Positions 1 to 64,000 of a DNA stretch of 64,000 nt are shown here, in pieces. A model generated the notes under the pieces. The model had not been told where the DNA came from. It saw nothing but the letters and a program-made list of their open reading frames with translations, and did not search any database. The number at the start of each line of letters is the position of its first letter. Within the stretch, counting starts at the first letter, position 1. The translations under genes and the position numbers were made by a program. The stretch covers positions 1,351,069 to 1,415,068 of the forward strand of contig NZ_CP017881.1 of assembly GCF_002761295.1 (NCBI RefSeq), in the 5' to 3' direction. The DNA comes from Methanohalophilus portucalensis. GTDB taxonomy: Archaea > Halobacteriota > Methanosarcinia > Methanosarcinales > Methanosarcinaceae.

Positions 1-240
1 ATTCAGCGTTTTCGCCAACAGGTGGAACTTATAGACCGTACCGGGCTTACTGACATTGATGAAATATACTCGATTGTTGACAATTATCATGATTCGGAGA
101 AACCCTTTGAAGCTTCTCCAATATCCTTTAGAAAAGCTGTCAGGAAATATAAGCCACCTGAATCCATCAGTGCTGATATACTTATCAGTGAAAAAGTGGT
201 TATGGATGCTTTTTCCGGCTTAATTTACGAGATTGCTTGA
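1..240 (+). CDS. mtxA: MtxA/MtrA-like corrinoid protein, C-terminal part
   Basis: The reading frame is open from base 1, so the gene begins outside the window and only about 79 C-terminal residues are seen. The pattern AxxRFxxQVELID near the start of the fragment resembles the end of the cobamide-binding domain of MtrA, the corrinoid subunit of methyl-tetrahydromethanopterin:coenzyme M methyltransferase. There is no hydrophobic C-terminal helix, whereas MtrA proper is membrane anchored, so this fits the soluble paralogue MtxA. The MtrH-like gene starts 9 bases downstream, matching the mtxXAH arrangement reported in Methanosarcina. The family call rests on a short fragment and on the neighbour. 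Confidence 0.6.
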   Translation: MQRFRQQVELIDRTGLTDIDEIYSIVDNYHDSEKPFEASPISFRKAVRKYKPPESISADILISEKVVMDAFSGLIYEIA

Positions 241-249
241 GGTTTTCAA

Positions 250-1182
250 ATGTTCAGGTTCCAAAAAGATCAAAAAATTGCCAATATTGCCGGTGTGAAG
301 ATAGGCGGTAATCCCGGTGAACTGCCCACAGCCCTTGCAGGTACAATATTCTACGAAGGACATGATATCGTGGAGGATGCGAATGAAGGGTTGTTTGACC
401 GTAAAATTGCAGAGGATCTGCTCAATTCCCAGCGTGCATCATCTGATGAAACCGGTAATCCATGCCTTGTGCATATATTCGGCAATACAGAACAGGCCCT
501 CAGCAACTATATTGATTTTGTCAGTGAAATTACGGATTCTCCTTTCCTTATCGATTCCCCCGATCCGCTGGCCCGGATGGCTGCGGCAGAATATGTGAGC
601 GAGATTGGTCTGGGGGACAGGGCAGTTTATAATTCCATAAATATGACCATCGGTGAAAAGGAGTGCAAGGTGTTAAAAGATTCAGATATAGACAGCTCCA
701 TAGTTCTGGGGTTTAATGCCATGGATTCAGGTTTCAAAGGCAGGATGCAACTTCTGGAGTCCGGTACTTCTTCAATGGACAAAGGCCTGATAGATATCTC
801 TCTGGAATGCGGGATGTGCAATATACTGATTGATCCAGGGATAACTCCTATGGGTAATGGTTCCGGGGTCAGTCTGAGGATTACGCTGGCAGCCAAGGCC
901 AAATGGGGATTGCCGGTAGGTTCGGGAATTCACAATGCTCCTTCTTCCTGGGAATGGCTCAGGGATAAAAAGAAACATGATCCCCTTGTGTTTAAAATGT
1001 GTGATATCGCATCTGCCGTAATGCAGCAGGCAGCGGCCGGAAATTTTGTACTTTACGGCCCCATTGAGAATGCACCCTACATCTTCCCGGTGGCTGCGAT
1101 GTCAGATATCATGATCTATGAATCTGCCGAAGAATTTGAAATAGAACCTGCTTCTTCCCATCCATTTAACAGGTTGGTCTGA
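250..1182 (+). CDS. mtxH: MtxH/MtrH-like methyltransferase subunit
   Basis: This 310-residue protein opens with the MtrH signature region (MFRFQKDQK, then VKIGGNPGELPT and GTIFYEGHDIV). MtrH moves the methyl group between tetrahydromethanopterin and a corrinoid protein in a TIM-barrel fold, and its length is normal. It follows a soluble MtrA-like corrinoid subunit and no other mtr genes are near, so it is probably the MtxH type rather than part of the Na+-pumping Mtr complex. The two proteins would form a cytoplasmic methyl-transfer pair. The natural acceptor or donor is unknown. The short spacing of 9 bases after the upstream stop suggests co-transcription. Confidence 0.75.
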   Translation: MFRFQKDQKIANIAGVKIGGNPGELPTALAGTIFYEGHDIVEDANEGLFDRKIAEDLLNSQRASSDETGNPCLVHIFGNTEQALSNYIDFVSEITDSPFLIDSPDPLARMAAAEYVSEIGLGDRAVYNSINMTIGEKECKVLKDSDIDSSIVLGFNAMDSGFKGRMQLLESGTSSMDKGLIDISLECGMCNILIDPGITPMGNGSGVSLRITLAAKAKWGLPVGSGIHNAPSSWEWLRDKKKHDPLVFKMCDIASAVMQQAAAGNFVLYGPIENAPYIFPVAAMSDIMIYESAEEFEIEPASSHPFNRLV

Positions 1183-1234
1183 CTATATTGTTTTGTACAT
1201 AAATCAATGGTCTAATACTAATGAAGTGATTCAG

Positions 1235-1804
1235 ATGAGACAATTGAAAATTGACATTCCTGATAACCTCTTTGCTAAACTTGAATTGATGCCGGATAGT
1301 GACAATTTTATACGCAGTTTGCTCGAAGAAGCCCTCGATCCTGAAAATACAATCGATGACCCAGGCTTGATGGCTCAAAAACTCATCTCAATCGAAAACA
1401 GATTGAAATCTATTGAGGATCACATAGCAGGCACTTCCTCGCCAGATCCGGTTCCTCCTTCTCCTGAGCCTGACAATTTATCTCCGGATGAAAAACCTGT
1501 AGTGGCTGCAGATCCTATGCCCGAAGAAGTTGCCGAACAGGAGGATGATCCGTTCTATACTAAAATGAAGAGGATAAAGGACAATGAAAAAGCAAGTTCA
1601 GCAGACGAAGCGCCTTCTCCTCTTAAACAAAGTATACTCCAGTACCTTCCTGATGGCATGATAATTAAAAAGCAAGTCCTTATAAGCCTGCTTTCGGTAC
1701 GCTATCCGAAGGATGAAGTTGAGAAAAATATAGAAGATATGATCGGGGAAGGTACCATCTCCCTTCTGGATAAAGAAGACGGCACCTGCGTTCAACGTAG
1801 CTGA
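1235..1804 (+). CDS. Uncharacterised acidic protein with coiled-coil linker
   Basis: The ATG at 1235 is preferred over an upstream start because GAAGTGAT lies just before it and the protein then opens with a compact beta-helix segment (RQLKIDIPDNLFAKLEL). The 189-residue product has three parts: an N-terminal segment of about 45 residues resembling ribbon-helix-helix proteins in spacing, a helical stretch and a Pro/Glu/Asp-rich linker, and a C-terminal segment of about 60 residues that could be a small winged helix (LKQSILQYLP, then KKQVLISLL). I recognise no family. It ends exactly where the convergent ilvD gene ends. A regulatory or scaffold role is only a guess. Confidence 0.6.
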   Translation: MRQLKIDIPDNLFAKLELMPDSDNFIRSLLEEALDPENTIDDPGLMAQKLISIENRLKSIEDHIAGTSSPDPVPPSPEPDNLSPDEKPVVAADPMPEEVAEQEDDPFYTKMKRIKDNEKASSADEAPSPLKQSILQYLPDGMIIKKQVLISLLSVRYPKDEVEKNIEDMIGEGTISLLDKEDGTCVQRS

Positions 1805-3466
1805 TTATTCCCTGATAGCGCCCTTGTTAGCAGAACTTACGGATTTCCTGTAACGGGCAAGATATCCTTTTACTTCTTTGACAAGGGGTTTGAAATTTTC
1901 TTTCCTCTTCTGCATCTCTTCTTCATCGATAAGAAGCTCCAGTTTTCTTGCAGGGATATCAATCTCTATAATGTCCCCTTCTTCGATAAGGCCAATTGGT
2001 CCGCCTTCCATGGCTTCCGGGGAAATATGGCCTATACAGGGCCCCCTGGTTCCACCGGAGAATCTGCCATCTGTGATGAGGGCAACTGAATCTGCCAGTC
2101 CCATGCCTGCAATTGCCGAGGTAGGGGAAAGCATCTCCCTCATTCCCGGGCCGCCCTTGGGACCTTCATAACGTATTACCACAATATCCCCGGGTTTGAT
2201 GTTATTATCAAGGATTGCATGCATGGCTCCTTCCTCGCTTTCAAAGACCCTTGCAGGGCCCTTGTGCTGCATCATTTCAGGTTCAACAGCTGCCTGTTTG
2301 ACCACTCCTCCTTCCGGGGCGAGGTTTCCTTTCAGTATAGCCAGGCCTCCTTCCTTATGGAGGGGCTGATCAAGGGTCTGGATAATCTTCTTATTTATGG
2401 CAGGATTTATGATCACGTATTCATCGATATTTTCTCCAACTGTCTTTCCGGTGATAGTTTTTTCTCCGGGGTTGAGTTTTGATTTCAATCTCTGCATTAT
2501 TGCATACACGCCACCGGCTCTTTCAAAATCGATCATGTGATATTTGCCACCAGGTCTCAATCCGATGAGATGCGGGATTGAGCGACCCAGGCGGTCAAAT
2601 GTATCCAGGGGCAGTTCCATATCGAATGCATGGGCAATAGCCGGCAGGTGCAGGGCTGTGTTGGTACTTCCGCCCACTGCCATGTCTACCATGATCGCAT
2701 TCTCGAAAGATTTCTGGCTGACCACCTTGCGTGCTGACAAACCTTCATCCACCATTGCAACGATACGTTCTCCGGATTCCTTGGCGATGTGGATCTTTTT
2801 GGCATCTACCGCATGGGCCGTGGCACAGCCGGGCAAACTCAGTCCCAGCGCTTCGGTCATACATGCCATTGTATTGGCGGTAAACATTCCGGCACATGAT
2901 CCGGCCCCCGCGCAGGATACATTTTCAAGTACCTTCAGTTGCTCGTCGGTGGCTTTGCCGGTGCGGTGTTCCCCGATTCCCTCGAATACGGAGACCAGAT
3001 CCCTTGGCTCGTCTCCCGAAAAACCGGGCAGCATAGGTCCGCCGGTAACCACGATAGTCGGAATATCAAGCCGACCGGCAGCCATGAGATGGCCGGGGGT
3101 GATTTTATCACATGATGTGATCATTACCATGCCGTCCAGACGGTGGCCTTCGAGCATGAGTTCGATCGAATCCTCGATGACTTCCCTGCTGGGGAGGGAA
3201 TATCTCATTCCTTCATGCCCCATCGCAATACCGTCACATATGCCTATGGTATTGAATTCAAAGGGTACTCCTCCGGCATTGCGGATACCTGCCTTGACGG
3301 CTTCGGATACCTTATCAAGATGAATATGGCCGGGAACAACTTCGGTCCAGGAATTTACCACCGCAATAAACGGTTTTTCCATTTCTGAATCTGTAACTCC
3401 TGTAGCTCTGAGGAGGGAACGGTTAGGTGCCCTCTCTGTCCCTTTTTTGATACTGTCACTTCTCAT
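1805..3466 (-). CDS. ilvD: Dihydroxy-acid dehydratase
   Basis: IlvD dehydrates 2,3-dihydroxy-isovalerate and 2,3-dihydroxy-3-methylvalerate in valine and isoleucine synthesis. The 553-residue protein is of normal family length and shows the iron-sulfur cysteines in their usual settings ([36 protein letters not shown]) and the C-terminal [11 protein letters not shown] motif. The ATG at 3466 is chosen because AGAGGT stands 8 bases before it; an upstream in-frame start lacks such a site. It is transcribed alone, convergent with the preceding gene and divergent from the radical SAM gene. Confidence 0.95.
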
Positions 3467-3557
3467 GTGGAAACCTCTGGGTAAGTATTCCATATTTATG
3501 AAACATTAAATATAAGTAAGCTTTCTGTTTGTCCTTATAGGAAGGTCCACGATATCC

Positions 3558-5093
3558 ATGAAAGTTGCAATCATAGACGGTTATGTTGACGAACCCGCAT
3601 GTTTCGGAGTTCCTCCTTATATTTCTCCCTACATACGCTATATAGCGGGAGCCCTGGTTGAGCGTGGTATCGGACGGGATAATATATCCTATTTCACAAT
3701 AGACGGTATCAGGAACAGTAAAAAGGAAGACCTTGCCCTGCTTGGCCGGGCTGATCTTGTGGTTATCCTGTCGGGAATGACCGTCCCCGGCAAATATCTG
3801 CGCTCCTCGCCCATCACCCTGAAAGAAATCGAATACCTATGCAGGGCCGCTTCAGGTGTGAAGGTGATCGGTGGCCCTATACGCCTGGGCTACAGCAGTG
3901 AAGGGGGCATGGCAGCGTCAGCCCTTGAAATGGCTGATGAAAATGTATTTGTTGCAAGGCAGGACATCGAAGCATTTGTGTATGATATAATTGGCTCCGG
4001 TCCTTGCATCGAGGACCCTGATAATGTTGAACACCGGATGCGTACGGTTGGGGAGATTGGCAGATGGGCCTACAAGGGTGCCTTTATAATCAGGAGGCAT
4101 CCGGATTTCCCGAATATAATGTGTGAGATGGAAACCTACCGCGGATGTGGCAGGGATACACATTGTTCTTTTTGTACTGAATTTTTTTATGGCCCATCAA
4201 CCTACCGTCCAGTAGAGGATGTCGTTGCCGAAGCCGCCAGTCTTTATAATGAAGGTGCCCTGTTTTTCCGCCTTGGCCGCCAGCCTGATCTTTTCACCTA
4301 TCATGCAGTGGATTTAGGGGATTCTCTCCTAAGGCCAGATCCTCAGGCGCTTGAATCTCTGTACTCAGGAATCCGGAAAGTGGCTCCGGAACTGGAGGTA
4401 CTGCATATGGACAATGCCAATCCGGCAACTATAGCCACCTATCCGGATGAATGTAGTAAAATAATGAAGACTATTTTGAAATATCACACATCAGGGGACG
4501 TAGCAGCCATGGGTATGGAAAGTGCTGATCCCGCTGTAATCAGGGCCAACAATCTCAAAGCAATGCCAGATGATGTATTTGAAGCTGTAAAATTGATGAA
4601 TGATATTGGGAGCATAAGAGGCTCCAATGGTCTTTCTCATCTGCTTCCCGGGCTTAATTTTGTCCACGGTCTTGCAGGAGAAACAAAGAAAACCTTTGGA
4701 TTGAATTATGATTTCCTGAAAAATATCCTGGATAATGATTTGTTGTTGCGCAGGATAAACATTCGCCAGGTTATGCCTTTTAGTGGTACTCCCGCAGCAG
4801 AACAGCAGCTGCCTCTGGCTAAAAACCGGAAAATGTTTTTGAAATACAAGGAAAAGGTCCGCAAGGATATTGATTTACCCATGTTGAAAAGGGTAGTGCC
4901 CGAAGGTACTATACTTAAGGATGTGCTTTGCGAGGTATGGGGCGAGGGTTCGGTGGGTACCTTTGGCAGGCAAATGGGATCCTATCCGATACTTGTAGGT
5001 ATCTCAGAAAAGCTTCCTTTAGGTGAATTTGTTGATGTGAGGGTAACAGGTCACGGTTTCAGGTCTATTTCAGCCACAGTATTTCGTGAATGA
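3558..5093 (+). CDS. Radical SAM protein with C-terminal TRAM-like domain
   Basis: This 511-residue protein has an N-terminal region resembling B12-binding-type Rossmann domains (residues about 1-150), a radical SAM core and a C-terminal segment resembling a TRAM/OB RNA-binding fold (about 450-511, ending FVDVRVTGHGFRSISATV). The cluster motif is YRGCGRDTHCSFC near residues 196-205, a CX5CX2C spacing instead of the usual CX3CX2C. Such archaeal proteins are common in methanogens but I know no assigned substrate. The TRAM-like tail suggests RNA as a target, as in methylthiotransferases, but the spacing differs from MiaB. It appears to be a single-gene transcript. Confidence 0.8.
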   Translation: MKVAIIDGYVDEPACFGVPPYISPYIRYIAGALVERGIGRDNISYFTIDGIRNSKKEDLALLGRADLVVILSGMTVPGKYLRSSPITLKEIEYLCRAASGVKVIGGPIRLGYSSEGGMAASALEMADENVFVARQDIEAFVYDIIGSGPCIEDPDNVEHRMRTVGEIGRWAYKGAFIIRRHPDFPNIMCEMETYRGCGRDTHCSFCTEFFYGPSTYRPVEDVVAEAASLYNEGALFFRLGRQPDLFTYHAVDLGDSLLRPDPQALESLYSGIRKVAPELEVLHMDNANPATIATYPDECSKIMKTILKYHTSGDVAAMGMESADPAVIRANNLKAMPDDVFEAVKLMNDIGSIRGSNGLSHLLPGLNFVHGLAGETKKTFGLNYDFLKNILDNDLLLRRINIRQVMPFSGTPAAEQQLPLAKNRKMFLKYKEKVRKDIDLPMLKRVVPEGTILKDVLCEVWGEGSVGTFGRQMGSYPILVGISEKLPLGEFVDVRVTGHGFRSISATVFRE

Positions 5094-5127
5094 CAAGTTT
5101 TATCATGAATAGTAAATTAGTCGGAGC

Positions 5128-5658
5128 ATGAGAAAACTACTATTTATTTTAGCACTCACCGCAATTATTCTCATAAGTGGCTGCTCTACTCCTGCTGAAG
5201 TTGCAGAGGAAGGAGACAATGTCACCGTTGATTATGTTGGTGAGTTCGAAAACGGTACGGTATTTGATACTTCCATAGAAGAAGTTGCCCTGGAAGAGGG
5301 TATTCACAACCCTGCCAGACCATATGAACCTCTGGGATTTACCCTGGGAGGGGAAGGGATGATCAAAGGTTTTGACAGTGCAGTCCAGGGAATGGCTGTC
5401 GGGGAAGAAAAGACAGTGCAACTTTCACCTGAACTGGCATATGGCCCCTACAAAGAAGAACTTATCAGGGCAGTACCCCTTGATGATTTGCCCAATAAAA
5501 CGACACCATACCAAATAGGCGACAGGCTTTCAACCGCTTATGGCCAGCAGGTAGTTATTGTTGATGTCAATGACACCGCTGCAATGATTGATTTCAATCA
5601 TCCTATGGCCGGTGAAACACTGAAATTCAACATTACGCTGGTTTCCATAGAAGAATAA
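5128..5658 (+). CDS. FKBP-type peptidyl-prolyl isomerase, lipoprotein
   Basis: The 176-residue product starts with a hydrophobic signal segment ending in the lipobox LISGC (Cys19), so it is probably lipid anchored outside the membrane. The rest is an FKBP domain: VTVDYVGEFENGTVFDTS, then FTLGGEGMIKGFDSAVQGM and GEEKTVQLSPELAYG. An insert of about 60 residues follows, as in the slow archaeal FKBP class with an insert-in-flap domain. The ATG at 5128 has GGAG just before it. The likely role is folding of exported proteins. A strong hairpin follows the stop codon. Confidence 0.88.
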   Translation: MRKLLFILALTAIILISGCSTPAEVAEEGDNVTVDYVGEFENGTVFDTSIEEVALEEGIHNPARPYEPLGFTLGGEGMIKGFDSAVQGMAVGEEKTVQLSPELAYGPYKEELIRAVPLDDLPNKTTPYQIGDRLSTAYGQQVVIVDVNDTAAMIDFNHPMAGETLKFNITLVSIEE

Positions 5659-5675
5659 ATAGCAACATTAAATGG

Positions 5676-5712
5676 TTGAATATCCTGAGCGGATATTCAA
5701 TCACTCTTTTTT
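5676..5712. terminator. Hairpin with T-run between convergent genes
   Basis: A perfect 10-bp stem (TTGAATATCC at 5676-5685 with GGATATTCAA at 5691-5700) around a 5-base loop is followed by a run of six T. It lies between the stops of the FKBP gene and the convergent nucleotidyltransferase gene and looks like an intrinsic-type terminator for the plus-strand gene. Archaea mainly use T-tracts, so the hairpin may instead stabilise the 3' end. Confidence 0.55.
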
Positions 5713-5715
5713 AAA

Positions 5716-6876
5716 TTAACCATAATCAGGATTAAGCAGGTTTTCCTGTATTATGGACCCACTTTTGATTGTCAGGTCCGGCCATATCTTTACATTGGAA
5801 TGAATAGTCGAATTGTTCCCTATATGTACTCTTGGGCCTATTACAGTCCCGTTTTCCAGGCTGCAGTTTTGGCCAACCACGGTATTGTTATCAAGTACAG
5901 TACCCGAAGTGTTACAATTACTTCCTATGGTCACATCATTGAATATGTAGGATGAAAGGATTCTGCAGCCGTCCTTGATGACACAGTTCGAACCAATCGT
6001 CGTATATGGACCGATCAGGACATTGTCACCTATTGTTGTGTTTTCACCGAGTACAACTGGCCCCACAACTGCTGTGTTGGAACCGATAACTACATTGTTG
6101 CCGATTTTGAGTGGTCCGTTGATACGGGAATCTTTGGTGTTGAAGTGACCTTCGATGGTAGTTCCCGGCATCGATTCAAGCATCCAGCGCTGTGCCTGGC
6201 GATAAGCTGCCGGATTGCCCACATCGGTCCAGTGCCCTCGCACAAGCAAACCATTGATTCTTCTGTCTTTTGCCATCAGTGATGGGAATAGGTCCTTGGC
6301 AAAATCGTAGGGCTGGTTTTCCGGAATCCACTTGAAGATTTCCGGGTCACACATGTATATACCCGTGCTTGCAAGATTGCTGAATATTTCTCCAGGTCCG
6401 GGCTTTTCAAGGAACCGATTTATCCGGTTATTCACATCCATATCCGCGATACCGAATTCCTTTGGGTCATCTATGGATAGCAGACCGATTGTAATGATTG
6501 CATCATTGCGCTCATGGAACCTGTACATTGTACGGAGTTCAAGATCCATGACATGGTCCCCACCAACAACCAGGAACGGTTCATCACAGAGGTATTTCTC
6601 GGCATTTTTCACACCTCCTGCTGTGCCCAGTTTTGTTTCTTCATACACATATTCAACATGGACACCAAACATGCTGCCGTCGCCCAGTTCTTCCAGTATC
6701 TGATCACCCATGTAGCCCAGGGTGATAATTATTTCAGTGAATCCCTCTTTTGCAAGTTGCTCCACAAGGTGTACCACTGATGCTTTGTTGATGATTGGAA
6801 TATTTGGTTTTGGTCTGTCAAAAGTTAAAGGCCTAATTCGGGTCCCCTTTCCTCCACACATAATACAGGCTTTCAT
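5716..6876 (-). CDS. Sugar-1-phosphate nucleotidyltransferase with left-handed beta-helix
   Basis: The 386-residue protein begins with a nucleotidyltransferase core: GGKGTRIRPLTFDRPKP is the NTP-binding signature, and VVGGDHVMD contains the metal-binding Asp. From about residue 245 a series of hexapeptide repeats (IGNNVVIGSNTAVVGP, IGDNVLIGPYTTIGSN and so on) forms a left-handed beta-helix. It would make an NDP-sugar for surface glycans or lipids. Family members include glucose-1-phosphate thymidylyltransferase and mannose-1-phosphate guanylyltransferase types; the sequence alone does not settle the sugar or base. Confidence 0.88.
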   Translation of the reverse strand: MKACIMCGGKGTRIRPLTFDRPKPNIPIINKASVVHLVEQLAKEGFTEIIITLGYMGDQILEELGDGSMFGVHVEYVYEETKLGTAGGVKNAEKYLCDEPFLVVGGDHVMDLELRTMYRFHERNDAIITIGLLSIDDPKEFGIADMDVNNRINRFLEKPGPGEIFSNLASTGIYMCDPEIFKWIPENQPYDFAKDLFPSLMAKDRRINGLLVRGHWTDVGNPAAYRQAQRWMLESMPGTTIEGHFNTKDSRINGPLKIGNNVVIGSNTAVVGPVVLGENTTIGDNVLIGPYTTIGSNCVIKDGCRILSSYIFNDVTIGSNCNTSGTVLDNNTVVGQNCSLENGTVIGPRVHIGNNSTIHSNVKIWPDLTIKSGSIIQENLLNPDYG

Positions 6877-6917
6877 GTATAGGAATGATATTTTTTATGA
6901 CTTAAAATTGTACCGAT

Positions 6918-7301
6918 TTACATTTTCTTGATATCGTTTTCGTTTTCCACTATGATTTCCTGTTCCCCCTTATATTCATCCACTTCTCCCTTTATCCTTA
7001 ATTTATCCCCGACATTTATCCTTGAATCTATATTCATTGCACCGTTATCTTCCGGTATAAATACAGTTAGCAAATCGGAATTATAATCTATCTGAAGAAT
7101 CAGGTGATTTCCATTGAATGTGGTTTCTTTACTGTAGAGGGTTCCTTCGATTGTCACAGTTTTTCCTACTTCTGTAGAATCTGTTAAGGGCTGTTCGCCT
7201 GTTTTGTTAAAAGAGTTGGGAAAATAGGTGACATATGCTACAGCCAGGGATAATATCGCCATTGTCAGCAAAATCGCAATTACCTTTTCTTCCTTTTCCA
7301 T
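6918..7301 (-). CDS. Membrane-anchored OB-fold protein
   Basis: The ATG at 7301 (MEKEEKVIAIL) is preferred over an in-frame TTG 36 bases upstream because it puts one hydrophobic helix directly at the N-terminus and has GGGA before it. After this anchor (about residues 6-24), residues 40-127 form an OB-fold pattern (GKTVTIEGTLYSK, DLLTVFIPEDNG, INVGDKLRIKGEVDEYKGEQEIIV) like the nucleic-acid-binding YhcR/tOB families. It is probably an extracytoplasmic or membrane-facing OB domain of unknown ligand. Confidence 0.65.
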   Translation of the reverse strand: MEKEEKVIAILLTMAILSLAVAYVTYFPNSFNKTGEQPLTDSTEVGKTVTIEGTLYSKETTFNGNHLILQIDYNSDLLTVFIPEDNGAMNIDSRINVGDKLRIKGEVDEYKGEQEIIVENENDIKKM

Positions 7302-7408
7302 GCTTAATTTCCCGTTTATTTTATTATGTTCGACCAATGTGTGTTACCTAGAAATATTTTTGTATCGATAATTAGTCTTTTATGTGATAGAAGATAAAAT
7401 TCTCTCTG

Positions 7409-8767
7409 ATGCCAAATACTGGAAGAATTCACTGGCTAAATGAGAAACCTGTTGTAAGAGGGACATACGTACTCTACTGGATGCAATCTTCCCAGCGTGT
7501 GGATTATAATCATGCACTGGAATTTGCCATACAACAGGCAAATGAAATGGATTTGCCTTTGTTGGTTCTATTCTGCCTGACAGAATATCCTGAAGCCAAT
7601 CTGCGTCATTATACATTCATGTTTGAAGGTTTGGTCCAAACAAAAGAATCCCTGGAAGAATTGGGAGTACAATTTGTAATGTTAAAGGGAAACCCTGTTG
7701 ATGTTGTCCATGAATTTGCCCGGGATGCAAGCCTGTTGATTACCGATCAGGATTACCAGAAATTACAACGCCGCTGGCGTGTGAATCTTGCCGAATCGAT
7801 TTCCTGTCCTTTTGCGCAGGTGGAAAGTAATGTTATAGTGCCGGTGGAAACTGTTTCCGATAAGGAGGAATGGTCGGCAGCCACCCTGCGTAAGAAAATC
7901 CATAAACATCTTGATGAATTCATGCACCCCTTTGAATTATCCACTTTGGCCAATTCATCCTTCTCAATTGATGTGGATTCTCTGGATCCGAATGATTTTG
8001 AACAAATTCTGGAGAGTATGGATATTGGCATGAATGTAGAGCCCTCTGCGGTATATAAAGGGGGAATTCATCAGGCCAGAAAAAAACTGTCCGATTTTAT
8101 ATCAGGCAGACTGGGGGATTATGCTGAAAAACGTAATGACCCAAACCTTGATTTCCTTTCGGGAATGAGTCCCTATCTGCATTTCGGTCAAATTTCACCA
8201 CTTGAGATTGCACTGAAAGTCCAGGATGCTAAAGGTTATGGATCGACCGCATATATGGAAGAACTTGTTGTTCGCAGGGAACTGGCAATGAACTTTGTGT
8301 ATTATGATCAGGATTACGACTCCCTTCGCTGCCTTCCCAATTGGGCAAAAAAGACTCTTGCAGAACACCGGGATGATTTCAGGCAGTATGTATATACTCT
8401 GGAAGAGTTTGAGCAGGCCCGGACTCATGATCCATACTGGAACGCAGCCCAGAAGGAAATGGTCCTGACAGGAAAAATGCACGGTTACATGCGCATGTAC
8501 TGGGGCAAGAAGATACTTGAATGGACTGAAGGCCCGGAGGATGCATACCAAATTGCGCTGTATCTTAACAATAAATATGAGCTGGATGGCAGGGACCCCA
8601 ATGGTTATGCCGGTATTGCCTGGTGTTTTGGTAAGCATGACCGGGCCTGGAAGGAACGTGAGGTATTCGGGAAAGTACGTTATATGAATGCCAACGGGCT
8701 AAAACGGAAATTTGATGCTGATGGTTATGTGGAAAAGATTGCCAACCTGGAAGAAAAATTGGGTTAA
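7409..8767 (+). CDS. phr: Class II DNA photolyase
   Basis: This 452-residue protein repairs cyclobutane pyrimidine dimers using FADH- and light. The N-terminal photolyase Rossmann domain (YVLYWMQSSQRVDYNHAL, where HN-like positions bind the antenna) is followed by the helical FAD-binding domain with features of the class II clade: LSGMSPYLHFGQIS, the ELVVRRELAMNFVYY stretch and RMYWGKKILEW. Class II enzymes are known in Methanosarcina. No convincing ribosome site precedes the ATG, so it may be leaderless. It is transcribed as a single gene. Confidence 0.93.
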   Translation: MPNTGRIHWLNEKPVVRGTYVLYWMQSSQRVDYNHALEFAIQQANEMDLPLLVLFCLTEYPEANLRHYTFMFEGLVQTKESLEELGVQFVMLKGNPVDVVHEFARDASLLITDQDYQKLQRRWRVNLAESISCPFAQVESNVIVPVETVSDKEEWSAATLRKKIHKHLDEFMHPFELSTLANSSFSIDVDSLDPNDFEQILESMDIGMNVEPSAVYKGGIHQARKKLSDFISGRLGDYAEKRNDPNLDFLSGMSPYLHFGQISPLEIALKVQDAKGYGSTAYMEELVVRRELAMNFVYYDQDYDSLRCLPNWAKKTLAEHRDDFRQYVYTLEEFEQARTHDPYWNAAQKEMVLTGKMHGYMRMYWGKKILEWTEGPEDAYQIALYLNNKYELDGRDPNGYAGIAWCFGKHDRAWKEREVFGKVRYMNANGLKRKFDADGYVEKIANLEEKLG

Positions 8768-8899
8768 GTATTAGCAGATTGCGGCCCTAAGGTCCCACGA
8801 AAGGCAATAATTTCTGAAATGAAACAGGCCGGCTACAATTTGCAGGAAAAATATGATTTCCTATCCGAGCATGGAATAGCGGTACCAATGAAACCGTAA
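8768..8899 (+). pseudogene. Possible gene remnant (methyltransferase-like C-terminus)
   Basis: Directly after the photolyase stop, one frame is open for 43 codons with protein-like composition but has no start codon of its own (it reads KAIISEMKQAGYNLQEKYDFL near the middle and then stops). The pattern MKQAGY-x-L-x-x-x-x-DFL is like the C-terminal end of UbiE-type methyltransferases. It may be what remains after a deletion. This is a weak call. Confidence 0.25.
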
Positions 8900-8979
8900 A
8901 TCAAATTACATTTTGCAAAAATATGTTTGGCAAGGTTCAACCTATATCACTAAGCCAGAAAAAGATAGCAAAATTATGG

Positions 8980-9053
8980 TGGACCGGTCGGGATTCGAAC
9001 CCGAGGCCTCTACCATGCCAAGGTAGCGATCTTCCGAGCTGATCTACCGGCCC
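8980..9053 (-). tRNA. tRNA-Ala (GGC)
   Basis: The 74-base gene folds as a full cloverleaf on the minus strand. The acceptor stem GGGCCGG/CCGGTCC carries the G3-U70 pair that marks alanine tRNA, the anticodon loop TTGGCAT gives anticodon GGC, and the T arm is TCGGG-TTCGAAT-CCCGA. The discriminator is A. The CCA end is not encoded. Confidence 0.95.
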
Positions 9054-9219
9054 ATATTTACAATTCAGAGTGGCAATCATTACTAATAAACCTATCGCCA
9101 ATTTTGCTTTGCATCACTATTATTTTCTTACCTTGAATGCCGGTTTTGGATTTTTATGGGAAACACTTAAAGCAGCAAACATCACATCTTTTTATAATTA
9201 GGATTGAGGAGTGGAAAAG

Positions 9220-9683
9220 ATGCCAGAATTAGCAGTAGTATACCTGAGTACTCAGGGGAATACCAAAAAGATGGCTGAGGCCATAGCTGAAGGTGCCAGG
9301 ACAAGGCACGTTGAAGTAAAGGTGCCAGGACAAGGCACGTTGAAGTAAAGGTGGACAGTTTTTTCGAATGGGATCCTGCAGAAGCAGCTTCTGCCGATGC
9401 GATTGCTGTGGGTTCATCCACATTTGACTATGCCATGCATCCGCCAATTTCTAAATTTATTGATAAAATGGTGCAATTTGGGGTAGAAGGAAAAACCGGT
9501 GCTGCTTTTGGTTCCTATGGCTGGAGTGGGGAAGCCCCTGTCCAGATAGCAAACAAACTACGTAAAGCAGGTATGGAAGTTATAGACCCTGTACTGAGAA
9601 TCCAGTATGCTCCAAATGAAAAGGACCTTCTGGAATGCAACAGGCTTGGCAAGGATCTGGCCGGAAAATTGAAAAGAAAGTGA
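9220..9683 (+). pseudogene. Flavodoxin, broken by a 29-bp tandem duplication
   Basis: The gene starts at ATG 9220 after GAGGAGTG and encodes a flavodoxin/FprA-tail-like domain: the FMN phosphate loop STQGNTKKMAEAIAEGA, then GSSTFDYAMHPPISKFID and AAFGSYGWSGEAP. A perfect 29-bp direct duplication (9292-9320 and 9321-9349) shifts the frame, so translation from 9220 stops at TAA 9346-9348 after 42 residues. The remainder is open from 9351 to 9683. Removing one copy restores one continuous protein of about 144 residues with the expected spacing between the motifs. No other disabling change is visible, so the event is recent, or an assembly artefact. Confidence 0.88.
9292..9349 (+). repeat. 29-bp perfect tandem duplication
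   Basis: Two identical adjacent 29-base units (9292-9320, 9321-9349), each starting GGTGCCAGGACAAGG and ending GAAGTAAA. The four bases GGTG that start the unit recur right after copy two, so replication slippage at a 4-base microhomology can explain it. Because 29 is not a multiple of three, the duplication frameshifts the flavodoxin gene. Confidence 0.97.
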
Positions 9684-9787
9684 TGTGATAGTCGTAAAAA
9701 AGCAAAATCCGGACAATTATCATATTCTATAAATTCCTTTTTTCGAATGAATATTATTATTATAATTTTTATAAATATAATTCAAGA

Positions 9788-11101
9788 TCAATTTTCTGAA
9801 AGTTGGAGATTTGTGGGGATCTTGAAAGTAAAGGTGCTGCCTTTATTAATTTCACTTTCAACCCAGATGTCGCCATTATGTGCTTCTATGAAGTTTTGTG
9901 CAATAGTAAGCCCAAGTCCCAAACCATCATATTTGCGAGTTGTTGAACCATCAAGTTGTACAAAGGGTAGAAACAGTCTGCTCTTATCTTCCTGGGATAT
10001 GCCGATACCTGTATCCTTTATGCTAATTTCAATATAATCCTTTATTTTTCTTGCTGTTAGCGAAACAGAACCATTTTGGGGTGTGAAAGTAATGGCGTTT
10101 TCAGTAAGATTATATAATGTTTGTTTCAGCTTTTCCCTATCTCCATTTATGATTTCTAAATCCGGATCTACATCAAATGCCAATTTAATTTTCTTTGAGT
10201 CAGCAAAAGGCCTTAAGGCCTCTTCAATGTCTTTTATCGCTTCCAATATATTGAATGGTCGGGTGTGAATCTCTGTTTTTCGCAGGTCAATGTCTGCTAT
10301 ACTTAGAATGTCATTAAAAACCTTTAATAAATGGTCACCATTTTTAAGTACAATTTTGATATATTTCAATTGATTTTCAGTTAATGGTTCAGAATCACGA
10401 TTGTCAATTAGTATACTGGAAAAGCCTATGATCGAATTTAAAGGTGTTCTGAGTTCATGACTTGCATTTCTTAAAAACTCAGTCTTTGCTTTATTGGCGT
10501 TTTCTGCAGCAATTTTGCCGTCTATTATTGCATTTTCTGCTTCTTTGTATTTGGTTATGTCCATAGCAGATCCCATAATTCCAAGAGTTTTATCGTCCTT
10601 ATCCAGTACTAAATTTGCTGACAGTAGTGAAGGGAATTCTGTCCCATCTTTTTTGACACATTTTGCTTCTCCCTCCCATCTTCCTTCTGAAATCAAAGTT
10701 TGTACGATTTCTCTTGTCCTTTTTTCCCTCTTGAAAAAATCAAAGATAGTTCTTCCAGAAACGTCCCTTTTATCATCGTATCCCCATAAATTAAGAAAAG
10801 CATTATTTACATCAATAAATTTGTAATCCATATCTATAAAACCTATCGGATTGATTGATTTTTCGACAGCGTTTTCTTTTATTAAAATGTCTTTTTCCAT
10901 TTTGCTGGAATTGATCAGTACTTTGAATGCTAAAATTGTAAATACAAATAGGTAAACCAAGACAGATGTAATGGTAGCTATGAACTCGTACAGGGATAAG
11001 TTCACATTGTAATATAAGATTGAAAATATAATTATGATTAATACGGTGAATATCCCATATGTGAGAAATACAATTGATCTTAATATATTTTTATTGTACA
11101 C
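9788..11101 (-). CDS. Membrane PAS sensor histidine kinase
   Basis: The 437-residue protein starts at GTG 11101 and has two membrane helices (about residues 10-30 and 40-62), one PAS domain (about 75-190, ending GIMGSAMDITKYKEAE), a HisKA dimerisation domain with the phospho-acceptor in NASHELRTPLNSIIGFS, and an HATPase domain with ENAITFT, DTGIGIS and GLGLGLTIAQNF. It would sense an unknown signal at or near the membrane and phosphorylate a response regulator. No response regulator is adjacent, so it is an orphan kinase; the receiver protein at 42.4 kb is a distant possibility. Confidence 0.9.
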   Translation of the reverse strand: MYNKNILRSIVFLTYGIFTVLIIIIFSILYYNVNLSLYEFIATITSVLVYLFVFTILAFKVLINSSKMEKDILIKENAVEKSINPIGFIDMDYKFIDVNNAFLNLWGYDDKRDVSGRTIFDFFKREKRTREIVQTLISEGRWEGEAKCVKKDGTEFPSLLSANLVLDKDDKTLGIMGSAMDITKYKEAENAIIDGKIAAENANKAKTEFLRNASHELRTPLNSIIGFSSILIDNRDSEPLTENQLKYIKIVLKNGDHLLKVFNDILSIADIDLRKTEIHTRPFNILEAIKDIEEALRPFADSKKIKLAFDVDPDLEIINGDREKLKQTLYNLTENAITFTPQNGSVSLTARKIKDYIEISIKDTGIGISQEDKSRLFLPFVQLDGSTTRKYDGLGLGLTIAQNFIEAHNGDIWVESEINKGSTFTFKIPTNLQLSEN

Positions 11102-11285
11102 AATTTAGATTTAGGTTAGTTACTTAAAAAAGTATCTCCGGTGCACAGTTGGGCCGTTTCCTTGTTCATATCGGGATTTTTGGTTTGTTCATTAAATCTG
11201 GTTTACGATAAAGCTAATTGGCCGAAACATTAAAGTATAAGGGTGTGTATTTGAGTGGTTGCGCGATGACAAATCGTGTTCCAAT

Positions 11286-11362
11286 GGGCCCGTAGCTTAG
11301 CTTGGTGGAGCGCACGGCTGATAACCGTGAGGTCCTGCGTTCGAATCGCAGCGGGCCCACCA
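11286..11362 (+). tRNA. tRNA-Ile (GAT), CCA encoded
   Basis: The acceptor stem GGGCCCG/CGGGCCC, D arm, anticodon loop CTGATAA (anticodon GAT) and T arm TGCG-TTCGAAT-CGCA form a complete cloverleaf. The 3' CCA is encoded (11360-11362), unlike the other tRNAs in the window. Confidence 0.94.
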
Positions 11363-11523
11363 TCATATCTGTTTTTGTACATTTTTTTCTTCTACTTAAT
11401 CTAATGTAGTGTCCGTACTTCCATAACTTTATATATTGAATTGATAATATAAATATTAAGTACATATATGAATATTATATACTCTGATGAACATCCCCTT
11501 CAAATTATATTATCGGTGTTTCT

Positions 11524-11901
11524 ATGGAAGAAGATGAACTATTTTCAATGAATGAAAATCAAAGAGAAATTGCAAAGCTGCTAAGGAGGCTACACCTTTC
11601 AAAACCGATTGCAAGGACACTTGCTTGTCTTTCATGTGGCGAAGAAGTGTCTTCTCGGAAAATAGAATCAATGTCGCAGCTAAGGCAACCGGAAGTGAGC
11701 ATCGCTATGAATTTCCTCTTGAAGAAAAAAGGCTGGGTTAAGTTTGAGGAAATAAAACGCAATGAAGGAAAGGGAAGGCCTATCAAAGTCTATAAACTTG
11801 CAGTACCCATGGATTCCATTATTGAAAGTATAGAACATGAAATTCTTTCAGAGAACCAGATTCTACTGGAAAATATAAATCGCCTCAAACAATTCTCATG
11901 A
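11524..11901 (+). CDS. Winged-helix transcriptional regulator
   Basis: The 125-residue protein has a winged-helix DNA-binding fold: LSKPIARTLACLSCGEEVSSRKIESMSQLRQPEVSIAMNFLLKKKGW is typical of archaeal ArsR/MarR/TrmB-like regulators, with a basic wing (RNEGKGRPIKVYKL) and a short C-terminal helix for dimerisation. GGTG stands before the ATG. It lies 150 bases upstream of the hdrA1C1B1 operon in the same orientation, so regulation of that operon is a reasonable inference but not shown. Confidence 0.82.
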   Translation: MEEDELFSMNENQREIAKLLRRLHLSKPIARTLACLSCGEEVSSRKIESMSQLRQPEVSIAMNFLLKKKGWVKFEEIKRNEGKGRPIKVYKLAVPMDSIIESIEHEILSENQILLENINRLKQFS

Positions 11902-12053
11902 TTGGCATTTCTTTGTTCATCTGATTCCTTTATTAGTTCTCCTCTTTTAAATCAGATTAAATATTTATCTCAGCCGTTTACCCGATTGGGAAGTTTCACA
12001 ATATTATTGTCTGTTTCCGGCAATAATTATGCCCTTTCGGGCTAATTTTATAT

Positions 12054-14375
12054 ATGGCTTTCTTAACACACATTTTAATGAATGATACGGAAAAACCTTC
12101 AGGCATTTTTATTTGCCACTGTGGAGGCAATATTTCAGACAATATTGATATTAAGCAGCTTAAGAAATCTTTTCCGGATAGTAAAGTATTCGATTACGAG
12201 TATCTGTGCTCCAATCGGGGTCAACAGTACCTTAAGAACGAGATTGAACATAGCAGTCTTGAAAGGGTAGTTGTGGGAGCCTGTACTCCAGCCAAGCATG
12301 AAAACCTTTTCAAAAAATGTGCATCCGAATGTGGAATAAATCAGGATTTTCTCAAAGTTGTCAATTTAAGGGAACAATGTTCCTGGGTGCATACCGATTC
12401 CGACAGGGCAACCCATAAAGCTTTTTCGATGCTTAATTCGGGTATGCTTCGCCTTTTCCGGGCACAACCTATTGAGCAGGAAAGTTTACCTGTAAACCCG
12501 GATGCCCTTGTAATCGGTGGTGGAATCTCCGGTATTAATGCCGCCCTGAATCTTGCTAATAGTGGAGTGCATACTTATCTTGTAGAAAAAGAAACGACAA
12601 TAGGTGGTAATGTCGCAAAGATTGGTAAAATCTTTTCGCCGGAGAAACTGGTCGAGGAATGTGCCATGTGTTCTCTCAGTCCTCTTATGAATGAGATCGC
12701 ATCTCATCCCAACATAGAATTGTTAACTCATTGTGAGATCAGGAATATAGATTCGACTACCGGTAACTTTCAGGTAAGCATCATTCAGAATCCCCGGTAT
12801 ATAACCGATAAATGTGTATGTTGTGGAAAATGCGCTGAAGTATGCCCTGTAGTTACAGAAAATAAATTCAACTGTGGGTCAAAGGACAAAAAAGCCATAT
12901 CAATAAAATTCGCCCAGGCAGTGCCCCAGATATATTCCATCAATCCTGAACATTGCATAGAACTTAAGGGTGGCAATTGTGGCAGGTGCAGAGAAGTTTG
13001 CAATGTAGGCGCTATTGATTTCTCCCAAAAGGACAAACATATCGAATTACAGGTGGGAGCCATTATTGCTGCGACCGGTTTTGATGAATATAATCCTTCC
13101 TCCAAACCCCAATTCGGTTACGGTCGCTTTCCCAATGTCACAACCCAGATGGAACTTGCCCGCATACTTGGTGTTAATGGCCCCACTCACGGTAAATTAA
13201 TGCGCCCCTCTGATTCAAAAAAACCGGAAAACGTTGTTATGATCCAGTGTGTGGGTTCCAGGGATGAAAAATCATCGGGAAATCGCTACTGTTCCCGTTA
13301 CTGCTGTATGGCAGCTCTTAAACATGCCAGCCTTATAAAGAAAAAATATCCGGATGTGAATGTCACCATCTGTTACATTGATATGCGTGCCTTTGGCCTG
13401 TATGAACATTACTACCGTGCCGTACAGGAAATGGGTGTACAATTCGTGCGTGGCAGGCCTGCTGAGATCGCAGAACGAGACGCTGGCAACCTTGTGGTGA
13501 AGGTGGAGGATACCCTTAACCAGCAACTTATGGAATTGCCGGCGGATATGGTGGTACTCTCTGCTGCCATGGAACCTTCAGAGGGTACACAGCAGATTGC
13601 AAAGATGATGGATACCAATCTAAGTGAAGACGGTTTCATCAAGGAGCGACACTCCAAGCTCAGGCCGGTAGATACGTCAAAGGAAGGTATATTTGTCTGT
13701 GGCAGTGCCCAGTCTCCCAAGGACATAACAGATTCAATAGCCCAGTCAGGACTTGCTGCCTCTCGTACTCATGCTTTCCTGGCGGCAGGCGAGATCTCTC
13801 TGGATTCGCATATTGCAGTTGTAGATTCCGGTGTGTGTACTTTATGCAGCAAGTGTGGAATTTGTCCTTTCGGGGCTATTTCCATTGAGGATGAGGTGAA
13901 AATTGATCCGCTTGTGTGTAATGGATGTGGCTATTGTACCTCCCTTTGCGATGAAGGTGCTATTCATGTCAGGGGCTATAGCAGGGAAGAACTGCTGGCC
14001 GAGATAGAAGGTCTGGCCGAAGCAGGGGATACGATTGTCTTTGCCAGCCGCAACATCGCATATTCAACCATTGATAATATAGGAACTAGTGCGCAGGATT
14101 ATCCCTCTTCTACAAAGATAATAAAGGTGCCCACAACTACCATTGTGACAGCGGAGATGCTTGATATAGCATTCAATAGAGGCATCTGCCATGTCGTTTT
14201 TGTGGAAGAACCACCGGATAACCAGATTGGTGAAATAATCTATCCACTGGCTGAGGCACGGTTTTCTGAATTCAAGGTGGAATATGGGGATCGATTGCAT
14301 CTCAAGAAGGCTTATATTCCTCATGCAAAGGGGCTCAGTGACATGTTCTCTTCCCTGAAAGAGGTGGAAGAATGA
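12054..14375 (+). CDS. hdrA: Soluble heterodisulfide reductase subunit A (HdrA1 type)
   Basis: HdrA is the FAD/iron-sulfur subunit that, with HdrBC, reduces the CoM-S-S-CoB heterodisulfide, by electron bifurcation in hydrogenotrophs. The 773-residue protein shows an N-terminal domain starting ICHCGGNISDN, the FAD fold VIGGGISGINAALNL (near residue 153), a ferredoxin motif CVCCGKCAEVCP (near 253), the GSRD region, and a C-terminal ferredoxin pair (CTLCSKCGICP near 594, CNGCGYCTSLC). The order hdrA-hdrC-hdrB matches the hdrA1C1B1 locus of Methanosarcina acetivorans, which is used with ferredoxin during methylotrophic growth. The start may also be the ATG at 12078. A TATA-like element lies at 11958-11968. 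Confidence 0.94.
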   Translation: MAFLTHILMNDTEKPSGIFICHCGGNISDNIDIKQLKKSFPDSKVFDYEYLCSNRGQQYLKNEIEHSSLERVVVGACTPAKHENLFKKCASECGINQDFLKVVNLREQCSWVHTDSDRATHKAFSMLNSGMLRLFRAQPIEQESLPVNPDALVIGGGISGINAALNLANSGVHTYLVEKETTIGGNVAKIGKIFSPEKLVEECAMCSLSPLMNEIASHPNIELLTHCEIRNIDSTTGNFQVSIIQNPRYITDKCVCCGKCAEVCPVVTENKFNCGSKDKKAISIKFAQAVPQIYSINPEHCIELKGGNCGRCREVCNVGAIDFSQKDKHIELQVGAIIAATGFDEYNPSSKPQFGYGRFPNVTTQMELARILGVNGPTHGKLMRPSDSKKPENVVMIQCVGSRDEKSSGNRYCSRYCCMAALKHASLIKKKYPDVNVTICYIDMRAFGLYEHYYRAVQEMGVQFVRGRPAEIAERDAGNLVVKVEDTLNQQLMELPADMVVLSAAMEPSEGTQQIAKMMDTNLSEDGFIKERHSKLRPVDTSKEGIFVCGSAQSPKDITDSIAQSGLAASRTHAFLAAGEISLDSHIAVVDSGVCTLCSKCGICPFGAISIEDEVKIDPLVCNGCGYCTSLCDEGAIHVRGYSREELLAEIEGLAEAGDTIVFASRNIAYSTIDNIGTSAQDYPSSTKIIKVPTTTIVTAEMLDIAFNRGICHVVFVEEPPDNQIGEIIYPLAEARFSEFKVEYGDRLHLKKAYIPHAKGLSDMFSSLKEVEE

Positions 14376-14977
14376 ATGAAAATTATGATACTCCAAAATG
14401 TGAATCCCTTGTAGAAACTGTTAAGAAAAGCCTTCGGACCTCGGATTCTATCGGTATTGAACGCTGTATGCAATGTGGTGCCTGTACCTCTTCGTGTCCT
14501 GCGGCACGATACAGTGATTACAATCCCCGCAATGTAATGAAAAGGGTCAAAGAGAATGATTGGAGTGTAATTGAAGATAAGACGATATGGAATTGCTTCT
14601 ATTGCTATACATGTAACCTGCGTTGCCCGCGCAACAATAGTCCTTCCCAGGTTGCCCAGGTATTGCGCCAGATGGCAATTAACAAAGGCATTGGTATTGA
14701 GAGGTTAAGTGTGCTTTTCGAATATCCCGAATCTTTTGCCAAACTGGGTATCAGCCAGATGCCTGCACCCTATATTGGACAAATGGAAGAGGATCTGGGT
14801 GAACAATGGCAGTATCTCAGGGACAATCTGGAGGATATCCGGGAAGAACTCGGTCTGGGGCCCCTGGCCATAGAGAACGAAAGGGGGGAGATCAAAGCAC
14901 TGCTTAAGGGAATCGGTTTTGAGGATCGCTTTGCCAGGCTCAAGGAGATGGCTGCAGAAGGAGGTGAGGATGAATGA
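14372..14977 (+). CDS. hdrC: Heterodisulfide reductase subunit C
   Basis: HdrC passes electrons from HdrA to HdrB. The 201-residue protein has two [4Fe-4S] motifs: CMQCGACTSSCP and CFYCYTCNLRCP, about 45 residues apart. It overlaps hdrA by 4 bases and hdrB by 4 bases (ATGA), so the three genes are translationally coupled. The acidic tail of about 60 residues after the ferredoxin core is longer than in many HdrC proteins. Confidence 0.93.
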   Translation: MNENYDTPKCESLVETVKKSLRTSDSIGIERCMQCGACTSSCPAARYSDYNPRNVMKRVKENDWSVIEDKTIWNCFYCYTCNLRCPRNNSPSQVAQVLRQMAINKGIGIERLSVLFEYPESFAKLGISQMPAPYIGQMEEDLGEQWQYLRDNLEDIREELGLGPLAIENERGEIKALLKGIGFEDRFARLKEMAAEGGEDE

Positions 14978-15909
14978 AGGAACTTGCGGATGTACCTGTA
15001 AAGGGATTGTTGTTGTTTAAATCCTGTATGGTGAGTGCGGAGTATCCAGGGATTGAGAGTTCCACCAAATACGTATTTGACAGGCTTGGAGTGGATTACC
15101 TCGTCAGCGGGGAGCAGTCCTGCTGTACCGGTCTGGGACATTATTTTGACCTGTTTGACCAGATGACCACCACGGCGATTGCCGCCCGCAATTTCGCTGT
15201 GGCCAAAAAGGAAGGGTATACCAATATCACAACCATGTGTGCTACATGTTATGCCATCAATAAGAAAGCCTGCTCCCTTCTTAATAATAACAGGCAGGTC
15301 ATCAATCTTGTTAATGATAATGCAGAGGCTGCAGAGCTTGCTGACCTGAAATATGAAGCGGACAGTTTCGATGAGGTTGGAAACTTCAATCATGTGGTGG
15401 AAGTATTGGCAAAAATGGCCGATAGGATCGCAGAACAATCGATAATCGATTTTTCCAATGTGAAAATAGCTACCCATCATGCCTGTCATTACTACAAGAT
15501 AGATTATGAAGACGTTGCCGGCAATCCGGAACATCCGGAGCTTATCGACCATATTGCAAAAGCCTGCGGTGGTGATGTGGTGGAGTGGTATGAGGACCGG
15601 ACACTGACATGTGGTGCAGGTTTTTCCCAGCGCTATGTAAACCGTGAAATGTCCCTGAAAGCCACCCATGCCAAGCTGGAAAGCCTGAAAAGGGCAGGTG
15701 TGCAACTTGTACTCCATATGTGCCCCAACTGTCAGGTACAGTATGACCGTTATCAACCCGTTATAGAAAAGGAGTTTGGCGAGAAGTATGATATGGTTCA
15801 CATGAACATTGCCCAGTTCACCGCTCTGGCACTGGGTGGCGATCCTTTCAAGGTTTGTGGCTTCCAGACCCATTCGGTTGACCTGACTGATTTCCTGGAG
15901 ACCCTCTGA
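14974..15909 (+). CDS. hdrB: Heterodisulfide reductase subunit B
   Basis: HdrB carries the catalytic non-cubane clusters bound by two CCG domains. The first is complete: Cys18, Cys50-Cys51, Cys89, Cys92. In the second, the cysteines are Cys171, Cys213, Cys250 and Cys253, and the position before Cys213 is Thr212 instead of Cys, so one ligand of the usual five is absent. Length (311) is normal. It is the last gene of the hdrA1C1B1 operon, starting in the overlap with hdrC. Confidence 0.93.
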   Translation: MKELADVPVKGLLLFKSCMVSAEYPGIESSTKYVFDRLGVDYLVSGEQSCCTGLGHYFDLFDQMTTTAIAARNFAVAKKEGYTNITTMCATCYAINKKACSLLNNNRQVINLVNDNAEAAELADLKYEADSFDEVGNFNHVVEVLAKMADRIAEQSIIDFSNVKIATHHACHYYKIDYEDVAGNPEHPELIDHIAKACGGDVVEWYEDRTLTCGAGFSQRYVNREMSLKATHAKLESLKRAGVQLVLHMCPNCQVQYDRYQPVIEKEFGEKYDMVHMNIAQFTALALGGDPFKVCGFQTHSVDLTDFLETL

Positions 15910-15989
15910 ATATTGGAAAAGATTATTGTGCATAACATCTATACAGGGTAAAAACGTATTTTTCTCAAGAATCTCACAGGTGTTTAATT

Positions 15990-17231
15990 TTGAGTACTAT
16001 CAGCGAGAAGATATTCAGCCGGGCAGCCGGCAAAGAGGCAAAGGCCAATGATTTTGTGATAGCTGATATTGATTATGCAATGGCCCACGACGGTACCAGC
16101 ATTCTGGCAGTCCGTTCTTTCCGCCAGATGGAAGTTGAAAAGGTCTGGGATCCTTCACGTATAGTGATCCCCTTTGATCACCTGGCACCAGCGAATTCCG
16201 ATACTACGGCAGGTCTGCAAAAGGATATCAGGGGCTGGGTGCGTCAGCAGGGCATAAACAATTTCTATGATATTGGTAACGGTATTTGCCATCAGGTATT
16301 GCCTGAGAAGGGTTTTGCAATGCCGGGCAAGTTGATCGTGGGTGCTGATTCCCATTCCTGTACATATGGTGCCTTCGGTGCCTTCGGTACTGGTGTAGGG
16401 GCAACGGACATGGCTGAAATATTCGCATCCGGCAAACTCTGGTTCCGTGTACCGGAATCCATTAAGGTTGCAGCTGAAGGAAAAATGGGAGAGAGGGTTT
16501 ATGCCAAGGACCTCACCCTCAAGATCATCGGCGAGGTGACCGCTTCAGGGGCGACCTACAAAGCGGTTGAATTCTATGGTAATGCCATAGAGGGTCTTTC
16601 CATGGCAGGCAGGATGACCCTTTCCAATATGGCTATTGAAATGGGTGCCAAGGCGGGTATAGTACCTCCCGATGCCACGACATTTGAATACCTGAAAGAC
16701 AGGGCAGTCAGTGATTATGAGCCTGTTTATTCGGATGAGGATGCAGATTATGTAGCCGAATATCACATCGATGTGAACTCCCTTGAACCACAGGTTGCCT
16801 GTCCCCATGAGGTGGACAATGTTTGTGGTGTGTCCGAAATTGCAGGCAAAAAACTCGATCAGGCATTTATCGGTACCTGCACCAATGGCCGGCTGGAGGA
16901 CCTTGAGGCTGCAGCAGAAGTGTTGGAAGGCAACGAAGTTGCTGTGAGGACTATTATAATACCGGCTTCCAGACAGATTATGAAGGAAGCCGCAAGAAAA
17001 GGATTAATAGAGATTTTCCTCGATGCAGGCGCTACCATGGGTACTCCGGGATGCGGTCCATGTCTGGGTGGTCACATGGGGGTTATTGGTGAAGGTGAAG
17101 TATGTATTTCCACTGCAAATCGTAACTTCCGGGGTCGTATGGGTACAGGTGGCTACATCTATCTTGCTTCACCAGCAACGGTTGCAGCTTCGGCTATAAA
17201 AGGTGAGATTGCAGATCCGCGTAATGTATGA
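15990..17231 (+). CDS. Homoaconitase / 3-isopropylmalate dehydratase large subunit
   Basis: The 413-residue protein belongs to the LeuC/HacA family: [39 protein letters not shown] and [12 protein letters not shown] supply the three cluster cysteines and active-site residues. The start is TTG at 15990. Methanogens carry two paralogues, one for leucine synthesis and one (HacA/AksD) for 2-oxosuberate needed for coenzyme B; this sequence alone does not tell which. The small subunit is not adjacent, which is common in archaea. It follows the hdr operon by 80 bases and may be in its transcript. Confidence 0.88.
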
Positions 17232-17240
17232 GATGGTACA

Positions 17241-17447
17241 ATGGAAGAAATAAACAGTGATAAACTGAAACATTTGCTTGAACATTGGATAGAACACAAC
17301 GAAAACCATTGTGATAGTTTTGAGAAATGGATTCCCCAGCTTGAGGATGCGGGATTCCAGCAGGCTGCAGAATACGTTTCTGCTGCCTCTTCTGAAATGG
17401 AACAATCAACAGATATGTTGAGAAAAGCACTGGAATCCCTTGAATAA
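17241..17447 (+). CDS. Small helical His/Glu-rich protein
   Basis: The 68-residue acidic protein is predicted to be nearly all helix, with a conspicuous HWIEHNENH stretch whose histidines and acids could bind a metal. Similar short helical domains with an HWIEHN motif occur in archaea without assigned function. It starts 9 bases after the dehydratase stop, probably in the same transcript, and ends in a hairpin shared with the convergent usp gene. Confidence 0.65.
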   Translation: MEEINSDKLKHLLEHWIEHNENHCDSFEKWIPQLEDAGFQQAAEYVSAASSEMEQSTDMLRKALESLE

Positions 17448-17459
17448 CTTCAAGGGATT
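17434..17459. terminator. Perfect hairpin covering both stop codons of convergent genes
   Basis: AATCCCTTGAA (17434-17444) and TTCAAGGGATT (17449-17459) form an 11-bp perfect stem with loop TAAC. The stem contains the stop region of the plus-strand small gene and of the minus-strand usp gene. It probably acts as a bidirectional 3'-end structure; there is no long T-run. Confidence 0.5.
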
Positions 17460-17890
17460 ACCATTACCGCTGTTTTTGCATGTCTGAGGACCTTTTCAGA
17501 AACGCTTCCCATAAGATAGCGCTCCAGGCCCGTGCGTCCCAGTGAGCCCATAACTATTATGTCTATTTCATTTTCTTTTGCAAAATCCAGTATTTTCTCT
17601 GCGGGATTGCCCGTCAAAAGAGCTGTATCAACAGCTACTCCCTGAGGGTCTCCCAGTTCTTCCACATACTGGAGGGCTTCCTGTCCTTCTCTCTTTATGT
17701 CTTCGTGGGGGATGTCAAAATTTGTGATTCTTGCTCCATAAGGAAGGGTTTTTGATGAAAGTTCTTTCATTACGTATACTGCAAATACCTTTGCTTCATA
17801 GATTTTTGCCATCCCGATTCCTTCGGCTGCTGCCTTTTTGGAATGTTCCGAGCCATCTGTTGCAATTAAAATCTTTTTTACATTATTCAT
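17450..17890 (-). CDS. Universal stress protein (UspA family)
   Basis: The 146-residue protein has the ATP-binding Usp fold: KKILIATDGSEHSKKAA at the start, then VDTALLTGNPAEKILDFA, and GSLGRTGLERYLMGSVSEKVLRHA, which matches the GX2GX9GS nucleotide loop. The ATG at 17890 is preferred to an upstream GTG because GGGGAA precedes it. The function is a stress-linked nucleotide-binding protein without a defined partner. Confidence 0.88.
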   Translation of the reverse strand: MNNVKKILIATDGSEHSKKAAAEGIGMAKIYEAKVFAVYVMKELSSKTLPYGARITNFDIPHEDIKREGQEALQYVEELGDPQGVAVDTALLTGNPAEKILDFAKENEIDIIVMGSLGRTGLERYLMGSVSEKVLRHAKTAVMVIP

Positions 17891-17946
17891 TATATTCCCC
17901 ACTACATAATAATGAAGGTAGGTATATTAACATTTGGAAAGGCTCC

Positions 17947-18135
17947 TCATTCATATATCTTCGAGTAAAGGTAAGTTCCAAGCACATAACCCAGCAATGC
18001 TACAACCAGGGTACCGGGTGCATAAATAGGAATATTGCCGCCCGCCATGTGAAATATCAGGTTAACTATGGCAACATATACCATTACTGTAGTGATCAAC
18101 ACTATAATCTGGAATATCCCTTTATCAGGTGGCAT
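17947..18135 (-). CDS. Small two-helix membrane protein
   Basis: This 62-residue protein has two hydrophobic segments (about residues 9-31 and 38-58) with a short GGN loop between them and charged ends. The amino-acid pattern is that of a true small membrane protein, but I recognise no family. It lies upstream of usp in the same direction and could be co-transcribed. Confidence 0.5.
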   Translation of the reverse strand: MPPDKGIFQIIVLITTVMVYVAIVNLIFHMAGGNIPIYAPGTLVVALLGYVLGTYLYSKIYE

Positions 18136-18358
18136 GTTTGTTCACTACATTAATATTTGCGATCTGCCTATTCATTATTTGCGGTGCTGTCTGCCTATAG
18201 GCATTTTCCTGCAGGGGCAATTAACGCCGTTACGGACTTTTTCCTATTGAGATTACAGTACTTCTAATATTCTTGTTACAGTAGCCGTACTTAATTTGAT
18301 TTATATAGGGCTGGTATCCAATATCAGTACTGTAGTAATATTGCAACAGGCGATTGTC

Positions 18359-19549
18359 ATGAAAGAAAGAATACTGATACTTGGAGCCGGTTATGCGGGT
18401 GCGGTGATTGCAAACACGCTGGCCCGTGAGTTCAGGCGTAAAATTGCAAAGGATGAACTTGAAATTACAGTGCTTGACAGGAACGATATGGGGGTCAATC
18501 AGGGTGGTTTTACTTTCCTGCCCTTTGGGTTATACACCCCAGAAGACCTGATCAGGTCCAGGAAAGAATCACTGAGTCCCAGGATAAAGAGTCATTTTGG
18601 TGATCAGGGTGAAGTCACGGATATTGACCTGAACAGGCAGCAGATAACGGTCAAATCCGGTACAAAGTATTCCTATGATCATCTTGTGATTGCAATGGGT
18701 GCAAGACCGGATGCTTCCGGTGTGCAGGGTCTTGAAGATGATCTAAATACATTCTATACATCTATGGATGATGCCCTGGAAGTAGGGGAACTTATCCGCA
18801 ATTTCAAAGGTGGCAGGATAGTGGTTTCGGTTTCCAGGATGCCGATACCCTGCCCAGGTGCGCCGGTAAAATTCTCCTTTTTGCTGGAGAGTTACCTGAG
18901 GGATATACGCAATATCAGGGATGATGTGCAGCTGACGCTTCTCTGGCCCATGGAACCAATAGGCCCGCCGGAGTTTAACAAACTGGTTACCGGTCGTCTT
19001 GAAGAAAAGGGAATTGAGGCAATCAGGCAGTTCCAGCTTGGCAAGGTTGATGCTTCAAACAAGATGGTGGAATCTACCGACGGCAGACAGGAAAATTATG
19101 ATCTGCTTATCACAGTTCCCCCCCACAAGCCACAACAGGCTGTACTGGATTCGGGTATTACAGATGAGAAAGGGTGGATTGCCTCGGATAAAACAACATT
19201 GCAATATCGTGGTCCTGTCGGGGATAAGGATAATGTGTATGTTGTGGGGGACAATGGTCCGGCCGACATCCTGAAAACGGGAATTGGTGCACACTATCAG
19301 GCACAGGTGGTATCCCACAACCTGATCAATACGATCAATGGCAACAATATCAAATCAAAGTACAAGGGTGAGACCGGTTGTCCGATAATTACGGACATGG
19401 CCTCTGATGCCCATACCGGCAGAGCATACATTGCTACCTGGAGTTACAAGAACCCTCCCCAGTCGTTCGATACCACTCAGCTTGGCTGGTATCTGTACCG
19501 GATGTATTACTACCTGCACTGGGATATGAGTATTAAGGCATTGATGTGA
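18359..19549 (+). CDS. Sulfide:quinone oxidoreductase-like FAD protein
   Basis: The ATG at 18359 directly precedes the FAD-binding start RILILGAGYAGAVIANTLA, so the upstream in-frame extension is not used here. The 396-residue flavoprotein belongs to the SQR/flavocytochrome c sulfide dehydrogenase group: it has a second dinucleotide region and Cys in the PIPCPGAPVKFSF motif, which in this group marks a redox-active cysteine. The C-terminus lacks a clear membrane anchor. A DUF1641 gene follows 10 bases later, a pairing that recurs with this oxidoreductase family. Substrate and electron acceptor (possibly sulfide and methanophenazine) are inference. Confidence 0.82.
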   Translation: MKERILILGAGYAGAVIANTLAREFRRKIAKDELEITVLDRNDMGVNQGGFTFLPFGLYTPEDLIRSRKESLSPRIKSHFGDQGEVTDIDLNRQQITVKSGTKYSYDHLVIAMGARPDASGVQGLEDDLNTFYTSMDDALEVGELIRNFKGGRIVVSVSRMPIPCPGAPVKFSFLLESYLRDIRNIRDDVQLTLLWPMEPIGPPEFNKLVTGRLEEKGIEAIRQFQLGKVDASNKMVESTDGRQENYDLLITVPPHKPQQAVLDSGITDEKGWIASDKTTLQYRGPVGDKDNVYVVGDNGPADILKTGIGAHYQAQVVSHNLINTINGNNIKSKYKGETGCPIITDMASDAHTGRAYIATWSYKNPPQSFDTTQLGWYLYRMYYYLHWDMSIKALM

Positions 19550-19559
19550 GGTGATTGGT

Positions 19560-19925
19560 ATGGCTGAAGATATAGAGAATGTTAATATAGGAATGACACA
19601 GGCAGACATCGACGCCTTCCTGGATATTGTCAGGACTGCCCGTATCATGCAGAGTTACTTAAATGATGAGACGATCCACGGCGTTGCGAATGTGATGACT
19701 CCCATGCTAAAACTGCTCAATGGGGTTGCAAGTACCGATCTTGTGGATGTACTGGAAAGAAGTATGCAGGACCCGGGTATGGATCGGGCTTTGATGAACC
19801 CGCCAAAGGTGGGGATGTATGGCGCACTTCGTGAGATGGGAGATGAGGATTTCCAGAAAGGGTTGGGGATAGCCATTGAATTCCTGAAAGCTCTTGGCAG
19901 GGCTTCGGAGGACATAGGAGACTAA
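19560..19925 (+). CDS. DUF1641 family protein
   Basis: The ATG at 19560 has GAGGTGAT in front of it. The 121-residue protein matches the DUF1641 pattern: a helical domain with MLKLLNGVASTDLVDVLERSMQDP and a GMYGALREMGDEDFQKGLGIAIEFLKALG tail. Family members often sit beside SQR-like or formate-dehydrogenase-related oxidoreductases. It is most likely an accessory subunit of the upstream flavoprotein. Confidence 0.8.
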   Translation: MAEDIENVNIGMTQADIDAFLDIVRTARIMQSYLNDETIHGVANVMTPMLKLLNGVASTDLVDVLERSMQDPGMDRALMNPPKVGMYGALREMGDEDFQKGLGIAIEFLKALGRASEDIGD

Positions 19926-20027
19926 TTTACCGCTATTTCCTGTATTCCTCCTTTTTTTCACTTCAATTTTGCTTTTGCACCACAACATTTATGCTTGCTG
20001 CCTTACTAATTTCTTTTAAGGTGTTTT

Positions 20028-20621
20028 ATGCATTTAGCCGAAGACAGGGACATCGGCCGTGTGGCCTGTTGCAAGGAGGCCATCGATGCTTCCCGGGCAA
20101 TCTATGACAGTTTCTCACTGCTGGATTATTTCCATGACTGCGAATTTGCAATGCAGTCCCGCAGATTTTCCTGGGGAGAGGCTGTAGCCTATGCATATGA
20201 TGCCAGGGATGCTATCTACATATTGCTTCTTTTTTCCCGCCATCAAAACAGGGGGCACGGCCACAGATTGGTCAATTGTATCATTGAGCATGCACGCTAT
20301 AAGGGATACAGTCGTGTTTATGTGACTACTTCCTATAGGTCTCCACACCACTACGCTGCAGGCAGGTTCTATGTTTCATGTGGTTTTCGCATGATCGGCT
20401 CGGATGAGGAACATATGTATTATGGACTGGATGTCAATGCAGCTCCTGTATCTGATTGCACGAACGATTATTCCAATCCTTCTGAATTGTTGTACAGATT
20501 GTCAGACTACGCTTTGATATTTATTGCATTGTTGGTTGTATTTTTGAGACCTCAAAGAGATGAACCACAAGTTGTGAAGATGCTGAGGAAAATTATTTCT
20601 GAAAAAGAAAGCCATCTTTGA
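20028..20621 (+). CDS. GNAT acetyltransferase with C-terminal hydrophobic segment
   Basis: Residues 1-145 resemble a GNAT N-acetyltransferase: the acetyl-CoA loop is RHQNRGHGHRLVN and the following strands are SRVYVTTSYRSPHH and FYVSCGFRMIG. A hydrophobic helix (about 163-178) near the C-terminus suggests membrane association, unusual for GNAT enzymes. AGGTG precedes the ATG. Substrate unknown. It converges with the vWA gene, from which it is separated by only 5 bases. Confidence 0.75.
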   Translation: MHLAEDRDIGRVACCKEAIDASRAIYDSFSLLDYFHDCEFAMQSRRFSWGEAVAYAYDARDAIYILLLFSRHQNRGHGHRLVNCIIEHARYKGYSRVYVTTSYRSPHHYAAGRFYVSCGFRMIGSDEEHMYYGLDVNAAPVSDCTNDYSNPSELLYRLSDYALIFIALLVVFLRPQRDEPQVVKMLRKIISEKESHL

Positions 20622-20626
20622 ATAGA

Positions 20627-23599
20627 TCAGGTCGTGAGCCTGTTATAGAGCATAGGGAGTCTTTCAGGAAGAGTAGTTGCATTATCAATGATGGTATATC
20701 CCACATCTGAAAATATTGAATTCATATAATCGCTTGCTTTTGAATCTACGGTTATACAAAAAAAGTGCATCCCAAGGGCTTTTCCTTCCTGAATTGCCAT
20801 TTTCGTATCTTCGATTGCAACTTCTCCATCGTATTTCCCGTCGGCAACCCCAAAATCATATGGTTCCCCATCAGACAATAATATCAAAAGTTTAATTTTC
20901 GCATCAATTTCTTTCAGTTTTGTTATGGAATGCCTGATTATAGGACCCAGGCGGGTGTTATCTGCAGGTTCCAGTGCATCGATTTTGCATTCAACATTTT
21001 CTGAAAAAACTTCCCTGAAATCTTTTATGGTATAGTATTCCACATCATTTCTGGTATCGCCGGAAAAAGCATATATTGCATATTTATCCCCAATGCTTTC
21101 CAGGGCCTCTACCATCAGGACAAGTGCCTCTTTTTCTACATCCAGTATGCTTTTGCTATTATCCAGTTTTTTTCTGGTGGATGCACTTATATCAACAAGA
21201 AAAAGTGTGGCAACATCCCTCTCACGCTTATCCCGGCGTATATAGAGGCGTTCTGTAGGATTTATACCACATTTTCTGTCTGTGAAAGCTTCAGTAATCG
21301 CATCGAAATCGATTTCATCACCATCGCTTTGCCTTCTTAACTTACGAAATGAAACCGGTTTCATCATTCTGAATATACGTTTTATGAGTGAAATTTCATG
21401 GATGTACTTTTGTAGGGTGTCCCGGTAAAAATCGGTCGATTTACCCGCCGGACAGACTTCATAGACAGTACTCCATCCGGATCTGTAATCCCTCAACCTG
21501 CTGTCCCATTCATCGTAGGTAAAACTGCTAAGTACCTCCCATTCTTTTGCCAGGGCACATTTTGGTCCTTTCTGAATATCATTTTGTGTAATTTCATTTT
21601 CATCAAGTTCCAATTCTGTCAGAGGTATAAAACGTTCTAATAATTTTTCTGAATTTTCCTCTTTCTCATTTTCAAAATTTAATCCGGACCCTGCACCCCG
21701 ATACTCAAGGTTTTGTATGCCATTATACTGTTGGGAATTTCCAGAAAGGATATTCATTTCAAGCATTTCGTATATTTCAAAGGTGACTTCCAGGGAATCA
21801 AGAGTTGAAGATTGGGGCTGGAATATTTTCAAATCCAGGAGATTCCTGGCTTTTTCCAGAAAACTTTTTGGGACTTCATCAATTATGAATGGAGGCTTAT
21901 GGCCCACAGATGATAAAAGAAGGGCTTCCATGAATTTTCCAGTACTATTTTGTGGTACTTTCCTGTTTTTTACCATCTTTTCCCTGACTTTTTCAAAATC
22001 CCGGCGCAACCCCCTGTAAACCCTGGTTGTCATATATTCGATTCTGGCATCCTCTACAATTCCCATGATATCTGCTGCGATAGATGGTTTCGGAAACAGG
22101 CTTATCACATCTTGAAGACTAATCGTATTTTCCCTGTCATCTACAGAATCAATATTTTGTTTTAGTTGTGTTGAATTTATGTTTATTGATATTTTATTTA
22201 ATAGTGGAATAAGGGATTTTTTTGTATATTCTGTGGTGCCAAATTTCTGATGCCCTACTTCGTGCATAACACTTAACTTGTAGATCATGAAATTATCTTC
22301 AAAATCCCCGAACCCCTTCATGGTTGGTACAAGGTAGATGGTTCTTCCGGAAACTACAGGTTGTATGGAATCTACATGATCTTTTGGCAGGAGATTTCTG
22401 GAGCGGATGTTAAAATTTATTCCTGAGATGCCTAATGCATAATATGTCAGAATTTTGTTAACCCTTTTAAGAGCAACTCCGCTCATCAAATATTCTATGA
22501 ATTCTCGGGAATTTCCTGATTTGAGGGAAAAATACAATCTTGCGCCAGCAGAATCATTTTCAAAAATCTCAAGACCTTTCATTGCCCATTCTTCAAGTTC
22601 TGTTATTTCCAGGTCCTGAAGCAGGATGGGTGAATTGCGGAAATACTGTATTGCGATTTCCCGGTCTTTTTCAAATAATTTAATACCGGTGCTTACCCAG
22701 GATTTTAGTTCCTCAGGATGGAGGCTCAGCAGGATTTCCTGGAGTTTTGAAAAATAAATTCCTGCAAGCAATTGCTCTTTTTCCAGCAGGGATTGTGCGT
22801 TATCAAAGATTAGATCATAGAATACAGGTTTTATTCTTTTCAGAGTGGCAAAGGAGTTATTGTAATATTCCTTACCGTAAAATGTACTTCCCTTTGCTAT
22901 TTTTTCGCCGGTATTGGCCCATTTTGTAAATTCATCCTTTGTTAGTTCTGCGATAACATGAGGGGAATTTTCAAAATAGCTTTGCACACATTTATGATTT
23001 GTAAGTGCAAGTTTGAAACCCATTTCAAGCAAACAGTTTCTCTGCTTTCTGCTGGTTTTACGGGTGTTATTTGCAAGTCCACTGAAAATTCCTTCATAAA
23101 ACAATTGCACAGCTTCTGGCCTGGTGTAGAAAAGTTCTCTACCTCTCTCGGTCCAATCCAGTATCTCATCCAGATCTAAATCATTTAGTAATCTGGCTGT
23201 CCTTTGGATAAATATTATTGCAATATCTTCTTTCTTTTCGGCCAGGTTTGATGCTTTAGTTTCCCACTTCTCAAAACCTGCTTTATCAAGATTGGCCATT
23301 GCAAGAGGCGCATCAGTAAAAAACACGAGGGACGTGCGGGGATATTTGGCAGCAAACTTTTGTGTAGTAGTAAGTAATTTTAGACGTTGCCAGAGGGGTA
23401 TTACCGGGAAAACGTTTTTTGTTTCCCTGATGAATTTGATAGCACATTTTATTTCCTTTTCAGCTAAAATGTTAATCACGGATTGCCATAAATAAAAAAT
23501 GTCTTCATCCATCAGGGGCCTTAATTCTGTTTTAGCTTCCTCGTATGTATTTGCTACCCTTTCATTCCTGATTGCAATACTTTCTTTGTCTGAAGGCAA
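20627..23599 (-). CDS. Large von Willebrand A protein, NorD/CbbO-like
   Basis: The protein is about 990 residues long, larger than NorD (about 640) or CbbO (about 780). A TTG at 23599 preceded by GTGAGGGA is the best start; a TTG at 23617 is also possible. The N-terminal half is helical and repetitive, with recurring motifs of the type FxxWxxxGxxLxxxxxxxAxxYF, resembling a HEAT-like solenoid. HEVGH near residue 446 and a later VEDARIEY segment form the HExxH/EDxRxE block of the NorD/CbbO/CobT group. The C-terminal vWA domain has a MIDAS motif DISAS (Asp803) and LLSDGEPYD. It overlaps functionally with the upstream MoxR-type ATPase; together they should remodel a target enzyme, not identified. 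Confidence 0.8.
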   Translation of the reverse strand: MPSDKESIAIRNERVANTYEEAKTELRPLMDEDIFYLWQSVINILAEKEIKCAIKFIRETKNVFPVIPLWQRLKLLTTTQKFAAKYPRTSLVFFTDAPLAMANLDKAGFEKWETKASNLAEKKEDIAIIFIQRTARLLNDLDLDEILDWTERGRELFYTRPEAVQLFYEGIFSGLANNTRKTSRKQRNCLLEMGFKLALTNHKCVQSYFENSPHVIAELTKDEFTKWANTGEKIAKGSTFYGKEYYNNSFATLKRIKPVFYDLIFDNAQSLLEKEQLLAGIYFSKLQEILLSLHPEELKSWVSTGIKLFEKDREIAIQYFRNSPILLQDLEITELEEWAMKGLEIFENDSAGARLYFSLKSGNSREFIEYLMSGVALKRVNKILTYYALGISGINFNIRSRNLLPKDHVDSIQPVVSGRTIYLVPTMKGFGDFEDNFMIYKLSVMHEVGHQKFGTTEYTKKSLIPLLNKISININSTQLKQNIDSVDDRENTISLQDVISLFPKPSIAADIMGIVEDARIEYMTTRVYRGLRRDFEKVREKMVKNRKVPQNSTGKFMEALLLSSVGHKPPFIIDEVPKSFLEKARNLLDLKIFQPQSSTLDSLEVTFEIYEMLEMNILSGNSQQYNGIQNLEYRGAGSGLNFENEKEENSEKLLERFIPLTELELDENEITQNDIQKGPKCALAKEWEVLSSFTYDEWDSRLRDYRSGWSTVYEVCPAGKSTDFYRDTLQKYIHEISLIKRIFRMMKPVSFRKLRRQSDGDEIDFDAITEAFTDRKCGINPTERLYIRRDKRERDVATLFLVDISASTRKKLDNSKSILDVEKEALVLMVEALESIGDKYAIYAFSGDTRNDVEYYTIKDFREVFSENVECKIDALEPADNTRLGPIIRHSITKLKEIDAKIKLLILLSDGEPYDFGVADGKYDGEVAIEDTKMAIQEGKALGMHFFCITVDSKASDYMNSIFSDVGYTIIDNATTLPERLPMLYNRLTT

Positions 23600-23606
23600 T
23601 GGTCCC

Positions 23607-24440
23607 TCACTCCACAATGGCGGCTATTATTTCATCAATGCTTTTCTGGAGCTCATAATCGTCAGTTATAGGCTTGATCATTGCCGCCCTGCAAGCCTCC
23701 TTTTGGTCAATACCAGAGCGCATAAGCATGCCTGCATAGATTAACAGGCGTGTACTGACTCCCTCTTCAAGACCATGTTGCTTGAAGTTCCTGATTTTCT
23801 GACCGATTTCCACAAGAGTGCGGGCATCTTCCATATCGATTCCGCTTTCATGTGCCACGATTTCATACTCAATGTCTGCAGGCGGGTAGTCGAAATCTAT
23901 GGCAACAAATCTCTGGCGGGTGCTCTGTTTGAGATCTTTCAAAACACTCTGGTAACCAGGGTTGTAGGAAATAGTTAACATGAATTCTGGAGGTGCATGA
24001 AGTATTATTCCCAGCTTATCTATTGGCATTACCCGCCTGTCGTCAGTGAGGGGGTGTATGACAACCCTAGTGTCCATCCTGGCTTCCACGAATTCATCCA
24101 GGTAACAGATGGCACCGTTTCTTACAGCTTTTGTAAGAGGCCCGTCATTCCACTCGGTAGATTCTCCTTTTATTAGGAATCGTCCTATAAGGTCGCTGGC
24201 TGTAAGGTCTTCATGGCAGGCTATTGTTATAATTGGGCATTCTAATTTGTAAGCCATATATTCCATGAACCGGGTTTTCCCGCAACCTGTAGGTCCTTTC
24301 AGGTTGACAGGCAGATTGTTTTCGTAAGCAGCAGTGAATATTTCAACTTCATCTTTAACAGGAACATAATAAGGCTCTTCCCTGATGATGTATTCCTCAA
24401 CAGGCTGCTCCTTGTAGCTTATCTTTTTCATCGTGTCCAT
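23607..24440 (-). CDS. MoxR-type AAA+ ATPase, NorQ/CbbQ-like
   Basis: The 277-residue AAA+ protein has Walker [14 protein letters not shown], Walker [12 protein letters not shown], sensor region TISYNPGYQ and arginine finger region [14 protein letters not shown], matching the CbbQ/NirQ/NorQ branch. Such ATPases form hexamers that act with a vWA protein on metalloenzymes such as Rubisco or nitric oxide reductase. The vWA partner starts at or near its stop codon, so the two are an operon. No client enzyme is encoded nearby. Confidence 0.88.
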
Positions 24441-24515
24441 GTTTTATGTCTGTCTTTTAATTTATATGTAGGTAGTGGGAAGTTACGTATATCTATTTGA
24501 CCATAAATGAGAATA

Positions 24516-25025
24516 TTATTCTCTTGTCAATGATTCAATTAACTCTCTGTGGTGGGGGAATCTTTCCAGTAATTCATCTTTCTTATGAAGGGTAAAGTCC
24601 TCAAATTCAAAACCTGGTGCAACCGTACATCCCACAAGAGAATAGTCATATTTGGTACTGTCACAGACTGTTGCGCCAAAGACTGAACCTGCAGGGACAA
24701 CACCCTGTGGTACTTCACCATTCAATATGTCGTTTCCCAGATGGATCGATTCATAATCGCCATCTGGATGAATCATATGTATGTCAATGGGTGCCCCACT
24801 GTAAAAATGCCAGATTTCTTCCTGTTTTATTGTGTGAAGTGCTGAGAATTCGCCCTTCTTCAATAAAAAATAAATTGCCGTGGAAAATGCATGATCCAGG
24901 GTAAATCTGTTTGGTAGGTATTTGTGCTTGATCGTTTCCCCGGATCTGTAAGTTTCTTTAAAATACCCACCTTCAGGGTGCTTGCTCATATCAAGATATT
25001 TTATAATTTCATTAGCATTGGTCAT
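24516..25025 (-). CDS. DUF985 family cupin
   Basis: The 169-residue protein is a single-domain cupin of the DUF985 type: HPEGGYFKETYRS at the start, AFSTAIYFLLKKGEFSALHTIKQEEIWHFYSG in the middle, and GCTVAPGFEFEDFTLHKKDELL at the end. Family members are beta-barrel proteins with unclear substrates, in some cases epimerase-like. It lies between the NorQ-type ATPase and the trailer end of the CRISPR array. Confidence 0.87.
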   Translation of the reverse strand: MTNANEIIKYLDMSKHPEGGYFKETYRSGETIKHKYLPNRFTLDHAFSTAIYFLLKKGEFSALHTIKQEEIWHFYSGAPIDIHMIHPDGDYESIHLGNDILNGEVPQGVVPAGSVFGATVCDSTKYDYSLVGCTVAPGFEFEDFTLHKKDELLERFPHHRELIESLTRE

Positions 25026-25066
25026 GGTATTCTCCTATATTGTATAATTTACTATTTCATATTATA

Positions 25067-28000
25067 GTCTCAATCCTTGTTTTAGTGGATATTGAATTTT
25101 GACAGAAACCCTGTAGGGCTGTTTGTAATCTGTATAGATGGTTTCAATCCTTGTTTTAGTGGATATTGAATTTTGACCTCCTTTTTGCTAGAAATCCTGC
25201 TACTGTACCAATGTTTCAATCCTTGTTTTAGTGGATATTGAATTTTGACCTCCTTTTTGCTAGAAATCCTGCTACTGTACCAATGTTTCAATCCTTGTTT
25301 TAGTGGATATTGAATTTTGACACCATGCTTAAACTAACCTTAGACCATGCTTAAGACCATGCTTAGACGTTTCAATCCTTGTTTTAGTGGATATTGAATT
25401 TTGACGCGTCAGGAGATCGAGGGGAAGCAAGAACAGATTAAGTTTCAATCCTTGTTTTAGTGGATATTGAATTTTGACATTGTTATTAACAAATATCTGT
25501 TGATACTCATGTTTCAATCCTTGTTTTAGTGGATATTGAATTTTGACCTTGTCGGACTTCATCCTTATATGATTTGTAACTTGATAAAGTTTCAATCCTT
25601 GTTTTAGTGGATATTGAATTTTGACTTTTTGTTTGTGGCAAAAAATCGCGATCCCATACTCATGTTTCAATCCTTGTTTTAGTGGATATTGAATTTTGAC
25701 CTTGTCGGACTTCATCCTTATATGATTTGTAACTTGATAAAGTTTCAATCCTTGTTTTAGTGGATATTGAATTTTGACGGTATATTACCCTTTGCAAGAA
25801 ACTGGAGAACCTTGGTTTCAATCCTTGTTTTAGTGGATATTGAATTTTGACATAGAGAACCATGAGTGAAATGTGTATAGTATGCGGGTTTCAATCCTTG
25901 TTTTAGTGGATATTGAATTTTGACGAGACGGAGAGATGCACACATGGGAAGAACACAAAGTTTCAATCCTTGTTTTAGTGGATATTGAATTTTGACTCCA
26001 TGTAATTGCTGAAGGTTCTGAAGCAATTAAGTTTCAATCCTTGTTTTAGTGGATATTGAATTTTGACCACTTGTGCCTCGTATCAGAAATGATGTGGCAT
26101 TCTGGTTTCAATCCTTGTTTTAGTGGATATTGAATTTTGACCAACACACCCATTCCAGACAAGATGTAGAAAGCAAGAGTTTCAATCCTTGTTTTAGTGG
26201 ATATTGAATTTTGACATTAATACGCTCTTCCATTGTGCCTGAATATTGATGTTTCAATCCTTGTTTTAGTGGACATTGAATTTTGACACTGAGCCACCAC
26301 CTGATGTATTGAGAGTCTGAAGTTTCAATCCTTGTTTTAGTGGATATTGAATTTTGACAAGATACAACAGGTATTGGAGACATACCATAATAAGGTTTCA
26401 ATCCTTGTTTTAGTGGATATTGAATTTTGACTTGTCGTTGTATATTACATGCAAGAGTTAGCCTGGAGAATTCGGAGTTTCAATCCTTGTTTTAGTGGAT
26501 ATTGAATTTTGACCAGAACCGTCAGCATCAACGACAGTCATGAACACAGTTTCAATCCTTGTTTTAGTGGATATTGAATTTTGACTCAAGAGCAAGATAA
26601 TACAGTTCGTTCTTGCCTACCCGAAGTTTCAATCCTTGTTTTAGTGGATATTGAATTTTGACTTCGAGCTCCTCATGTGCGATCCGCTTAAACGACAGGG
26701 TTTCAATCCTTGTTTTAGTGGATATTGAATTTTGACTTTTAGAATTGCCTGCTCACATACTGCCGATATATTGTTTCAATCCTTGTTTTAGTGGATATTG
26801 AATTTTGACCTTATGTCCTAATTTTCTACCAGACATTACATGATGTTTCAATCCTTGTTTTAGTGGATATTGAATTTTGACTTGAACGTGGATTTTCTTG
26901 GACAGTCACCGTTTAAGTTTCAATCCTTGTTTTAGTGGATATTGAATTTTGACATGATGTGGATATATCAGAAGATATGGAGGACCTTATGTTTCAATCC
27001 TTGTTTTAGTGGATATTGAATTTTGACGGTATATTACCCTTTGCAAGAAACTGGAGAACCTTGGTTTCAATCCTTGTTTTAGTGGATATTGAATTTTGAC
27101 ATAGAGAACCATGAGTGAAATGTGTATAGTATGCGGGTTTCAATCCTTGTTTTAGTGGATATTGAATTTTGACTGAAGCAAGACGTTCAAAACAATTGGA
27201 GAGAGGTTTCAATCCTTGTTTTAGTGGATATTGAATTTTGACCCGTTATACCCTCAACAAAAGGGTGTAGATGCATATGGTTTCAATCCTTGTTTTAGTG
27301 GATATTGAATTTTGACATGTTGATGGTGAACCATATTATTTAACTATTGAAGAGTTTCAATCCTTGTTTTAGTGGATATTGAATTTTGACTAGATGAGTT
27401 ACAACCCTTCCATGGCAACGCAAACTAGTTTCAATCCTTGTTTTAGTGGATATTGAATTTTGACAATTTTATAACTTTAAGCTTATAGCACCGACACTAT
27501 AAGTTTCAATCCTTGTTTTAGTGGATATTGAATTTTGACCAACATAAAGAACGGCAAACCAAGTATTATAAGATAGGTTTCAATCCTTGTTTTAGTGGAT
27601 ATTGAATTTTGACACAGCTGTGGCAACATCGGAGGCCTTCTTCTGTGTATCGTTTCAATCCTTGTTTTAGTGGATATTGAATTTTGACGAACCCGCATCC
27701 GTCATATACGGCTACAAAATCGTGTTTCAATCCTTGTTTTAGTGGATATTGAATTTTGACGCGTCCCTTGCTCCCTCGGCGAAGGAAACAAAAGATTGGT
27801 TTCAATCCTTGTTTTAGTGGATATTGAATTTTGACTGAGTTGCTTGTTGAGCAAGTATATCCATATTGCTTCGACTATGCAGTTTCAATCCTTGTTTTAG
27901 TGGATATTGAATTTTGACAAGAAAGAATCCTTGAACTACAAGTACAAAGAGGAGTTTCAATCCTTGTTTTAGTGGATATTGAATTTTGACTTTGCCGCAT

Positions 28001-29093
28001 TGCGTGACAGCCATAACAAAATAAATAGGTTTCAATCCTTGTTTTAGTGGATATTGAATTTTGACTTTCGCCAGTTTGTCAATGAAGCAAAGGAATTCTA
28101 GTTTCAATCCTTGTTTTAGTGGATATTGAATTTTGACGAAATCCTGTAAGGCTGTTTGTAATCTGTATAGATGGTTTCAATCCTTGTTTTAGTGGATATT
28201 GAATTTTGACGGATTTAACTGTTTTCATGCGATCCAACGATGTTGGTTTCAATCCTTGTTTTAGTGGATATTGAATTTTGACATGAATCGTGGAAGTTCT
28301 ACACAGCATCTGATGAAAGTTTCAATCCTTGTTTTAGTGGATATTGAATTTTGACAAAGGTTATGACAGAAGCCACCAGCCCAGAGGAACAGTTTCAATC
28401 CTTGTTTTAGTGGATATTGAATTTTGACCATATCCTACAGCCGCCGCACCGGCCGCTACGGACAGGTTTCAATCCTTGTTTTAGTGGATATTGAATTTTG
28501 ACATAGATGCAAAATCTATTTTCAACTTCAAAGCCCCTGAGTTTCAATCCTTGTTTTAGTGGATATTGAATTTTGACATTGGTAATAGGAACAAGGTATA
28601 TATATGTTGCAGACAGTTTCAATCCTTGTTTTAGTGGATATTGAATTTTGACTGTCATTCAATCCGATTGATGCATACCACTGGATCAGTTTCAATCCTT
28701 GTTTTAGTGGATATTGAATTTTGACATCATTCCAGTACCGTCAGTTATCTCGGTGCTCTGGGTTTCAATCCTTGTTTTAGTGGATATTGAATTTTGACGC
28801 TTAATTCCATGTTTTAATAGTATAATTCCATGTTGTTTCAATCCTTGTTTTAGTGGATATTGAATTTTGACGATTGAAACCAAAAACCCTTGCAGATTAT
28901 GTAATGGAGTTTCAATCCTTGTTTTAGTGGATATTGAATTTTGACGCCTGTATCCGAAATTCCTGAGTGTATATGTCAAACGTTTCAATCCTTGTTTTAG
29001 TGGATATTGAATTTTGACTGGAGCCACTTCTTCTTCCAGTAAATCAGGATCCTCTTGTTTCAATCCTTGTTTTAGTGGATATTGAATTTTGAC
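25067..29093 (-). CRISPR. CRISPR array, 55 repeats of 37 bp, type I-B
   Basis: I counted 55 repeats and 54 spacers by eye. On the plus strand each 37-base repeat begins GTTTCAATCCTTGTTTTAGT and ends TTGAATTTTGAC. Read on the minus strand it ends ATTGAAAC, the 8-base crRNA tag typical of type I-B, so transcription runs from 29.1 kb towards 25 kb. The leader is then on the cas side and the oldest end is at 25067, where the repeat is degenerate (GTCTCAATCC). Another variant (GGACATTG) is at 26251. Spacers are mostly 35-38 bases; extremes are 32 (25479-25510) and 47 (25322-25368). Several spacers are duplicated. The first half of the repeat resembles the Methanosarcina mazei repeat as I recall it. 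Confidence 0.98.
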
Positions 29094-29199
29094 AGCACAA
29101 CTTTCACCCTTTTTTGTCCAAAAGAAGCCCTAATATCCCTCCTTTTCAAGCATCTCAATTCTTGAACCATTTCTATCAGATCCCTTATAAATACAAGAA
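29094..29199 (-). promoter_or_regulatory. CRISPR leader and promoter
   Basis: The 106 bases between cas4 and the first repeat are AT-rich and non-coding. On the minus strand a TATA-like TATTTATAA (29185-29193) lies about 95 bases upstream of the first repeat, which would place transcription start about 65 bases before it. A purine-rich stretch (AAAAGGAGGGATATTAGGG) follows. Confidence 0.6.
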
Positions 29200-29790
29200 T
29201 TATACACAAATATTTCTATAACAACAATCAATACATTTGGATTTATACTTTGTTGCCTTTGGATATACTCCCTTTTCTATTATATCAATTGTCTTTTTGG
29301 CAATCTTTATGGCTTCATCCACATCCTCCGGTTCAATTTTAATAGACTTGACCATATTATTACTTCGTGTATAACAAATATAAGCTCTATTGACTTCTAC
29401 ATCATAATTCTCGGAGATCATCAATGCCTGCAAATAAAGCTGGTATTTATAAGTCATATAAACTTTGTCTTTATATTCTGCAAACTTATATTCAAGAGGC
29501 GCAGCTGTTCCATCTTCGAGAAACAGTACTTCATCAACAATTCCTTTAATGTGATTCTCTTTTGAAGCAACAAAAACATTTCTTTCTTTAGATATACATC
29601 CAAGCTTCTTTCTCAAATAAGATGTATTGGTAAGTCGACGTATTTCATGCACATCTCTTCCTTTTAAAACTTTAAATCGTTTTTCTTCATGCTGCGGGAT
29701 ATCAAGGCAATAAATAAAATAAATAAAACGGGGGCAGAAAAGATATTCAATTACATCAGAAATCGTAATTAAAACACTACTATCTCTCAT
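29200..29790 (-). CDS. cas4: Cas4 exonuclease
   Basis: The 196-residue Cas4 has the RecB-type nuclease motifs GIVDEVLF and PLEYKFAEY and the four iron-sulfur cysteines: Cys19 (FCPRF) and the C-terminal CIDCCYRNIC group. Cas4 trims prespacers so that they carry the correct PAM and orientation. GGGG precedes the ATG. It is the last cas gene, 21 bases beyond cas2 and directly beside the leader. Confidence 0.93.
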   Translation of the reverse strand: MRDSSVLITISDVIEYLFCPRFIYFIYCLDIPQHEEKRFKVLKGRDVHEIRRLTNTSYLRKKLGCISKERNVFVASKENHIKGIVDEVLFLEDGTAAPLEYKFAEYKDKVYMTYKYQLYLQALMISENYDVEVNRAYICYTRSNNMVKSIKIEPEDVDEAIKIAKKTIDIIEKGVYPKATKYKSKCIDCCYRNICV

Positions 29791-29810
29791 TGTACCCCAA
29801 ATATTTCTAA

Positions 29811-30101
29811 TTAAAAGAAAGTGGTTAAAACTTCGTCACTCACAAGATCCTTATCAAAGGCCTGTCCCAATAACTTAACTTTTTTGAATGACTGATCATC
29901 CATTGGAAAAATATATACAGAATCTACATCTTCATCAATTTCTTCTTCACACTCGATTGCAAGAGAATCTCTTTCATTTGAGTTCAATTCTCCCAGAAAA
30001 ACACTTTTCTGCACCCGGTAGAGCCCATAATTCTTACACGCATCACTCACATGTTTTCTGCAAGTATTATCCGATATGTCATATACCACCCAGGCAAGCA
30101 T
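29811..30101 (-). CDS. cas2: Cas2 integration subunit
   Basis: The 96-residue protein starts with MLAWVVYDISDNTCRKHVSD, the Cas2 ferredoxin-like first strand with its conserved Asp. Start 30101 is chosen because GTGAGG lies 7 bases upstream; an in-frame GTG at 30113 overlaps the cas1 stop. Cas2 bridges two Cas1 dimers in spacer integration. Confidence 0.93.
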   Translation of the reverse strand: MLAWVVYDISDNTCRKHVSDACKNYGLYRVQKSVFLGELNSNERDSLAIECEEEIDEDVDSVYIFPMDDQSFKKVKLLGQAFDKDLVSDEVLTTFF

Positions 30102-30109
30102 AAAAATCC

Positions 30110-31083
30110 TCACTTAATCAAACTATTAGCAATTTTATGACAGTCATATTGCATGGTGTTTTTCAATTTAATATTTCTGCCATTATAGGATATTTTCTTT
30201 TCCATTGTTTCATTGAAAACCTGCAAAAGGACGGCTTTTCCCTCTTCATTTAAAGTAAGACCGTTTGGAATGGAATCAAACATTTCATCATTGACTTTCC
30301 TTTTTGAAAATAAGTTCACGACTGTCCTATCCGCATGTATTCTGTACAGTTCAATCAGATCAAAAACCAGGGATTTTTTATTGTAATTGTCAGTATGCAA
30401 AAAACCCACATATGGATCAAGGCCAGATATGATACAGGCCTTTTCAACCATTGAATAAAGTACGCCATACCCATAGTTGAGCAGGCAATTAAATCCATCA
30501 ACTGCAGGGTTGCGACTTCTGCCGCTAAATTGCCATTTATCAGGCATTATCAGACTGATAGCTTCAAAATAGTTTCTTGAAGCCATTCCCTCAATTCCCA
30601 TGATGGTTCCCCTCACTTCTTCAAGATCACCTTTGACTTCCTGAAGCTGGGACTTCAGGTTTTCAATATCATCTACATATTCCTGTAAGTCCTCTTTCAA
30701 TTCAGGCCTGTTTTTCTTAAGATCTTTGAGGAAATCTACCTGATTATTGATTTTTTCGTTAACCCATCCTTTTGCCATTCTGGCACCCTTTGCATTATCC
30801 GAATATTCAAGCTGGCGCCTTCTTATCAGAACAGTACTTCCGAGTTTTGAATGCCACACTCTGCCGTATGGGTCACCAAAATGGTCCAGAAAAATGATAT
30901 CTATATTGTTTTCCACAGCGAATTTGATTGCATCTGTGCTTATTGTAGCTGCCGTGGTGATCATTATACTTTCAACTTTACCGGCGGCTACTTCGAATTT
31001 TTTATCATCGTTTTTAACAAGAAAACAGTTCTTGCTTTTTTTCAGATAGGAGCCATAACTGTTGATTACGATTTGTATTTCAT
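30110..31083 (-). CDS. cas1: Cas1 integrase, 5' end frameshifted
   Basis: The continuous frame from the internal ATG at 30964 gives only 284 residues, starting in the middle of the N-terminal beta domain. The same frame extends upstream without any start codon and reads IQIVINSYGSYLKKSKNCFLV (in part), the normal Cas1 N-terminus, back to just after the cas6 stop. ATG codons with a GAGGGG site stand at 31086 and 31083, but in the neighbouring frame. Inserting one A into the AAA after the ATG would join them into a normal protein of 324 residues. The catalytic Glu (NYFEAISLIMP) and His/Asp (GFLHTDN) regions are intact. So the gene has lost one base, or the base is a sequencing error. Confidence 0.88.
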
Positions 31084-31090
31084 CATCCCC

Positions 31091-31741
31091 TCATTGTTTT
31101 TCAATCGAACCATAGCCTCTAGATACAGATTTTCCTACTCCTAAATAATCAGGAATATCAAAATTTGCTTTGAATCCTCCTTTAAAAGCAATCATACTTT
31201 TTCCTTTAAAATTAACTTTGATTGGTATTACATTTAATTTTATGCGGATTTGTTCATTCACCCGACAATCAAGGCTTTTTGCCATTGAAAGTAAGTTGCC
31301 AATTAAAATTTTAGATAATAGGGAATCCTTTGCTAGTTCGTCTGCCTTCCTATATTTTTCACTGTTATTTTGATTTAAAGCAAGCCAGGGTGTCTTGAAA
31401 ATATATTTATGTATATCATTGCATATTCCAAAGGGGGCAGAATTTGTGTTTATTTCTGCTCTCTCCAAACAAAATCGTGTATTTTCAATATTAATCTCTT
31501 CTGTACATATTCCAACATCTAATATCAAATTAGCACCATCAGCAACACCTACCAGAGTAGGAATCCCTTCTATTACTTTATATTGCACAACCGGATACCT
31601 ATATATTGGTCCTGTATCGGTGTGATTATGCATACGGTCCTCTGAAGAATATGTCTTAGCAAAAAACCCTCGAATTTTGGCTCCATCTCTCATACGAAGG
31701 CGGACATCAGGATATTGTACACATGTGTAGTTTATATGCAA
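31091..31741 (-). CDS. cas6: Cas6 (Cas6b-type) crRNA endonuclease
   Basis: Cas6 cuts the repeat to leave the ATTGAAAC tag. The 216-residue protein ends in the glycine-rich loop GVGKSVSRGYGSI typical of Cas6. A His pair, His38 and His40 (MHNHTD), stands where Methanococcus maripaludis Cas6b has catalytic histidines, as I recall. It lies between cas3 and cas1, 9 bases after cas3 ends, in the same transcript. Confidence 0.85.
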   Translation of the reverse strand: MHINYTCVQYPDVRLRMRDGAKIRGFFAKTYSSEDRMHNHTDTGPIYRYPVVQYKVIEGIPTLVGVADGANLILDVGICTEEINIENTRFCLERAEINTNSAPFGICNDIHKYIFKTPWLALNQNNSEKYRKADELAKDSLLSKILIGNLLSMAKSLDCRVNEQIRIKLNVIPIKVNFKGKSMIAFKGGFKANFDIPDYLGVGKSVSRGYGSIEKQ

Positions 31742-31750
31742 GTTTATTCC

Positions 31751-34144
31751 TCAAAAAATTTCAATTTGTGAGTTATCTAAAATGATACCTCTTTCTTCAG
31801 AATATAGTTGAGTTGAATCACAATTCATCGGGAGGTATTCTACATCAAAGCCTTCTATTTCTTGAAGACTATCATGTAACGAAGAATAGGTTTTATTATT
31901 GATTGATATTTTATATTGGCTCAAACGTCTAAATAAATTTTTAATTTCGAAGTTATATTCCCATTGTGTTTTATTTTCTTTCCAGTTATTGTGCAAATGA
32001 ACTAGACTATTAATTATACTAGAACATGTGGAATCAGCTTCAATTATAACATCATGCTTTGGAATATCTTTGTTATCAATAAGCTCGAATGAATTCCTTA
32101 ATTTCTTAAAATCAAGAACTTGTATATGCTTGGATATTTCTGTCGATATGTCATGGCTCACTTTTTTCATTATATTTTGAGCATATTTCTCATTTAATGA
32201 ATAGATGTCCTTTTCTTCAACTATATTCTTATCTTTAAGGATGTCTTGTGTAATATCTATCAAAAATGGGGGATAAATATAGTTGTGATAATAATATCCG
32301 GTATTTTCATCTTTCAGTCTATATAAATGAACTTCACTTGGTTCTTCACTCTTTCCGTTTCTATTAGCACGCCCTGAGGTTTGATTTATAGAATCAAGTG
32401 GACAAAAATCCCGATATATAACATCCATATCAATGTCTACGCCGGCTTCAATTAATTGTGTCGACACAACTACTAAATTTTCTTCACTTCTTCTAATAAA
32501 ATCTATTTTTTCAAGTCTGGCCTTTGGGTAAATTTCGGTGGACAAATAAATACACATTCTGTCTGTATTTTCCTGTAGTAGTTCAAATATATCCTTTGAA
32601 GTTTTGATTGTATTCAAAACAATTAAAAAACTCTTATATGGTCTTTTATCAATATCTTCAAGTAATAAATCCCCAAAATTATCCAGAGAAGAACTTTCAG
32701 ATAAATGATTGCATATTTTTATTCGATTTAAATCTTCAAAATATGTTTTTTTATTTGGTACAAGTTCATGGCTATCAATTAGTATTGGCATTGTAGCAGT
32801 AACAAAAATAAATTTTACATTGTATTTGATGGCCAATTTATTGAAAAATTGCCTTATTATTGGATAGTATTTTTCATCTACTTCTTGTATTTCATCAAGA
32901 ATAATTATGGAATTAACTATTCTATGGAAACGATGGCCTATTGAATGGTTGCCAATTTTAAATATAGTATTGAATAGTTGCACGAATGTTGTGGTTACTA
33001 TTTTACTTTGCCAGTTATCAAAGCAAAATCTGGCATCATAGTTCTCATAATGTTTATCTTCAGATTCATATTTTATTTCTGAAAGTGAATGGTACTTTAA
33101 GATTTCCGTATCTTTTGGTTCTGAATTTTGATTATATTTTACTATGTTAGCCAGTTCTCTGTAATTTTGATCTATGATACTTAAGAACGGAAGGGAATAA
33201 ACGATATCAGGAGCATATCCATATTTTTTCTCAAGTTTGTTTGCCATGTAAAGAGCTGAATAATAAGCAAGGAAAGTTTTACCTGAACCAGTAGGGATAT
33301 TTATGGAAAAAAAACTTTCAGATTTCAAATCAATTGATTGAAGTTCTTTTTTCAGTTCATCAAATATTTTTTCACGTATATTGAATATGTGTGATTTTTC
33401 AAGAAGAGGATTCTTTGACAATAATTCTTCACGTACATGATTTTTATATTTTTCAACGGTAAAACTTGATTTTTGAGATGGTAAATTCGGTGTTTCAGCT
33501 ATAAGCTGCATTTTGTCTGCCGTTAAAAGTAATGAGTAAAAATAGCTGAATTCTAAAATGTAGTCAATTGTATAACCATTATTTATCCTCTTTTCTTGAC
33601 TCCAATTTTTCCTAATTTGGCGGATGTTGCTTCGATTAGCAAACTTCAAGAAATCATCTAATTTCATATCATAGAGACGTTCCAGTTCACATTGATTATT
33701 TTCTTTTATATCTGCAAGTTGTTTTTCTAAAATGTCGTATTCGTCTAATAGATCAGTTTCATCTTTAGTATTTTTGATACTTCCATGATGTCTCTTTATA
33801 GCCAGATAACCCATTAGTTTATAAGGTTCTGGAAGCCACCAGTATGCGAAAATGGCAGATAGTAAGGAGTGATTTTTCTCAGTTCCAAATTTCCTGTGTT
33901 GTCTTGATATTGTTTCATCATAAGTGATATAGTCTTGGAAAAATGAAGTTGCTTTACCAAAATCATGTGCCATACATATCTTTTGTATAACCTCTCTTTT
34001 CTCGGAGTTTTTCGTTTGCTTATCGAATATACTTAAAGCAATTGACGTAACACCCTCAAGATGCTCTTTTAAAGACTGGTGAGGGTGTGATTTCAAATTG
34101 AAATCTTCATTGGAAAAAGAAAACGTTTTGTCCGGCAACTTCAT
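31751..34144 (-). CDS. cas3: Cas3 nuclease-helicase
   Basis: The protein of 797 residues has an N-terminal HD nuclease domain (HPHQSLKEHLEGV, then the HD motif in MAHDFGKATSFFQDY, and RHHGS) and a superfamily 2 helicase: Walker A PTGSGKTFLAYY, motif II LDEIQEVD, motif III TATMP, and motif VI QTSGRANRNG. Both activities needed for interference are present. ATG 34144 has AGGAG 8 bases upstream; an ATG 18 bases earlier is also possible. Its 5' end overlaps cas5. Confidence 0.94.
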   Translation of the reverse strand: MKLPDKTFSFSNEDFNLKSHPHQSLKEHLEGVTSIALSIFDKQTKNSEKREVIQKICMAHDFGKATSFFQDYITYDETISRQHRKFGTEKNHSLLSAIFAYWWLPEPYKLMGYLAIKRHHGSIKNTKDETDLLDEYDILEKQLADIKENNQCELERLYDMKLDDFLKFANRSNIRQIRKNWSQEKRINNGYTIDYILEFSYFYSLLLTADKMQLIAETPNLPSQKSSFTVEKYKNHVREELLSKNPLLEKSHIFNIREKIFDELKKELQSIDLKSESFFSINIPTGSGKTFLAYYSALYMANKLEKKYGYAPDIVYSLPFLSIIDQNYRELANIVKYNQNSEPKDTEILKYHSLSEIKYESEDKHYENYDARFCFDNWQSKIVTTTFVQLFNTIFKIGNHSIGHRFHRIVNSIIILDEIQEVDEKYYPIIRQFFNKLAIKYNVKFIFVTATMPILIDSHELVPNKKTYFEDLNRIKICNHLSESSSLDNFGDLLLEDIDKRPYKSFLIVLNTIKTSKDIFELLQENTDRMCIYLSTEIYPKARLEKIDFIRRSEENLVVVSTQLIEAGVDIDMDVIYRDFCPLDSINQTSGRANRNGKSEEPSEVHLYRLKDENTGYYYHNYIYPPFLIDITQDILKDKNIVEEKDIYSLNEKYAQNIMKKVSHDISTEISKHIQVLDFKKLRNSFELIDNKDIPKHDVIIEADSTCSSIINSLVHLHNNWKENKTQWEYNFEIKNLFRRLSQYKISINNKTYSSLHDSLQEIEGFDVEYLPMNCDSTQLYSEERGIILDNSQIEIF

Positions 34145-34787
34145 GGAGTTCTCCTGTAGCATTTCCTTTCAAAGCACATGGTCTATCATTCTTGAAACCA
34201 AACATAATTTTTTCATATTTTGTGTATTCCCGTTTTTCATTATTTGAAACTGGAATATTGTCAGTAAATATTTTAAAATCGGAATAATCAAGATCAAAAC
34301 AATTAATTGGAATTATACTATCCACATTGTTTCGGGTTTGTGTACGTTTACTTTCACACCGGGTTTCAAAAATAATTTTTGCTACATGTTCACTCACACC
34401 AAGATAAGGAGTAAAAACCGGTTTTTGATATTTCAGATGGTCTTCCAGTTCATCAAGTTTCTCTGGTCTCCATGATACAAAAATTCTATATTCAGGATTT
34501 CTCAGGAATTCGGCATTAACTGGAAAGCTAAAAAGGTCATTTTCATTTTTCATGCTAACTAACTTTATTGTCTGCATATCTTTATGGATTGGAGAGAGTA
34601 CCTGAATACCAATTCTCATATCTTTTGTATTTTCATAAAGATCGCCCCTATCGATACCAACAATTGCTCCTATCAAACCTTTTATTGCTGGTGGATGAAT
34701 GCATAAAAAAGTAAGAGCAGAAGTAGTGGTATATGGTTTCCTGAATTTTGCATATCCACTTTTCACTCTAAATATCAAGCAGTCCAT
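34107..34787 (-). CDS. cas5: Cas5 (type I-B) Cascade subunit
   Basis: Cas5 binds the 5' tag of the crRNA. The 226-residue protein has the Cas5 start (CLIFRVKSGYAKFRKPYTTTSALTF) and the Gly-containing stretch PPAIKGLIGAIVGI. GGAGGT lies 7 bases before ATG 34787, which decides against an upstream start. It overlaps the start of cas3. Confidence 0.92.
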   Translation of the reverse strand: MDCLIFRVKSGYAKFRKPYTTTSALTFLCIHPPAIKGLIGAIVGIDRGDLYENTKDMRIGIQVLSPIHKDMQTIKLVSMKNENDLFSFPVNAEFLRNPEYRIFVSWRPEKLDELEDHLKYQKPVFTPYLGVSEHVAKIIFETRCESKRTQTRNNVDSIIPINCFDLDYSDFKIFTDNIPVSNNEKREYTKYEKIMFGFKNDRPCALKGNATGELHEVAGQNVFFFQ

Positions 34788-34804
34788 AAGGAACCTCCAT
34801 CTCA

Positions 34805-35683
34805 TTAGAAATTAATAACTTCAAATTCTTCTGGGAGGTTGACAATTTTGGCCGTATTGTGCTTATAAATGACAATTTTATCGATGAACTCTTTCTTTGA
34901 CTCATAATATTCATTTAACTTTTGAAGATCAAGAGTTGTCTGGGAAATATCTCTGACCTCATCTTCAGATGTATCAAAATTGACATCTACGTAATTAAGT
35001 TCCCCATCTATTCTATGTTCCTTATAAACCACTTCCGCTAGTAAACGTGGCATCTGGTTTTTTGAAGTACTCCTGTAATTTATAAGGCCATTAATCAACG
35101 CCGTAGTAAATTCACTCAGGTCATTTTCACTTACTTCAATTCCCTGTTTTTTTGCAACATTGTCATTATAAACTGCATACGTTTTAAACAAAGCATAAGG
35201 TGTTACATATTTGGACCAAATTGTTGATTGACTTTTGTCTTCCCCACCTGCATAAGCAGAATTTCCTTGCATGAATTTTATTTCCGCAGGATTTACGGAT
35301 TTGCTCCACATGACCTGCAAAGGACCCGTAATGTCATATTTTGGTTTAGTTATGACTGCACCAAAAAGTCTTACATCAATATATTGTTTCAAAATGTATT
35401 CTGGTAAATCATTTTCTTTTAGATCAGCATTTTTCATAACTTCTTTGATCAAATTGGTGCAGGACATTACTTTTCCTTTGTCATCCTTTTTTGTTCTTAC
35501 CAGTACATTGTGGCCCGTAGATTGCCATTCGTCACGAATAAACCGCTTTATTCTGACATCTGATACTTCAAGTTGCCCTGTTATTTCATCATGTCTTGGC
35601 TTATTGTCGTTAAGCATATCCCCGTTAGGATTTGCCATTGTGCTATCCCATACCAGTAAGTATTCTCGTGTGTTTGCCATCAT
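34805..35683 (-). CDS. cas7: Cas7 (Csh2) Cascade backbone
   Basis: The 292-residue protein has the Cas7/Csh2 opening (REYLLVWDSTMANPNGDMLNDNKPRHDE) and VSDVRIKRFIRDEW, forming the crRNA-coating backbone. GGAGTG precedes the ATGATG start, which overlaps the cas8b stop by 4 bases. Confidence 0.94.
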   Translation of the reverse strand: MMANTREYLLVWDSTMANPNGDMLNDNKPRHDEITGQLEVSDVRIKRFIRDEWQSTGHNVLVRTKKDDKGKVMSCTNLIKEVMKNADLKENDLPEYILKQYIDVRLFGAVITKPKYDITGPLQVMWSKSVNPAEIKFMQGNSAYAGGEDKSQSTIWSKYVTPYALFKTYAVYNDNVAKKQGIEVSENDLSEFTTALINGLINYRSTSKNQMPRLLAEVVYKEHRIDGELNYVDVNFDTSEDEVRDISQTTLDLQKLNEYYESKKEFIDKIVIYKHNTAKIVNLPEEFEVINF

Positions 35684-37323
35684 TCATCCACTCCTTCAAT
35701 TTTTATATTGTCCTTGGATTTTCCAATCCACTGCTGCATTCCCCAGAAGAAAATATATTTCGCTTCATCATTTGGAATTTTTTCATTTCCTGCTCCCATA
35801 AGTTCTTTCGAGGAAGAAAGGTAATTATTCAGATATTTTTTGTTTTGAACTCCGTACTTATACATTAATTCTGAACATTGATTTGCAATATATACAAAAG
35901 TCTTGAAATCGAATTTCCTTCCAAAGAAAAAGTTCTTTTCAAGATGGGATGTTGCATTCTGCAGATCATCACCACTTTTATATTTTTTTGATTCGTAGAT
36001 CATGGCATTGTACAAGTGCCCTAACAAGAACCATGCCTTTTTAACAGAGTTGTCAAAGAATTCTGAATTCTCTTCGAAAAACTGCTCTTCAGTTTCATAT
36101 TCTGTCATTTCATAACCTCCTTCTTTTTTCTCAACTAATTTCCATCCATTAGTCAAACATCCACAATCAACAAGGAAATTATACACCCGATGAATTGAAG
36201 ATATTTGCCTGTAGCCTTCATAATAATCATGTCTGTATTTTTTCATGACCCGGGAGAAGAATATTCTTCGATTGATTTTATTGCCATGAAAGATATCACG
36301 AAGGTAATTTTTAGCCTCATTAGTTCCAAATATTTCATTAGGTTTAGAATTACCACCAAGAAGATAAAGTAAAACCTGCCACAGACCAAGATTGGGGCCC
36401 GATGTCGCATATTTGTGCTCAAGTTCTGCAATTTTTGTAAAGCGGGAAGGCATTATATCTCTTATGTGGTATGTGATTTTCCATTCTGATTTTTGTGAAG
36501 AGAAAAATATAATATCCACATTGGTGCGGCATTTACTAATTTGTTCCATTACCAAATCTTCACTATAACGGATGTTATTTAGGAGGTTTCTATCTTCTAA
36601 ATCACCTATATCTGAGTCCTCAAATATCTCCTTTATTTCTTTATCATAATCGTGAGGCAAGAACAACATCTTACTTCCACCCCACCACGTTTCCAGACAA
36701 TTATGGATATATTTGCGGCCCGCTAAAATGTTTATTAAGCAATCATAACAGATACCATAAGATAAACCGTCGGTGTTTGAAAAGATATTTTTGTCATTAG
36801 TATAGCACTTATAAATGATACTGTCATACAATGTATCAGCAAACTGGTTGCACATTTGACAATATCCCGAATGGTTGACTTTTTTCAGGCCATTTTTTTC
36901 AATTTCTTCCAAAAACTTGTCTTTTGCTATATCTATTGGTTTCTTCCCATCCTTCTTGAAAAGAATCACGAAATTTGATCCTTTGTATTCCTCTATTTTT
37001 TGATTAAGAGTGACTTTTATATCATCATACTTTTCTTCAGGAATATCGAGAAAATCGAGAGAATTTTTTATGTTTTTCTCCTTATATGAATCTTTTTTTA
37101 CAAGAGCACCAACAAACCAATTTCCTTGCGTATAAAGCAATCCATCTTTGAAGACCTTCTTTTCAAAATCTCTAGAATTTATCGAAATTGAGTCATCGGA
37201 CACATCTATTTCAAGGATTAAATCATAATCTGCACCTTCTTCTTTTTGCCACAAATCAATTATATCCTGTTCCCCATCAATATTCTGGACTGTGTTTCCG
37301 ATATTACATATTGTTTCTATCAT
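35680..37323 (-). CDS. cas8b: Cas8b (Csh1) large Cascade subunit
   Basis: This 547-residue protein is the first cas gene and is the size of Csh1/TM1802-type Cas8b. It has a zinc-ribbon-like set of cysteines (CQMCNQ near residue 155, CYDCL near 190) and the WWGGSKMLFLPHDYD stretch. Cas8b recognises the PAM. The sequence is divergent, and the call relies partly on position before cas7-cas5-cas3. Confidence 0.87.
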   Translation of the reverse strand: MIETICNIGNTVQNIDGEQDIIDLWQKEEGADYDLILEIDVSDDSISINSRDFEKKVFKDGLLYTQGNWFVGALVKKDSYKEKNIKNSLDFLDIPEEKYDDIKVTLNQKIEEYKGSNFVILFKKDGKKPIDIAKDKFLEEIEKNGLKKVNHSGYCQMCNQFADTLYDSIIYKCYTNDKNIFSNTDGLSYGICYDCLINILAGRKYIHNCLETWWGGSKMLFLPHDYDKEIKEIFEDSDIGDLEDRNLLNNIRYSEDLVMEQISKCRTNVDIIFFSSQKSEWKITYHIRDIMPSRFTKIAELEHKYATSGPNLGLWQVLLYLLGGNSKPNEIFGTNEAKNYLRDIFHGNKINRRIFFSRVMKKYRHDYYEGYRQISSIHRVYNFLVDCGCLTNGWKLVEKKEGGYEMTEYETEEQFFEENSEFFDNSVKKAWFLLGHLYNAMIYESKKYKSGDDLQNATSHLEKNFFFGRKFDFKTFVYIANQCSELMYKYGVQNKKYLNNYLSSSKELMGAGNEKIPNDEAKYIFFWGMQQWIGKSKDNIKIEGVDE

Positions 37324-37372
37324 TTTGACATATACCCCAAAATAATGATTTTTACAAGAGATGTTCTCCTGT

Positions 37373-37391
37373 CAATATATATTATATCCCT
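37373..37391 (-). promoter_or_regulatory. Candidate cas operon promoter
   Basis: On the minus strand GGGATATAATATATATTGA is the most TATA-like stretch upstream of cas8b, about 55 bases before the ATG at 37323. The cas8b ATG has GGGG at a suitable distance. Position and composition only. Confidence 0.35.
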
Positions 37392-37465
37392 TATGTATTG
37401 AATATTTAGTAAGAGTGAAAAAGATAATGGTCTAAAAAAGTTTTTCGGTATGATTACATTATAGC

Positions 37466-37485
37466 ATAATGTTTCATAACATTAT
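37466..37485. promoter_or_regulatory. 20-bp palindrome upstream of cas operon
   Basis: ATAATGTT-TCAT-AACATTAT is a perfect inverted repeat (8-bp arms, 4-base centre) about 145 bases upstream of cas8b. AACATTATAT recurs as a half site at about 37812-37821, before the psiE-like gene. It looks like a regulator binding site, but the region is AT-rich. Confidence 0.35.
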
Positions 37486-37582
37486 ATTATTAATATTTGA
37501 AATAAACAATTATGTCGTTGAGTTTAGACCTGTAAAAATAACTATGCTCAGGAAGAAGACTTAATTTAAGCAACATTCCGTC

Positions 37583-37610
37583 GATTCAATCCTCTTCATG
37601 GATGCAAATG
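37583..37610. other. Degenerate CRISPR-repeat-like segment in a 548-bp gene-free stretch
   Basis: The interval 37324-37871 has no convincing gene. GATTCAATCC followed by TCTTCATGGATGCAAATG resembles the start of the array repeat (9 of the first 10 bases, then a shared TGGAT with shifted spacing). It may be a decayed repeat or an unrelated element. The rest of the interval holds the cas promoter, a palindrome and AT-rich sequence in which I see nothing else. Confidence 0.25.
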
Positions 37611-37871
37611 TTATATTATAATTGTAGTGGCAATTAATTTTATCTTTTTTTTGCTTAAAGCACTTTTGTCTTGTCAGGTGAGTGTAGTTGACATACATTA
37701 CTAGTTGTTAATTGTACTTTCGGGAGAATTTTTGCAAGAAAAATGGCCACCCTTTTTCAAAATAAAGATATTCAAAATTCCTTCTTAGAATTTATCATTT
37801 GCCCGTTTGTGAAACATTATATCAAAAGGCCTATACTTGTTAATGTAATGCAAATAACAAGGAGCGAAGTC

Positions 37872-38294
37872 TCATACGTTATCAGCAGGATATTTTATAA
37901 CTAGAATTCTTATTAGGCCCAATACGAGTAGTAATATTGATAAACTTAAAATAAATTCATATTGGATTCGATTTACATAAACTCCAGCTGCTATTTCACG
38001 CATAACTATCAAAATAGTAGCATCCGTTATATAGACAATTCTGATTCGTTTATGCTCACGATAATCAACAAAAGTCTTGAAAAGGTCAATAAGAATAAAA
38101 ATTGTAAGAACGCCAACAACTACCTCGATGAAATTTATATGGATGAAATTGCCACCAAGAAGTTCATATAATATATGCCCCACATTGTATATAGTTTTTA
38201 GCAATCCAACAATTATTGCTACTATTAGTATATAAAGGACGGAAAAAGTGACATACCTTATAACTGTATCAAATACTTCGTCATGATCAATCAT
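37872..38294 (-). CDS. PsiE-like membrane protein
   Basis: ATG 38294 (MIDHDEVFD) is preferred to a start 156 bases upstream because AGGGG precedes it and the longer N-terminus is not membrane-protein-like. The 140-residue protein has four hydrophobic segments with the PsiE family pattern: VIRYVTFSVLYILIVA, LGGNFIHINFIEVVVGVLTIFILIDLFKTFVDY and ITDATILIVMREI. PsiE is a phosphate-starvation-inducible protein of unclear biochemical role. It is a single gene between the cas operon and the kinase. Confidence 0.75.
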   Translation of the reverse strand: MIDHDEVFDTVIRYVTFSVLYILIVAIIVGLLKTIYNVGHILYELLGGNFIHINFIEVVVGVLTIFILIDLFKTFVDYREHKRIRIVYITDATILIVMREIAAGVYVNRIQYEFILSLSILLLVLGLIRILVIKYPADNV

Positions 38295-38685
38295 GTTTCC
38301 CCTTTTCACCCAAATTAGACTATTAGTAATTGTAGTAGCATCGATATAACATGTTTGCTTTAAAATATCGATGTTAATCATTAAGATAAAAAAAAGTGGC
38401 TTTGTAAAATTCCTCAATATAATTATTTCTAAAGAAATATAGCCATCCATATTGAATTAGTAATTTGGATTAGCCTTTTAAGCTATGGCGGTTTTCACCT
38501 GTATTTTATGATTCTGAAAGGCTATATTTAGATGCTCAGGCAGCTTATCAGGTGCCACCCCCGAATGTATTTGGCTGCTTTGCCCAAAATTACATGCTTT
38601 TTATCAGGGACAGACCGAGTTTGTTTAAGGATTACTCATAAAAAATTTGTAGCGATTGGTTTTAACATCTACTGTGGAATATCTA
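38295..38685. other. Gene-free stretch between psiE-like gene and kinase
   Basis: No start-stop frame of protein character is present. On the minus strand a short open stretch around 38520-38640 (reading VPDKKHVILGKAAKYIRGW) could be a decayed gene but has no recognisable family. Nothing else can be supported. Confidence 0.3.
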
Positions 38686-41600
38686 TCATGTTGTATTACT
38701 AATAGGAATTGTGAAAGTGAAAGTACTGCCTTTACCAACCTCACTTTCGACCCAAATATTTCCATTATGCATCTCAACATAATTTTTCACAAGGGCCAGC
38801 CCAAGACCACTTCCACCATATTTGCGTGTTGAAGAAGTATCTGCCTGTTTGAATGGGTCAAATATGCTCTGGTACTTTTCTTCAGGTATACCAACCCCTG
38901 TATCAGAAACAGATACCTGAATATGGTCATCTATAATTTTGGATTTAACGAATACTTCACCCTTTTCAGGTGTGAATTTGATTGCATTACCTAGTAAATT
39001 ATACAGAATTTCCTTGAATTTCATTCTATCTGCTTGTAGTTTTATATTACCAGATTCGTCATCGTAATTTAAATAAATCTCTTTTTTGTTTGCCATTGGT
39101 TCAACCAATACTACAGTACTGTTGACAGTTTCTGAAAGATTTATGTTTTCAGGCGCATAATCCATTTTACCCGATTCGACTTTTGAAAGGTCAAGGATAT
39201 TATTGATCAATTCTAACAAATGAGTTCCACCCTTTATAACATTAGATACATATCTGATTTCTTTATCGTCCAGATGATTGGAACTATTCTTCTTCAGCAC
39301 CTGGGAAAATCCGAGAACTGAGTTTAGAGGCGTACGTAATTCATGACTCATATTGGCAAGGAACTCGGACTTGGTACGATTGGCTTCTTCAGCCACAAGT
39401 TTACCTTCAAGCAACGATTCTTCAGCTTTTTGTCGAAGTGCTTCCAGTTCCAAATTATAAAGTGAAAATGAAATGTCACCAACAACTTCCTTGGATAAAT
39501 CAATAATCTTTTCATCATTTAAATGACCCTCCGGTATTGTTAGTGCAATTATACCGTATATCTTATTGGCATACTCAATTTTTGATACAAAGACATCTTC
39601 CGTTCCATATTTATTTTGCAAAGGGCATCCCTTACATTCTTTTTCGGGATCCTCTATTATTATATAATCACTGGCCTTTAAAGCACACTGAGCACAATGT
39701 GGCAAATTATTGCTGTTGATATTATGAAGGAAATTATCAAATTTGTTGCTGTGGCCCCTTTCAGTAATTATATTAATTTTATTGTTTTCACCAAAGATGC
39801 CTATCCAAACGGCAGTATAAGTATTATATTTGGTTAAGCTACCACAAATTTTTTCGAGTAAGTCATACAAGTTTTTTTCTTTGGCAATTGTTTGATCCAC
39901 ATCACGTATACAACGCAATGTATCGGTGAGATAATTTATTCTTTGCAAATTCTTATTACGCTGAGTTATATCGTTAATAATGCAAATTGTATTTGTATAT
40001 TCACCATTTTGCTTATTGATGCCTGAAGAGTTTATAAGTACATCAAGAATTTGACCGTTCTTTTTGACCATCCTATACTCTTTATCCTTGGAATACCCAG
40101 TTACAAGGATTTCCTGAAGAGATTCAAAAGCTTTGTCGTGATAATCAGGATGAATTATTTTTGACATAGGATAGCCTATTATCTCATCTTTCTCATAACC
40201 CAGGAAATTTTTGAGCTTATTATTACAATCCACAATTATACCATTTGAATCTACTGAAGTTATCAGGCTTGCAGCTGTCTCAAAGATGGATCTGTAACGT
40301 TGCTCACTTTTCTCCAATAATTCAAAATTTTTGCTGTTTTTCAGGGCTATGGAGGCATATTCTCCAAAGGTTTTTGCAAGCCACGCATCATGTTCTGTGA
40401 AATCACCTTCTTTATAAGCAAATCCAAGTATACCGACTGTTTTGCCTTCTATATTCAATGGAGAGAAAAGAACGTTTGGCAAAACCATGTGACCCTCTGG
40501 CATATATTTGATCCATTCACTTGTCATGAAGTCATTCTCATAAACAACTTCACCTGTCTCATATGCTTCAGCTCGCAAACCTCTAACTGGCATGGGTAAA
40601 TTAGGATCCACAGAACACGGCATACCTCCATCTTCCAGAAACAGGAGTTCGTTTTCTTCACCTTCATCCGATAATAGGGCCATATAACCTGCTTTTGCAC
40701 CTATGACCCGTGCACATGCATCAAATATATGGCGTGCAACTGCCTCGAAATCGTCAATTTCCAGAATAGCTGTGGTAGAATTCAGAAGTTCATTAATTTC
40801 TTTTTCTCTTTGCCGGGAATGAGTTAATGCTTCTGATAGAGCTGATTCCGTATTTTTTTGTTTGGTTATATCTTTTACAAACCCAATTACTTTATTTTCG
40901 GATAAAGAAGCAGCTGTAATCCTCCACCACCTTTTATCCCCCTCTTTAGTCAAATATGGAATTTCAATATCTATTTTTCCTTGATTTTTCGCATCTTCAA
41001 ACTTGTTAATCGCATATTTATGAATATCAGATGGCAGTAGATCCAGTAGATTCATTCCAATTAATTCATACTCTGAATAACCCGTCATTTCACAGGCAGC
41101 ATTGTTAACATCGACATAATAACCATTTTCGTCAGCAACAAAAATGCCATCTGGCGCGTTGTTTATATATCTTCTGAATTTGTGTTCACTTTCACGTAAT
41201 TTGTATTCTTTATTTTTCATTTCAGTGATATCAATAGCTGTGGCAGATAAAAACAAAGGATTCTGGAGCTCGTCTTTTATTACTATACCACTCATCAGCA
41301 TTGGAAATGTAGTACCGTCTCTATGAGTATGCCAGACCTCAATATTAGTATAATAACCATCTTGCAATAATGATTCAATAATATTGCTTATATATGCCAT
41401 CTGTTTTTCATTATGAAAAATAGATAGGTTTTTCCCAATTAATTCCTCTGGCTTAAATCCATGAATTTTTGCATTATAAGCATTTATATACTTGATATTT
41501 CCATCAAGATCAGTAATTGCATTTCCATAATTTGCATTATCGAAAATATTTATAAACAACTTTATTTTTTCTTCAGCAAGTTTGCGTTCAGTGATATTTA

Positions 41601-41976
41601 TGTGATGTAAGAGAACATCCGTAGGATACGTTTTTGACAGGGGAGTAACGATTAGTAAAAACCAGCGTTTTTCATCAGGGCTGTGACAGGGATACTCAAG
41701 TTTGAAAGTACTCTTTTTGCCAGATATTACATCCCTAATTCCTTCTGCTGTAATAGGAGCTTCATTTGCATATTCTCCTGTAGCTTCATCACATATTTTC
41801 AGATAATTGATTCCTTCACTACATTTTAATGGGTCTAGCCCATTATCTTGAGCAAAATGTTTCCAGCTTTTATTGGTGTAAATAACCGTTCCATGGGGAG
41901 AGATTATGGCAATATTATCTTCCCATAGGTCAAACAATTCAGTATCAATAGAAGGTTTATTATATGATATTGACAT
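38686..41976 (-). CDS. Multi-PAS/GAF soluble histidine kinase
   Basis: The 1096-residue kinase has, in order, three PAS domains (about 10-130, 140-262, 265-385), a GAF domain (about 395-560), a fourth PAS (about 568-690), a second GAF (about 695-850), HisKA with phospho-acceptor in MSHELRTPLNSVLGFS, and an HATPase with GNAIKFT, DTGVGIP and GSGLGLALVKNY. No membrane segment is seen, so it senses intracellular signals. The second GAF holds CAQC and CKGC pairs that could bind a metal, heme or cluster; methanogen kinases such as MsmS bind heme in a GAF domain. GGAGTG precedes the ATG. It is divergent from the receiver-containing operon at 42.4 kb, which is its most likely partner. Confidence 0.92.
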   Translation of the reverse strand: MSISYNKPSIDTELFDLWEDNIAIISPHGTVIYTNKSWKHFAQDNGLDPLKCSEGINYLKICDEATGEYANEAPITAEGIRDVISGKKSTFKLEYPCHSPDEKRWFLLIVTPLSKTYPTDVLLHHINITERKLAEEKIKLFINIFDNANYGNAITDLDGNIKYINAYNAKIHGFKPEELIGKNLSIFHNEKQMAYISNIIESLLQDGYYTNIEVWHTHRDGTTFPMLMSGIVIKDELQNPLFLSATAIDITEMKNKEYKLRESEHKFRRYINNAPDGIFVADENGYYVDVNNAACEMTGYSEYELIGMNLLDLLPSDIHKYAINKFEDAKNQGKIDIEIPYLTKEGDKRWWRITAASLSENKVIGFVKDITKQKNTESALSEALTHSRQREKEINELLNSTTAILEIDDFEAVARHIFDACARVIGAKAGYMALLSDEGEENELLFLEDGGMPCSVDPNLPMPVRGLRAEAYETGEVVYENDFMTSEWIKYMPEGHMVLPNVLFSPLNIEGKTVGILGFAYKEGDFTEHDAWLAKTFGEYASIALKNSKNFELLEKSEQRYRSIFETAASLITSVDSNGIIVDCNNKLKNFLGYEKDEIIGYPMSKIIHPDYHDKAFESLQEILVTGYSKDKEYRMVKKNGQILDVLINSSGINKQNGEYTNTICIINDITQRNKNLQRINYLTDTLRCIRDVDQTIAKEKNLYDLLEKICGSLTKYNTYTAVWIGIFGENNKINIITERGHSNKFDNFLHNINSNNLPHCAQCALKASDYIIIEDPEKECKGCPLQNKYGTEDVFVSKIEYANKIYGIIALTIPEGHLNDEKIIDLSKEVVGDISFSLYNLELEALRQKAEESLLEGKLVAEEANRTKSEFLANMSHELRTPLNSVLGFSQVLKKNSSNHLDDKEIRYVSNVIKGGTHLLELINNILDLSKVESGKMDYAPENINLSETVNSTVVLVEPMANKKEIYLNYDDESGNIKLQADRMKFKEILYNLLGNAIKFTPEKGEVFVKSKIIDDHIQVSVSDTGVGIPEEKYQSIFDPFKQADTSSTRKYGGSGLGLALVKNYVEMHNGNIWVESEVGKGSTFTFTIPISNTT

Positions 41977-42015
41977 CCCACTCCATTAAGTCAAGTACTA
42001 CAAACTATAGTCTGT

Positions 42016-42029
42016 TTTATATAAATATA
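42016..42029 (-). promoter_or_regulatory. TATA box of the histidine kinase gene
   Basis: On the minus strand ATATTTATATAAA stands about 40 bases upstream of the kinase ATG, a close match to the archaeal TATA consensus. A short untranslated leader carrying the GGAGTG ribosome site would follow. The remaining interval to 42302 is AT-rich, with no gene seen. Confidence 0.5.
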
Positions 42030-42302
42030 TTCCCCATGAAGAACCATTCAAAGTTAACGCTGACTGATTCATTCAATATTTGCGATTGATATTCAGTAAA
42101 TCAAAAGTGAATACTTATGGGCAATTCTCTGACCTATTTTCGCATACAAGAGTTGCAAATCCATGTTTTCCACTACACTTGCGGTCCCCTCAACAATTGC
42201 AGGACCCCTCTCCTAAATTATGGTACTGGAAATTATCTGTGCGATTTTTGAATTATACTTTTCTGATCCCATTTTGTTAATTATAAAATAAGGTCAAATT
42301 AA

Positions 42303-42346
42303 ACTTATATAGGTTGGAAAAGATATTTTTGATAATTATAATTATC
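42303..42346 (+). promoter_or_regulatory. Promoter and 16-bp palindrome before the response regulator operon
   Basis: A TATA-like ACTTATATAGG (42302-42312) precedes a perfect 16-base palindrome GATAATTATAATTATC at 42331-42346, which sits about where transcription should start and 16 bases before the start codon. This suggests an operator that blocks initiation. The composition is AT-rich, so chance remains possible. Confidence 0.4.
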
Positions 42347-42361
42347 ATACTGGAGAGAATA

Positions 42362-43663
42362 ATGACGGGTAACGCTAAATCAACCATATTAGTAGTCGAT
42401 GATGAAGAATCCAATCTGGATCTGATGGATGCTTATATGGAAGATGAATATAATTTAGTATTCGCTTCCAGTGGTACTGAAGCACTTGAAAAAGCCAATG
42501 AAAATATTGACCTAATACTACTTGATGTTTTGATGCCAGATATTAGCGGTTTTGAGGTTTGCCACAAGTTAAAATCCAATAATGATACCAAATATATACC
42601 TGTTATACTTGTAACTGCCCTTTCAAAAAGAGATAATCTTCAAAAAGGCATTGACTCAGGAGCAGATGATTTTCTGGCTAAGCCTGTGGATATGCTTGAA
42701 ATTCAAATAAGGGTAAAGTCCCTTCTGCGTATCAAGCACCAGCGAGATACTATCATAGAGGACAAGAACAAAGCCCAAAAATACCGCGATCATCTCGATA
42801 AACTTATCAAAACATCCCCGATTGCAATTCTCTATCTTGATAAAAATAGAAATATACTAAATGCTAATAAGAGTGCAATTCGTTTGCTTGGTTATGAAGG
42901 AGAAGAGATTCTGGGGAAAAACATTTCCGGCATACTCAAAGATGATTCAAATCTGGAAATGGAAGATAAAAGTGATTTTACAATTGAGTTTTTACAAAAA
43001 AATGGCAAATCAGTTTCAATGAATGTTTCGACATCAATGGTGGAAGATGAAGAATCCGGCACCGGAATGATAGTCACTATGCAGGACCTGAAGAAACTTA
43101 AAGGATTATTCATTACTCCATTGACTGAAAGGGAATATAATGAAGACGTTAGACTAGAATTGAGTTCGATTGAAAATGGATATTCATATATTATTGATAA
43201 CGCAGATTTCAAGACCGGTTATGATGCCTTCTCATGTTTTGTCAAAAGTGGTTACCATGGACTTTGCATCTCCAGAATGAATCCGGATCATATTCGAAAA
43301 AGCTATGATTTGTATAAAACACCTCTCATATGGTTAACTAAAAATCAAAATAGTACAGATCCTGTTATCGAACCTTCTGAAATATTTAAAATTCCTCCTA
43401 CAATAACAAATTTTATTGACAAGGTAGAAAATGGCCTTATATTTATTGACGGGCTTGAATATCTGATACTTGAAAATGATTTCCGCTCTATCATTAAATT
43501 AATTGAACAGATAAATGATAGTATAATGGCTTCATCATCCAAATTGATCATCCAGATTGATCCTCACACAATGGAGCAAAAAGAATATCATTTGTTTAAA
43601 AGATGGATGAGGAAATTACCGCTTGATGCAATTGAAAATATTCAGTTGTCCAATGATATATAA
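42362..43663 (+). CDS. Response regulator - PAS - DUF835 protein
   Basis: The ATG at 42362 has GGAGAG before it; an upstream start would add only a hydrophobic run from untranslated sequence. The 433-residue protein begins with a receiver domain (acidic pocket Asp13-Asp14, phospho-acceptor Asp55 in LLDVLMPD, Thr/Lys in LVTALSKR and AKPVD), then a PAS domain (about 150-255), then a C-terminal DUF835 domain (about 275-430: YDAFSCFVKSGYHGLCISRMNPD, then TNFIDKVENGLIFIDGLEYLI). DUF835 resembles a degenerate P-loop fold and is frequent in methanogen signalling proteins. It heads an operon with the CheF-like and KaiC-like genes. The phosphodonor is probably the divergent kinase. Confidence 0.9.
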   Translation: MTGNAKSTILVVDDEESNLDLMDAYMEDEYNLVFASSGTEALEKANENIDLILLDVLMPDISGFEVCHKLKSNNDTKYIPVILVTALSKRDNLQKGIDSGADDFLAKPVDMLEIQIRVKSLLRIKHQRDTIIEDKNKAQKYRDHLDKLIKTSPIAILYLDKNRNILNANKSAIRLLGYEGEEILGKNISGILKDDSNLEMEDKSDFTIEFLQKNGKSVSMNVSTSMVEDEESGTGMIVTMQDLKKLKGLFITPLTEREYNEDVRLELSSIENGYSYIIDNADFKTGYDAFSCFVKSGYHGLCISRMNPDHIRKSYDLYKTPLIWLTKNQNSTDPVIEPSEIFKIPPTITNFIDKVENGLIFIDGLEYLILENDFRSIIKLIEQINDSIMASSSKLIIQIDPHTMEQKEYHLFKRWMRKLPLDAIENIQLSNDI

Positions 43664-43680
43664 AAAGTTGAATAGGGTTA

Positions 43681-44871
43681 ATGATGGAAGCTGATGCTTA
43701 TTTTCTTCCCGATGTACCTCAAATGCTTACTGTACTTGGATCAAATGACCTTAATTGGAAACACGGTACGGTATCTTTTGACGAAAAAGGAATCTGGCTT
43801 CCTTCACCAGACGGATGGGAACTTATACCGACAAAAGCAATTGAAATTGTTGGTAGAAAATTGCCTCCTTCTTTTTTAAACAAGATAAAGGCAACGTGTG
43901 ATGCACCTGAAAGTATTGCCATTGACTATCAAAAGAAATCTTTTTTCGGTTCTCGCTACATCACTACCAGCCTTGTTTTTGCGGCTGAGGAAGATTCAAT
44001 TACTGCAATACGCCAGTTTTTTAATAAAGAAATTGGTTTCCAAAAGGATGCTATTCTGCAGGAACTCAATAGTGAACACCTGAAGATGTTATTGTTGTTG
44101 GCAAATGGAATTAATAATACAAAAATGCTGGCAACTATGTTTGATAGCAGAGAACTTCTTGTTAAGAAATTGTTACAGCAATTAATCTCAATGGATCTCA
44201 TTGATGAATCTACCAACCTCAAACTCCGGGGAAAGGCCTATATTAATGAGGTTTTCGGGGAATATACACAGACAAACAACGGGCCTTATTTTCCAAATAG
44301 TGGCCAGGAAAAAACAGGTGGACCCGACGAATTAACTGAAGGAAAAGTATGGATTGAACATAGCCGGAATGACTCTTTTGTTTCAGGGAGTGTAAGTAAT
44401 AGTGATTTATTTGCTTTCATTCCTGTGGAAATACAATCTGTAAAGATGGGTGAAATGAATGAAAATATACAGAGTTTGATTATTTATACAGCAATGGAAG
44501 ACAAAATAAATCTGCATTCAAAGGATGCAGTATTCCTTTCTGCCATATAGATCGCACTTGAAAGAACCTGTGATCCCTATTACAGGATACTTTCTTTCTT
44601 TTACACAGGAAACACAGATGAAGAAAAAATTGCAACAAGGCTTGCTATTCCCTTGGAAAGACTTAATGGAATGATCAACAACCTCAAAAACGGTGGATAT
44701 ATTGATTCCGATAATAACCTTCTTTCAGCCGGGTTTGATAAATTAAAATTACAAATTGGTAAAATAGATAATAGTAACGTTTCTTATAGTACACATAGTT
44801 CAAGGCAGAATGATCTGAATCGAGAAAGTGAAAGAAAGAAACTTCTTGAAAAAATAGGTGGTATTCAATGA
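43681..44871 (+). CDS. CheF-like taxis protein with one in-frame TAG codon
   Basis: The frame from ATG 43681 runs to TAG at 44548-44550 and continues open in the same frame to TGA 44869-44871, for 396 residues with TAG at codon 290. The N-terminal part (about 10-130) resembles the beta-rich domain of archaeal CheF, followed by a winged helix (about 137-195), a second beta region (about 220-290) and, after the TAG, a second winged helix (LERTCDPYYRILSFFYT, DEEKIATRLAIPLERLNGMI). The sequence after the TAG is clearly protein-like and completes the second half of a duplicated beta-plus-winged-helix layout. CheF links phosphorylated CheY to the archaellum motor. TAG could be read as pyrrolysine, be read through, or be an amber mutation giving a 289-residue product. 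Confidence 0.82.
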
Positions 44872-45575
44872 GATTTATTGATACGGTACAAGGACTTAAC
44901 AATATATTTGCTAATGATATTCCAAAGGGCAGTATAATCTTGGTTACTGGTCCCCCCGGGACTTTAAAATCAGGTTTGACTTTTTCCCTCCTATCCAATT
45001 ATCTGGAAAACAGTGATGAATATGGTGTTTATATTACCCTTGAAGAAAGTAAGGCCAGTCATCTGAGAAATATGGATAGTATGGGACTGAAACTTTCAGA
45101 AAGGCTTTTCGTTTCCGACTATAGTGATTACAGATTGAAATTTGAGGAGGCATCTGGAAATGAGAACCTTATAGAAGTTATCGGCAATAATATAATGAAA
45201 TACAAAGAGAAAAAAGGAGAAAAGTTCACCTGTCTGGGAATCGATTCTCTCGGCGCACTTTATTCTTTGATGGATACGGACCCATCCAAACTCAGAAAGC
45301 AACTGTTTCACCTTTTCGAACCCCTGAGAAGAGAAAATATAACAACATTTGTTATATTTGAAACATATGATATCATTGGCCAGACCCAACAATCAAGTGG
45401 AATGGAAGGTTATCTTTCAGATGGCATTATAGATATGATGATAAAAACAAAGGACAATTCGTCCCAGAGGTACATACAGGTAAAGAAAATGAGAGCAACC
45501 TCTCACAGCATGGATCCTTACATACTTACTGTTTCAGGTAATGGTATTGAAATCTACAAAGACACGACATTCTAA
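44868..45575 (+). CDS. KaiC/ArlH-like ATPase
   Basis: The 235-residue protein is a single RecA-fold KaiC domain: Walker A GPPGTLKSGLT, the catalytic glutamates in YITLEESKASHLRNM, and the Walker B-like strand FTCLGIDSLGALYSL. It is close in size to ArlH (FlaH), the KaiC-like ATPase of the archaellum motor that can receive signals through CheF. Its ATG overlaps the CheF-like stop by 4 bases, so it is translated with it. No archaellum genes are in the window, so this may be a separate signalling module. Confidence 0.87.
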   Translation: MRFIDTVQGLNNIFANDIPKGSIILVTGPPGTLKSGLTFSLLSNYLENSDEYGVYITLEESKASHLRNMDSMGLKLSERLFVSDYSDYRLKFEEASGNENLIEVIGNNIMKYKEKKGEKFTCLGIDSLGALYSLMDTDPSKLRKQLFHLFEPLRRENITTFVIFETYDIIGQTQQSSGMEGYLSDGIIDMMIKTKDNSSQRYIQVKKMRATSHSMDPYILTVSGNGIEIYKDTTF

Positions 45576-45637
45576 AATTAAAGTGGGAATATACCTGTTT
45601 TCATAATTGTCAATTGTGTTTCCGTTGGAGGTTGTTT

Positions 45638-46000
45638 CTACCCTTCAGGAATCACTTTCTTTTCCTTTATATTGAAAGATATCTGATCTTTTTTGATGCC
45701 AGCCCTTTGTGCTGCGTGCTTCAATAGCATCCTATACGATTCATACTTCATTGGTTGGTCTTGTTTACTGTATCCAATAGTCACTCAGACATGATCTTCT
45801 GGATTATGGTGTCCGGGATGAATAGCCAATCAGGAAGAGAGATAAGATACTGCAAAAATAATCTGAACCCTACGCATTCCTGTATAGAGATCATTTTCAA
45901 AGTCAAAAAGAAGTTTCTTACCCCTTTCAGAATAAGACGCGTCACTTATGCGCTTTTCAACTGATTGCAGTTCTTTCTCATGATTATAGATAGAAAACAT
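45638..46000 (-). pseudogene. Decayed tyrosine recombinase (archaeal integrase)
   Basis: Two parts of an integrase remain on the minus strand. The N-terminal part (46000 to about 45840) reads as a SAM-like core-binding domain (YNHEKELQSVEKRIS, then GKKLLFDFENDLYTG). The other part (about 45775-45638) reads GYSKQDQPMKYESYRMLL and KHAAQRAGIKKDQISF, as in the catalytic domain of Methanosarcina integrases, and ends at a TAG. The catalytic Arg-His-Arg and Tyr segments between and after these are missing. It lies directly 3' of tRNA-Thr, the normal place for such an integrase. Confidence 0.72.
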
Positions 46001-46066
46001 TTCAACACCTGCCCTGAACTCCAAGGCAGGTGTCATTTTGTCATGGGTTTTAAACTACAATACTTA

Positions 46067-46140
46067 AGCCCCGGGCGTGATTTGAACACGCGACCTAGTG
46101 ATTACAAGTCACTCGCTCTGCCAGGCTGAGCCACCGAGGC
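46067..46140 (-). tRNA. tRNA-Thr (TGT)
   Basis: The minus-strand cloverleaf has acceptor stem GCCTCGG/CCGGGGC, anticodon loop CTTGTAA (anticodon TGT) and T arm GCGTG-TTCAAAT-CACGC. The discriminator is T, as in archaeal threonine tRNAs. The 3' end faces the integrase remnant and is the probable attachment site. Confidence 0.94.
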
Positions 46141-46219
46141 GCTTATGGTATCGAATGCAACCCATAGATACCATAATGGCACATAAATTTTATGGCTGGT
46201 TGCGCTATATCTAACTCCT

Positions 46220-46777
46220 ATGTGGCAGGAAATGGCAAGAATCGGGAAAAAACTCGTGAATCACGGGCTGGTTGAGTCCCATTTTGGAAATATAAGTGTA
46301 CGTCGGGGCAACAGTATGGTGATTACCCGCAGCGGATGCCCGCTAGACGAGATATGTGCGGAGAATGTGGTGGAGGTGCCCATCTATACCACCTGCGAAT
46401 TTGACAGTCTCGCGTCGTCGGAATCCCGGGTACATCGGCGTATCTATCAGGAAACTGATGCCGGATGCATCGTGCATGGGCACTGCCCCTTTGCCGTAGT
46501 CATGTCACTGCTGGATGAATCTGGCAGCATCGAACCACTGGATAGTGAAGGTGTGTGTTTCCTCGGGCCCGTGCCTATTGTGGAAGGCAGCATAGGCAGT
46601 GAAGAACTTGCCGCAAACTCCGCGGCGGCCCTGGCAGAATCCGACGGGGTTATCGTCAAAAGCCACGGCACCATATCCACAGGAAAGACCCTGGACCACG
46701 CCTACATCAATACTACCCAGATTGAGCACACCTGTAAGGTGCGTTATTACTACGATCTTGCCAAAAGTTCATTGTGA
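46220..46777 (+). CDS. Class II aldolase (fuculose-phosphate aldolase type)
   Basis: The 185-residue protein has the zinc-dependent class II aldolase/adducin fold: GLVESHFGNISVRRGNSMVITRSG at the start, VHGHCPFAVVMSLL with zinc-binding histidines, and KSHGTISTGKTLDHAYINTTQIEHTC with the third one. It would cleave a ketose-1-phosphate such as fuculose-1-phosphate. In methanogens related enzymes are used in small-sugar metabolism, and the true substrate is uncertain. It is followed closely by the CDP-alcohol transferase gene. Confidence 0.87.
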   Translation: MWQEMARIGKKLVNHGLVESHFGNISVRRGNSMVITRSGCPLDEICAENVVEVPIYTTCEFDSLASSESRVHRRIYQETDAGCIVHGHCPFAVVMSLLDESGSIEPLDSEGVCFLGPVPIVEGSIGSEELAANSAAALAESDGVIVKSHGTISTGKTLDHAYINTTQIEHTCKVRYYYDLAKSSL

Positions 46778-46794
46778 AAGTAAAAGATTAAATC

Positions 46795-47433
46795 ATGGAA
46801 GAACAACTAAGGGACTATACAATGACCCTGGACCGTTTCAGGCCTGTTTTTGCAGGCCCCATCTCTAGACTCGCAAAGATATTTGCAGATACGGGCATAA
46901 CCCCCAACCAGGTAACACTTGCTTCCCTGCTTTTTTCCGCAGTTGCAGGACTGTGCTATGCCCTGGGAGCGGCCAACATTTTTCTGATAGGTGCGGCACT
47001 TATATTTGTAGTCCTCAACTCCCTGTTTGACGCACTGGACGGCAGTATGGCCCGCTATCTTCTCATAAACGACAAGGCCGGGGATTTCCTTGATCATGTG
47101 GTTGATCGCTATGCAGATGTCTTTATTGTCGGCGGCCTGGTCTTCGGGGGATATGCGGGGTGGGGTATCGGTCTGTTCACAATGGTGGGCATCCTTCTGA
47201 CAAGTTATCTCGGTACACAGGCCCAGGCATTATCCATTGGTCGTTTCTATGGTGGGATTATGGGAAGGGCGGACCGTCTTGTACTGATCATGGCAGCGTC
47301 GCTTTTGCACATTATCTATCCACAGGCTATATTTGGCTACACCCTGCTTGGCTGGTCCCTTATCCTTATGGGTATTGCTTCTCATGTAACTGCCCTGCAG
47401 CGTATACATTTTATCCGCACACGCCTGGGCTGA
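46795..47433 (+). CDS. CDP-alcohol phosphatidyltransferase
   Basis: The 212-residue membrane protein has the family signature DALDGSMAR...GDFLDHVVD (spacing DX2DGX2ARX8GX3DX3D) and about six hydrophobic helices. It joins a polar alcohol to CDP-activated archaeol, so it makes an archaeal phospholipid head group. Archaetidylinositol-phosphate synthase is the most likely type, but serine or glycerol cannot be excluded. It starts 17 bases after the aldolase. Confidence 0.87.
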   Translation: MEEQLRDYTMTLDRFRPVFAGPISRLAKIFADTGITPNQVTLASLLFSAVAGLCYALGAANIFLIGAALIFVVLNSLFDALDGSMARYLLINDKAGDFLDHVVDRYADVFIVGGLVFGGYAGWGIGLFTMVGILLTSYLGTQAQALSIGRFYGGIMGRADRLVLIMAASLLHIIYPQAIFGYTLLGWSLILMGIASHVTALQRIHFIRTRLG

Positions 47434-47477
47434 AACAGACGCATGATTTAAATTACTCCCTGTAATTGGTTGTTCTC

Positions 47478-47906
47478 ATGAAAAAATACGAATACCTGGA
47501 ACATACTGCAGATGCGAGGTTCAAAGCCTTTGGGGCCACTGCAGAAGAAGCCTTCGCAAATGCCGCAGAGGCTATGTTTAACGTTATGATCGATACTTCC
47601 GGCATTAATCCACAGATTACCGAATATATTGAATTGCAGGCACCTGATCTGGAAAATCTTCTTGTGGACTGGCTTTCTGAACTTCTTTATCTATTTGAGG
47701 TTAATATGGTTGTTTTCAGTAGCTTTGAAGTGTTTGATATTGAGAAAAAAGGTGATGAATACCTACTTTCAGCAAAAGCAGAGGGTGAACCTCTGGATCT
47801 TGAAAAACATATATTTGACACCGAAGTCAAAGCGGTAACATATAATGACCTTGGTGTACAAATCACATCACAGGGAGTTACAGTACGTACTACAGTGGAT
47901 ACATGA
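47478..47906 (+). CDS. Archease, RtcB activator
   Basis: The 142-residue protein starts KKYEYLEHTADARFKAFG and continues with EEAFANAAEAMFNVMID, the archease signature with its metal-binding acids. Archease speeds guanylylation of the RNA ligase RtcB so it can turn over many times. Its TGA overlaps the rtcB ATG, so the two partners are translationally coupled. ATG 47478 is preferred to a TTG 12 bases earlier. Confidence 0.93.
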   Translation: MKKYEYLEHTADARFKAFGATAEEAFANAAEAMFNVMIDTSGINPQITEYIELQAPDLENLLVDWLSELLYLFEVNMVVFSSFEVFDIEKKGDEYLLSAKAEGEPLDLEKHIFDTEVKAVTYNDLGVQITSQGVTVRTTVDT

Positions 47907-49384
47907 AAAGGGGATTTGATAGGATGGATACAGAAGGACCGGAAATAGAAGGAATTGAACGGGTAGACAATGATATATGGCAAGTTCCCTTGGGATATAA
48001 GCCCGGAATGAGGGTGCCAGGCAGGATATATCTTTCAGATAAATTGTTCACCAATCTGGAAAAGGAAGCAGTGGACCAGGTAGCCAATGTGGCCACCCTG
48101 CCAGGAATACAGAAATTCTCAATGGCAATGCCCGATGCCCATGTAGGATATGGTTTCCCTATAGGGGGAGTTGCCGCTTTTGATGCCGAGGAAGGTATCA
48201 TAAGTCCCGGTGGTGTGGGATTTGACATCAACTGCGGTGTACGCCTGATCAGGTCCAATCTGGAAAAATCCGATGTGGACGGTAAAGTCAATAACCTGCT
48301 GGATTCCCTTTTTAAGGCCGTACCTTCGGGTGTGGGTTCAAAAAGCCGAATACGGGCATCGGAAAGTGAACTTGAAGAAATCTTCACCAATGGCTCCCGC
48401 TGGGCTGTGGAGGAGGGGTATGGTGTAGAAGCTGATCTCACCCACTGTGAAGGTGAAGGGTGCATCGAAGGAGGCGATCCTTCACAGGTTAGTGCCAAAG
48501 CCCACAAAAGGGGCAGACCTCAGCTCGGAACCCTGGGAAGTGGCAATCATTTCCTGGAATTGCAGTATGTGGATGAGATATATGATCCGGTCGCAGCTGA
48601 AGCCTTTAATCTCAAACAGGGCCAGCTTACTTTCATGGTCCATTGCGGATCACGGGGTGCGGGGCATCAGGTATGCACCGATCACCTGCGCAATCTCACC
48701 CGTGCAGTGGAGAAATACAAAATAGACCTGCCTGACAAGCAACTTGCCTGTGCACCGGCACAATCAGAAGAAGCCCAGGCCTATTTCGGTGCAATGGCCT
48801 CAGCTGCCAACTATGCCTGGACCAACCGCCAGATCATAATGCACCACTGTCGTGAAGTGTTCGGACAACAAATGAACATGGACGCGGATGAATTGGGCCT
48901 GGATCTGGTCTATGACGTGGCTCACAATGTCGCCAAACTGGAAGAACATGATGTAGATGGTGGAAAAAAACAGGTCTATGTACATCGCAAGGGTGCCACC
49001 CGTTCTTTTCCTGCAGGCCATCCCGATGTCCCGAAGGCTTACAGGGCTGTAGGCCAGCCAGTACTTATCCCGGGCAGTATGGGTACTCCTTCCTATGTGC
49101 TCTGCGGTAAGCAGTCAGCAATGGATGTATCCTTTGGAAGCGCCTGTCATGGTGCCGGTAGGGTAATGAGTCGCTCCGGTGCGAAACACACTTTCAGGGG
49201 AGAACAGATTCAAAAAGATCTCAGTGGTCAGGGCATCTCTGTCAGGGCAGCCCATCCTTCGGTCATTGCCGAAGAAGCACCAGGAGTCTACAAATCCAGC
49301 AGTGAGGTTGTGGATGTTGTTGACAGGCTTGGTATTGCAGGTAAGGTCGCCAAACTCATGCCTTTGGGTGTTGTAAAAGGTTAA
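47903..49384 (+). CDS. rtcB: RNA-splicing ligase RtcB
   Basis: The 493-residue protein joins tRNA exons with 2',3'-cyclic phosphate and 5'-OH ends, using GTP and Mn2+. Visible motifs are MPDAHVGYGFPIGGVAAF, GGVGFDINCGVR (metal Cys), GTLGSGNHFLEL, VHCGSRGAGHQ, GSACHGAGRVMSR and the guanylylated His in the HGAG motif. No intein is present, although RtcB inteins are common in archaea. Confidence 0.96.
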   Translation: MKRGFDRMDTEGPEIEGIERVDNDIWQVPLGYKPGMRVPGRIYLSDKLFTNLEKEAVDQVANVATLPGIQKFSMAMPDAHVGYGFPIGGVAAFDAEEGIISPGGVGFDINCGVRLIRSNLEKSDVDGKVNNLLDSLFKAVPSGVGSKSRIRASESELEEIFTNGSRWAVEEGYGVEADLTHCEGEGCIEGGDPSQVSAKAHKRGRPQLGTLGSGNHFLELQYVDEIYDPVAAEAFNLKQGQLTFMVHCGSRGAGHQVCTDHLRNLTRAVEKYKIDLPDKQLACAPAQSEEAQAYFGAMASAANYAWTNRQIIMHHCREVFGQQMNMDADELGLDLVYDVAHNVAKLEEHDVDGGKKQVYVHRKGATRSFPAGHPDVPKAYRAVGQPVLIPGSMGTPSYVLCGKQSAMDVSFGSACHGAGRVMSRSGAKHTFRGEQIQKDLSGQGISVRAAHPSVIAEEAPGVYKSSSEVVDVVDRLGIAGKVAKLMPLGVVKG

Positions 49385-49418
49385 AATTGAGAGAATATGA
49401 GGAAGGGAACACATTGTT

Positions 49419-49433
49419 TGAGGGGATGAATGG
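49419..49433 (+). repeat. Third copy of a 15-bp dispersed motif
   Basis: TGAGGGGATGAATGG followed by YTTTGC-like sequence matches two copies at 60611-60626 and 60645-60660. Here it lies 35 bases downstream of rtcB in non-coding DNA. The interval 49385-49576 contains no other recognisable feature. Confidence 0.5.
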
Positions 49434-49576
49434 TTTTGCTTGGTTACAGTAATTCTGTATTAAACCATATGACAGGTTCCGCTTCCTCACATTCCAATGG
49501 GTGACTATAATATTTAAAATGTTTGATTAATCCCCGTGTATTCACCGCTACTCATTTAATGTCCTAATGCTTTTTT

Positions 49577-50056
49577 ATGGCCATGACAAAAGAAGAATCA
49601 CGTATTAAACAGGTCCGCACCATGGCTGATTACCAGTTTGGCAAAGGCTGTGGAAACATTCTCTTTTCAGGTGAGATCACATTCAAGTTATCCCGGACAA
49701 AAAGGATCAGGCAGATATTTTCCGGAGGAAAACGTATGGCTACAGTACGTGCCAGGGATGGAATGTTCACTTTGAGTATTGAAGGGGCCTCATTGATCCA
49801 TTCCCATCTTCCAATACCGGGCTATCGCGTAATGATGTGTGAGGATGCGATCCCCTTTGTCTCAAAAGGGAAAACTGCCTTTGCCAAGCATGTGGAAAAC
49901 ATAGACCCCGATCTGAGGGCTGGAGATGAAGTTTTGCTTGTAGATAAACAGGACAATCTTATTGCTACAGGGCAGTTATTACTTGCCCCTGAAGAAGTTC
50001 TTGCCATGCAGAACGGCCCGGCTGTTGATGTCAGGGTTGGGGTGGATAGCAGCTGA
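49577..50056 (+). CDS. PUA-domain RNA-binding protein
   Basis: The 159-residue protein has an N-terminal domain like the C-terminal part of archaeal tRNA-guanine transglycosylase (VRTMADYQFGKGCGNILF, LSRTKRIRQIFSGGKRMATVRARDGMFTLSIEGA) and a C-terminal PUA domain (SKGKTAFAKHVENIDPDLRAGDEVLLVD). Such proteins are stand-alone partners or relatives of the archaeosine pathway. Binding of tRNA is likely; catalytic activity is not suggested. Two ATGs (49577, 49583) are possible, without a ribosome site, so it may be leaderless. Confidence 0.83.
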   Translation: MAMTKEESRIKQVRTMADYQFGKGCGNILFSGEITFKLSRTKRIRQIFSGGKRMATVRARDGMFTLSIEGASLIHSHLPIPGYRVMMCEDAIPFVSKGKTAFAKHVENIDPDLRAGDEVLLVDKQDNLIATGQLLLAPEEVLAMQNGPAVDVRVGVDSS

Positions 50057-50189
50057 TATGGAGCTGCAATCAAAATCTAAATATATATTCAACAAATAAG
50101 CATGTAAATTATATTGTACTTCCTCAGAAGGTGAAACTATCGAAGAAGACCAGCTCCTGAAAACCTTTGTAATTCCTCCAAATACGAAA

Positions 50190-51035
50190 ATGGAAGAACA
50201 TAATATTGTTCTGGATGAGGATATTATAGTAGGGAACCATTCCGATATACGCTACGGTATAATTGCTGATTCGGTGATAATCGGAGAAAGGGTATCTGTA
50301 TCAGGTGATGTACTTGCCAGGTCTGATATTCGCATAGATATCTGGTCAAAAATCGGTGGCAATGTGCGCTGTGGTGAAAATGGCTATATTGGCGAGTTTG
50401 TGAATATAGATGGCAAACTTTTCGTTAATGGAGACCTTGATGTTGGTAATGATGTAAAGATCAACAGAGGGTTTGAAGCTCATGGCTGGATAGTTGTTCG
50501 TAATCCCGTGCCTGTAATCACTTACATTTTCCTCTATATCTCCGAACTTCTACGTATGGGTAAGGGTGAAGAAGTAGAAAAGGCTATGAGTGAATTCTTT
50601 GAAGAGGAAGCAAAAGAGATCAGTTATGGTGCTATGGTAGTTCCCAACGGATCCCGCATATCTGCAGACTCTATAAGGGTACCCGGGGCAGCCACCATAG
50701 GAGATAGCTGCAGGCTCGTAGGTAATATAAGGGCTGAATCACTGGAAATGGGTGATACTACCACTTTGTATGGAAGTATCCGGACAGCCAGTGATATTGA
50801 GATCGGTGAAAATAATGCCATCCACGGTAACATTGTCTCCCGGGGCAGGGTTGTAGTGGGTAAAGGCACCCATATACTGGGAGAGATCAATGCTTACTCT
50901 ATCAGGATTCATGAGGATTCAAGGGTCGATGGTATTATGCGAGCCACCGGTGGCACCACATTCATACGTGAAGAAGAAGAGGTCGCCCGGGACAGGGAAC
51001 TGATAAAACTGGACATAGCAGACCAACCACAATAA
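50190..51035 (+). CDS. Bactofilin-like beta-helix protein
   Basis: The 281-residue protein consists of short repeats with a hydrophobic-x-hydrophobic-Gly pattern (SVIIGERVSVSGDVLARSDIRI, ATIGDSCRLVGNIRAESLEMG, GEINAYSIRIHEDSRVDG), typical of polymer-forming bactofilins or related parallel beta-helices, with a helical insert at about residues 105-145. It would form a cytoskeletal or surface scaffold, or could be an acyltransferase-like helix without a catalytic His. The reading frame continues 17 codons upstream from the ATG (EEDQLLKTFVIPPNTK) to an ATC preceded by AGGTGA, but contains no usual start codon there, so the true start is uncertain. Confidence 0.7.
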   Translation: MEEHNIVLDEDIIVGNHSDIRYGIIADSVIIGERVSVSGDVLARSDIRIDIWSKIGGNVRCGENGYIGEFVNIDGKLFVNGDLDVGNDVKINRGFEAHGWIVVRNPVPVITYIFLYISELLRMGKGEEVEKAMSEFFEEEAKEISYGAMVVPNGSRISADSIRVPGAATIGDSCRLVGNIRAESLEMGDTTTLYGSIRTASDIEIGENNAIHGNIVSRGRVVVGKGTHILGEINAYSIRIHEDSRVDGIMRATGGTTFIREEEEVARDRELIKLDIADQPQ

Positions 51036-51049
51036 AAAGGTGTTCTTTT

Positions 51050-52213
51050 TTGAGTGAAACTACTGAGATTTATAACTCTATTGTAGAGAAAGATTCAAAA
51101 TACGTTATGCAAAACTACGGTCGTTATCCTATCGCACTGGATAAGGGAGCAGGCGCTCTTGTATGGGATATTGCCGGCAAACAGTATATCGATTGCGTTG
51201 CAGGAATAGCCGTAAACAATGTGGGACATTGCCACCCCAAAGTTGTTAAAGCAATACAGGAACAGGCAGCCAAACTCATCCATGTATCCAATCTCTATTA
51301 TACCAATGTACAGGCTGACCTTGCAGAAAAGCTGTCACAGGTTACCGGCATGGATCGCCTGTTCTTCTGCAATTCCGGCACCGAGGCCGTAGAAGCTGCT
51401 ATGAAACTGGCCCGTGCACATTCTGGGAAAAAAAATTTCGTGGCTGCAGAAGGCTCATTCCACGGCAGGACAATGGGGGCACTTGCAGTAACTTCCAAAG
51501 AGGCTTACAGGAAACCCTTTGAACCTCTCTCTGGCAGGGTTGATTTTGTACCTTATGATAATTCCCCGGCGATTGCAGATGCTATTGATTCGGATACAGC
51601 AGCGGTAATTTTGGAGCCCATCCAGGGAGAGGGTGGTGTCAATGTTCCTTCCTCAAATTACCTTAAAGAGGTCAGGGAAATTTGTGATGAGACCGACACT
51701 CTGTTGATATTCGATGAGGTGCAGACTGGTTTCGGGCGTACGGGCAAGTGGTTCTGTAAGGATTATTTCAATGTGTCCCCGGATATAATGACAATGGCCA
51801 AAGCACTTGGAGGCGGATTTCCAATGGGTGCCATTGCAAGCAGGGAAGGTATTGTTTTCCAGAAGGGCCAGCATGCCGCAACCTTTGGCGGAGGTCCCCT
51901 TGCCTGTGCAGCAGCCCTGGCATCCATTAATGCAATTGAAAAAGAAGGACTCGTGGAAAGGTCCCGCATTATGGGTGAGTATTTTGTGAAGAAACTGGAA
52001 GGTTTAAACCGTGAGGATTTCCTGGAAATCCGGGGTAAAGGATTGATGATGGGCGTACGTGTGAAGGACTCATGTGCGGAGATGGTAACTGCGGGCCTTG
52101 AGAAAGGTGTGCTCCTCAATTGCACAGCAGGCAACATCCTGCGTATGGTGCCTCCTCTTGTCATAACCGAAGAACAGGTGGATTCGGTGGTGGATGTAAT
52201 TGGCAAGTTATGA
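51050..52213 (+). CDS. argD: Acetylornithine aminotransferase
   Basis: This 387-residue PLP enzyme of fold type I makes N-acetylornithine in arginine synthesis. It has [33 protein letters not shown], the [17 protein letters not shown] stretch and PLP lysine in [15 protein letters not shown]. The start is TTG with AGGTG before it. HisC follows with a 14-base overlap. A general class III aminotransferase role is possible but the motifs fit ArgD well. Confidence 0.92.
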
Positions 52214-53285
52214 ACTGGTAAAACCTGAGATCAGGTCGATAGCTCCCTATGTGCCGGGTAAATCGATTGCCGAGATCGCTGAAAAATATAATCTGGAACC
52301 CGATTCGATTATCAAACTCGGCTCAAACGAAAATCCCTTGGGTCCTTCTCCGGCAGCAGTCAGTGCCCTGGAGGAAGCTGCCGCCACTGTGAATATTTAC
52401 CCTTCGGCAGATGCCAGGGAACTTGTGGATGCAATATCTGCTTATGTTGGTATGCCCCCGGCCAATATTGTGGCATCCGGTCCGGGTATGGATGGTTTGC
52501 TTGACGGCCTGATGAGAATGCTCATATCTGAAGAATCGGAAGTTGTAATTACAACTCCTACCTTTTCCTATTACGAGATTTCTGCAACTGCATGTGGTGC
52601 AAAACCGGTATTTGTGAAACGCAATGAAAAATTTGACTTGGATATTGACAGGGTCATTGCTGCGGTGAATGAGAATACAAAAGTCGTCTTCATATGTTCT
52701 CCCAACAACCCTTCGGGCAATGTCACTGCTGAAAAAGAACTGCGCAGGTTGCTGGATTCGGTTGCATGCCTGGTCTTTGTGGACGAGGCCTATGTGGAAT
52801 TTGCAGGCTCAGATATTGCATCTCTTGTAGGGGAATATGATAATCTTGTTGTTGGCAGGACCTTTTCCAAAGCCTTCGGACTGGCAGGTTTAAGACTTGG
52901 CTACGGCATAATGCCTGCCTGGCTTAAGGTCGAATATATGAAAGCTGCTACTCCATTCAATGTAAGTGCACCGGCTGTTGCAGCAGGTATTGCTGCCCTT
53001 TCTGACAAAGAGCATCTGGAGGCCAGCCAACAGATGGTAATCGAGGGTCGTAAATATTTGCAGGCAAACCTGCCTTTCAAAGTATATGAGTCACAGGCTA
53101 ATTTTATACTTGTGGACGTTGCCCCCTATGGTGCAAAGGATGTATGCGACCACCTGTTGCGCAGGGGAGTAATTGTCAGGGATTGCACTTCTTTCCGTGA
53201 TGCAGGTAATTCTTTTATCAGGGTCACTGTAGGTACAAAAGAACAAAATGAAAGAGTTGTGGAAGGCTTTTCGACCTATTTATGA
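52200..53285 (+). CDS. hisC: Histidinol-phosphate aminotransferase
   Basis: The 361-residue PLP enzyme converts imidazole-acetol phosphate to histidinol phosphate. Family features: [36 protein letters not shown] and the PLP lysine in [18 protein letters not shown], with the C-terminal [15 protein letters not shown]. The TTG start at 52200 has GGTGGATG before it and lies inside argD, so the two aminotransferases are coupled. The 3' end overlaps the convergent mptD gene by 6 bases. Confidence 0.94.
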
Positions 53286-53642
53286 GAGGCTTTCGACCTC
53301 ATTTATTTCCATAAGTGGGTAATCCAGTTCTTTGTTGTATGCCATTGATGCCCGGATTCTGATATCTCCATGGATTACTTGCAGAGCCACTGACAACATT
53401 TTTCCTTCAAGTTCGCAGTATCCGAATTCACCATTTAATTTTGAGGCTATCATTTCCCTGTTTATATTTACATTGATCTCTTCAACAAAAGGCTGTACAG
53501 AAATACTTTCAGCAATGGCTTTTTCCAGGCTATCCACATTTTGCAGGTTAAGGGGTGAACCCGTGAACTGGTGATAGAGGGCTCCCAGTTTGATCCCTGC
53601 CTCAAAAGCAGCCATTTGTGAATCATCAGGTCTCATTTCCAT
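53280..53642 (-). CDS. mptD: Archaeal dihydroneopterin aldolase (MptD family)
   Basis: The 120-residue protein has the pattern of the archaeal DHNA family: [45 protein letters not shown] and [12 protein letters not shown]. MptD makes 6-hydroxymethyl-dihydropterin for tetrahydromethanopterin and is unrelated to bacterial FolB. It is a lone minus-strand gene that ends convergently with hisC. Confidence 0.75.
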
Positions 53643-53745
53643 GATTAGTGGGATGGCAGAGTGCTATTTATATTTGTGGATGGGGTACATTTTTACATAG
53701 TATCAGGTATAAGGTGGTATGGTTACAAAATAAGGAGTATATTCC

Positions 53746-54237
53746 ATGAGTACGCTTGAAAACCTTGAAGGAGCATTTGCCGGTGAATCCATGGCAAACC
53801 GCAAGTATCTGGCCTTTGCAAAAAAAGCTGATGAAGAAGGCTATCCTCAGATAGCGAAACTGTTCAGGGCCGCCGCAGAGGCTGAGACCATTCATGCTCA
53901 CAATCACCTTGGCATAATGGATGGCATAAAGAGCACAGAGGAAAACCTCAAAGAAGCTATTGAAGGGGAAACCTATGAATTCGAAACAATGTATCCTGAA
54001 TTCATAACACAGGCAAAAGAGGAAGGTAACGGTAAGGCTGCCTGGAGTTTTGATGTTGCCAATCAGGTAGAAGCAATTCATGCCGGACTTTACAAAAAAG
54101 CCCTTGATAATGCAGGCAACAATGAAGAGGTTGAGTATTACGTATGTGAAGTTTGTGGCAATACTGTAGAAAATGGTGCACCGGACGTATGTCCGATTTG
54201 TGGTGCTCCAGCTTCTAAGTTCAAGAAAATTGATTAA
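53746..54237 (+). CDS. Rubrerythrin
   Basis: The 163-residue protein has a ferritin-like diiron domain (EGAFAGESMANRKYLAFAKKA, EAETIHAHNHL, EAIEGETYEFETMYPEF, EAIHAGLY) and a C-terminal rubredoxin domain with CEVCG and CPICG. It reduces hydrogen peroxide in the cytoplasm of anaerobes. AGGAG precedes the ATG. It is a single gene followed by a terminator-like hairpin. Confidence 0.95.
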   Translation: MSTLENLEGAFAGESMANRKYLAFAKKADEEGYPQIAKLFRAAAEAETIHAHNHLGIMDGIKSTEENLKEAIEGETYEFETMYPEFITQAKEEGNGKAAWSFDVANQVEAIHAGLYKKALDNAGNNEEVEYYVCEVCGNTVENGAPDVCPICGAPASKFKKID

Positions 54238-54239
54238 AG

Positions 54240-54275
54240 TGTCCTGTTGATTAGGACATCTTCTTCTATTTTTTA
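54240..54275 (+). terminator. Hairpin and T-rich tract after rubrerythrin
   Basis: TGTCCT (54240-54245) pairs with AGGACA (54253-54258) around a 7-base loop, followed by a T-rich tract. It starts one base after the stop codon region and fits the 3' end of the rubrerythrin transcript. Confidence 0.5.
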
Positions 54276-54407
54276 TTTATTGCTGCTGCCTGTCGGTTTT
54301 GATTCAACATTTTTATTTTTCTTAATTAATATACAGTATTTTATGTACACTAATTGTATATTCATTGCCATATTTATTATCCCTATGGTCATGGAACAAT
54401 ACGGTTA

Positions 54408-55703
54408 ATGGAATCTGGGAATTATTCGTTTACCAGCGTTGTATTTTATTCTATTATTGCGGTATTCTTGTTTTGTGTGCTGGCAACTTCTACGGCTTGC
54501 GCTGAATGGGAACAGAATGAATTAGAAGTGAATTCTGTATATGAAGTCGGGTCAGGGGTTGTCCATGTCACAAAAGAGATCACTTTTACCAACAAGGATG
54601 AAAATACCAGCTACTGGCAGGGATTTTACTCTTCATTAAACTATCCTGTTCCTCCGGATCATTCGAATCTTTGTTCCTATGACGATTCCTCTGAAGTGAG
54701 TTTCAAAAAAGCTGAAGATGGCGTAGACTATTACATTTTCATATTCAATGGGGATGTGTGGTATGGGGATAGTTACACTTTCACAATGGAATACGATGTC
54801 CGGACAGATCCCATCTATACTACTTTCATAATCATGGAACAATCAGATTCTGGAAAGGTGGAACTCATTGTACCTGATGACTATGAAACATGCCTGGAAG
54901 ATGTGGGTTATGGAAAAGAAAATCTAACCGATCGCGTAGTTTATACGTTTGGAAATGAAAGTTTCCAGCAGATTCCTTTGCGGATTGATTGTATAAAAAC
55001 AGTGGACATCATGGTCGCCAGTGAAGTTGTTTCCCTGGAAGGCAGGAACGTCAACATCAGTGTGGAATACCGGAAAGGAAATTATGAATGGGCACAAGGG
55101 GTGCTGGACAAAACGGCTACCTATCTTCCCTTGCTGGAGGATGTCTGGGGCGTCCCTTTTCCGGGCAATTCAGATCTCATTATCAGGGAATCTTCAATTG
55201 CAGAAACGAAGGGTTACGATGGTTTCAATTATGGTAATGGTACAATATCCCTTCTACATTCAGCAGATGACCGTGTGCTGATACATGAACTTTCCCACGG
55301 CTGGACTCATGCATGCAATTTTGAGCAACTCTGGATGCATGAAGGTTATGCCAACCTGTATACTTTCCTGGTATTAAAACAAACAAATCCTAAAAAGGCC
55401 CTTGCTATGAAATCCGAACTTGAGGGGGATTATGGCAAAAAAGAACAACAGTTTGCACAGGCTCTTGATGGCTGGTCTATTCCTGATGAGTATAACACTT
55501 CCAGCTCAGAAAGGATTGGCTATGGTTACAGTAAATCTTTTGTTTTCGTATCGGATATTTATGAAAAAGTTGGTTTTGAAAGAATGCAAATCGCCAACAG
55601 GAAGTTGCTGACCGACGGTAGTGTGGATACGTCTGATCATATCTCAATAATTGAATCGGTTTCAGGCAAAGATTTCGATGAAACGTATTCTAATTTTGTC
55701 TGA
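54408..55703 (+). CDS. Secreted or membrane gluzincin metallopeptidase
   Basis: ATG 54408 places a strong hydrophobic signal segment (VVFYSIIAVFLFCVLATSTACA) near the N-terminus, ending in a cleavable-looking ACA. The 431-residue protein then has a beta-rich region and a zinc site HELSH (His293) with a second Glu in WMHEGYANLY. The spacing to that Glu is 14 residues, shorter than the 18 of M1 aminopeptidases. It is probably an extracellular peptidase of the M1/M61-like clan. No clear C-terminal anchor is visible. Substrate unknown. Confidence 0.8.
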   Translation: MESGNYSFTSVVFYSIIAVFLFCVLATSTACAEWEQNELEVNSVYEVGSGVVHVTKEITFTNKDENTSYWQGFYSSLNYPVPPDHSNLCSYDDSSEVSFKKAEDGVDYYIFIFNGDVWYGDSYTFTMEYDVRTDPIYTTFIIMEQSDSGKVELIVPDDYETCLEDVGYGKENLTDRVVYTFGNESFQQIPLRIDCIKTVDIMVASEVVSLEGRNVNISVEYRKGNYEWAQGVLDKTATYLPLLEDVWGVPFPGNSDLIIRESSIAETKGYDGFNYGNGTISLLHSADDRVLIHELSHGWTHACNFEQLWMHEGYANLYTFLVLKQTNPKKALAMKSELEGDYGKKEQQFAQALDGWSIPDEYNTSSSERIGYGYSKSFVFVSDIYEKVGFERMQIANRKLLTDGSVDTSDHISIIESVSGKDFDETYSNFV

Positions 55704-55800
55704 TAAGTTGTTAGGATAAAAACTGACATACTTCCCATGCATATTGGGGCAATTTATGGATGGATTTTTTTCTTGCTTTTGTATATTTATTTTCTATAGT

Positions 55801-55893
55801 GATTGCGTTGTGTTGTAATTAATGTATATATGGTAAAGCAGACAACTGTCTGCATTAATCGCCTGATAAAACTAATATATATTTAACGCAATC
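55801..55893. promoter_or_regulatory. Nested inverted repeats and promoter before capC
   Basis: A perfect 9-bp inverted repeat (GATTGCGTT at 55801-55809, AACGCAATC at 55885-55893) encloses an inner palindrome GCAGACA-AC-TGTCTGC (55838-55853). A TATA-like TAATATATATTTA lies at 55873-55885, just inside the right arm and about 20 bases before the ATG. The arrangement suggests operator sites around the capC-capB promoter. Confidence 0.5.
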
Positions 55894-55901
55894 TATTATC
55901 T

Positions 55902-57065
55902 ATGCTTATTGCGGTAATATTGGCGATAATTGGAATTCTGGAAGTAATCATATTGACCCAGTTGTTTGGTTACCGTCTAGGAGGGGTTATTGTTGTTCCT
56001 GTGCTTGCCATCTATACATGCAAAAATTTCTTAATGTTGCCATTATTCATCGTAGGTGTCATTATTGCTTATATGGGCCTTCTCTACCTGCAGAAGAATA
56101 CAATGATATATGGAAGGAATGAACTCGTTGCAACATTACTGATGGGTTCGGTATTTCCAGTGCTGGGCCTTTTCTCCCTGAAGGGTATTGGTTACGATTT
56201 CACTGATGTTGTATTCTTCGGTAGTATTCTTCCCGGGCTGGCGGCTTATAATTATTCCCGTATAAAGCCTCAATACAGGGTAGCGGATATATTGACTTCT
56301 ATAGGTATTTTCCTGGGGCTGGTCGCAGCAGCCTGGGTGCTGATCAATCCCTTTATAGCTGAAACAATTGGCAGTCTCACTCCGCCAATTCTTTTCAGCC
56401 CTACATCAGATCTAGCTTTATTAAAACAGGCTGCAGTGGATGTTTATCCTGCCTCTTCAATTATGAACCGCTTTTCTGCTTTTATCCTGTTCATCGTTTC
56501 TCTGGCATTTTCGGAAATTGTCAGGCAATCCTATGGAATTCGTGTAGGAGTGGTTTCAATGGCCATCCTGGCTATCTTCAGTCTGGAAAACAAGTGGTTC
56601 CTGATGCTTTACTTTTTCAACCTGATTGCTTCTTTCATATGTATAACTATAATCCAGAAAGCAACTCTGCTTTATGGGCGAAATCTCATAGGGCTTGGAA
56701 CTTCTGTCTCTCTGGCGCTAACAATTCCTTTTGTATTCATTTTCCCGGTATCCCGTGGTTTGTCCATCTTTTTTTTGGGTTTGATTGCTGGTCTTAATGC
56801 CTATAATCTGCATGTCACTCCTCCTGCTGAGAGGAAATTGTTCATTCCCTTACAGGTATCCATCCTGGCTCCTCTCCTAATTCTGGCTGCCGTATTAGGG
56901 CAAGGCCAACAAGGGGGATTATTCAATGAGTTGGGAATCTATCAGGTATTTCTGGCCTTTTTGGCCTTTGCTATATCAATAGCCTTTGTGAAAATCAACT
57001 GGGTAGGTAAACCCCTGGAAAAAACTGTATGGGATGCTTCCCTGTTCTCGGAGGGGGATGAATGA
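55902..57065 (+). CDS. CapC/PgsC-like membrane protein, duplicated
   Basis: The 387-residue protein has about ten hydrophobic helices in two homologous halves. Both contain a YGRN motif (MIYGRNELVATLLMG; LLYGRNLIGLGTSV) and a G-L-x-A-Y-N motif (LPGLAAYNYS; IAGLNAYNLH). CapC in Bacillus is about 150 residues and works with CapB to make and export poly-gamma-glutamate; this is a fused double version. No ribosome site precedes the ATG. It overlaps the CapB-like gene by 4 bases. Confidence 0.78.
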   Translation: MLIAVILAIIGILEVIILTQLFGYRLGGVIVVPVLAIYTCKNFLMLPLFIVGVIIAYMGLLYLQKNTMIYGRNELVATLLMGSVFPVLGLFSLKGIGYDFTDVVFFGSILPGLAAYNYSRIKPQYRVADILTSIGIFLGLVAAAWVLINPFIAETIGSLTPPILFSPTSDLALLKQAAVDVYPASSIMNRFSAFILFIVSLAFSEIVRQSYGIRVGVVSMAILAIFSLENKWFLMLYFFNLIASFICITIIQKATLLYGRNLIGLGTSVSLALTIPFVFIFPVSRGLSIFFLGLIAGLNAYNLHVTPPAERKLFIPLQVSILAPLLILAAVLGQGQQGGLFNELGIYQVFLAFLAFAISIAFVKINWVGKPLEKTVWDASLFSEGDE

Positions 57066-58657
57066 AGCGGGCTATTTATGAAATATATAACAAAAATGGT
57101 AAGTGGACCTGGAGATTGCGCAGCGCTGAAGACATTCTTGTTTACAGTGGTAAAACTTTCTCCAAGTCTTCCGATGCCTGGTGGGAAGTCGATAGGGTGC
57201 GCGCCTTGGCGGCAAAACTGGCAGGGGTAAACGCTTATCGTGATGTGCCTTTGAATAATACTCCTTCAATGGAAGTTGTCCATGCTGATGCAGAGGATTG
57301 GCAGTTGACATTCTGTTCCGGCAATACGCTTGCATGTAGTGCTAAACACTTCGAGTTATCCGAAGAAGCGGAAAAAATGCGCCGATCATTGTTAGTTGAT
57401 ATGATGGGTGCAGAAAAAAGCTTTGTAATGGATGAAAGTGATGACCTGCTAACCATCAAAGTAGGGGAAAGAGGTCCTCTGAAATGCTTAAAATGTTTCC
57501 TTAAAAGAGGTGCTAAGCACCGCGACCTGCTGAAAATGACTGACATGCGTATCGATGTTGTCGGCATTCGTGGTAAGTCTTCTACTGTTAGTCGTCTTTC
57601 TGAGATACTAGCAAGACGTGGTTATAACACATTGGCCAAGGTTACCGGCAATCGCCCCCATCTTATAATTAATGGTTATGCAATACCGATCGAACGTTTG
57701 GGTCCAAATGTTATGTTATATGAAAATATCCACGGGTACAAGGAATTTGTGCCCGTAATAGAGTCCTATACTCCTGATGAACGACAGGATGTTGCCATTA
57801 TTGAAAACCAGGCTATAACTGAATACACCACAAGAATGGTTAATGAGATTTTTGTGAAACCGCGTATTATTGTGATCACCAATGTGCGACAGGACCATCT
57901 TTCCACCCTGGGCCAAGATAAGCGTGAAATCGCAAGATCCTTTGCCCGCTCAGTTCCTAGAAATACTGTGGTTATTAACTGTGAACAGAATCCCGTATTG
58001 CAGGATTATATGAAAAAAGAAATTGAAAAACGTGGAGCTACTGCAATAAATGTAGAAATTCCGGAGGTACACAGGGGGCTGCTTGGTGTTGAAACTGTTT
58101 ATGGGTTAAATTATGTGCTTAATGAAATGGGCAGTGATCCTATCCCTGATGAAGAGTTGGATTCTTACCTGCAGTCAATGCAACCTCGCTGGGTTGAACT
58201 TGAATCGGGTGTACTTTTTAATGCTGCTGAAGTGAATGATGTGGAAAGTACGGAAATGATACGTCGCCAGCTTGCAGGTAAGGAGAAGATTTTACCCTTT
58301 GTTTACCTGAGGGATGAAAGAAGGGGCAGGTCATATTCATTTGTGAAATATCTCAATCACCTTTTTGAGAAAGGATACATTGATGAGGTTTTCATGGGTG
58401 GCCGCACCACAAAAGCGTTTGCCAGGAATATCAGGGCACCTATCCGCCAATTCCATGCTGATGCGGATGCAGGAGAAGTGCTCGATGAAATGGTCAGGGT
58501 AGGACTGCCTGTTATCCTTATGGGCAATACTGTGGATGAGTTCATGAGGCAAATGGAAATTGAAATTTCAAAACGGGTTGTTGCAGGGGATAATGTGCAT
58601 TATTCTCCAGAAGTTGATACTCTGGAAGAAGTTGGCCCGATTTATTCTAACCATTGA
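57062..58657 (+). CDS. CapB/PgsB-like Mur ligase with N-terminal DUF1508 domains
   Basis: Residues from about 160 form a Mur-ligase-type ATP-grasp domain as in CapB: P-loop GIRGKSSTVSRLSEILARRG (near 168), VAIIENQAI, VITNVRQDHLSTLG and a C-terminal TDEF-like stretch GNTVDEFMRQME. CapB joins glutamate residues through gamma-amide bonds. The first 60 residues match DUF1508/YegP (YEIYNKNGKWTWRLRSAEDILVYSGKTF), and residues 75-120 look like a weaker second copy. GGAGGGGG precedes the ATG. With CapC it should form a poly-gamma-glutamate-type synthase; CapA is not adjacent. Confidence 0.8.
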   Translation: MKRAIYEIYNKNGKWTWRLRSAEDILVYSGKTFSKSSDAWWEVDRVRALAAKLAGVNAYRDVPLNNTPSMEVVHADAEDWQLTFCSGNTLACSAKHFELSEEAEKMRRSLLVDMMGAEKSFVMDESDDLLTIKVGERGPLKCLKCFLKRGAKHRDLLKMTDMRIDVVGIRGKSSTVSRLSEILARRGYNTLAKVTGNRPHLIINGYAIPIERLGPNVMLYENIHGYKEFVPVIESYTPDERQDVAIIENQAITEYTTRMVNEIFVKPRIIVITNVRQDHLSTLGQDKREIARSFARSVPRNTVVINCEQNPVLQDYMKKEIEKRGATAINVEIPEVHRGLLGVETVYGLNYVLNEMGSDPIPDEELDSYLQSMQPRWVELESGVLFNAAEVNDVESTEMIRRQLAGKEKILPFVYLRDERRGRSYSFVKYLNHLFEKGYIDEVFMGGRTTKAFARNIRAPIRQFHADADAGEVLDEMVRVGLPVILMGNTVDEFMRQMEIEISKRVVAGDNVHYSPEVDTLEEVGPIYSNH

Positions 58658-58804
58658 TATCCCTATATGCTTTAACATTATCACAATGGACATATATTCC
58701 AAATATTATAAACAGTCCTATAAATTTTAAAATAACTGCGTGCAGTTAAAAAGTACCGAATTAAGTAGCAGCAGGAAATAACTTTGTAGAAAAGAGTGAA
58801 TAGA

Positions 58805-58879
58805 TGCTCCGATCGGGATTCGAACCCGAGTCACAGGAGTGAGAGTCCTGTATGATTGGCCGTGCTACACTATCGGAGC
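58805..58879 (-). tRNA. tRNA-Glu (CTC)
   Basis: The minus-strand cloverleaf has acceptor stem GCTCCGA/TCGGAGC, anticodon loop CTCTCAC (anticodon CTC) and T arm CTCGGG-TTCGAAT-CCCGA(T). The discriminator is A. CCA is not encoded. Confidence 0.93.
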
Positions 58880-58950
58880 GCATTGCCATGAGGGCACAAT
58901 TCTAAAGCAATTTATGTTATATTAAGCTTTTGTAAAAACAAGAAGCGGGG

Positions 58951-60177
58951 TTAGGCAAACATCCCGCTTGATGTGTTCTGTTCTTCTTCCGTTGTGACCT
59001 TGTTGAAGGCTTCAGTCAGATCCTTCATGGTGATCTGTTCGCCTCTGCGACGCAGGACAAACATCCCTGCTTCCTTGACAATGATCTTGAGGTCTGCTCC
59101 GCTCAGGCCGTTGGCCATCTTTGCAAGTTTGGTCATATCCACATCATCTGCAAGATTCATGTGGCGGGTGTGGATCCTGAGGATATCCTCGCGAGCTTTA
59201 TCATCGGGTATTGGGACCTCGATCACCCTGTCAAACCTTCCCGGGCGAAGAAGTGCCGGGTCAAGCAAGTCTATACGATTTGTGGCCGCTATGATCTTGA
59301 CCTGGCCGCGTGGCTCGAATCCATCCATCTCGGACAACAGTTGGAGCATTGTACGATTTACTTCTGCAGAACCTGTGGTTCCGTCATGGGTACGCATTCC
59401 TCCAACTGCATCAATTTCATCAATAAACAGTATGCACGGGGATTTGTCCCGGGCCATCTGGAACACATCTTTCACAAGCCTTGCTCCTTCTCCGATGAAT
59501 TTCTGGACCAGGTCCGAACCGGACATGCGTATGAAACTTGCATGTGCACGGGATGCCACTGCTTTGGCAATCAGTGTTTTTCCTGTTCCGGGGTCACCGT
59601 ACATAAGAACGCCGGATGGGGGTTCGATACCGATCTTATCGAACAGTTCGGGTTCTGTAAGGGGCATCTCTACGGATTCGATAACCTCGTTGAGGACATC
59701 ATCCAGCCCGCCTATCATATCATAATCTACATCAGGGGAATTGATTACTTCCATTATCTGGGCGCGCATGTCAGTTGCTTTACGCATTATTGATACAATG
59801 GAAAATGCAGCATTGATGGATACTCTCACACCAGGTTCGATTTCATCCTTGAATTCTGCGGGGATCTGTGTAACGACTTCCTGATTGTTACCATGCTGTC
59901 GGATAAGTGCCATGTCATCTTCGGTTTCCATGACAGTTGCAATGAAAAGGGGGGGTGATGTAATACGCTCGAGTTGTTCCTTGAGTTTTTCCATTTCCTC
60001 GAGGTAGTTGTTTGCCAGCATATTTGCTTCAAGAAGCTTTGCTCTCATAGATTCACTCTGGACTCGTAGTTCCTCATTTTCCTTTTTGAGTGATTCGATC
60101 TCAGAGTCCATCTCCTCTGCAGTATCAACAGTGTTATTGGTATTTTCAATAGGAGTATTTGCAGTTGCATCGGACAT
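58951..60177 (-). CDS. pan: Proteasome-activating nucleotidase PAN
   Basis: The 408-residue AAA+ ATPase unfolds proteins for the 20S proteasome. It has an N-terminal coiled coil (about 20-75), an OB domain (about 75-150), and the AAA module with Walker A GDPGTGKTLIAKA, Walker B CILFIDEIDAVGG, sensor ATNRIDLLDPALLRPGRFDR and the C-terminal helical lid. The C-terminus is MFA, so the usual hydrophobic-Tyr-X docking motif has Phe in place of Tyr. Single gene, divergent from the Pro/Gln-rich gene. Confidence 0.95.
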   Translation of the reverse strand: MSDATANTPIENTNNTVDTAEEMDSEIESLKKENEELRVQSESMRAKLLEANMLANNYLEEMEKLKEQLERITSPPLFIATVMETEDDMALIRQHGNNQEVVTQIPAEFKDEIEPGVRVSINAAFSIVSIMRKATDMRAQIMEVINSPDVDYDMIGGLDDVLNEVIESVEMPLTEPELFDKIGIEPPSGVLMYGDPGTGKTLIAKAVASRAHASFIRMSGSDLVQKFIGEGARLVKDVFQMARDKSPCILFIDEIDAVGGMRTHDGTTGSAEVNRTMLQLLSEMDGFEPRGQVKIIAATNRIDLLDPALLRPGRFDRVIEVPIPDDKAREDILRIHTRHMNLADDVDMTKLAKMANGLSGADLKIIVKEAGMFVLRRRGEQITMKDLTEAFNKVTTEEEQNTSSGMFA

Positions 60178-60680
60178 AATGCGTCCCTATGCATATCATC
60201 GAATATAAATCCACTCCTGTTTTCAGGTATTATCTGGGCGTATTTTATGTATTTTAACCTATGTTTTTATGACTCTTATCTGTGTTTTTGCACCTATTGT
60301 CCTTCTATATGATCTGTTTCACACTTCTATACAGATAAAAACAAACCCCTTTATTTCCATTGGAGCAAAAGACACGATATGATAATATTTATATCACATT
60401 GTCCTCTTTGCTTGTTGTGAATAAGATAAAATATAAGTTTTTAAATTGTTTAGTTTTATTTTATTGTTTTTCACAAGTAAAAAACAGTTTAAAACAAATA
60501 TATAACAAAAGACTTATATATGATCTTATCATATCAACTATTGCATATAATGGATGTGTGAAATTGTAATAACGATTCACAATTCAATCTAAACAATGCA
60601 AACCATAAATCTGAGGGGATGAATGGCTTTGCACTCCATTGCATCTGAGGGGATGAATGGACTTATGCAGAGGCTGAAAG
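60178..60680. other. AT-rich gene-free interval with 18-bp direct repeats
   Basis: The first 400 bases are very AT-rich and hold no convincing gene. At 60609-60626 and 60643-60660 the 18-mer ATCTGAGGGGATGAATGG is repeated with a 34-base period, ending 20 bases before the next ATG. Each copy has CTGA followed after three bases by GATGAA, which resembles D and C' boxes of archaeal C/D RNAs, but a full C/D RNA is not formed. A third copy of its core is at 49419. Confidence 0.55.
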
Positions 60681-61421
60681 ATGAAGATCCGACTCGAGTT
60701 ATTCGATGATGATGACAACGAGGTTGCCAGAGTCCAATTTGAAGGAGATACTTGGCAGAATCGCTCGATCCAGTTTATCAACATGTTTGGTGAGGCGCAA
60801 CCTCCATCGGAAGAATCTTCATCTTTTAACCTTTCTTCACAATCACAAAACAGTCATGAAGTAAACACACCTTCACATTCCGGTGCTCAATATCCATCAC
60901 AACAGCAGGTTCCACCACAGATGGTCCCTCCAAATTATCCGCCTATGCCCGCACAACATTACTATAATCCAATGTATTACCCACCGGTTTACTACCCGTC
61001 GATGATGCCACAACCACTACCTCCCATGCAACCCACCACCCAGACACCATCGATGTCCCAGCCACCTCATGTCCAGCAAGGACAGCAAAGTGGTAGTGTA
61101 AACCGGTCCTTTTCTTCTCAACAGGTGAATAAATCAAAATCAGATCCTTCGTTGACAATAAGTGAAAGACTCGAATTATTCCTGAAATACGAGTTTCCAC
61201 GTATGTGGGGTACTTCACAGGAAATACAGCATCAGTATGAGCAGGTTTATGGCCCGATCAAACTGAGCACTGTGTCCACATACCTTTCCCGGATGTACCG
61301 TAAAAATCTTCTCCAAAGGCGGGGTAATCGCACCAATCGGGAGTATCTCTATGTGGGCGATATGGAAGAGCAATCTTCAGTTCATCAGTCCTTTTCTCCT
61401 GGTTACATTCAGAGGACATGA
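60681..61421 (+). CDS. Pro/Gln-rich protein with C-terminal winged helix
   Basis: The 246-residue protein has an N-terminal beta segment (MKIRLELFDDDDNEVARVQFEG), a low-complexity linker rich in Pro, Gln, Tyr and Met (about 50-155), and a C-terminal winged-helix-like domain (LTISERLELFLKYEFPRMWGTSQEIQ, then STVSTYLSRMYRKNLLQRRG). The tail looks like a DNA-binding domain that senses or links to something through the disordered linker. GAGG lies before the ATG. I know the type in methanogens but no function. Confidence 0.7.
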   Translation: MKIRLELFDDDDNEVARVQFEGDTWQNRSIQFINMFGEAQPPSEESSSFNLSSQSQNSHEVNTPSHSGAQYPSQQQVPPQMVPPNYPPMPAQHYYNPMYYPPVYYPSMMPQPLPPMQPTTQTPSMSQPPHVQQGQQSGSVNRSFSSQQVNKSKSDPSLTISERLELFLKYEFPRMWGTSQEIQHQYEQVYGPIKLSTVSTYLSRMYRKNLLQRRGNRTNREYLYVGDMEEQSSVHQSFSPGYIQRT

Positions 61422-61451
61422 TATTTAATATCTGAAATCTAATCTTTTCTC

Positions 61452-61700
61452 ATGAACTCAGCAGAAAATTCTATAACAAAGGGTTTCGTGCTGACTGCAA
61501 TCGGCTTTTTTCTACTGTTTTTAGGTTTTATTACAAAAGCGATTTATGAAAATGGAGCCCAGCCCGAATTTGGCGGGCTTGTACTGATTGGTCCTATTCC
61601 CATTGTGATAGGTTCTTCTGAAGGTGTTTCCTATTCAATGCTTCTATTAGGACTCTTAATATTTGCGATCTACATTTTTTTATGGAGGACTAACCGTTGA
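61452..61700 (+). CDS. DUF131 small membrane protein
   Basis: The 82-residue protein has two hydrophobic helices flanking the family signature GGLVLIGPIPIVIGSS, characteristic of archaeal DUF131 (TIGR00304). Function is unknown. It overlaps the next DUF131 gene by 4 bases. Confidence 0.8.
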   Translation: MNSAENSITKGFVLTAIGFFLLFLGFITKAIYENGAQPEFGGLVLIGPIPIVIGSSEGVSYSMLLLGLLIFAIYIFLWRTNR

Positions 61701-62008
61701 TCGGGAATATACTTGTTTACGGGGGAATGGCCTTTATTGGAATTGGGACTTTCCTGATAATGCGCGGTGTCTATGAACAAAATGTATTTCACAAAAAACA
61801 GTCGTCATCACAGACACATGGTCATGTGAATGGAATCCATACATGTGATGAAAGGGATTCTTCACGTACCGATGTCAAAAGTGGAGGGGTGATCATGATC
61901 GGCCCCCTGCCGATAATTTTTGGCTCAGACAGCAAGACTTCTAAACAGGCGATGGTGCTTGCCATCATTCTCATGCTTATTTACCTTTTGCTGGTAGTAT
62001 TGGTATAA
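61697..62008 (+). CDS. DUF131 small membrane protein, second copy
   Basis: The 103-residue paralogue starts at TTG with GGAGG before it. It has the same layout, with GGVIMIGPLPIIFGSD between two helices and an extra His/Ser-rich loop of about 35 residues (HKKQSSSQTHGHVNG). The tandem pair is probably co-translated and may form a heteromer. Function unknown. Confidence 0.8.
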   Translation: MIGNILVYGGMAFIGIGTFLIMRGVYEQNVFHKKQSSSQTHGHVNGIHTCDERDSSRTDVKSGGVIMIGPLPIIFGSDSKTSKQAMVLAIILMLIYLLLVVLV

Positions 62009-62041
62009 TTATATACGTTTTCACAACAGATAGGATGTAGT

Positions 62042-64000
62042 ATGCCGGAGTTTGAACTAGTATCAAACTACAGTCCCCGTGGTGACCAGCCACAGGCGAT
62101 TGCAAATCTTTCGAATGGTATAAATGGTGGTTTCGGACACCAGACACTGCTGGGTGTGACCGGATCAGGTAAGACCTTCACAATGGCAAATGTCATTCAA
62201 AATGTGCAGAGGCCTACTCTTGTAATTGCTCATAACAAAACCCTTGCAGCCCAGTTATTTTCAGAATTCCGTGACTTTTTCCCGGACAACGCGGTGGAAT
62301 ATTTTGTCAGTTATTACGATTATTACCAGCCTGAGGCCTATCTTCCCACGACTGATACCTATATCGAGAAGGATTCTTCCATCAATGAAGAGATAGATCG
62401 GTTGAGGTTGTCTGCCACCAAGTCGCTTATGGAACGCAGGGATGTGATTGTTGTATCCAGTGTGTCATGTATCTACAACCTGGGTTCTCCCAAGGAATGG
62501 CAGGAAATGTCCCTTTTTATGAAACCGGGGGATGAAGTTGACAGGAGCTGGATATTCGGTAAACTTGTGGATATCCAGTATGAAAGAAATGATGTGGAAT
62601 TCACCCAGGGTACTTTTCGTGCCCGCGGGGACACTGTTGAGATTTTCCCGGCACAGGATAATGTAGCAGTGCGGGTAGAGATGTTCGGGGATGAGATTGA
62701 CAGGATTTCCTATTTTGAACCCCTGACCGGCAAGGTTGTACGTGAAGTGGAAGATGATATGCAGGTTGTAATATACCCTGCCAAGCATTTTGTTATGCCC
62801 CAGTCACAGATTGACCGTGCCCTTGTAGCTATTGAAGAGGAATTGAAGGATACAGTTGCAGAATTTGAAAAACAGGGTCAATTACTGGAAGCCCAGCGTA
62901 TCATGCAACGCACAAGGTTTGATATCGAAATGATAGAAGAGCTTGGGTATTGCAGTGGTATTGAAAATTATTCCCGTCATTTTGACGGCCGTAAACCAGG
63001 TGAGGCTCCCTCTTCACTGCTGGATTTCTTTCCGGATGATTATTTGCTCATCATCGATGAATCCCATGTGACTATCCCGCAGATAGGAGGAATGCATAAC
63101 GGGGATCGGGCACGCAAAAAATCTCTCATTGAATATGGGTTCCGTTTACCTTCTGCTTATGACAACCGCCCTCTGAATTACAGGGAATTCGAGGAGAGGA
63201 TCAATAAGGCTGTCTATGTTTCCGCCACACCTGCGGATTATGAACTGGGACTGAGCGATCAGGTGGTGGAGCAGATAATTCGTCCTACAGGGCTGGTTGA
63301 TCCACCGGTCCAGGTCAGGCCAGTGGTAAATCAAATCGATGACCTGATGGAAGAAGTCCGGAAGGTATCGGAAAACGGTTACAGGACTCTTGTGACAACC
63401 CTTACAAAGAAAATGGCCGAGGATCTGACTGACTACCTGCTGGAGATGGGTATCAGGGTGCGCTATATGCATTCGGACATCGATACGCTGGAGCGGGCCG
63501 AGATTGTGCGGGAGTTGCGTAAGGGCACTTTTGATGTGCTTGTGGGGATTAACCTGTTACGTGAAGGATTGGATATTCCCGAGGTCGCTCTTGTGGCAAT
63601 ACTCGATGCAGATAAGGAAGGTTTTCTCAGGTCTGAACGCTCTCTTATCCAGACGATTGGCCGGGCTTCGCGGAATGTAGATGCTTATGCTATTATGTAT
63701 GCGGACAGGATAACCGGTTCAATGTCCCGCGCAATGAGTGAGATGGAAAGGAGGCGTAATCTGCAACTGGAATTTAATCGCAAGCATAACATCACACCGA
63801 CCAGTATAATGAAGGAAATTCAGCGTGAAATTGTGGAGGCTGAAGAGGTATCCACTCCTGCTGCCGGGGTTGACATGGGCCTTTCCAAAATGGAGGCCAA
63901 CAGCATGCTTATTGATATGGAGGCGGAGATGCATGAGGCTGCCCGCAACCTGGAATTCGAGGAAGCAGCCCGGCTGAGGGATGCTATCAGGGAAATGAGG
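62042..64000 (+). CDS. uvrB: UvrABC system protein B, 3' end cut by window
   Basis: The gene starts at ATG 62042 after AGGATG and is open to the last base (653 codons), so only a few C-terminal residues are missing. UvrB is the damage-verifying helicase of nucleotide excision repair. Motifs: Walker [13 protein letters not shown], the beta-hairpin [34 protein letters not shown], and [15 protein letters not shown] with QTIGRASRN. The final UVR-like segment (FEEAARLRD) is visible. Bacterial-type Uvr genes are common in mesophilic methanogens. Confidence 0.97.

Follow-up and report, generated by a model that had tools for sequence, protein, structure and literature searches.

The stretch analysed here, referred to as the window, comprises 64,000 nucleotides of the genome of Methanohalophilus portucalensis (contig NZ_CP017881.1, positions 1,351,069 to 1,415,068 of the forward strand) and carries a gene with a single in-frame TAG at codon 290 (Table 1). 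The frame is otherwise open and reads M...SAI, TAG, IALER...GGIQ, TGA, with 289 codons before the TAG, 106 sense codons after it and the terminal TGA at 44869-44871. The initial annotation had counted 107 open codons past the TAG, a number that is reached only when the stop is included, while the open frame itself was confirmed. The product is laid out as a CheF-like N-terminal region followed by two winged-helix repeats. The Pfam winged-helix family PF24409 matches once on either side of codon 290, which agrees with the earlier description of a second winged helix mirroring the first half, and its cut-off of 27 bits is reached by the read-through product alone (32.9 bits; the halves score only 15.7 and 20.9 bits). 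The order of REC-PAS-DUF835 regulator, TAG-containing gene and KaiC-like ATPase is kept in nine genomes, that of the window included.

Table 1. Features of the TAG-containing gene and its operon (positions in the window), and other genes with in-frame TAG codons (positions in the loci read, with genome positions in brackets). G006 is the sister species.
Feature	Position	Strand	Detail
Full-length read-through gene	43681..44871	+	396 residues; residue 290 = TAG (pyrrolysine candidate)
In-frame TAG, codon 290	44548..44550	+	TAT (Tyr) in the G006 orthologue
Weak CheF-arch match, residues 21-86	43741..43938	+	13.6 bits, below the cut-off of 25
Winged-helix repeat 1, residues 135-207, before the TAG	44083..44301	+	PF24409
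Winged-helix repeat 2, residues 303-357, after the TAG	44587..44751	+	PF24409
Receiver-PAS-DUF835 response regulator, upstream operon gene	42362..43663	+
KaiC-like ATPase, downstream operon gene	44868..45575	+
ATGA overlap of full-length gene TGA and KaiC-like ATG	44868..44871	+	4 bases; also present in G006 and G005
PAS-GAF-HATPase histidine kinase	L067:72-1745 (470072-471742)		TAG codon 85, inside PAS domain
MtaA-type methylcobamide:CoM methyltransferase	L067:8594-9655 (478594-479652)		TAG codon 290
SAM-dependent methyltransferase	L067:11254-11934		TAG codon 89, inside methyltransferase domain
DinB-type DNA polymerase	L075:11883-12974 (1301883-1302971)		TAG codon 236
Phage-type integrase	L070:3832-5439	-	Two TAGs, codons 189 and 267, within integrase domain
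G006 KaiC-like ATPase	L084:4231-4992		TAG codon 64
G006 TYW2-type methyltransferase	L085:14768-15589		TAG codon 102

Orthologues of the gene were sought among 80 relatives. Alignment of codon 290, which had been proposed as a check, found the orthologue of the sister species to be full-length, with 83% identity, collinearity over all 396 codons, no stop and a Tyr codon (TAT) one base away from TAG. Homologues in other genera likewise continue through the site, and neither TAG nor another stop was found at codon 290 in any other match to the gene among the 80 relatives; hence, a conserved functional pyrrolysine site of the methylamine methyltransferase type was rejected. In an alignment of 14 further distinct homologues (L013 and L029 being one protein), column 290 is occupied by Y, H, R, E, F, S, K and Q, and this range of eight residues implies that the site is tolerant. 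The collinear orthologue, the homologues running through the site and the PF24409 score passed only at full length indicate that the frame is more than a chance open one. The possibility of two adjacent genes in the same frame was also rejected, as no ATG, GTG or TTG lies within 33 codons past the TAG, the first ATG is 40 codons on, and the orthologue is a single gene. No orthologue was found in the congeners G001-G004 and G007, and several congeners lack the entire operon, which makes the gene an accessory one within the genus. Two scans of genome contigs found no relative.

Comparison with the sister species gave a dN/dS of 0.291 before the TAG and 0.245 after it, values that do not isolate the time since the mutation, the TAG being in the M. 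portucalensis copy alone. Among 15 downstream residue differences, scored at sites with enough aligned homologues, the window's residue agrees better with the family at 8 and that of the sister at 6. Nothing in these comparisons suggests decay after the TAG; they do not date the change, and a very recent loss would be compatible with them.

The reading of the product as a taxis protein is weak. Its likeness to CheF (PF04283), an archaeal chemotaxis adaptor, consists of the weak match of residues 21-86, which at 13.6 bits falls short of the curated cut-off of 25; no CheF-arch match was obtained in the window's genome at E<=0.01, and the genus is non-motile according to PMC6491703. A chemotaxis role was rejected on these grounds. 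Unlike CheF, the product has a C-terminal half of two winged helices, and in the loci read its gene lies beside DUF835 and KaiC-like genes. Other members of its family match CheF better (best E 3.5e-6); the N-terminal region is plausibly a remote relative of CheF, though not plausibly a member of that family. KaiC-like ATPases and DUF835 have been assigned to archaeal signalling (PMC5847659). Judged from gene order and domains, the protein is likelier to act as regulatory partner to the KaiC-like ATPase than to have a CheF or chemotaxis role. Single-sequence structure prediction of the full 396-residue protein gave no usable fold (pLDDT 35).

The genome, a single contig of 2,084,875 bases that is 99.99% complete, was searched for pylTSBCD as had been suggested, and the complete set, the absence of which would speak against pyrrolysine, was found. 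PylS scored 692.8 bits (cut-off 550), and pylB, pylC and pylD were likewise above their NCBIfam equivalog cut-offs; PF21360 gave no PylC match, and the PylC equivalog model did. A tRNA-Pyl with the anticodon CTA precedes the pyl genes. The genome therefore encodes tRNA-Pyl (CUA), PylS and PylBCD, as expected of a host of pyrrolysine-containing proteins, together with one copy of aRF1 above the cut-off. The known in-frame TAG is present in two mtmB copies and one mtbB. A third MtmB homologue (G000:C1:546785-548131, locus L058) is full length without a TAG.

The pylB gene (L032:6879-7940, minus strand) ends in TAG directly before the start of pylC. Of the 16 relatives read, 12 share this TAG end, among them all seven congeners, which with the present genome makes 13 of 17; among the relatives without it, another frame may have been read in L131. 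Such an end has also been described in M. mazei, M. acetivorans and M. burtonii (PMC2933860), and a feedback role of this terminal TAG is possible.

The earlier observation that genes here stop in TGA or TAA, with TAG being rare, holds in the window, where 40 called genes end in TGA (24), TAA (15) or TAG (1, the TAG of codon 290), and in a larger, 882 kb sample covering 42% of the genome (window and pyl locus included), where 646 called genes end in TGA (326), TAA (312) or TAG (8). Six of these eight TAG-ended calls, namely the present gene, mtbB, the PAS-GAF histidine kinase, the MtaA-type gene, the integrase and DinB, continue beyond the TAG through the remainder of a known domain or protein, and only the TAGs of pylB and cofC look terminal. 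The SAM-dependent methyltransferase with an internal TAG at codon 89, which likewise continues past it, was missed by the gene caller. Its TAG and those of the histidine kinase, the MtaA-type gene, the integrase and DinB all fall in Pfam domains. A control set of junctions, at which TAA or TGA lies between two coding-like stretches, was collected by the same selection rule; 38 were found and 37 were scanned against Pfam, one long TAA/TGA junction being omitted. None of the 37 had a Pfam domain across the stop (two had no Pfam match at all), as compared with four of five TAG cases at the same threshold. Ordinary nonsense mutation would not favour TAG in this way, as TAA and TGA interruptions within domains are absent from the 37 scanned junctions while most in-frame TAGs lie in such positions. 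Judged from these sequences, TAG is usually a sense codon in this genome.

The other interrupted genes differ in how widely their TAG is shared. For example, codon 236 of DinB is CAG in all seven congeners and TAG in the window's genome only, whereas the TAG of the MtaA-type gene is also found in G007 (87% identity), with Leu in related copies. The TAG of the histidine kinase is identical in G007 (93% identity), and past it dN/dS is 0.114 over 472 codons (59 synonymous and 33 non-synonymous codon changes), a constraint which implies translation past the TAG if the latter goes back to the common ancestor. A histidine kinase iORF with an in-frame UAG has been listed for M. acetivorans, M. mahii and M. 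barkeri (PMC3639795). The kinase is a stronger candidate for pyrrolysine in signalling than the codon-290 gene. It sits a few genes from corrinoid methyltransferase genes.

Decoding of codon 290 as pyrrolysine is well supported, at the level of sequence, by the full pylTSBCD set, the near absence of TAG as a stop, the other internal TAGs and the TAT of the orthologue. The TAG is probably a pyrrolysine sense codon that arose by a recent, neutral Tyr-to-Pyl substitution and allows partial truncation. A single base change from TAT to TAG would have occurred recently, in the window's lineage, at a position where the family accepts many residues. Pyl-tRNA(CUA) charged by PylS would then compete at the TAG with the single canonical aRF1, as in the competition model summarised in PMC9499178; part of the ribosomes would complete the 396-residue protein and the remainder would end at residue 289. 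In M. acetivorans, a reporter with a TAG gave about 20-30% full-length product (PMC2933860); here, proteins of 396 and 289 residues are expected side by side. The complete product would be a signalling or regulatory partner, with two winged helices, of the flanking REC-PAS-DUF835 regulator and KaiC-like ATPase. Pyrrolysine would have no special role in it, and with TAG so rarely serving as a stop in this genome the change would be effectively neutral.

A plain amber nonsense mutation would instead leave a protein that ends at residue 289 and a decaying gene, with pyrrolysine decoding too weak or irrelevant. As expected of such an event, the TAG is confined to a single genome and differs from a Tyr codon by one base; the accessory nature of the gene, whose whole operon is absent from several congeners, indicates that loss is tolerated and that a nonsense mutation could persist; and the partial read-through of the TAG reporter in M. 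acetivorans (PMC2933860) points the same way. However, the downstream part shows no sign of decay, either in its dN/dS or in its balance of family-fitting residues, and under ordinary nonsense mutation domains should be interrupted by TAA and TGA no less often than by TAG, which the control contradicts. Simple loss is thus unlikely. An error of sequencing or assembly, the true base being T, would restore the Tyr of the sister species by a single base, but the genome is a nearly complete single contig, other single-base TAGs behave alike and two of them recur in another species (G007); such an error is the least credible of the explanations considered.

It had also been proposed that a pyrrolysine-containing protein would link methylamine metabolism to signalling, with the supply of Pyl-tRNA setting the output. 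When pyrrolysine is scarce, the 289-residue form with one winged helix would be made and lost translational coupling would lower the yield of KaiC-like ATPase; with plentiful pyrrolysine, the form with two winged helices would be produced. The TAG does lie between the two repeats, the full-length stop overlaps the KaiC-like start while a stop at the TAG would leave a gap of 317 bases, and partial decoding at the TAG is plausible. Against this, the TAG is unconserved, as the sister has TAT and the remaining homologues have no stop at this codon; unrelated genes, DinB and the integrase among them, also contain TAGs in frame; and RNA folding downstream of the TAG showed no notable structure (z -1.21). 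A switch of this kind is therefore very improbable. Of the original proposal, the predicted decoding is well supported and the link is not: a private TAG at a variable column, with similar TAGs in DinB, MtaA and the integrase, favours neutral drift, and a special regulatory role for the TAG of codon 290 is unsupported.

Neutral acquisition of pyrrolysine has precedents. As cited in PMC3639795 and PMC2933860, Heinemann et al. (2009) found pyrrolysine to be non-essential for the activity of the tRNA-His guanylyltransferase Thg1 of Methanosarcina acetivorans, which was taken as neutral evolution. As in the Thg1 case so cited, the present TAG is private to one species; its site is variable and a close relative has a sense codon one base away, as expected for neutral acquisition of this type; the gene and genus are different, and the pyrrolysine of Thg1 was tested experimentally whereas that of codon 290 is predicted from the sequence. 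Likewise, TAG makes up 1.6% of the stops in 'Candidatus Methanomethylophilus alvus', for which many pyrrolysine proteins beyond the methylamine methyltransferases were predicted and whose authors proposed that mutation to TAG is stable under such conditions (PMC4153887). The neutral route has been argued for both Thg1 and the Candidatus M. alvus genes (PMC3639795, PMC4153887). The present genome resembles that of M. alvus in that TAG is a very rare stop (8 of 646, most of them internal), but it belongs to a different methanogen order and the present gene is one of KaiC-linked signalling. Kivenson and colleagues (Science, 2025) reportedly described an archaeal 'Pyl code' in which all TAG codons are read as pyrrolysine. 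The present genome is similar in having TAG almost never as a stop and many internal TAGs, but TAG apparently remains the terminal codon of its pylB and cofC.

The present case adds a probable one-step change from Tyr to pyrrolysine in a protein that is not a methyltransferase. The genus appears to treat TAG mainly as a sense codon, with the consequence that standard annotation splits real genes or calls them pseudogenes. The TAGs of the histidine kinase and the MtaA-type gene, being common to two species, are direct targets for distinguishing drift from retention of pyrrolysine in the proteome.
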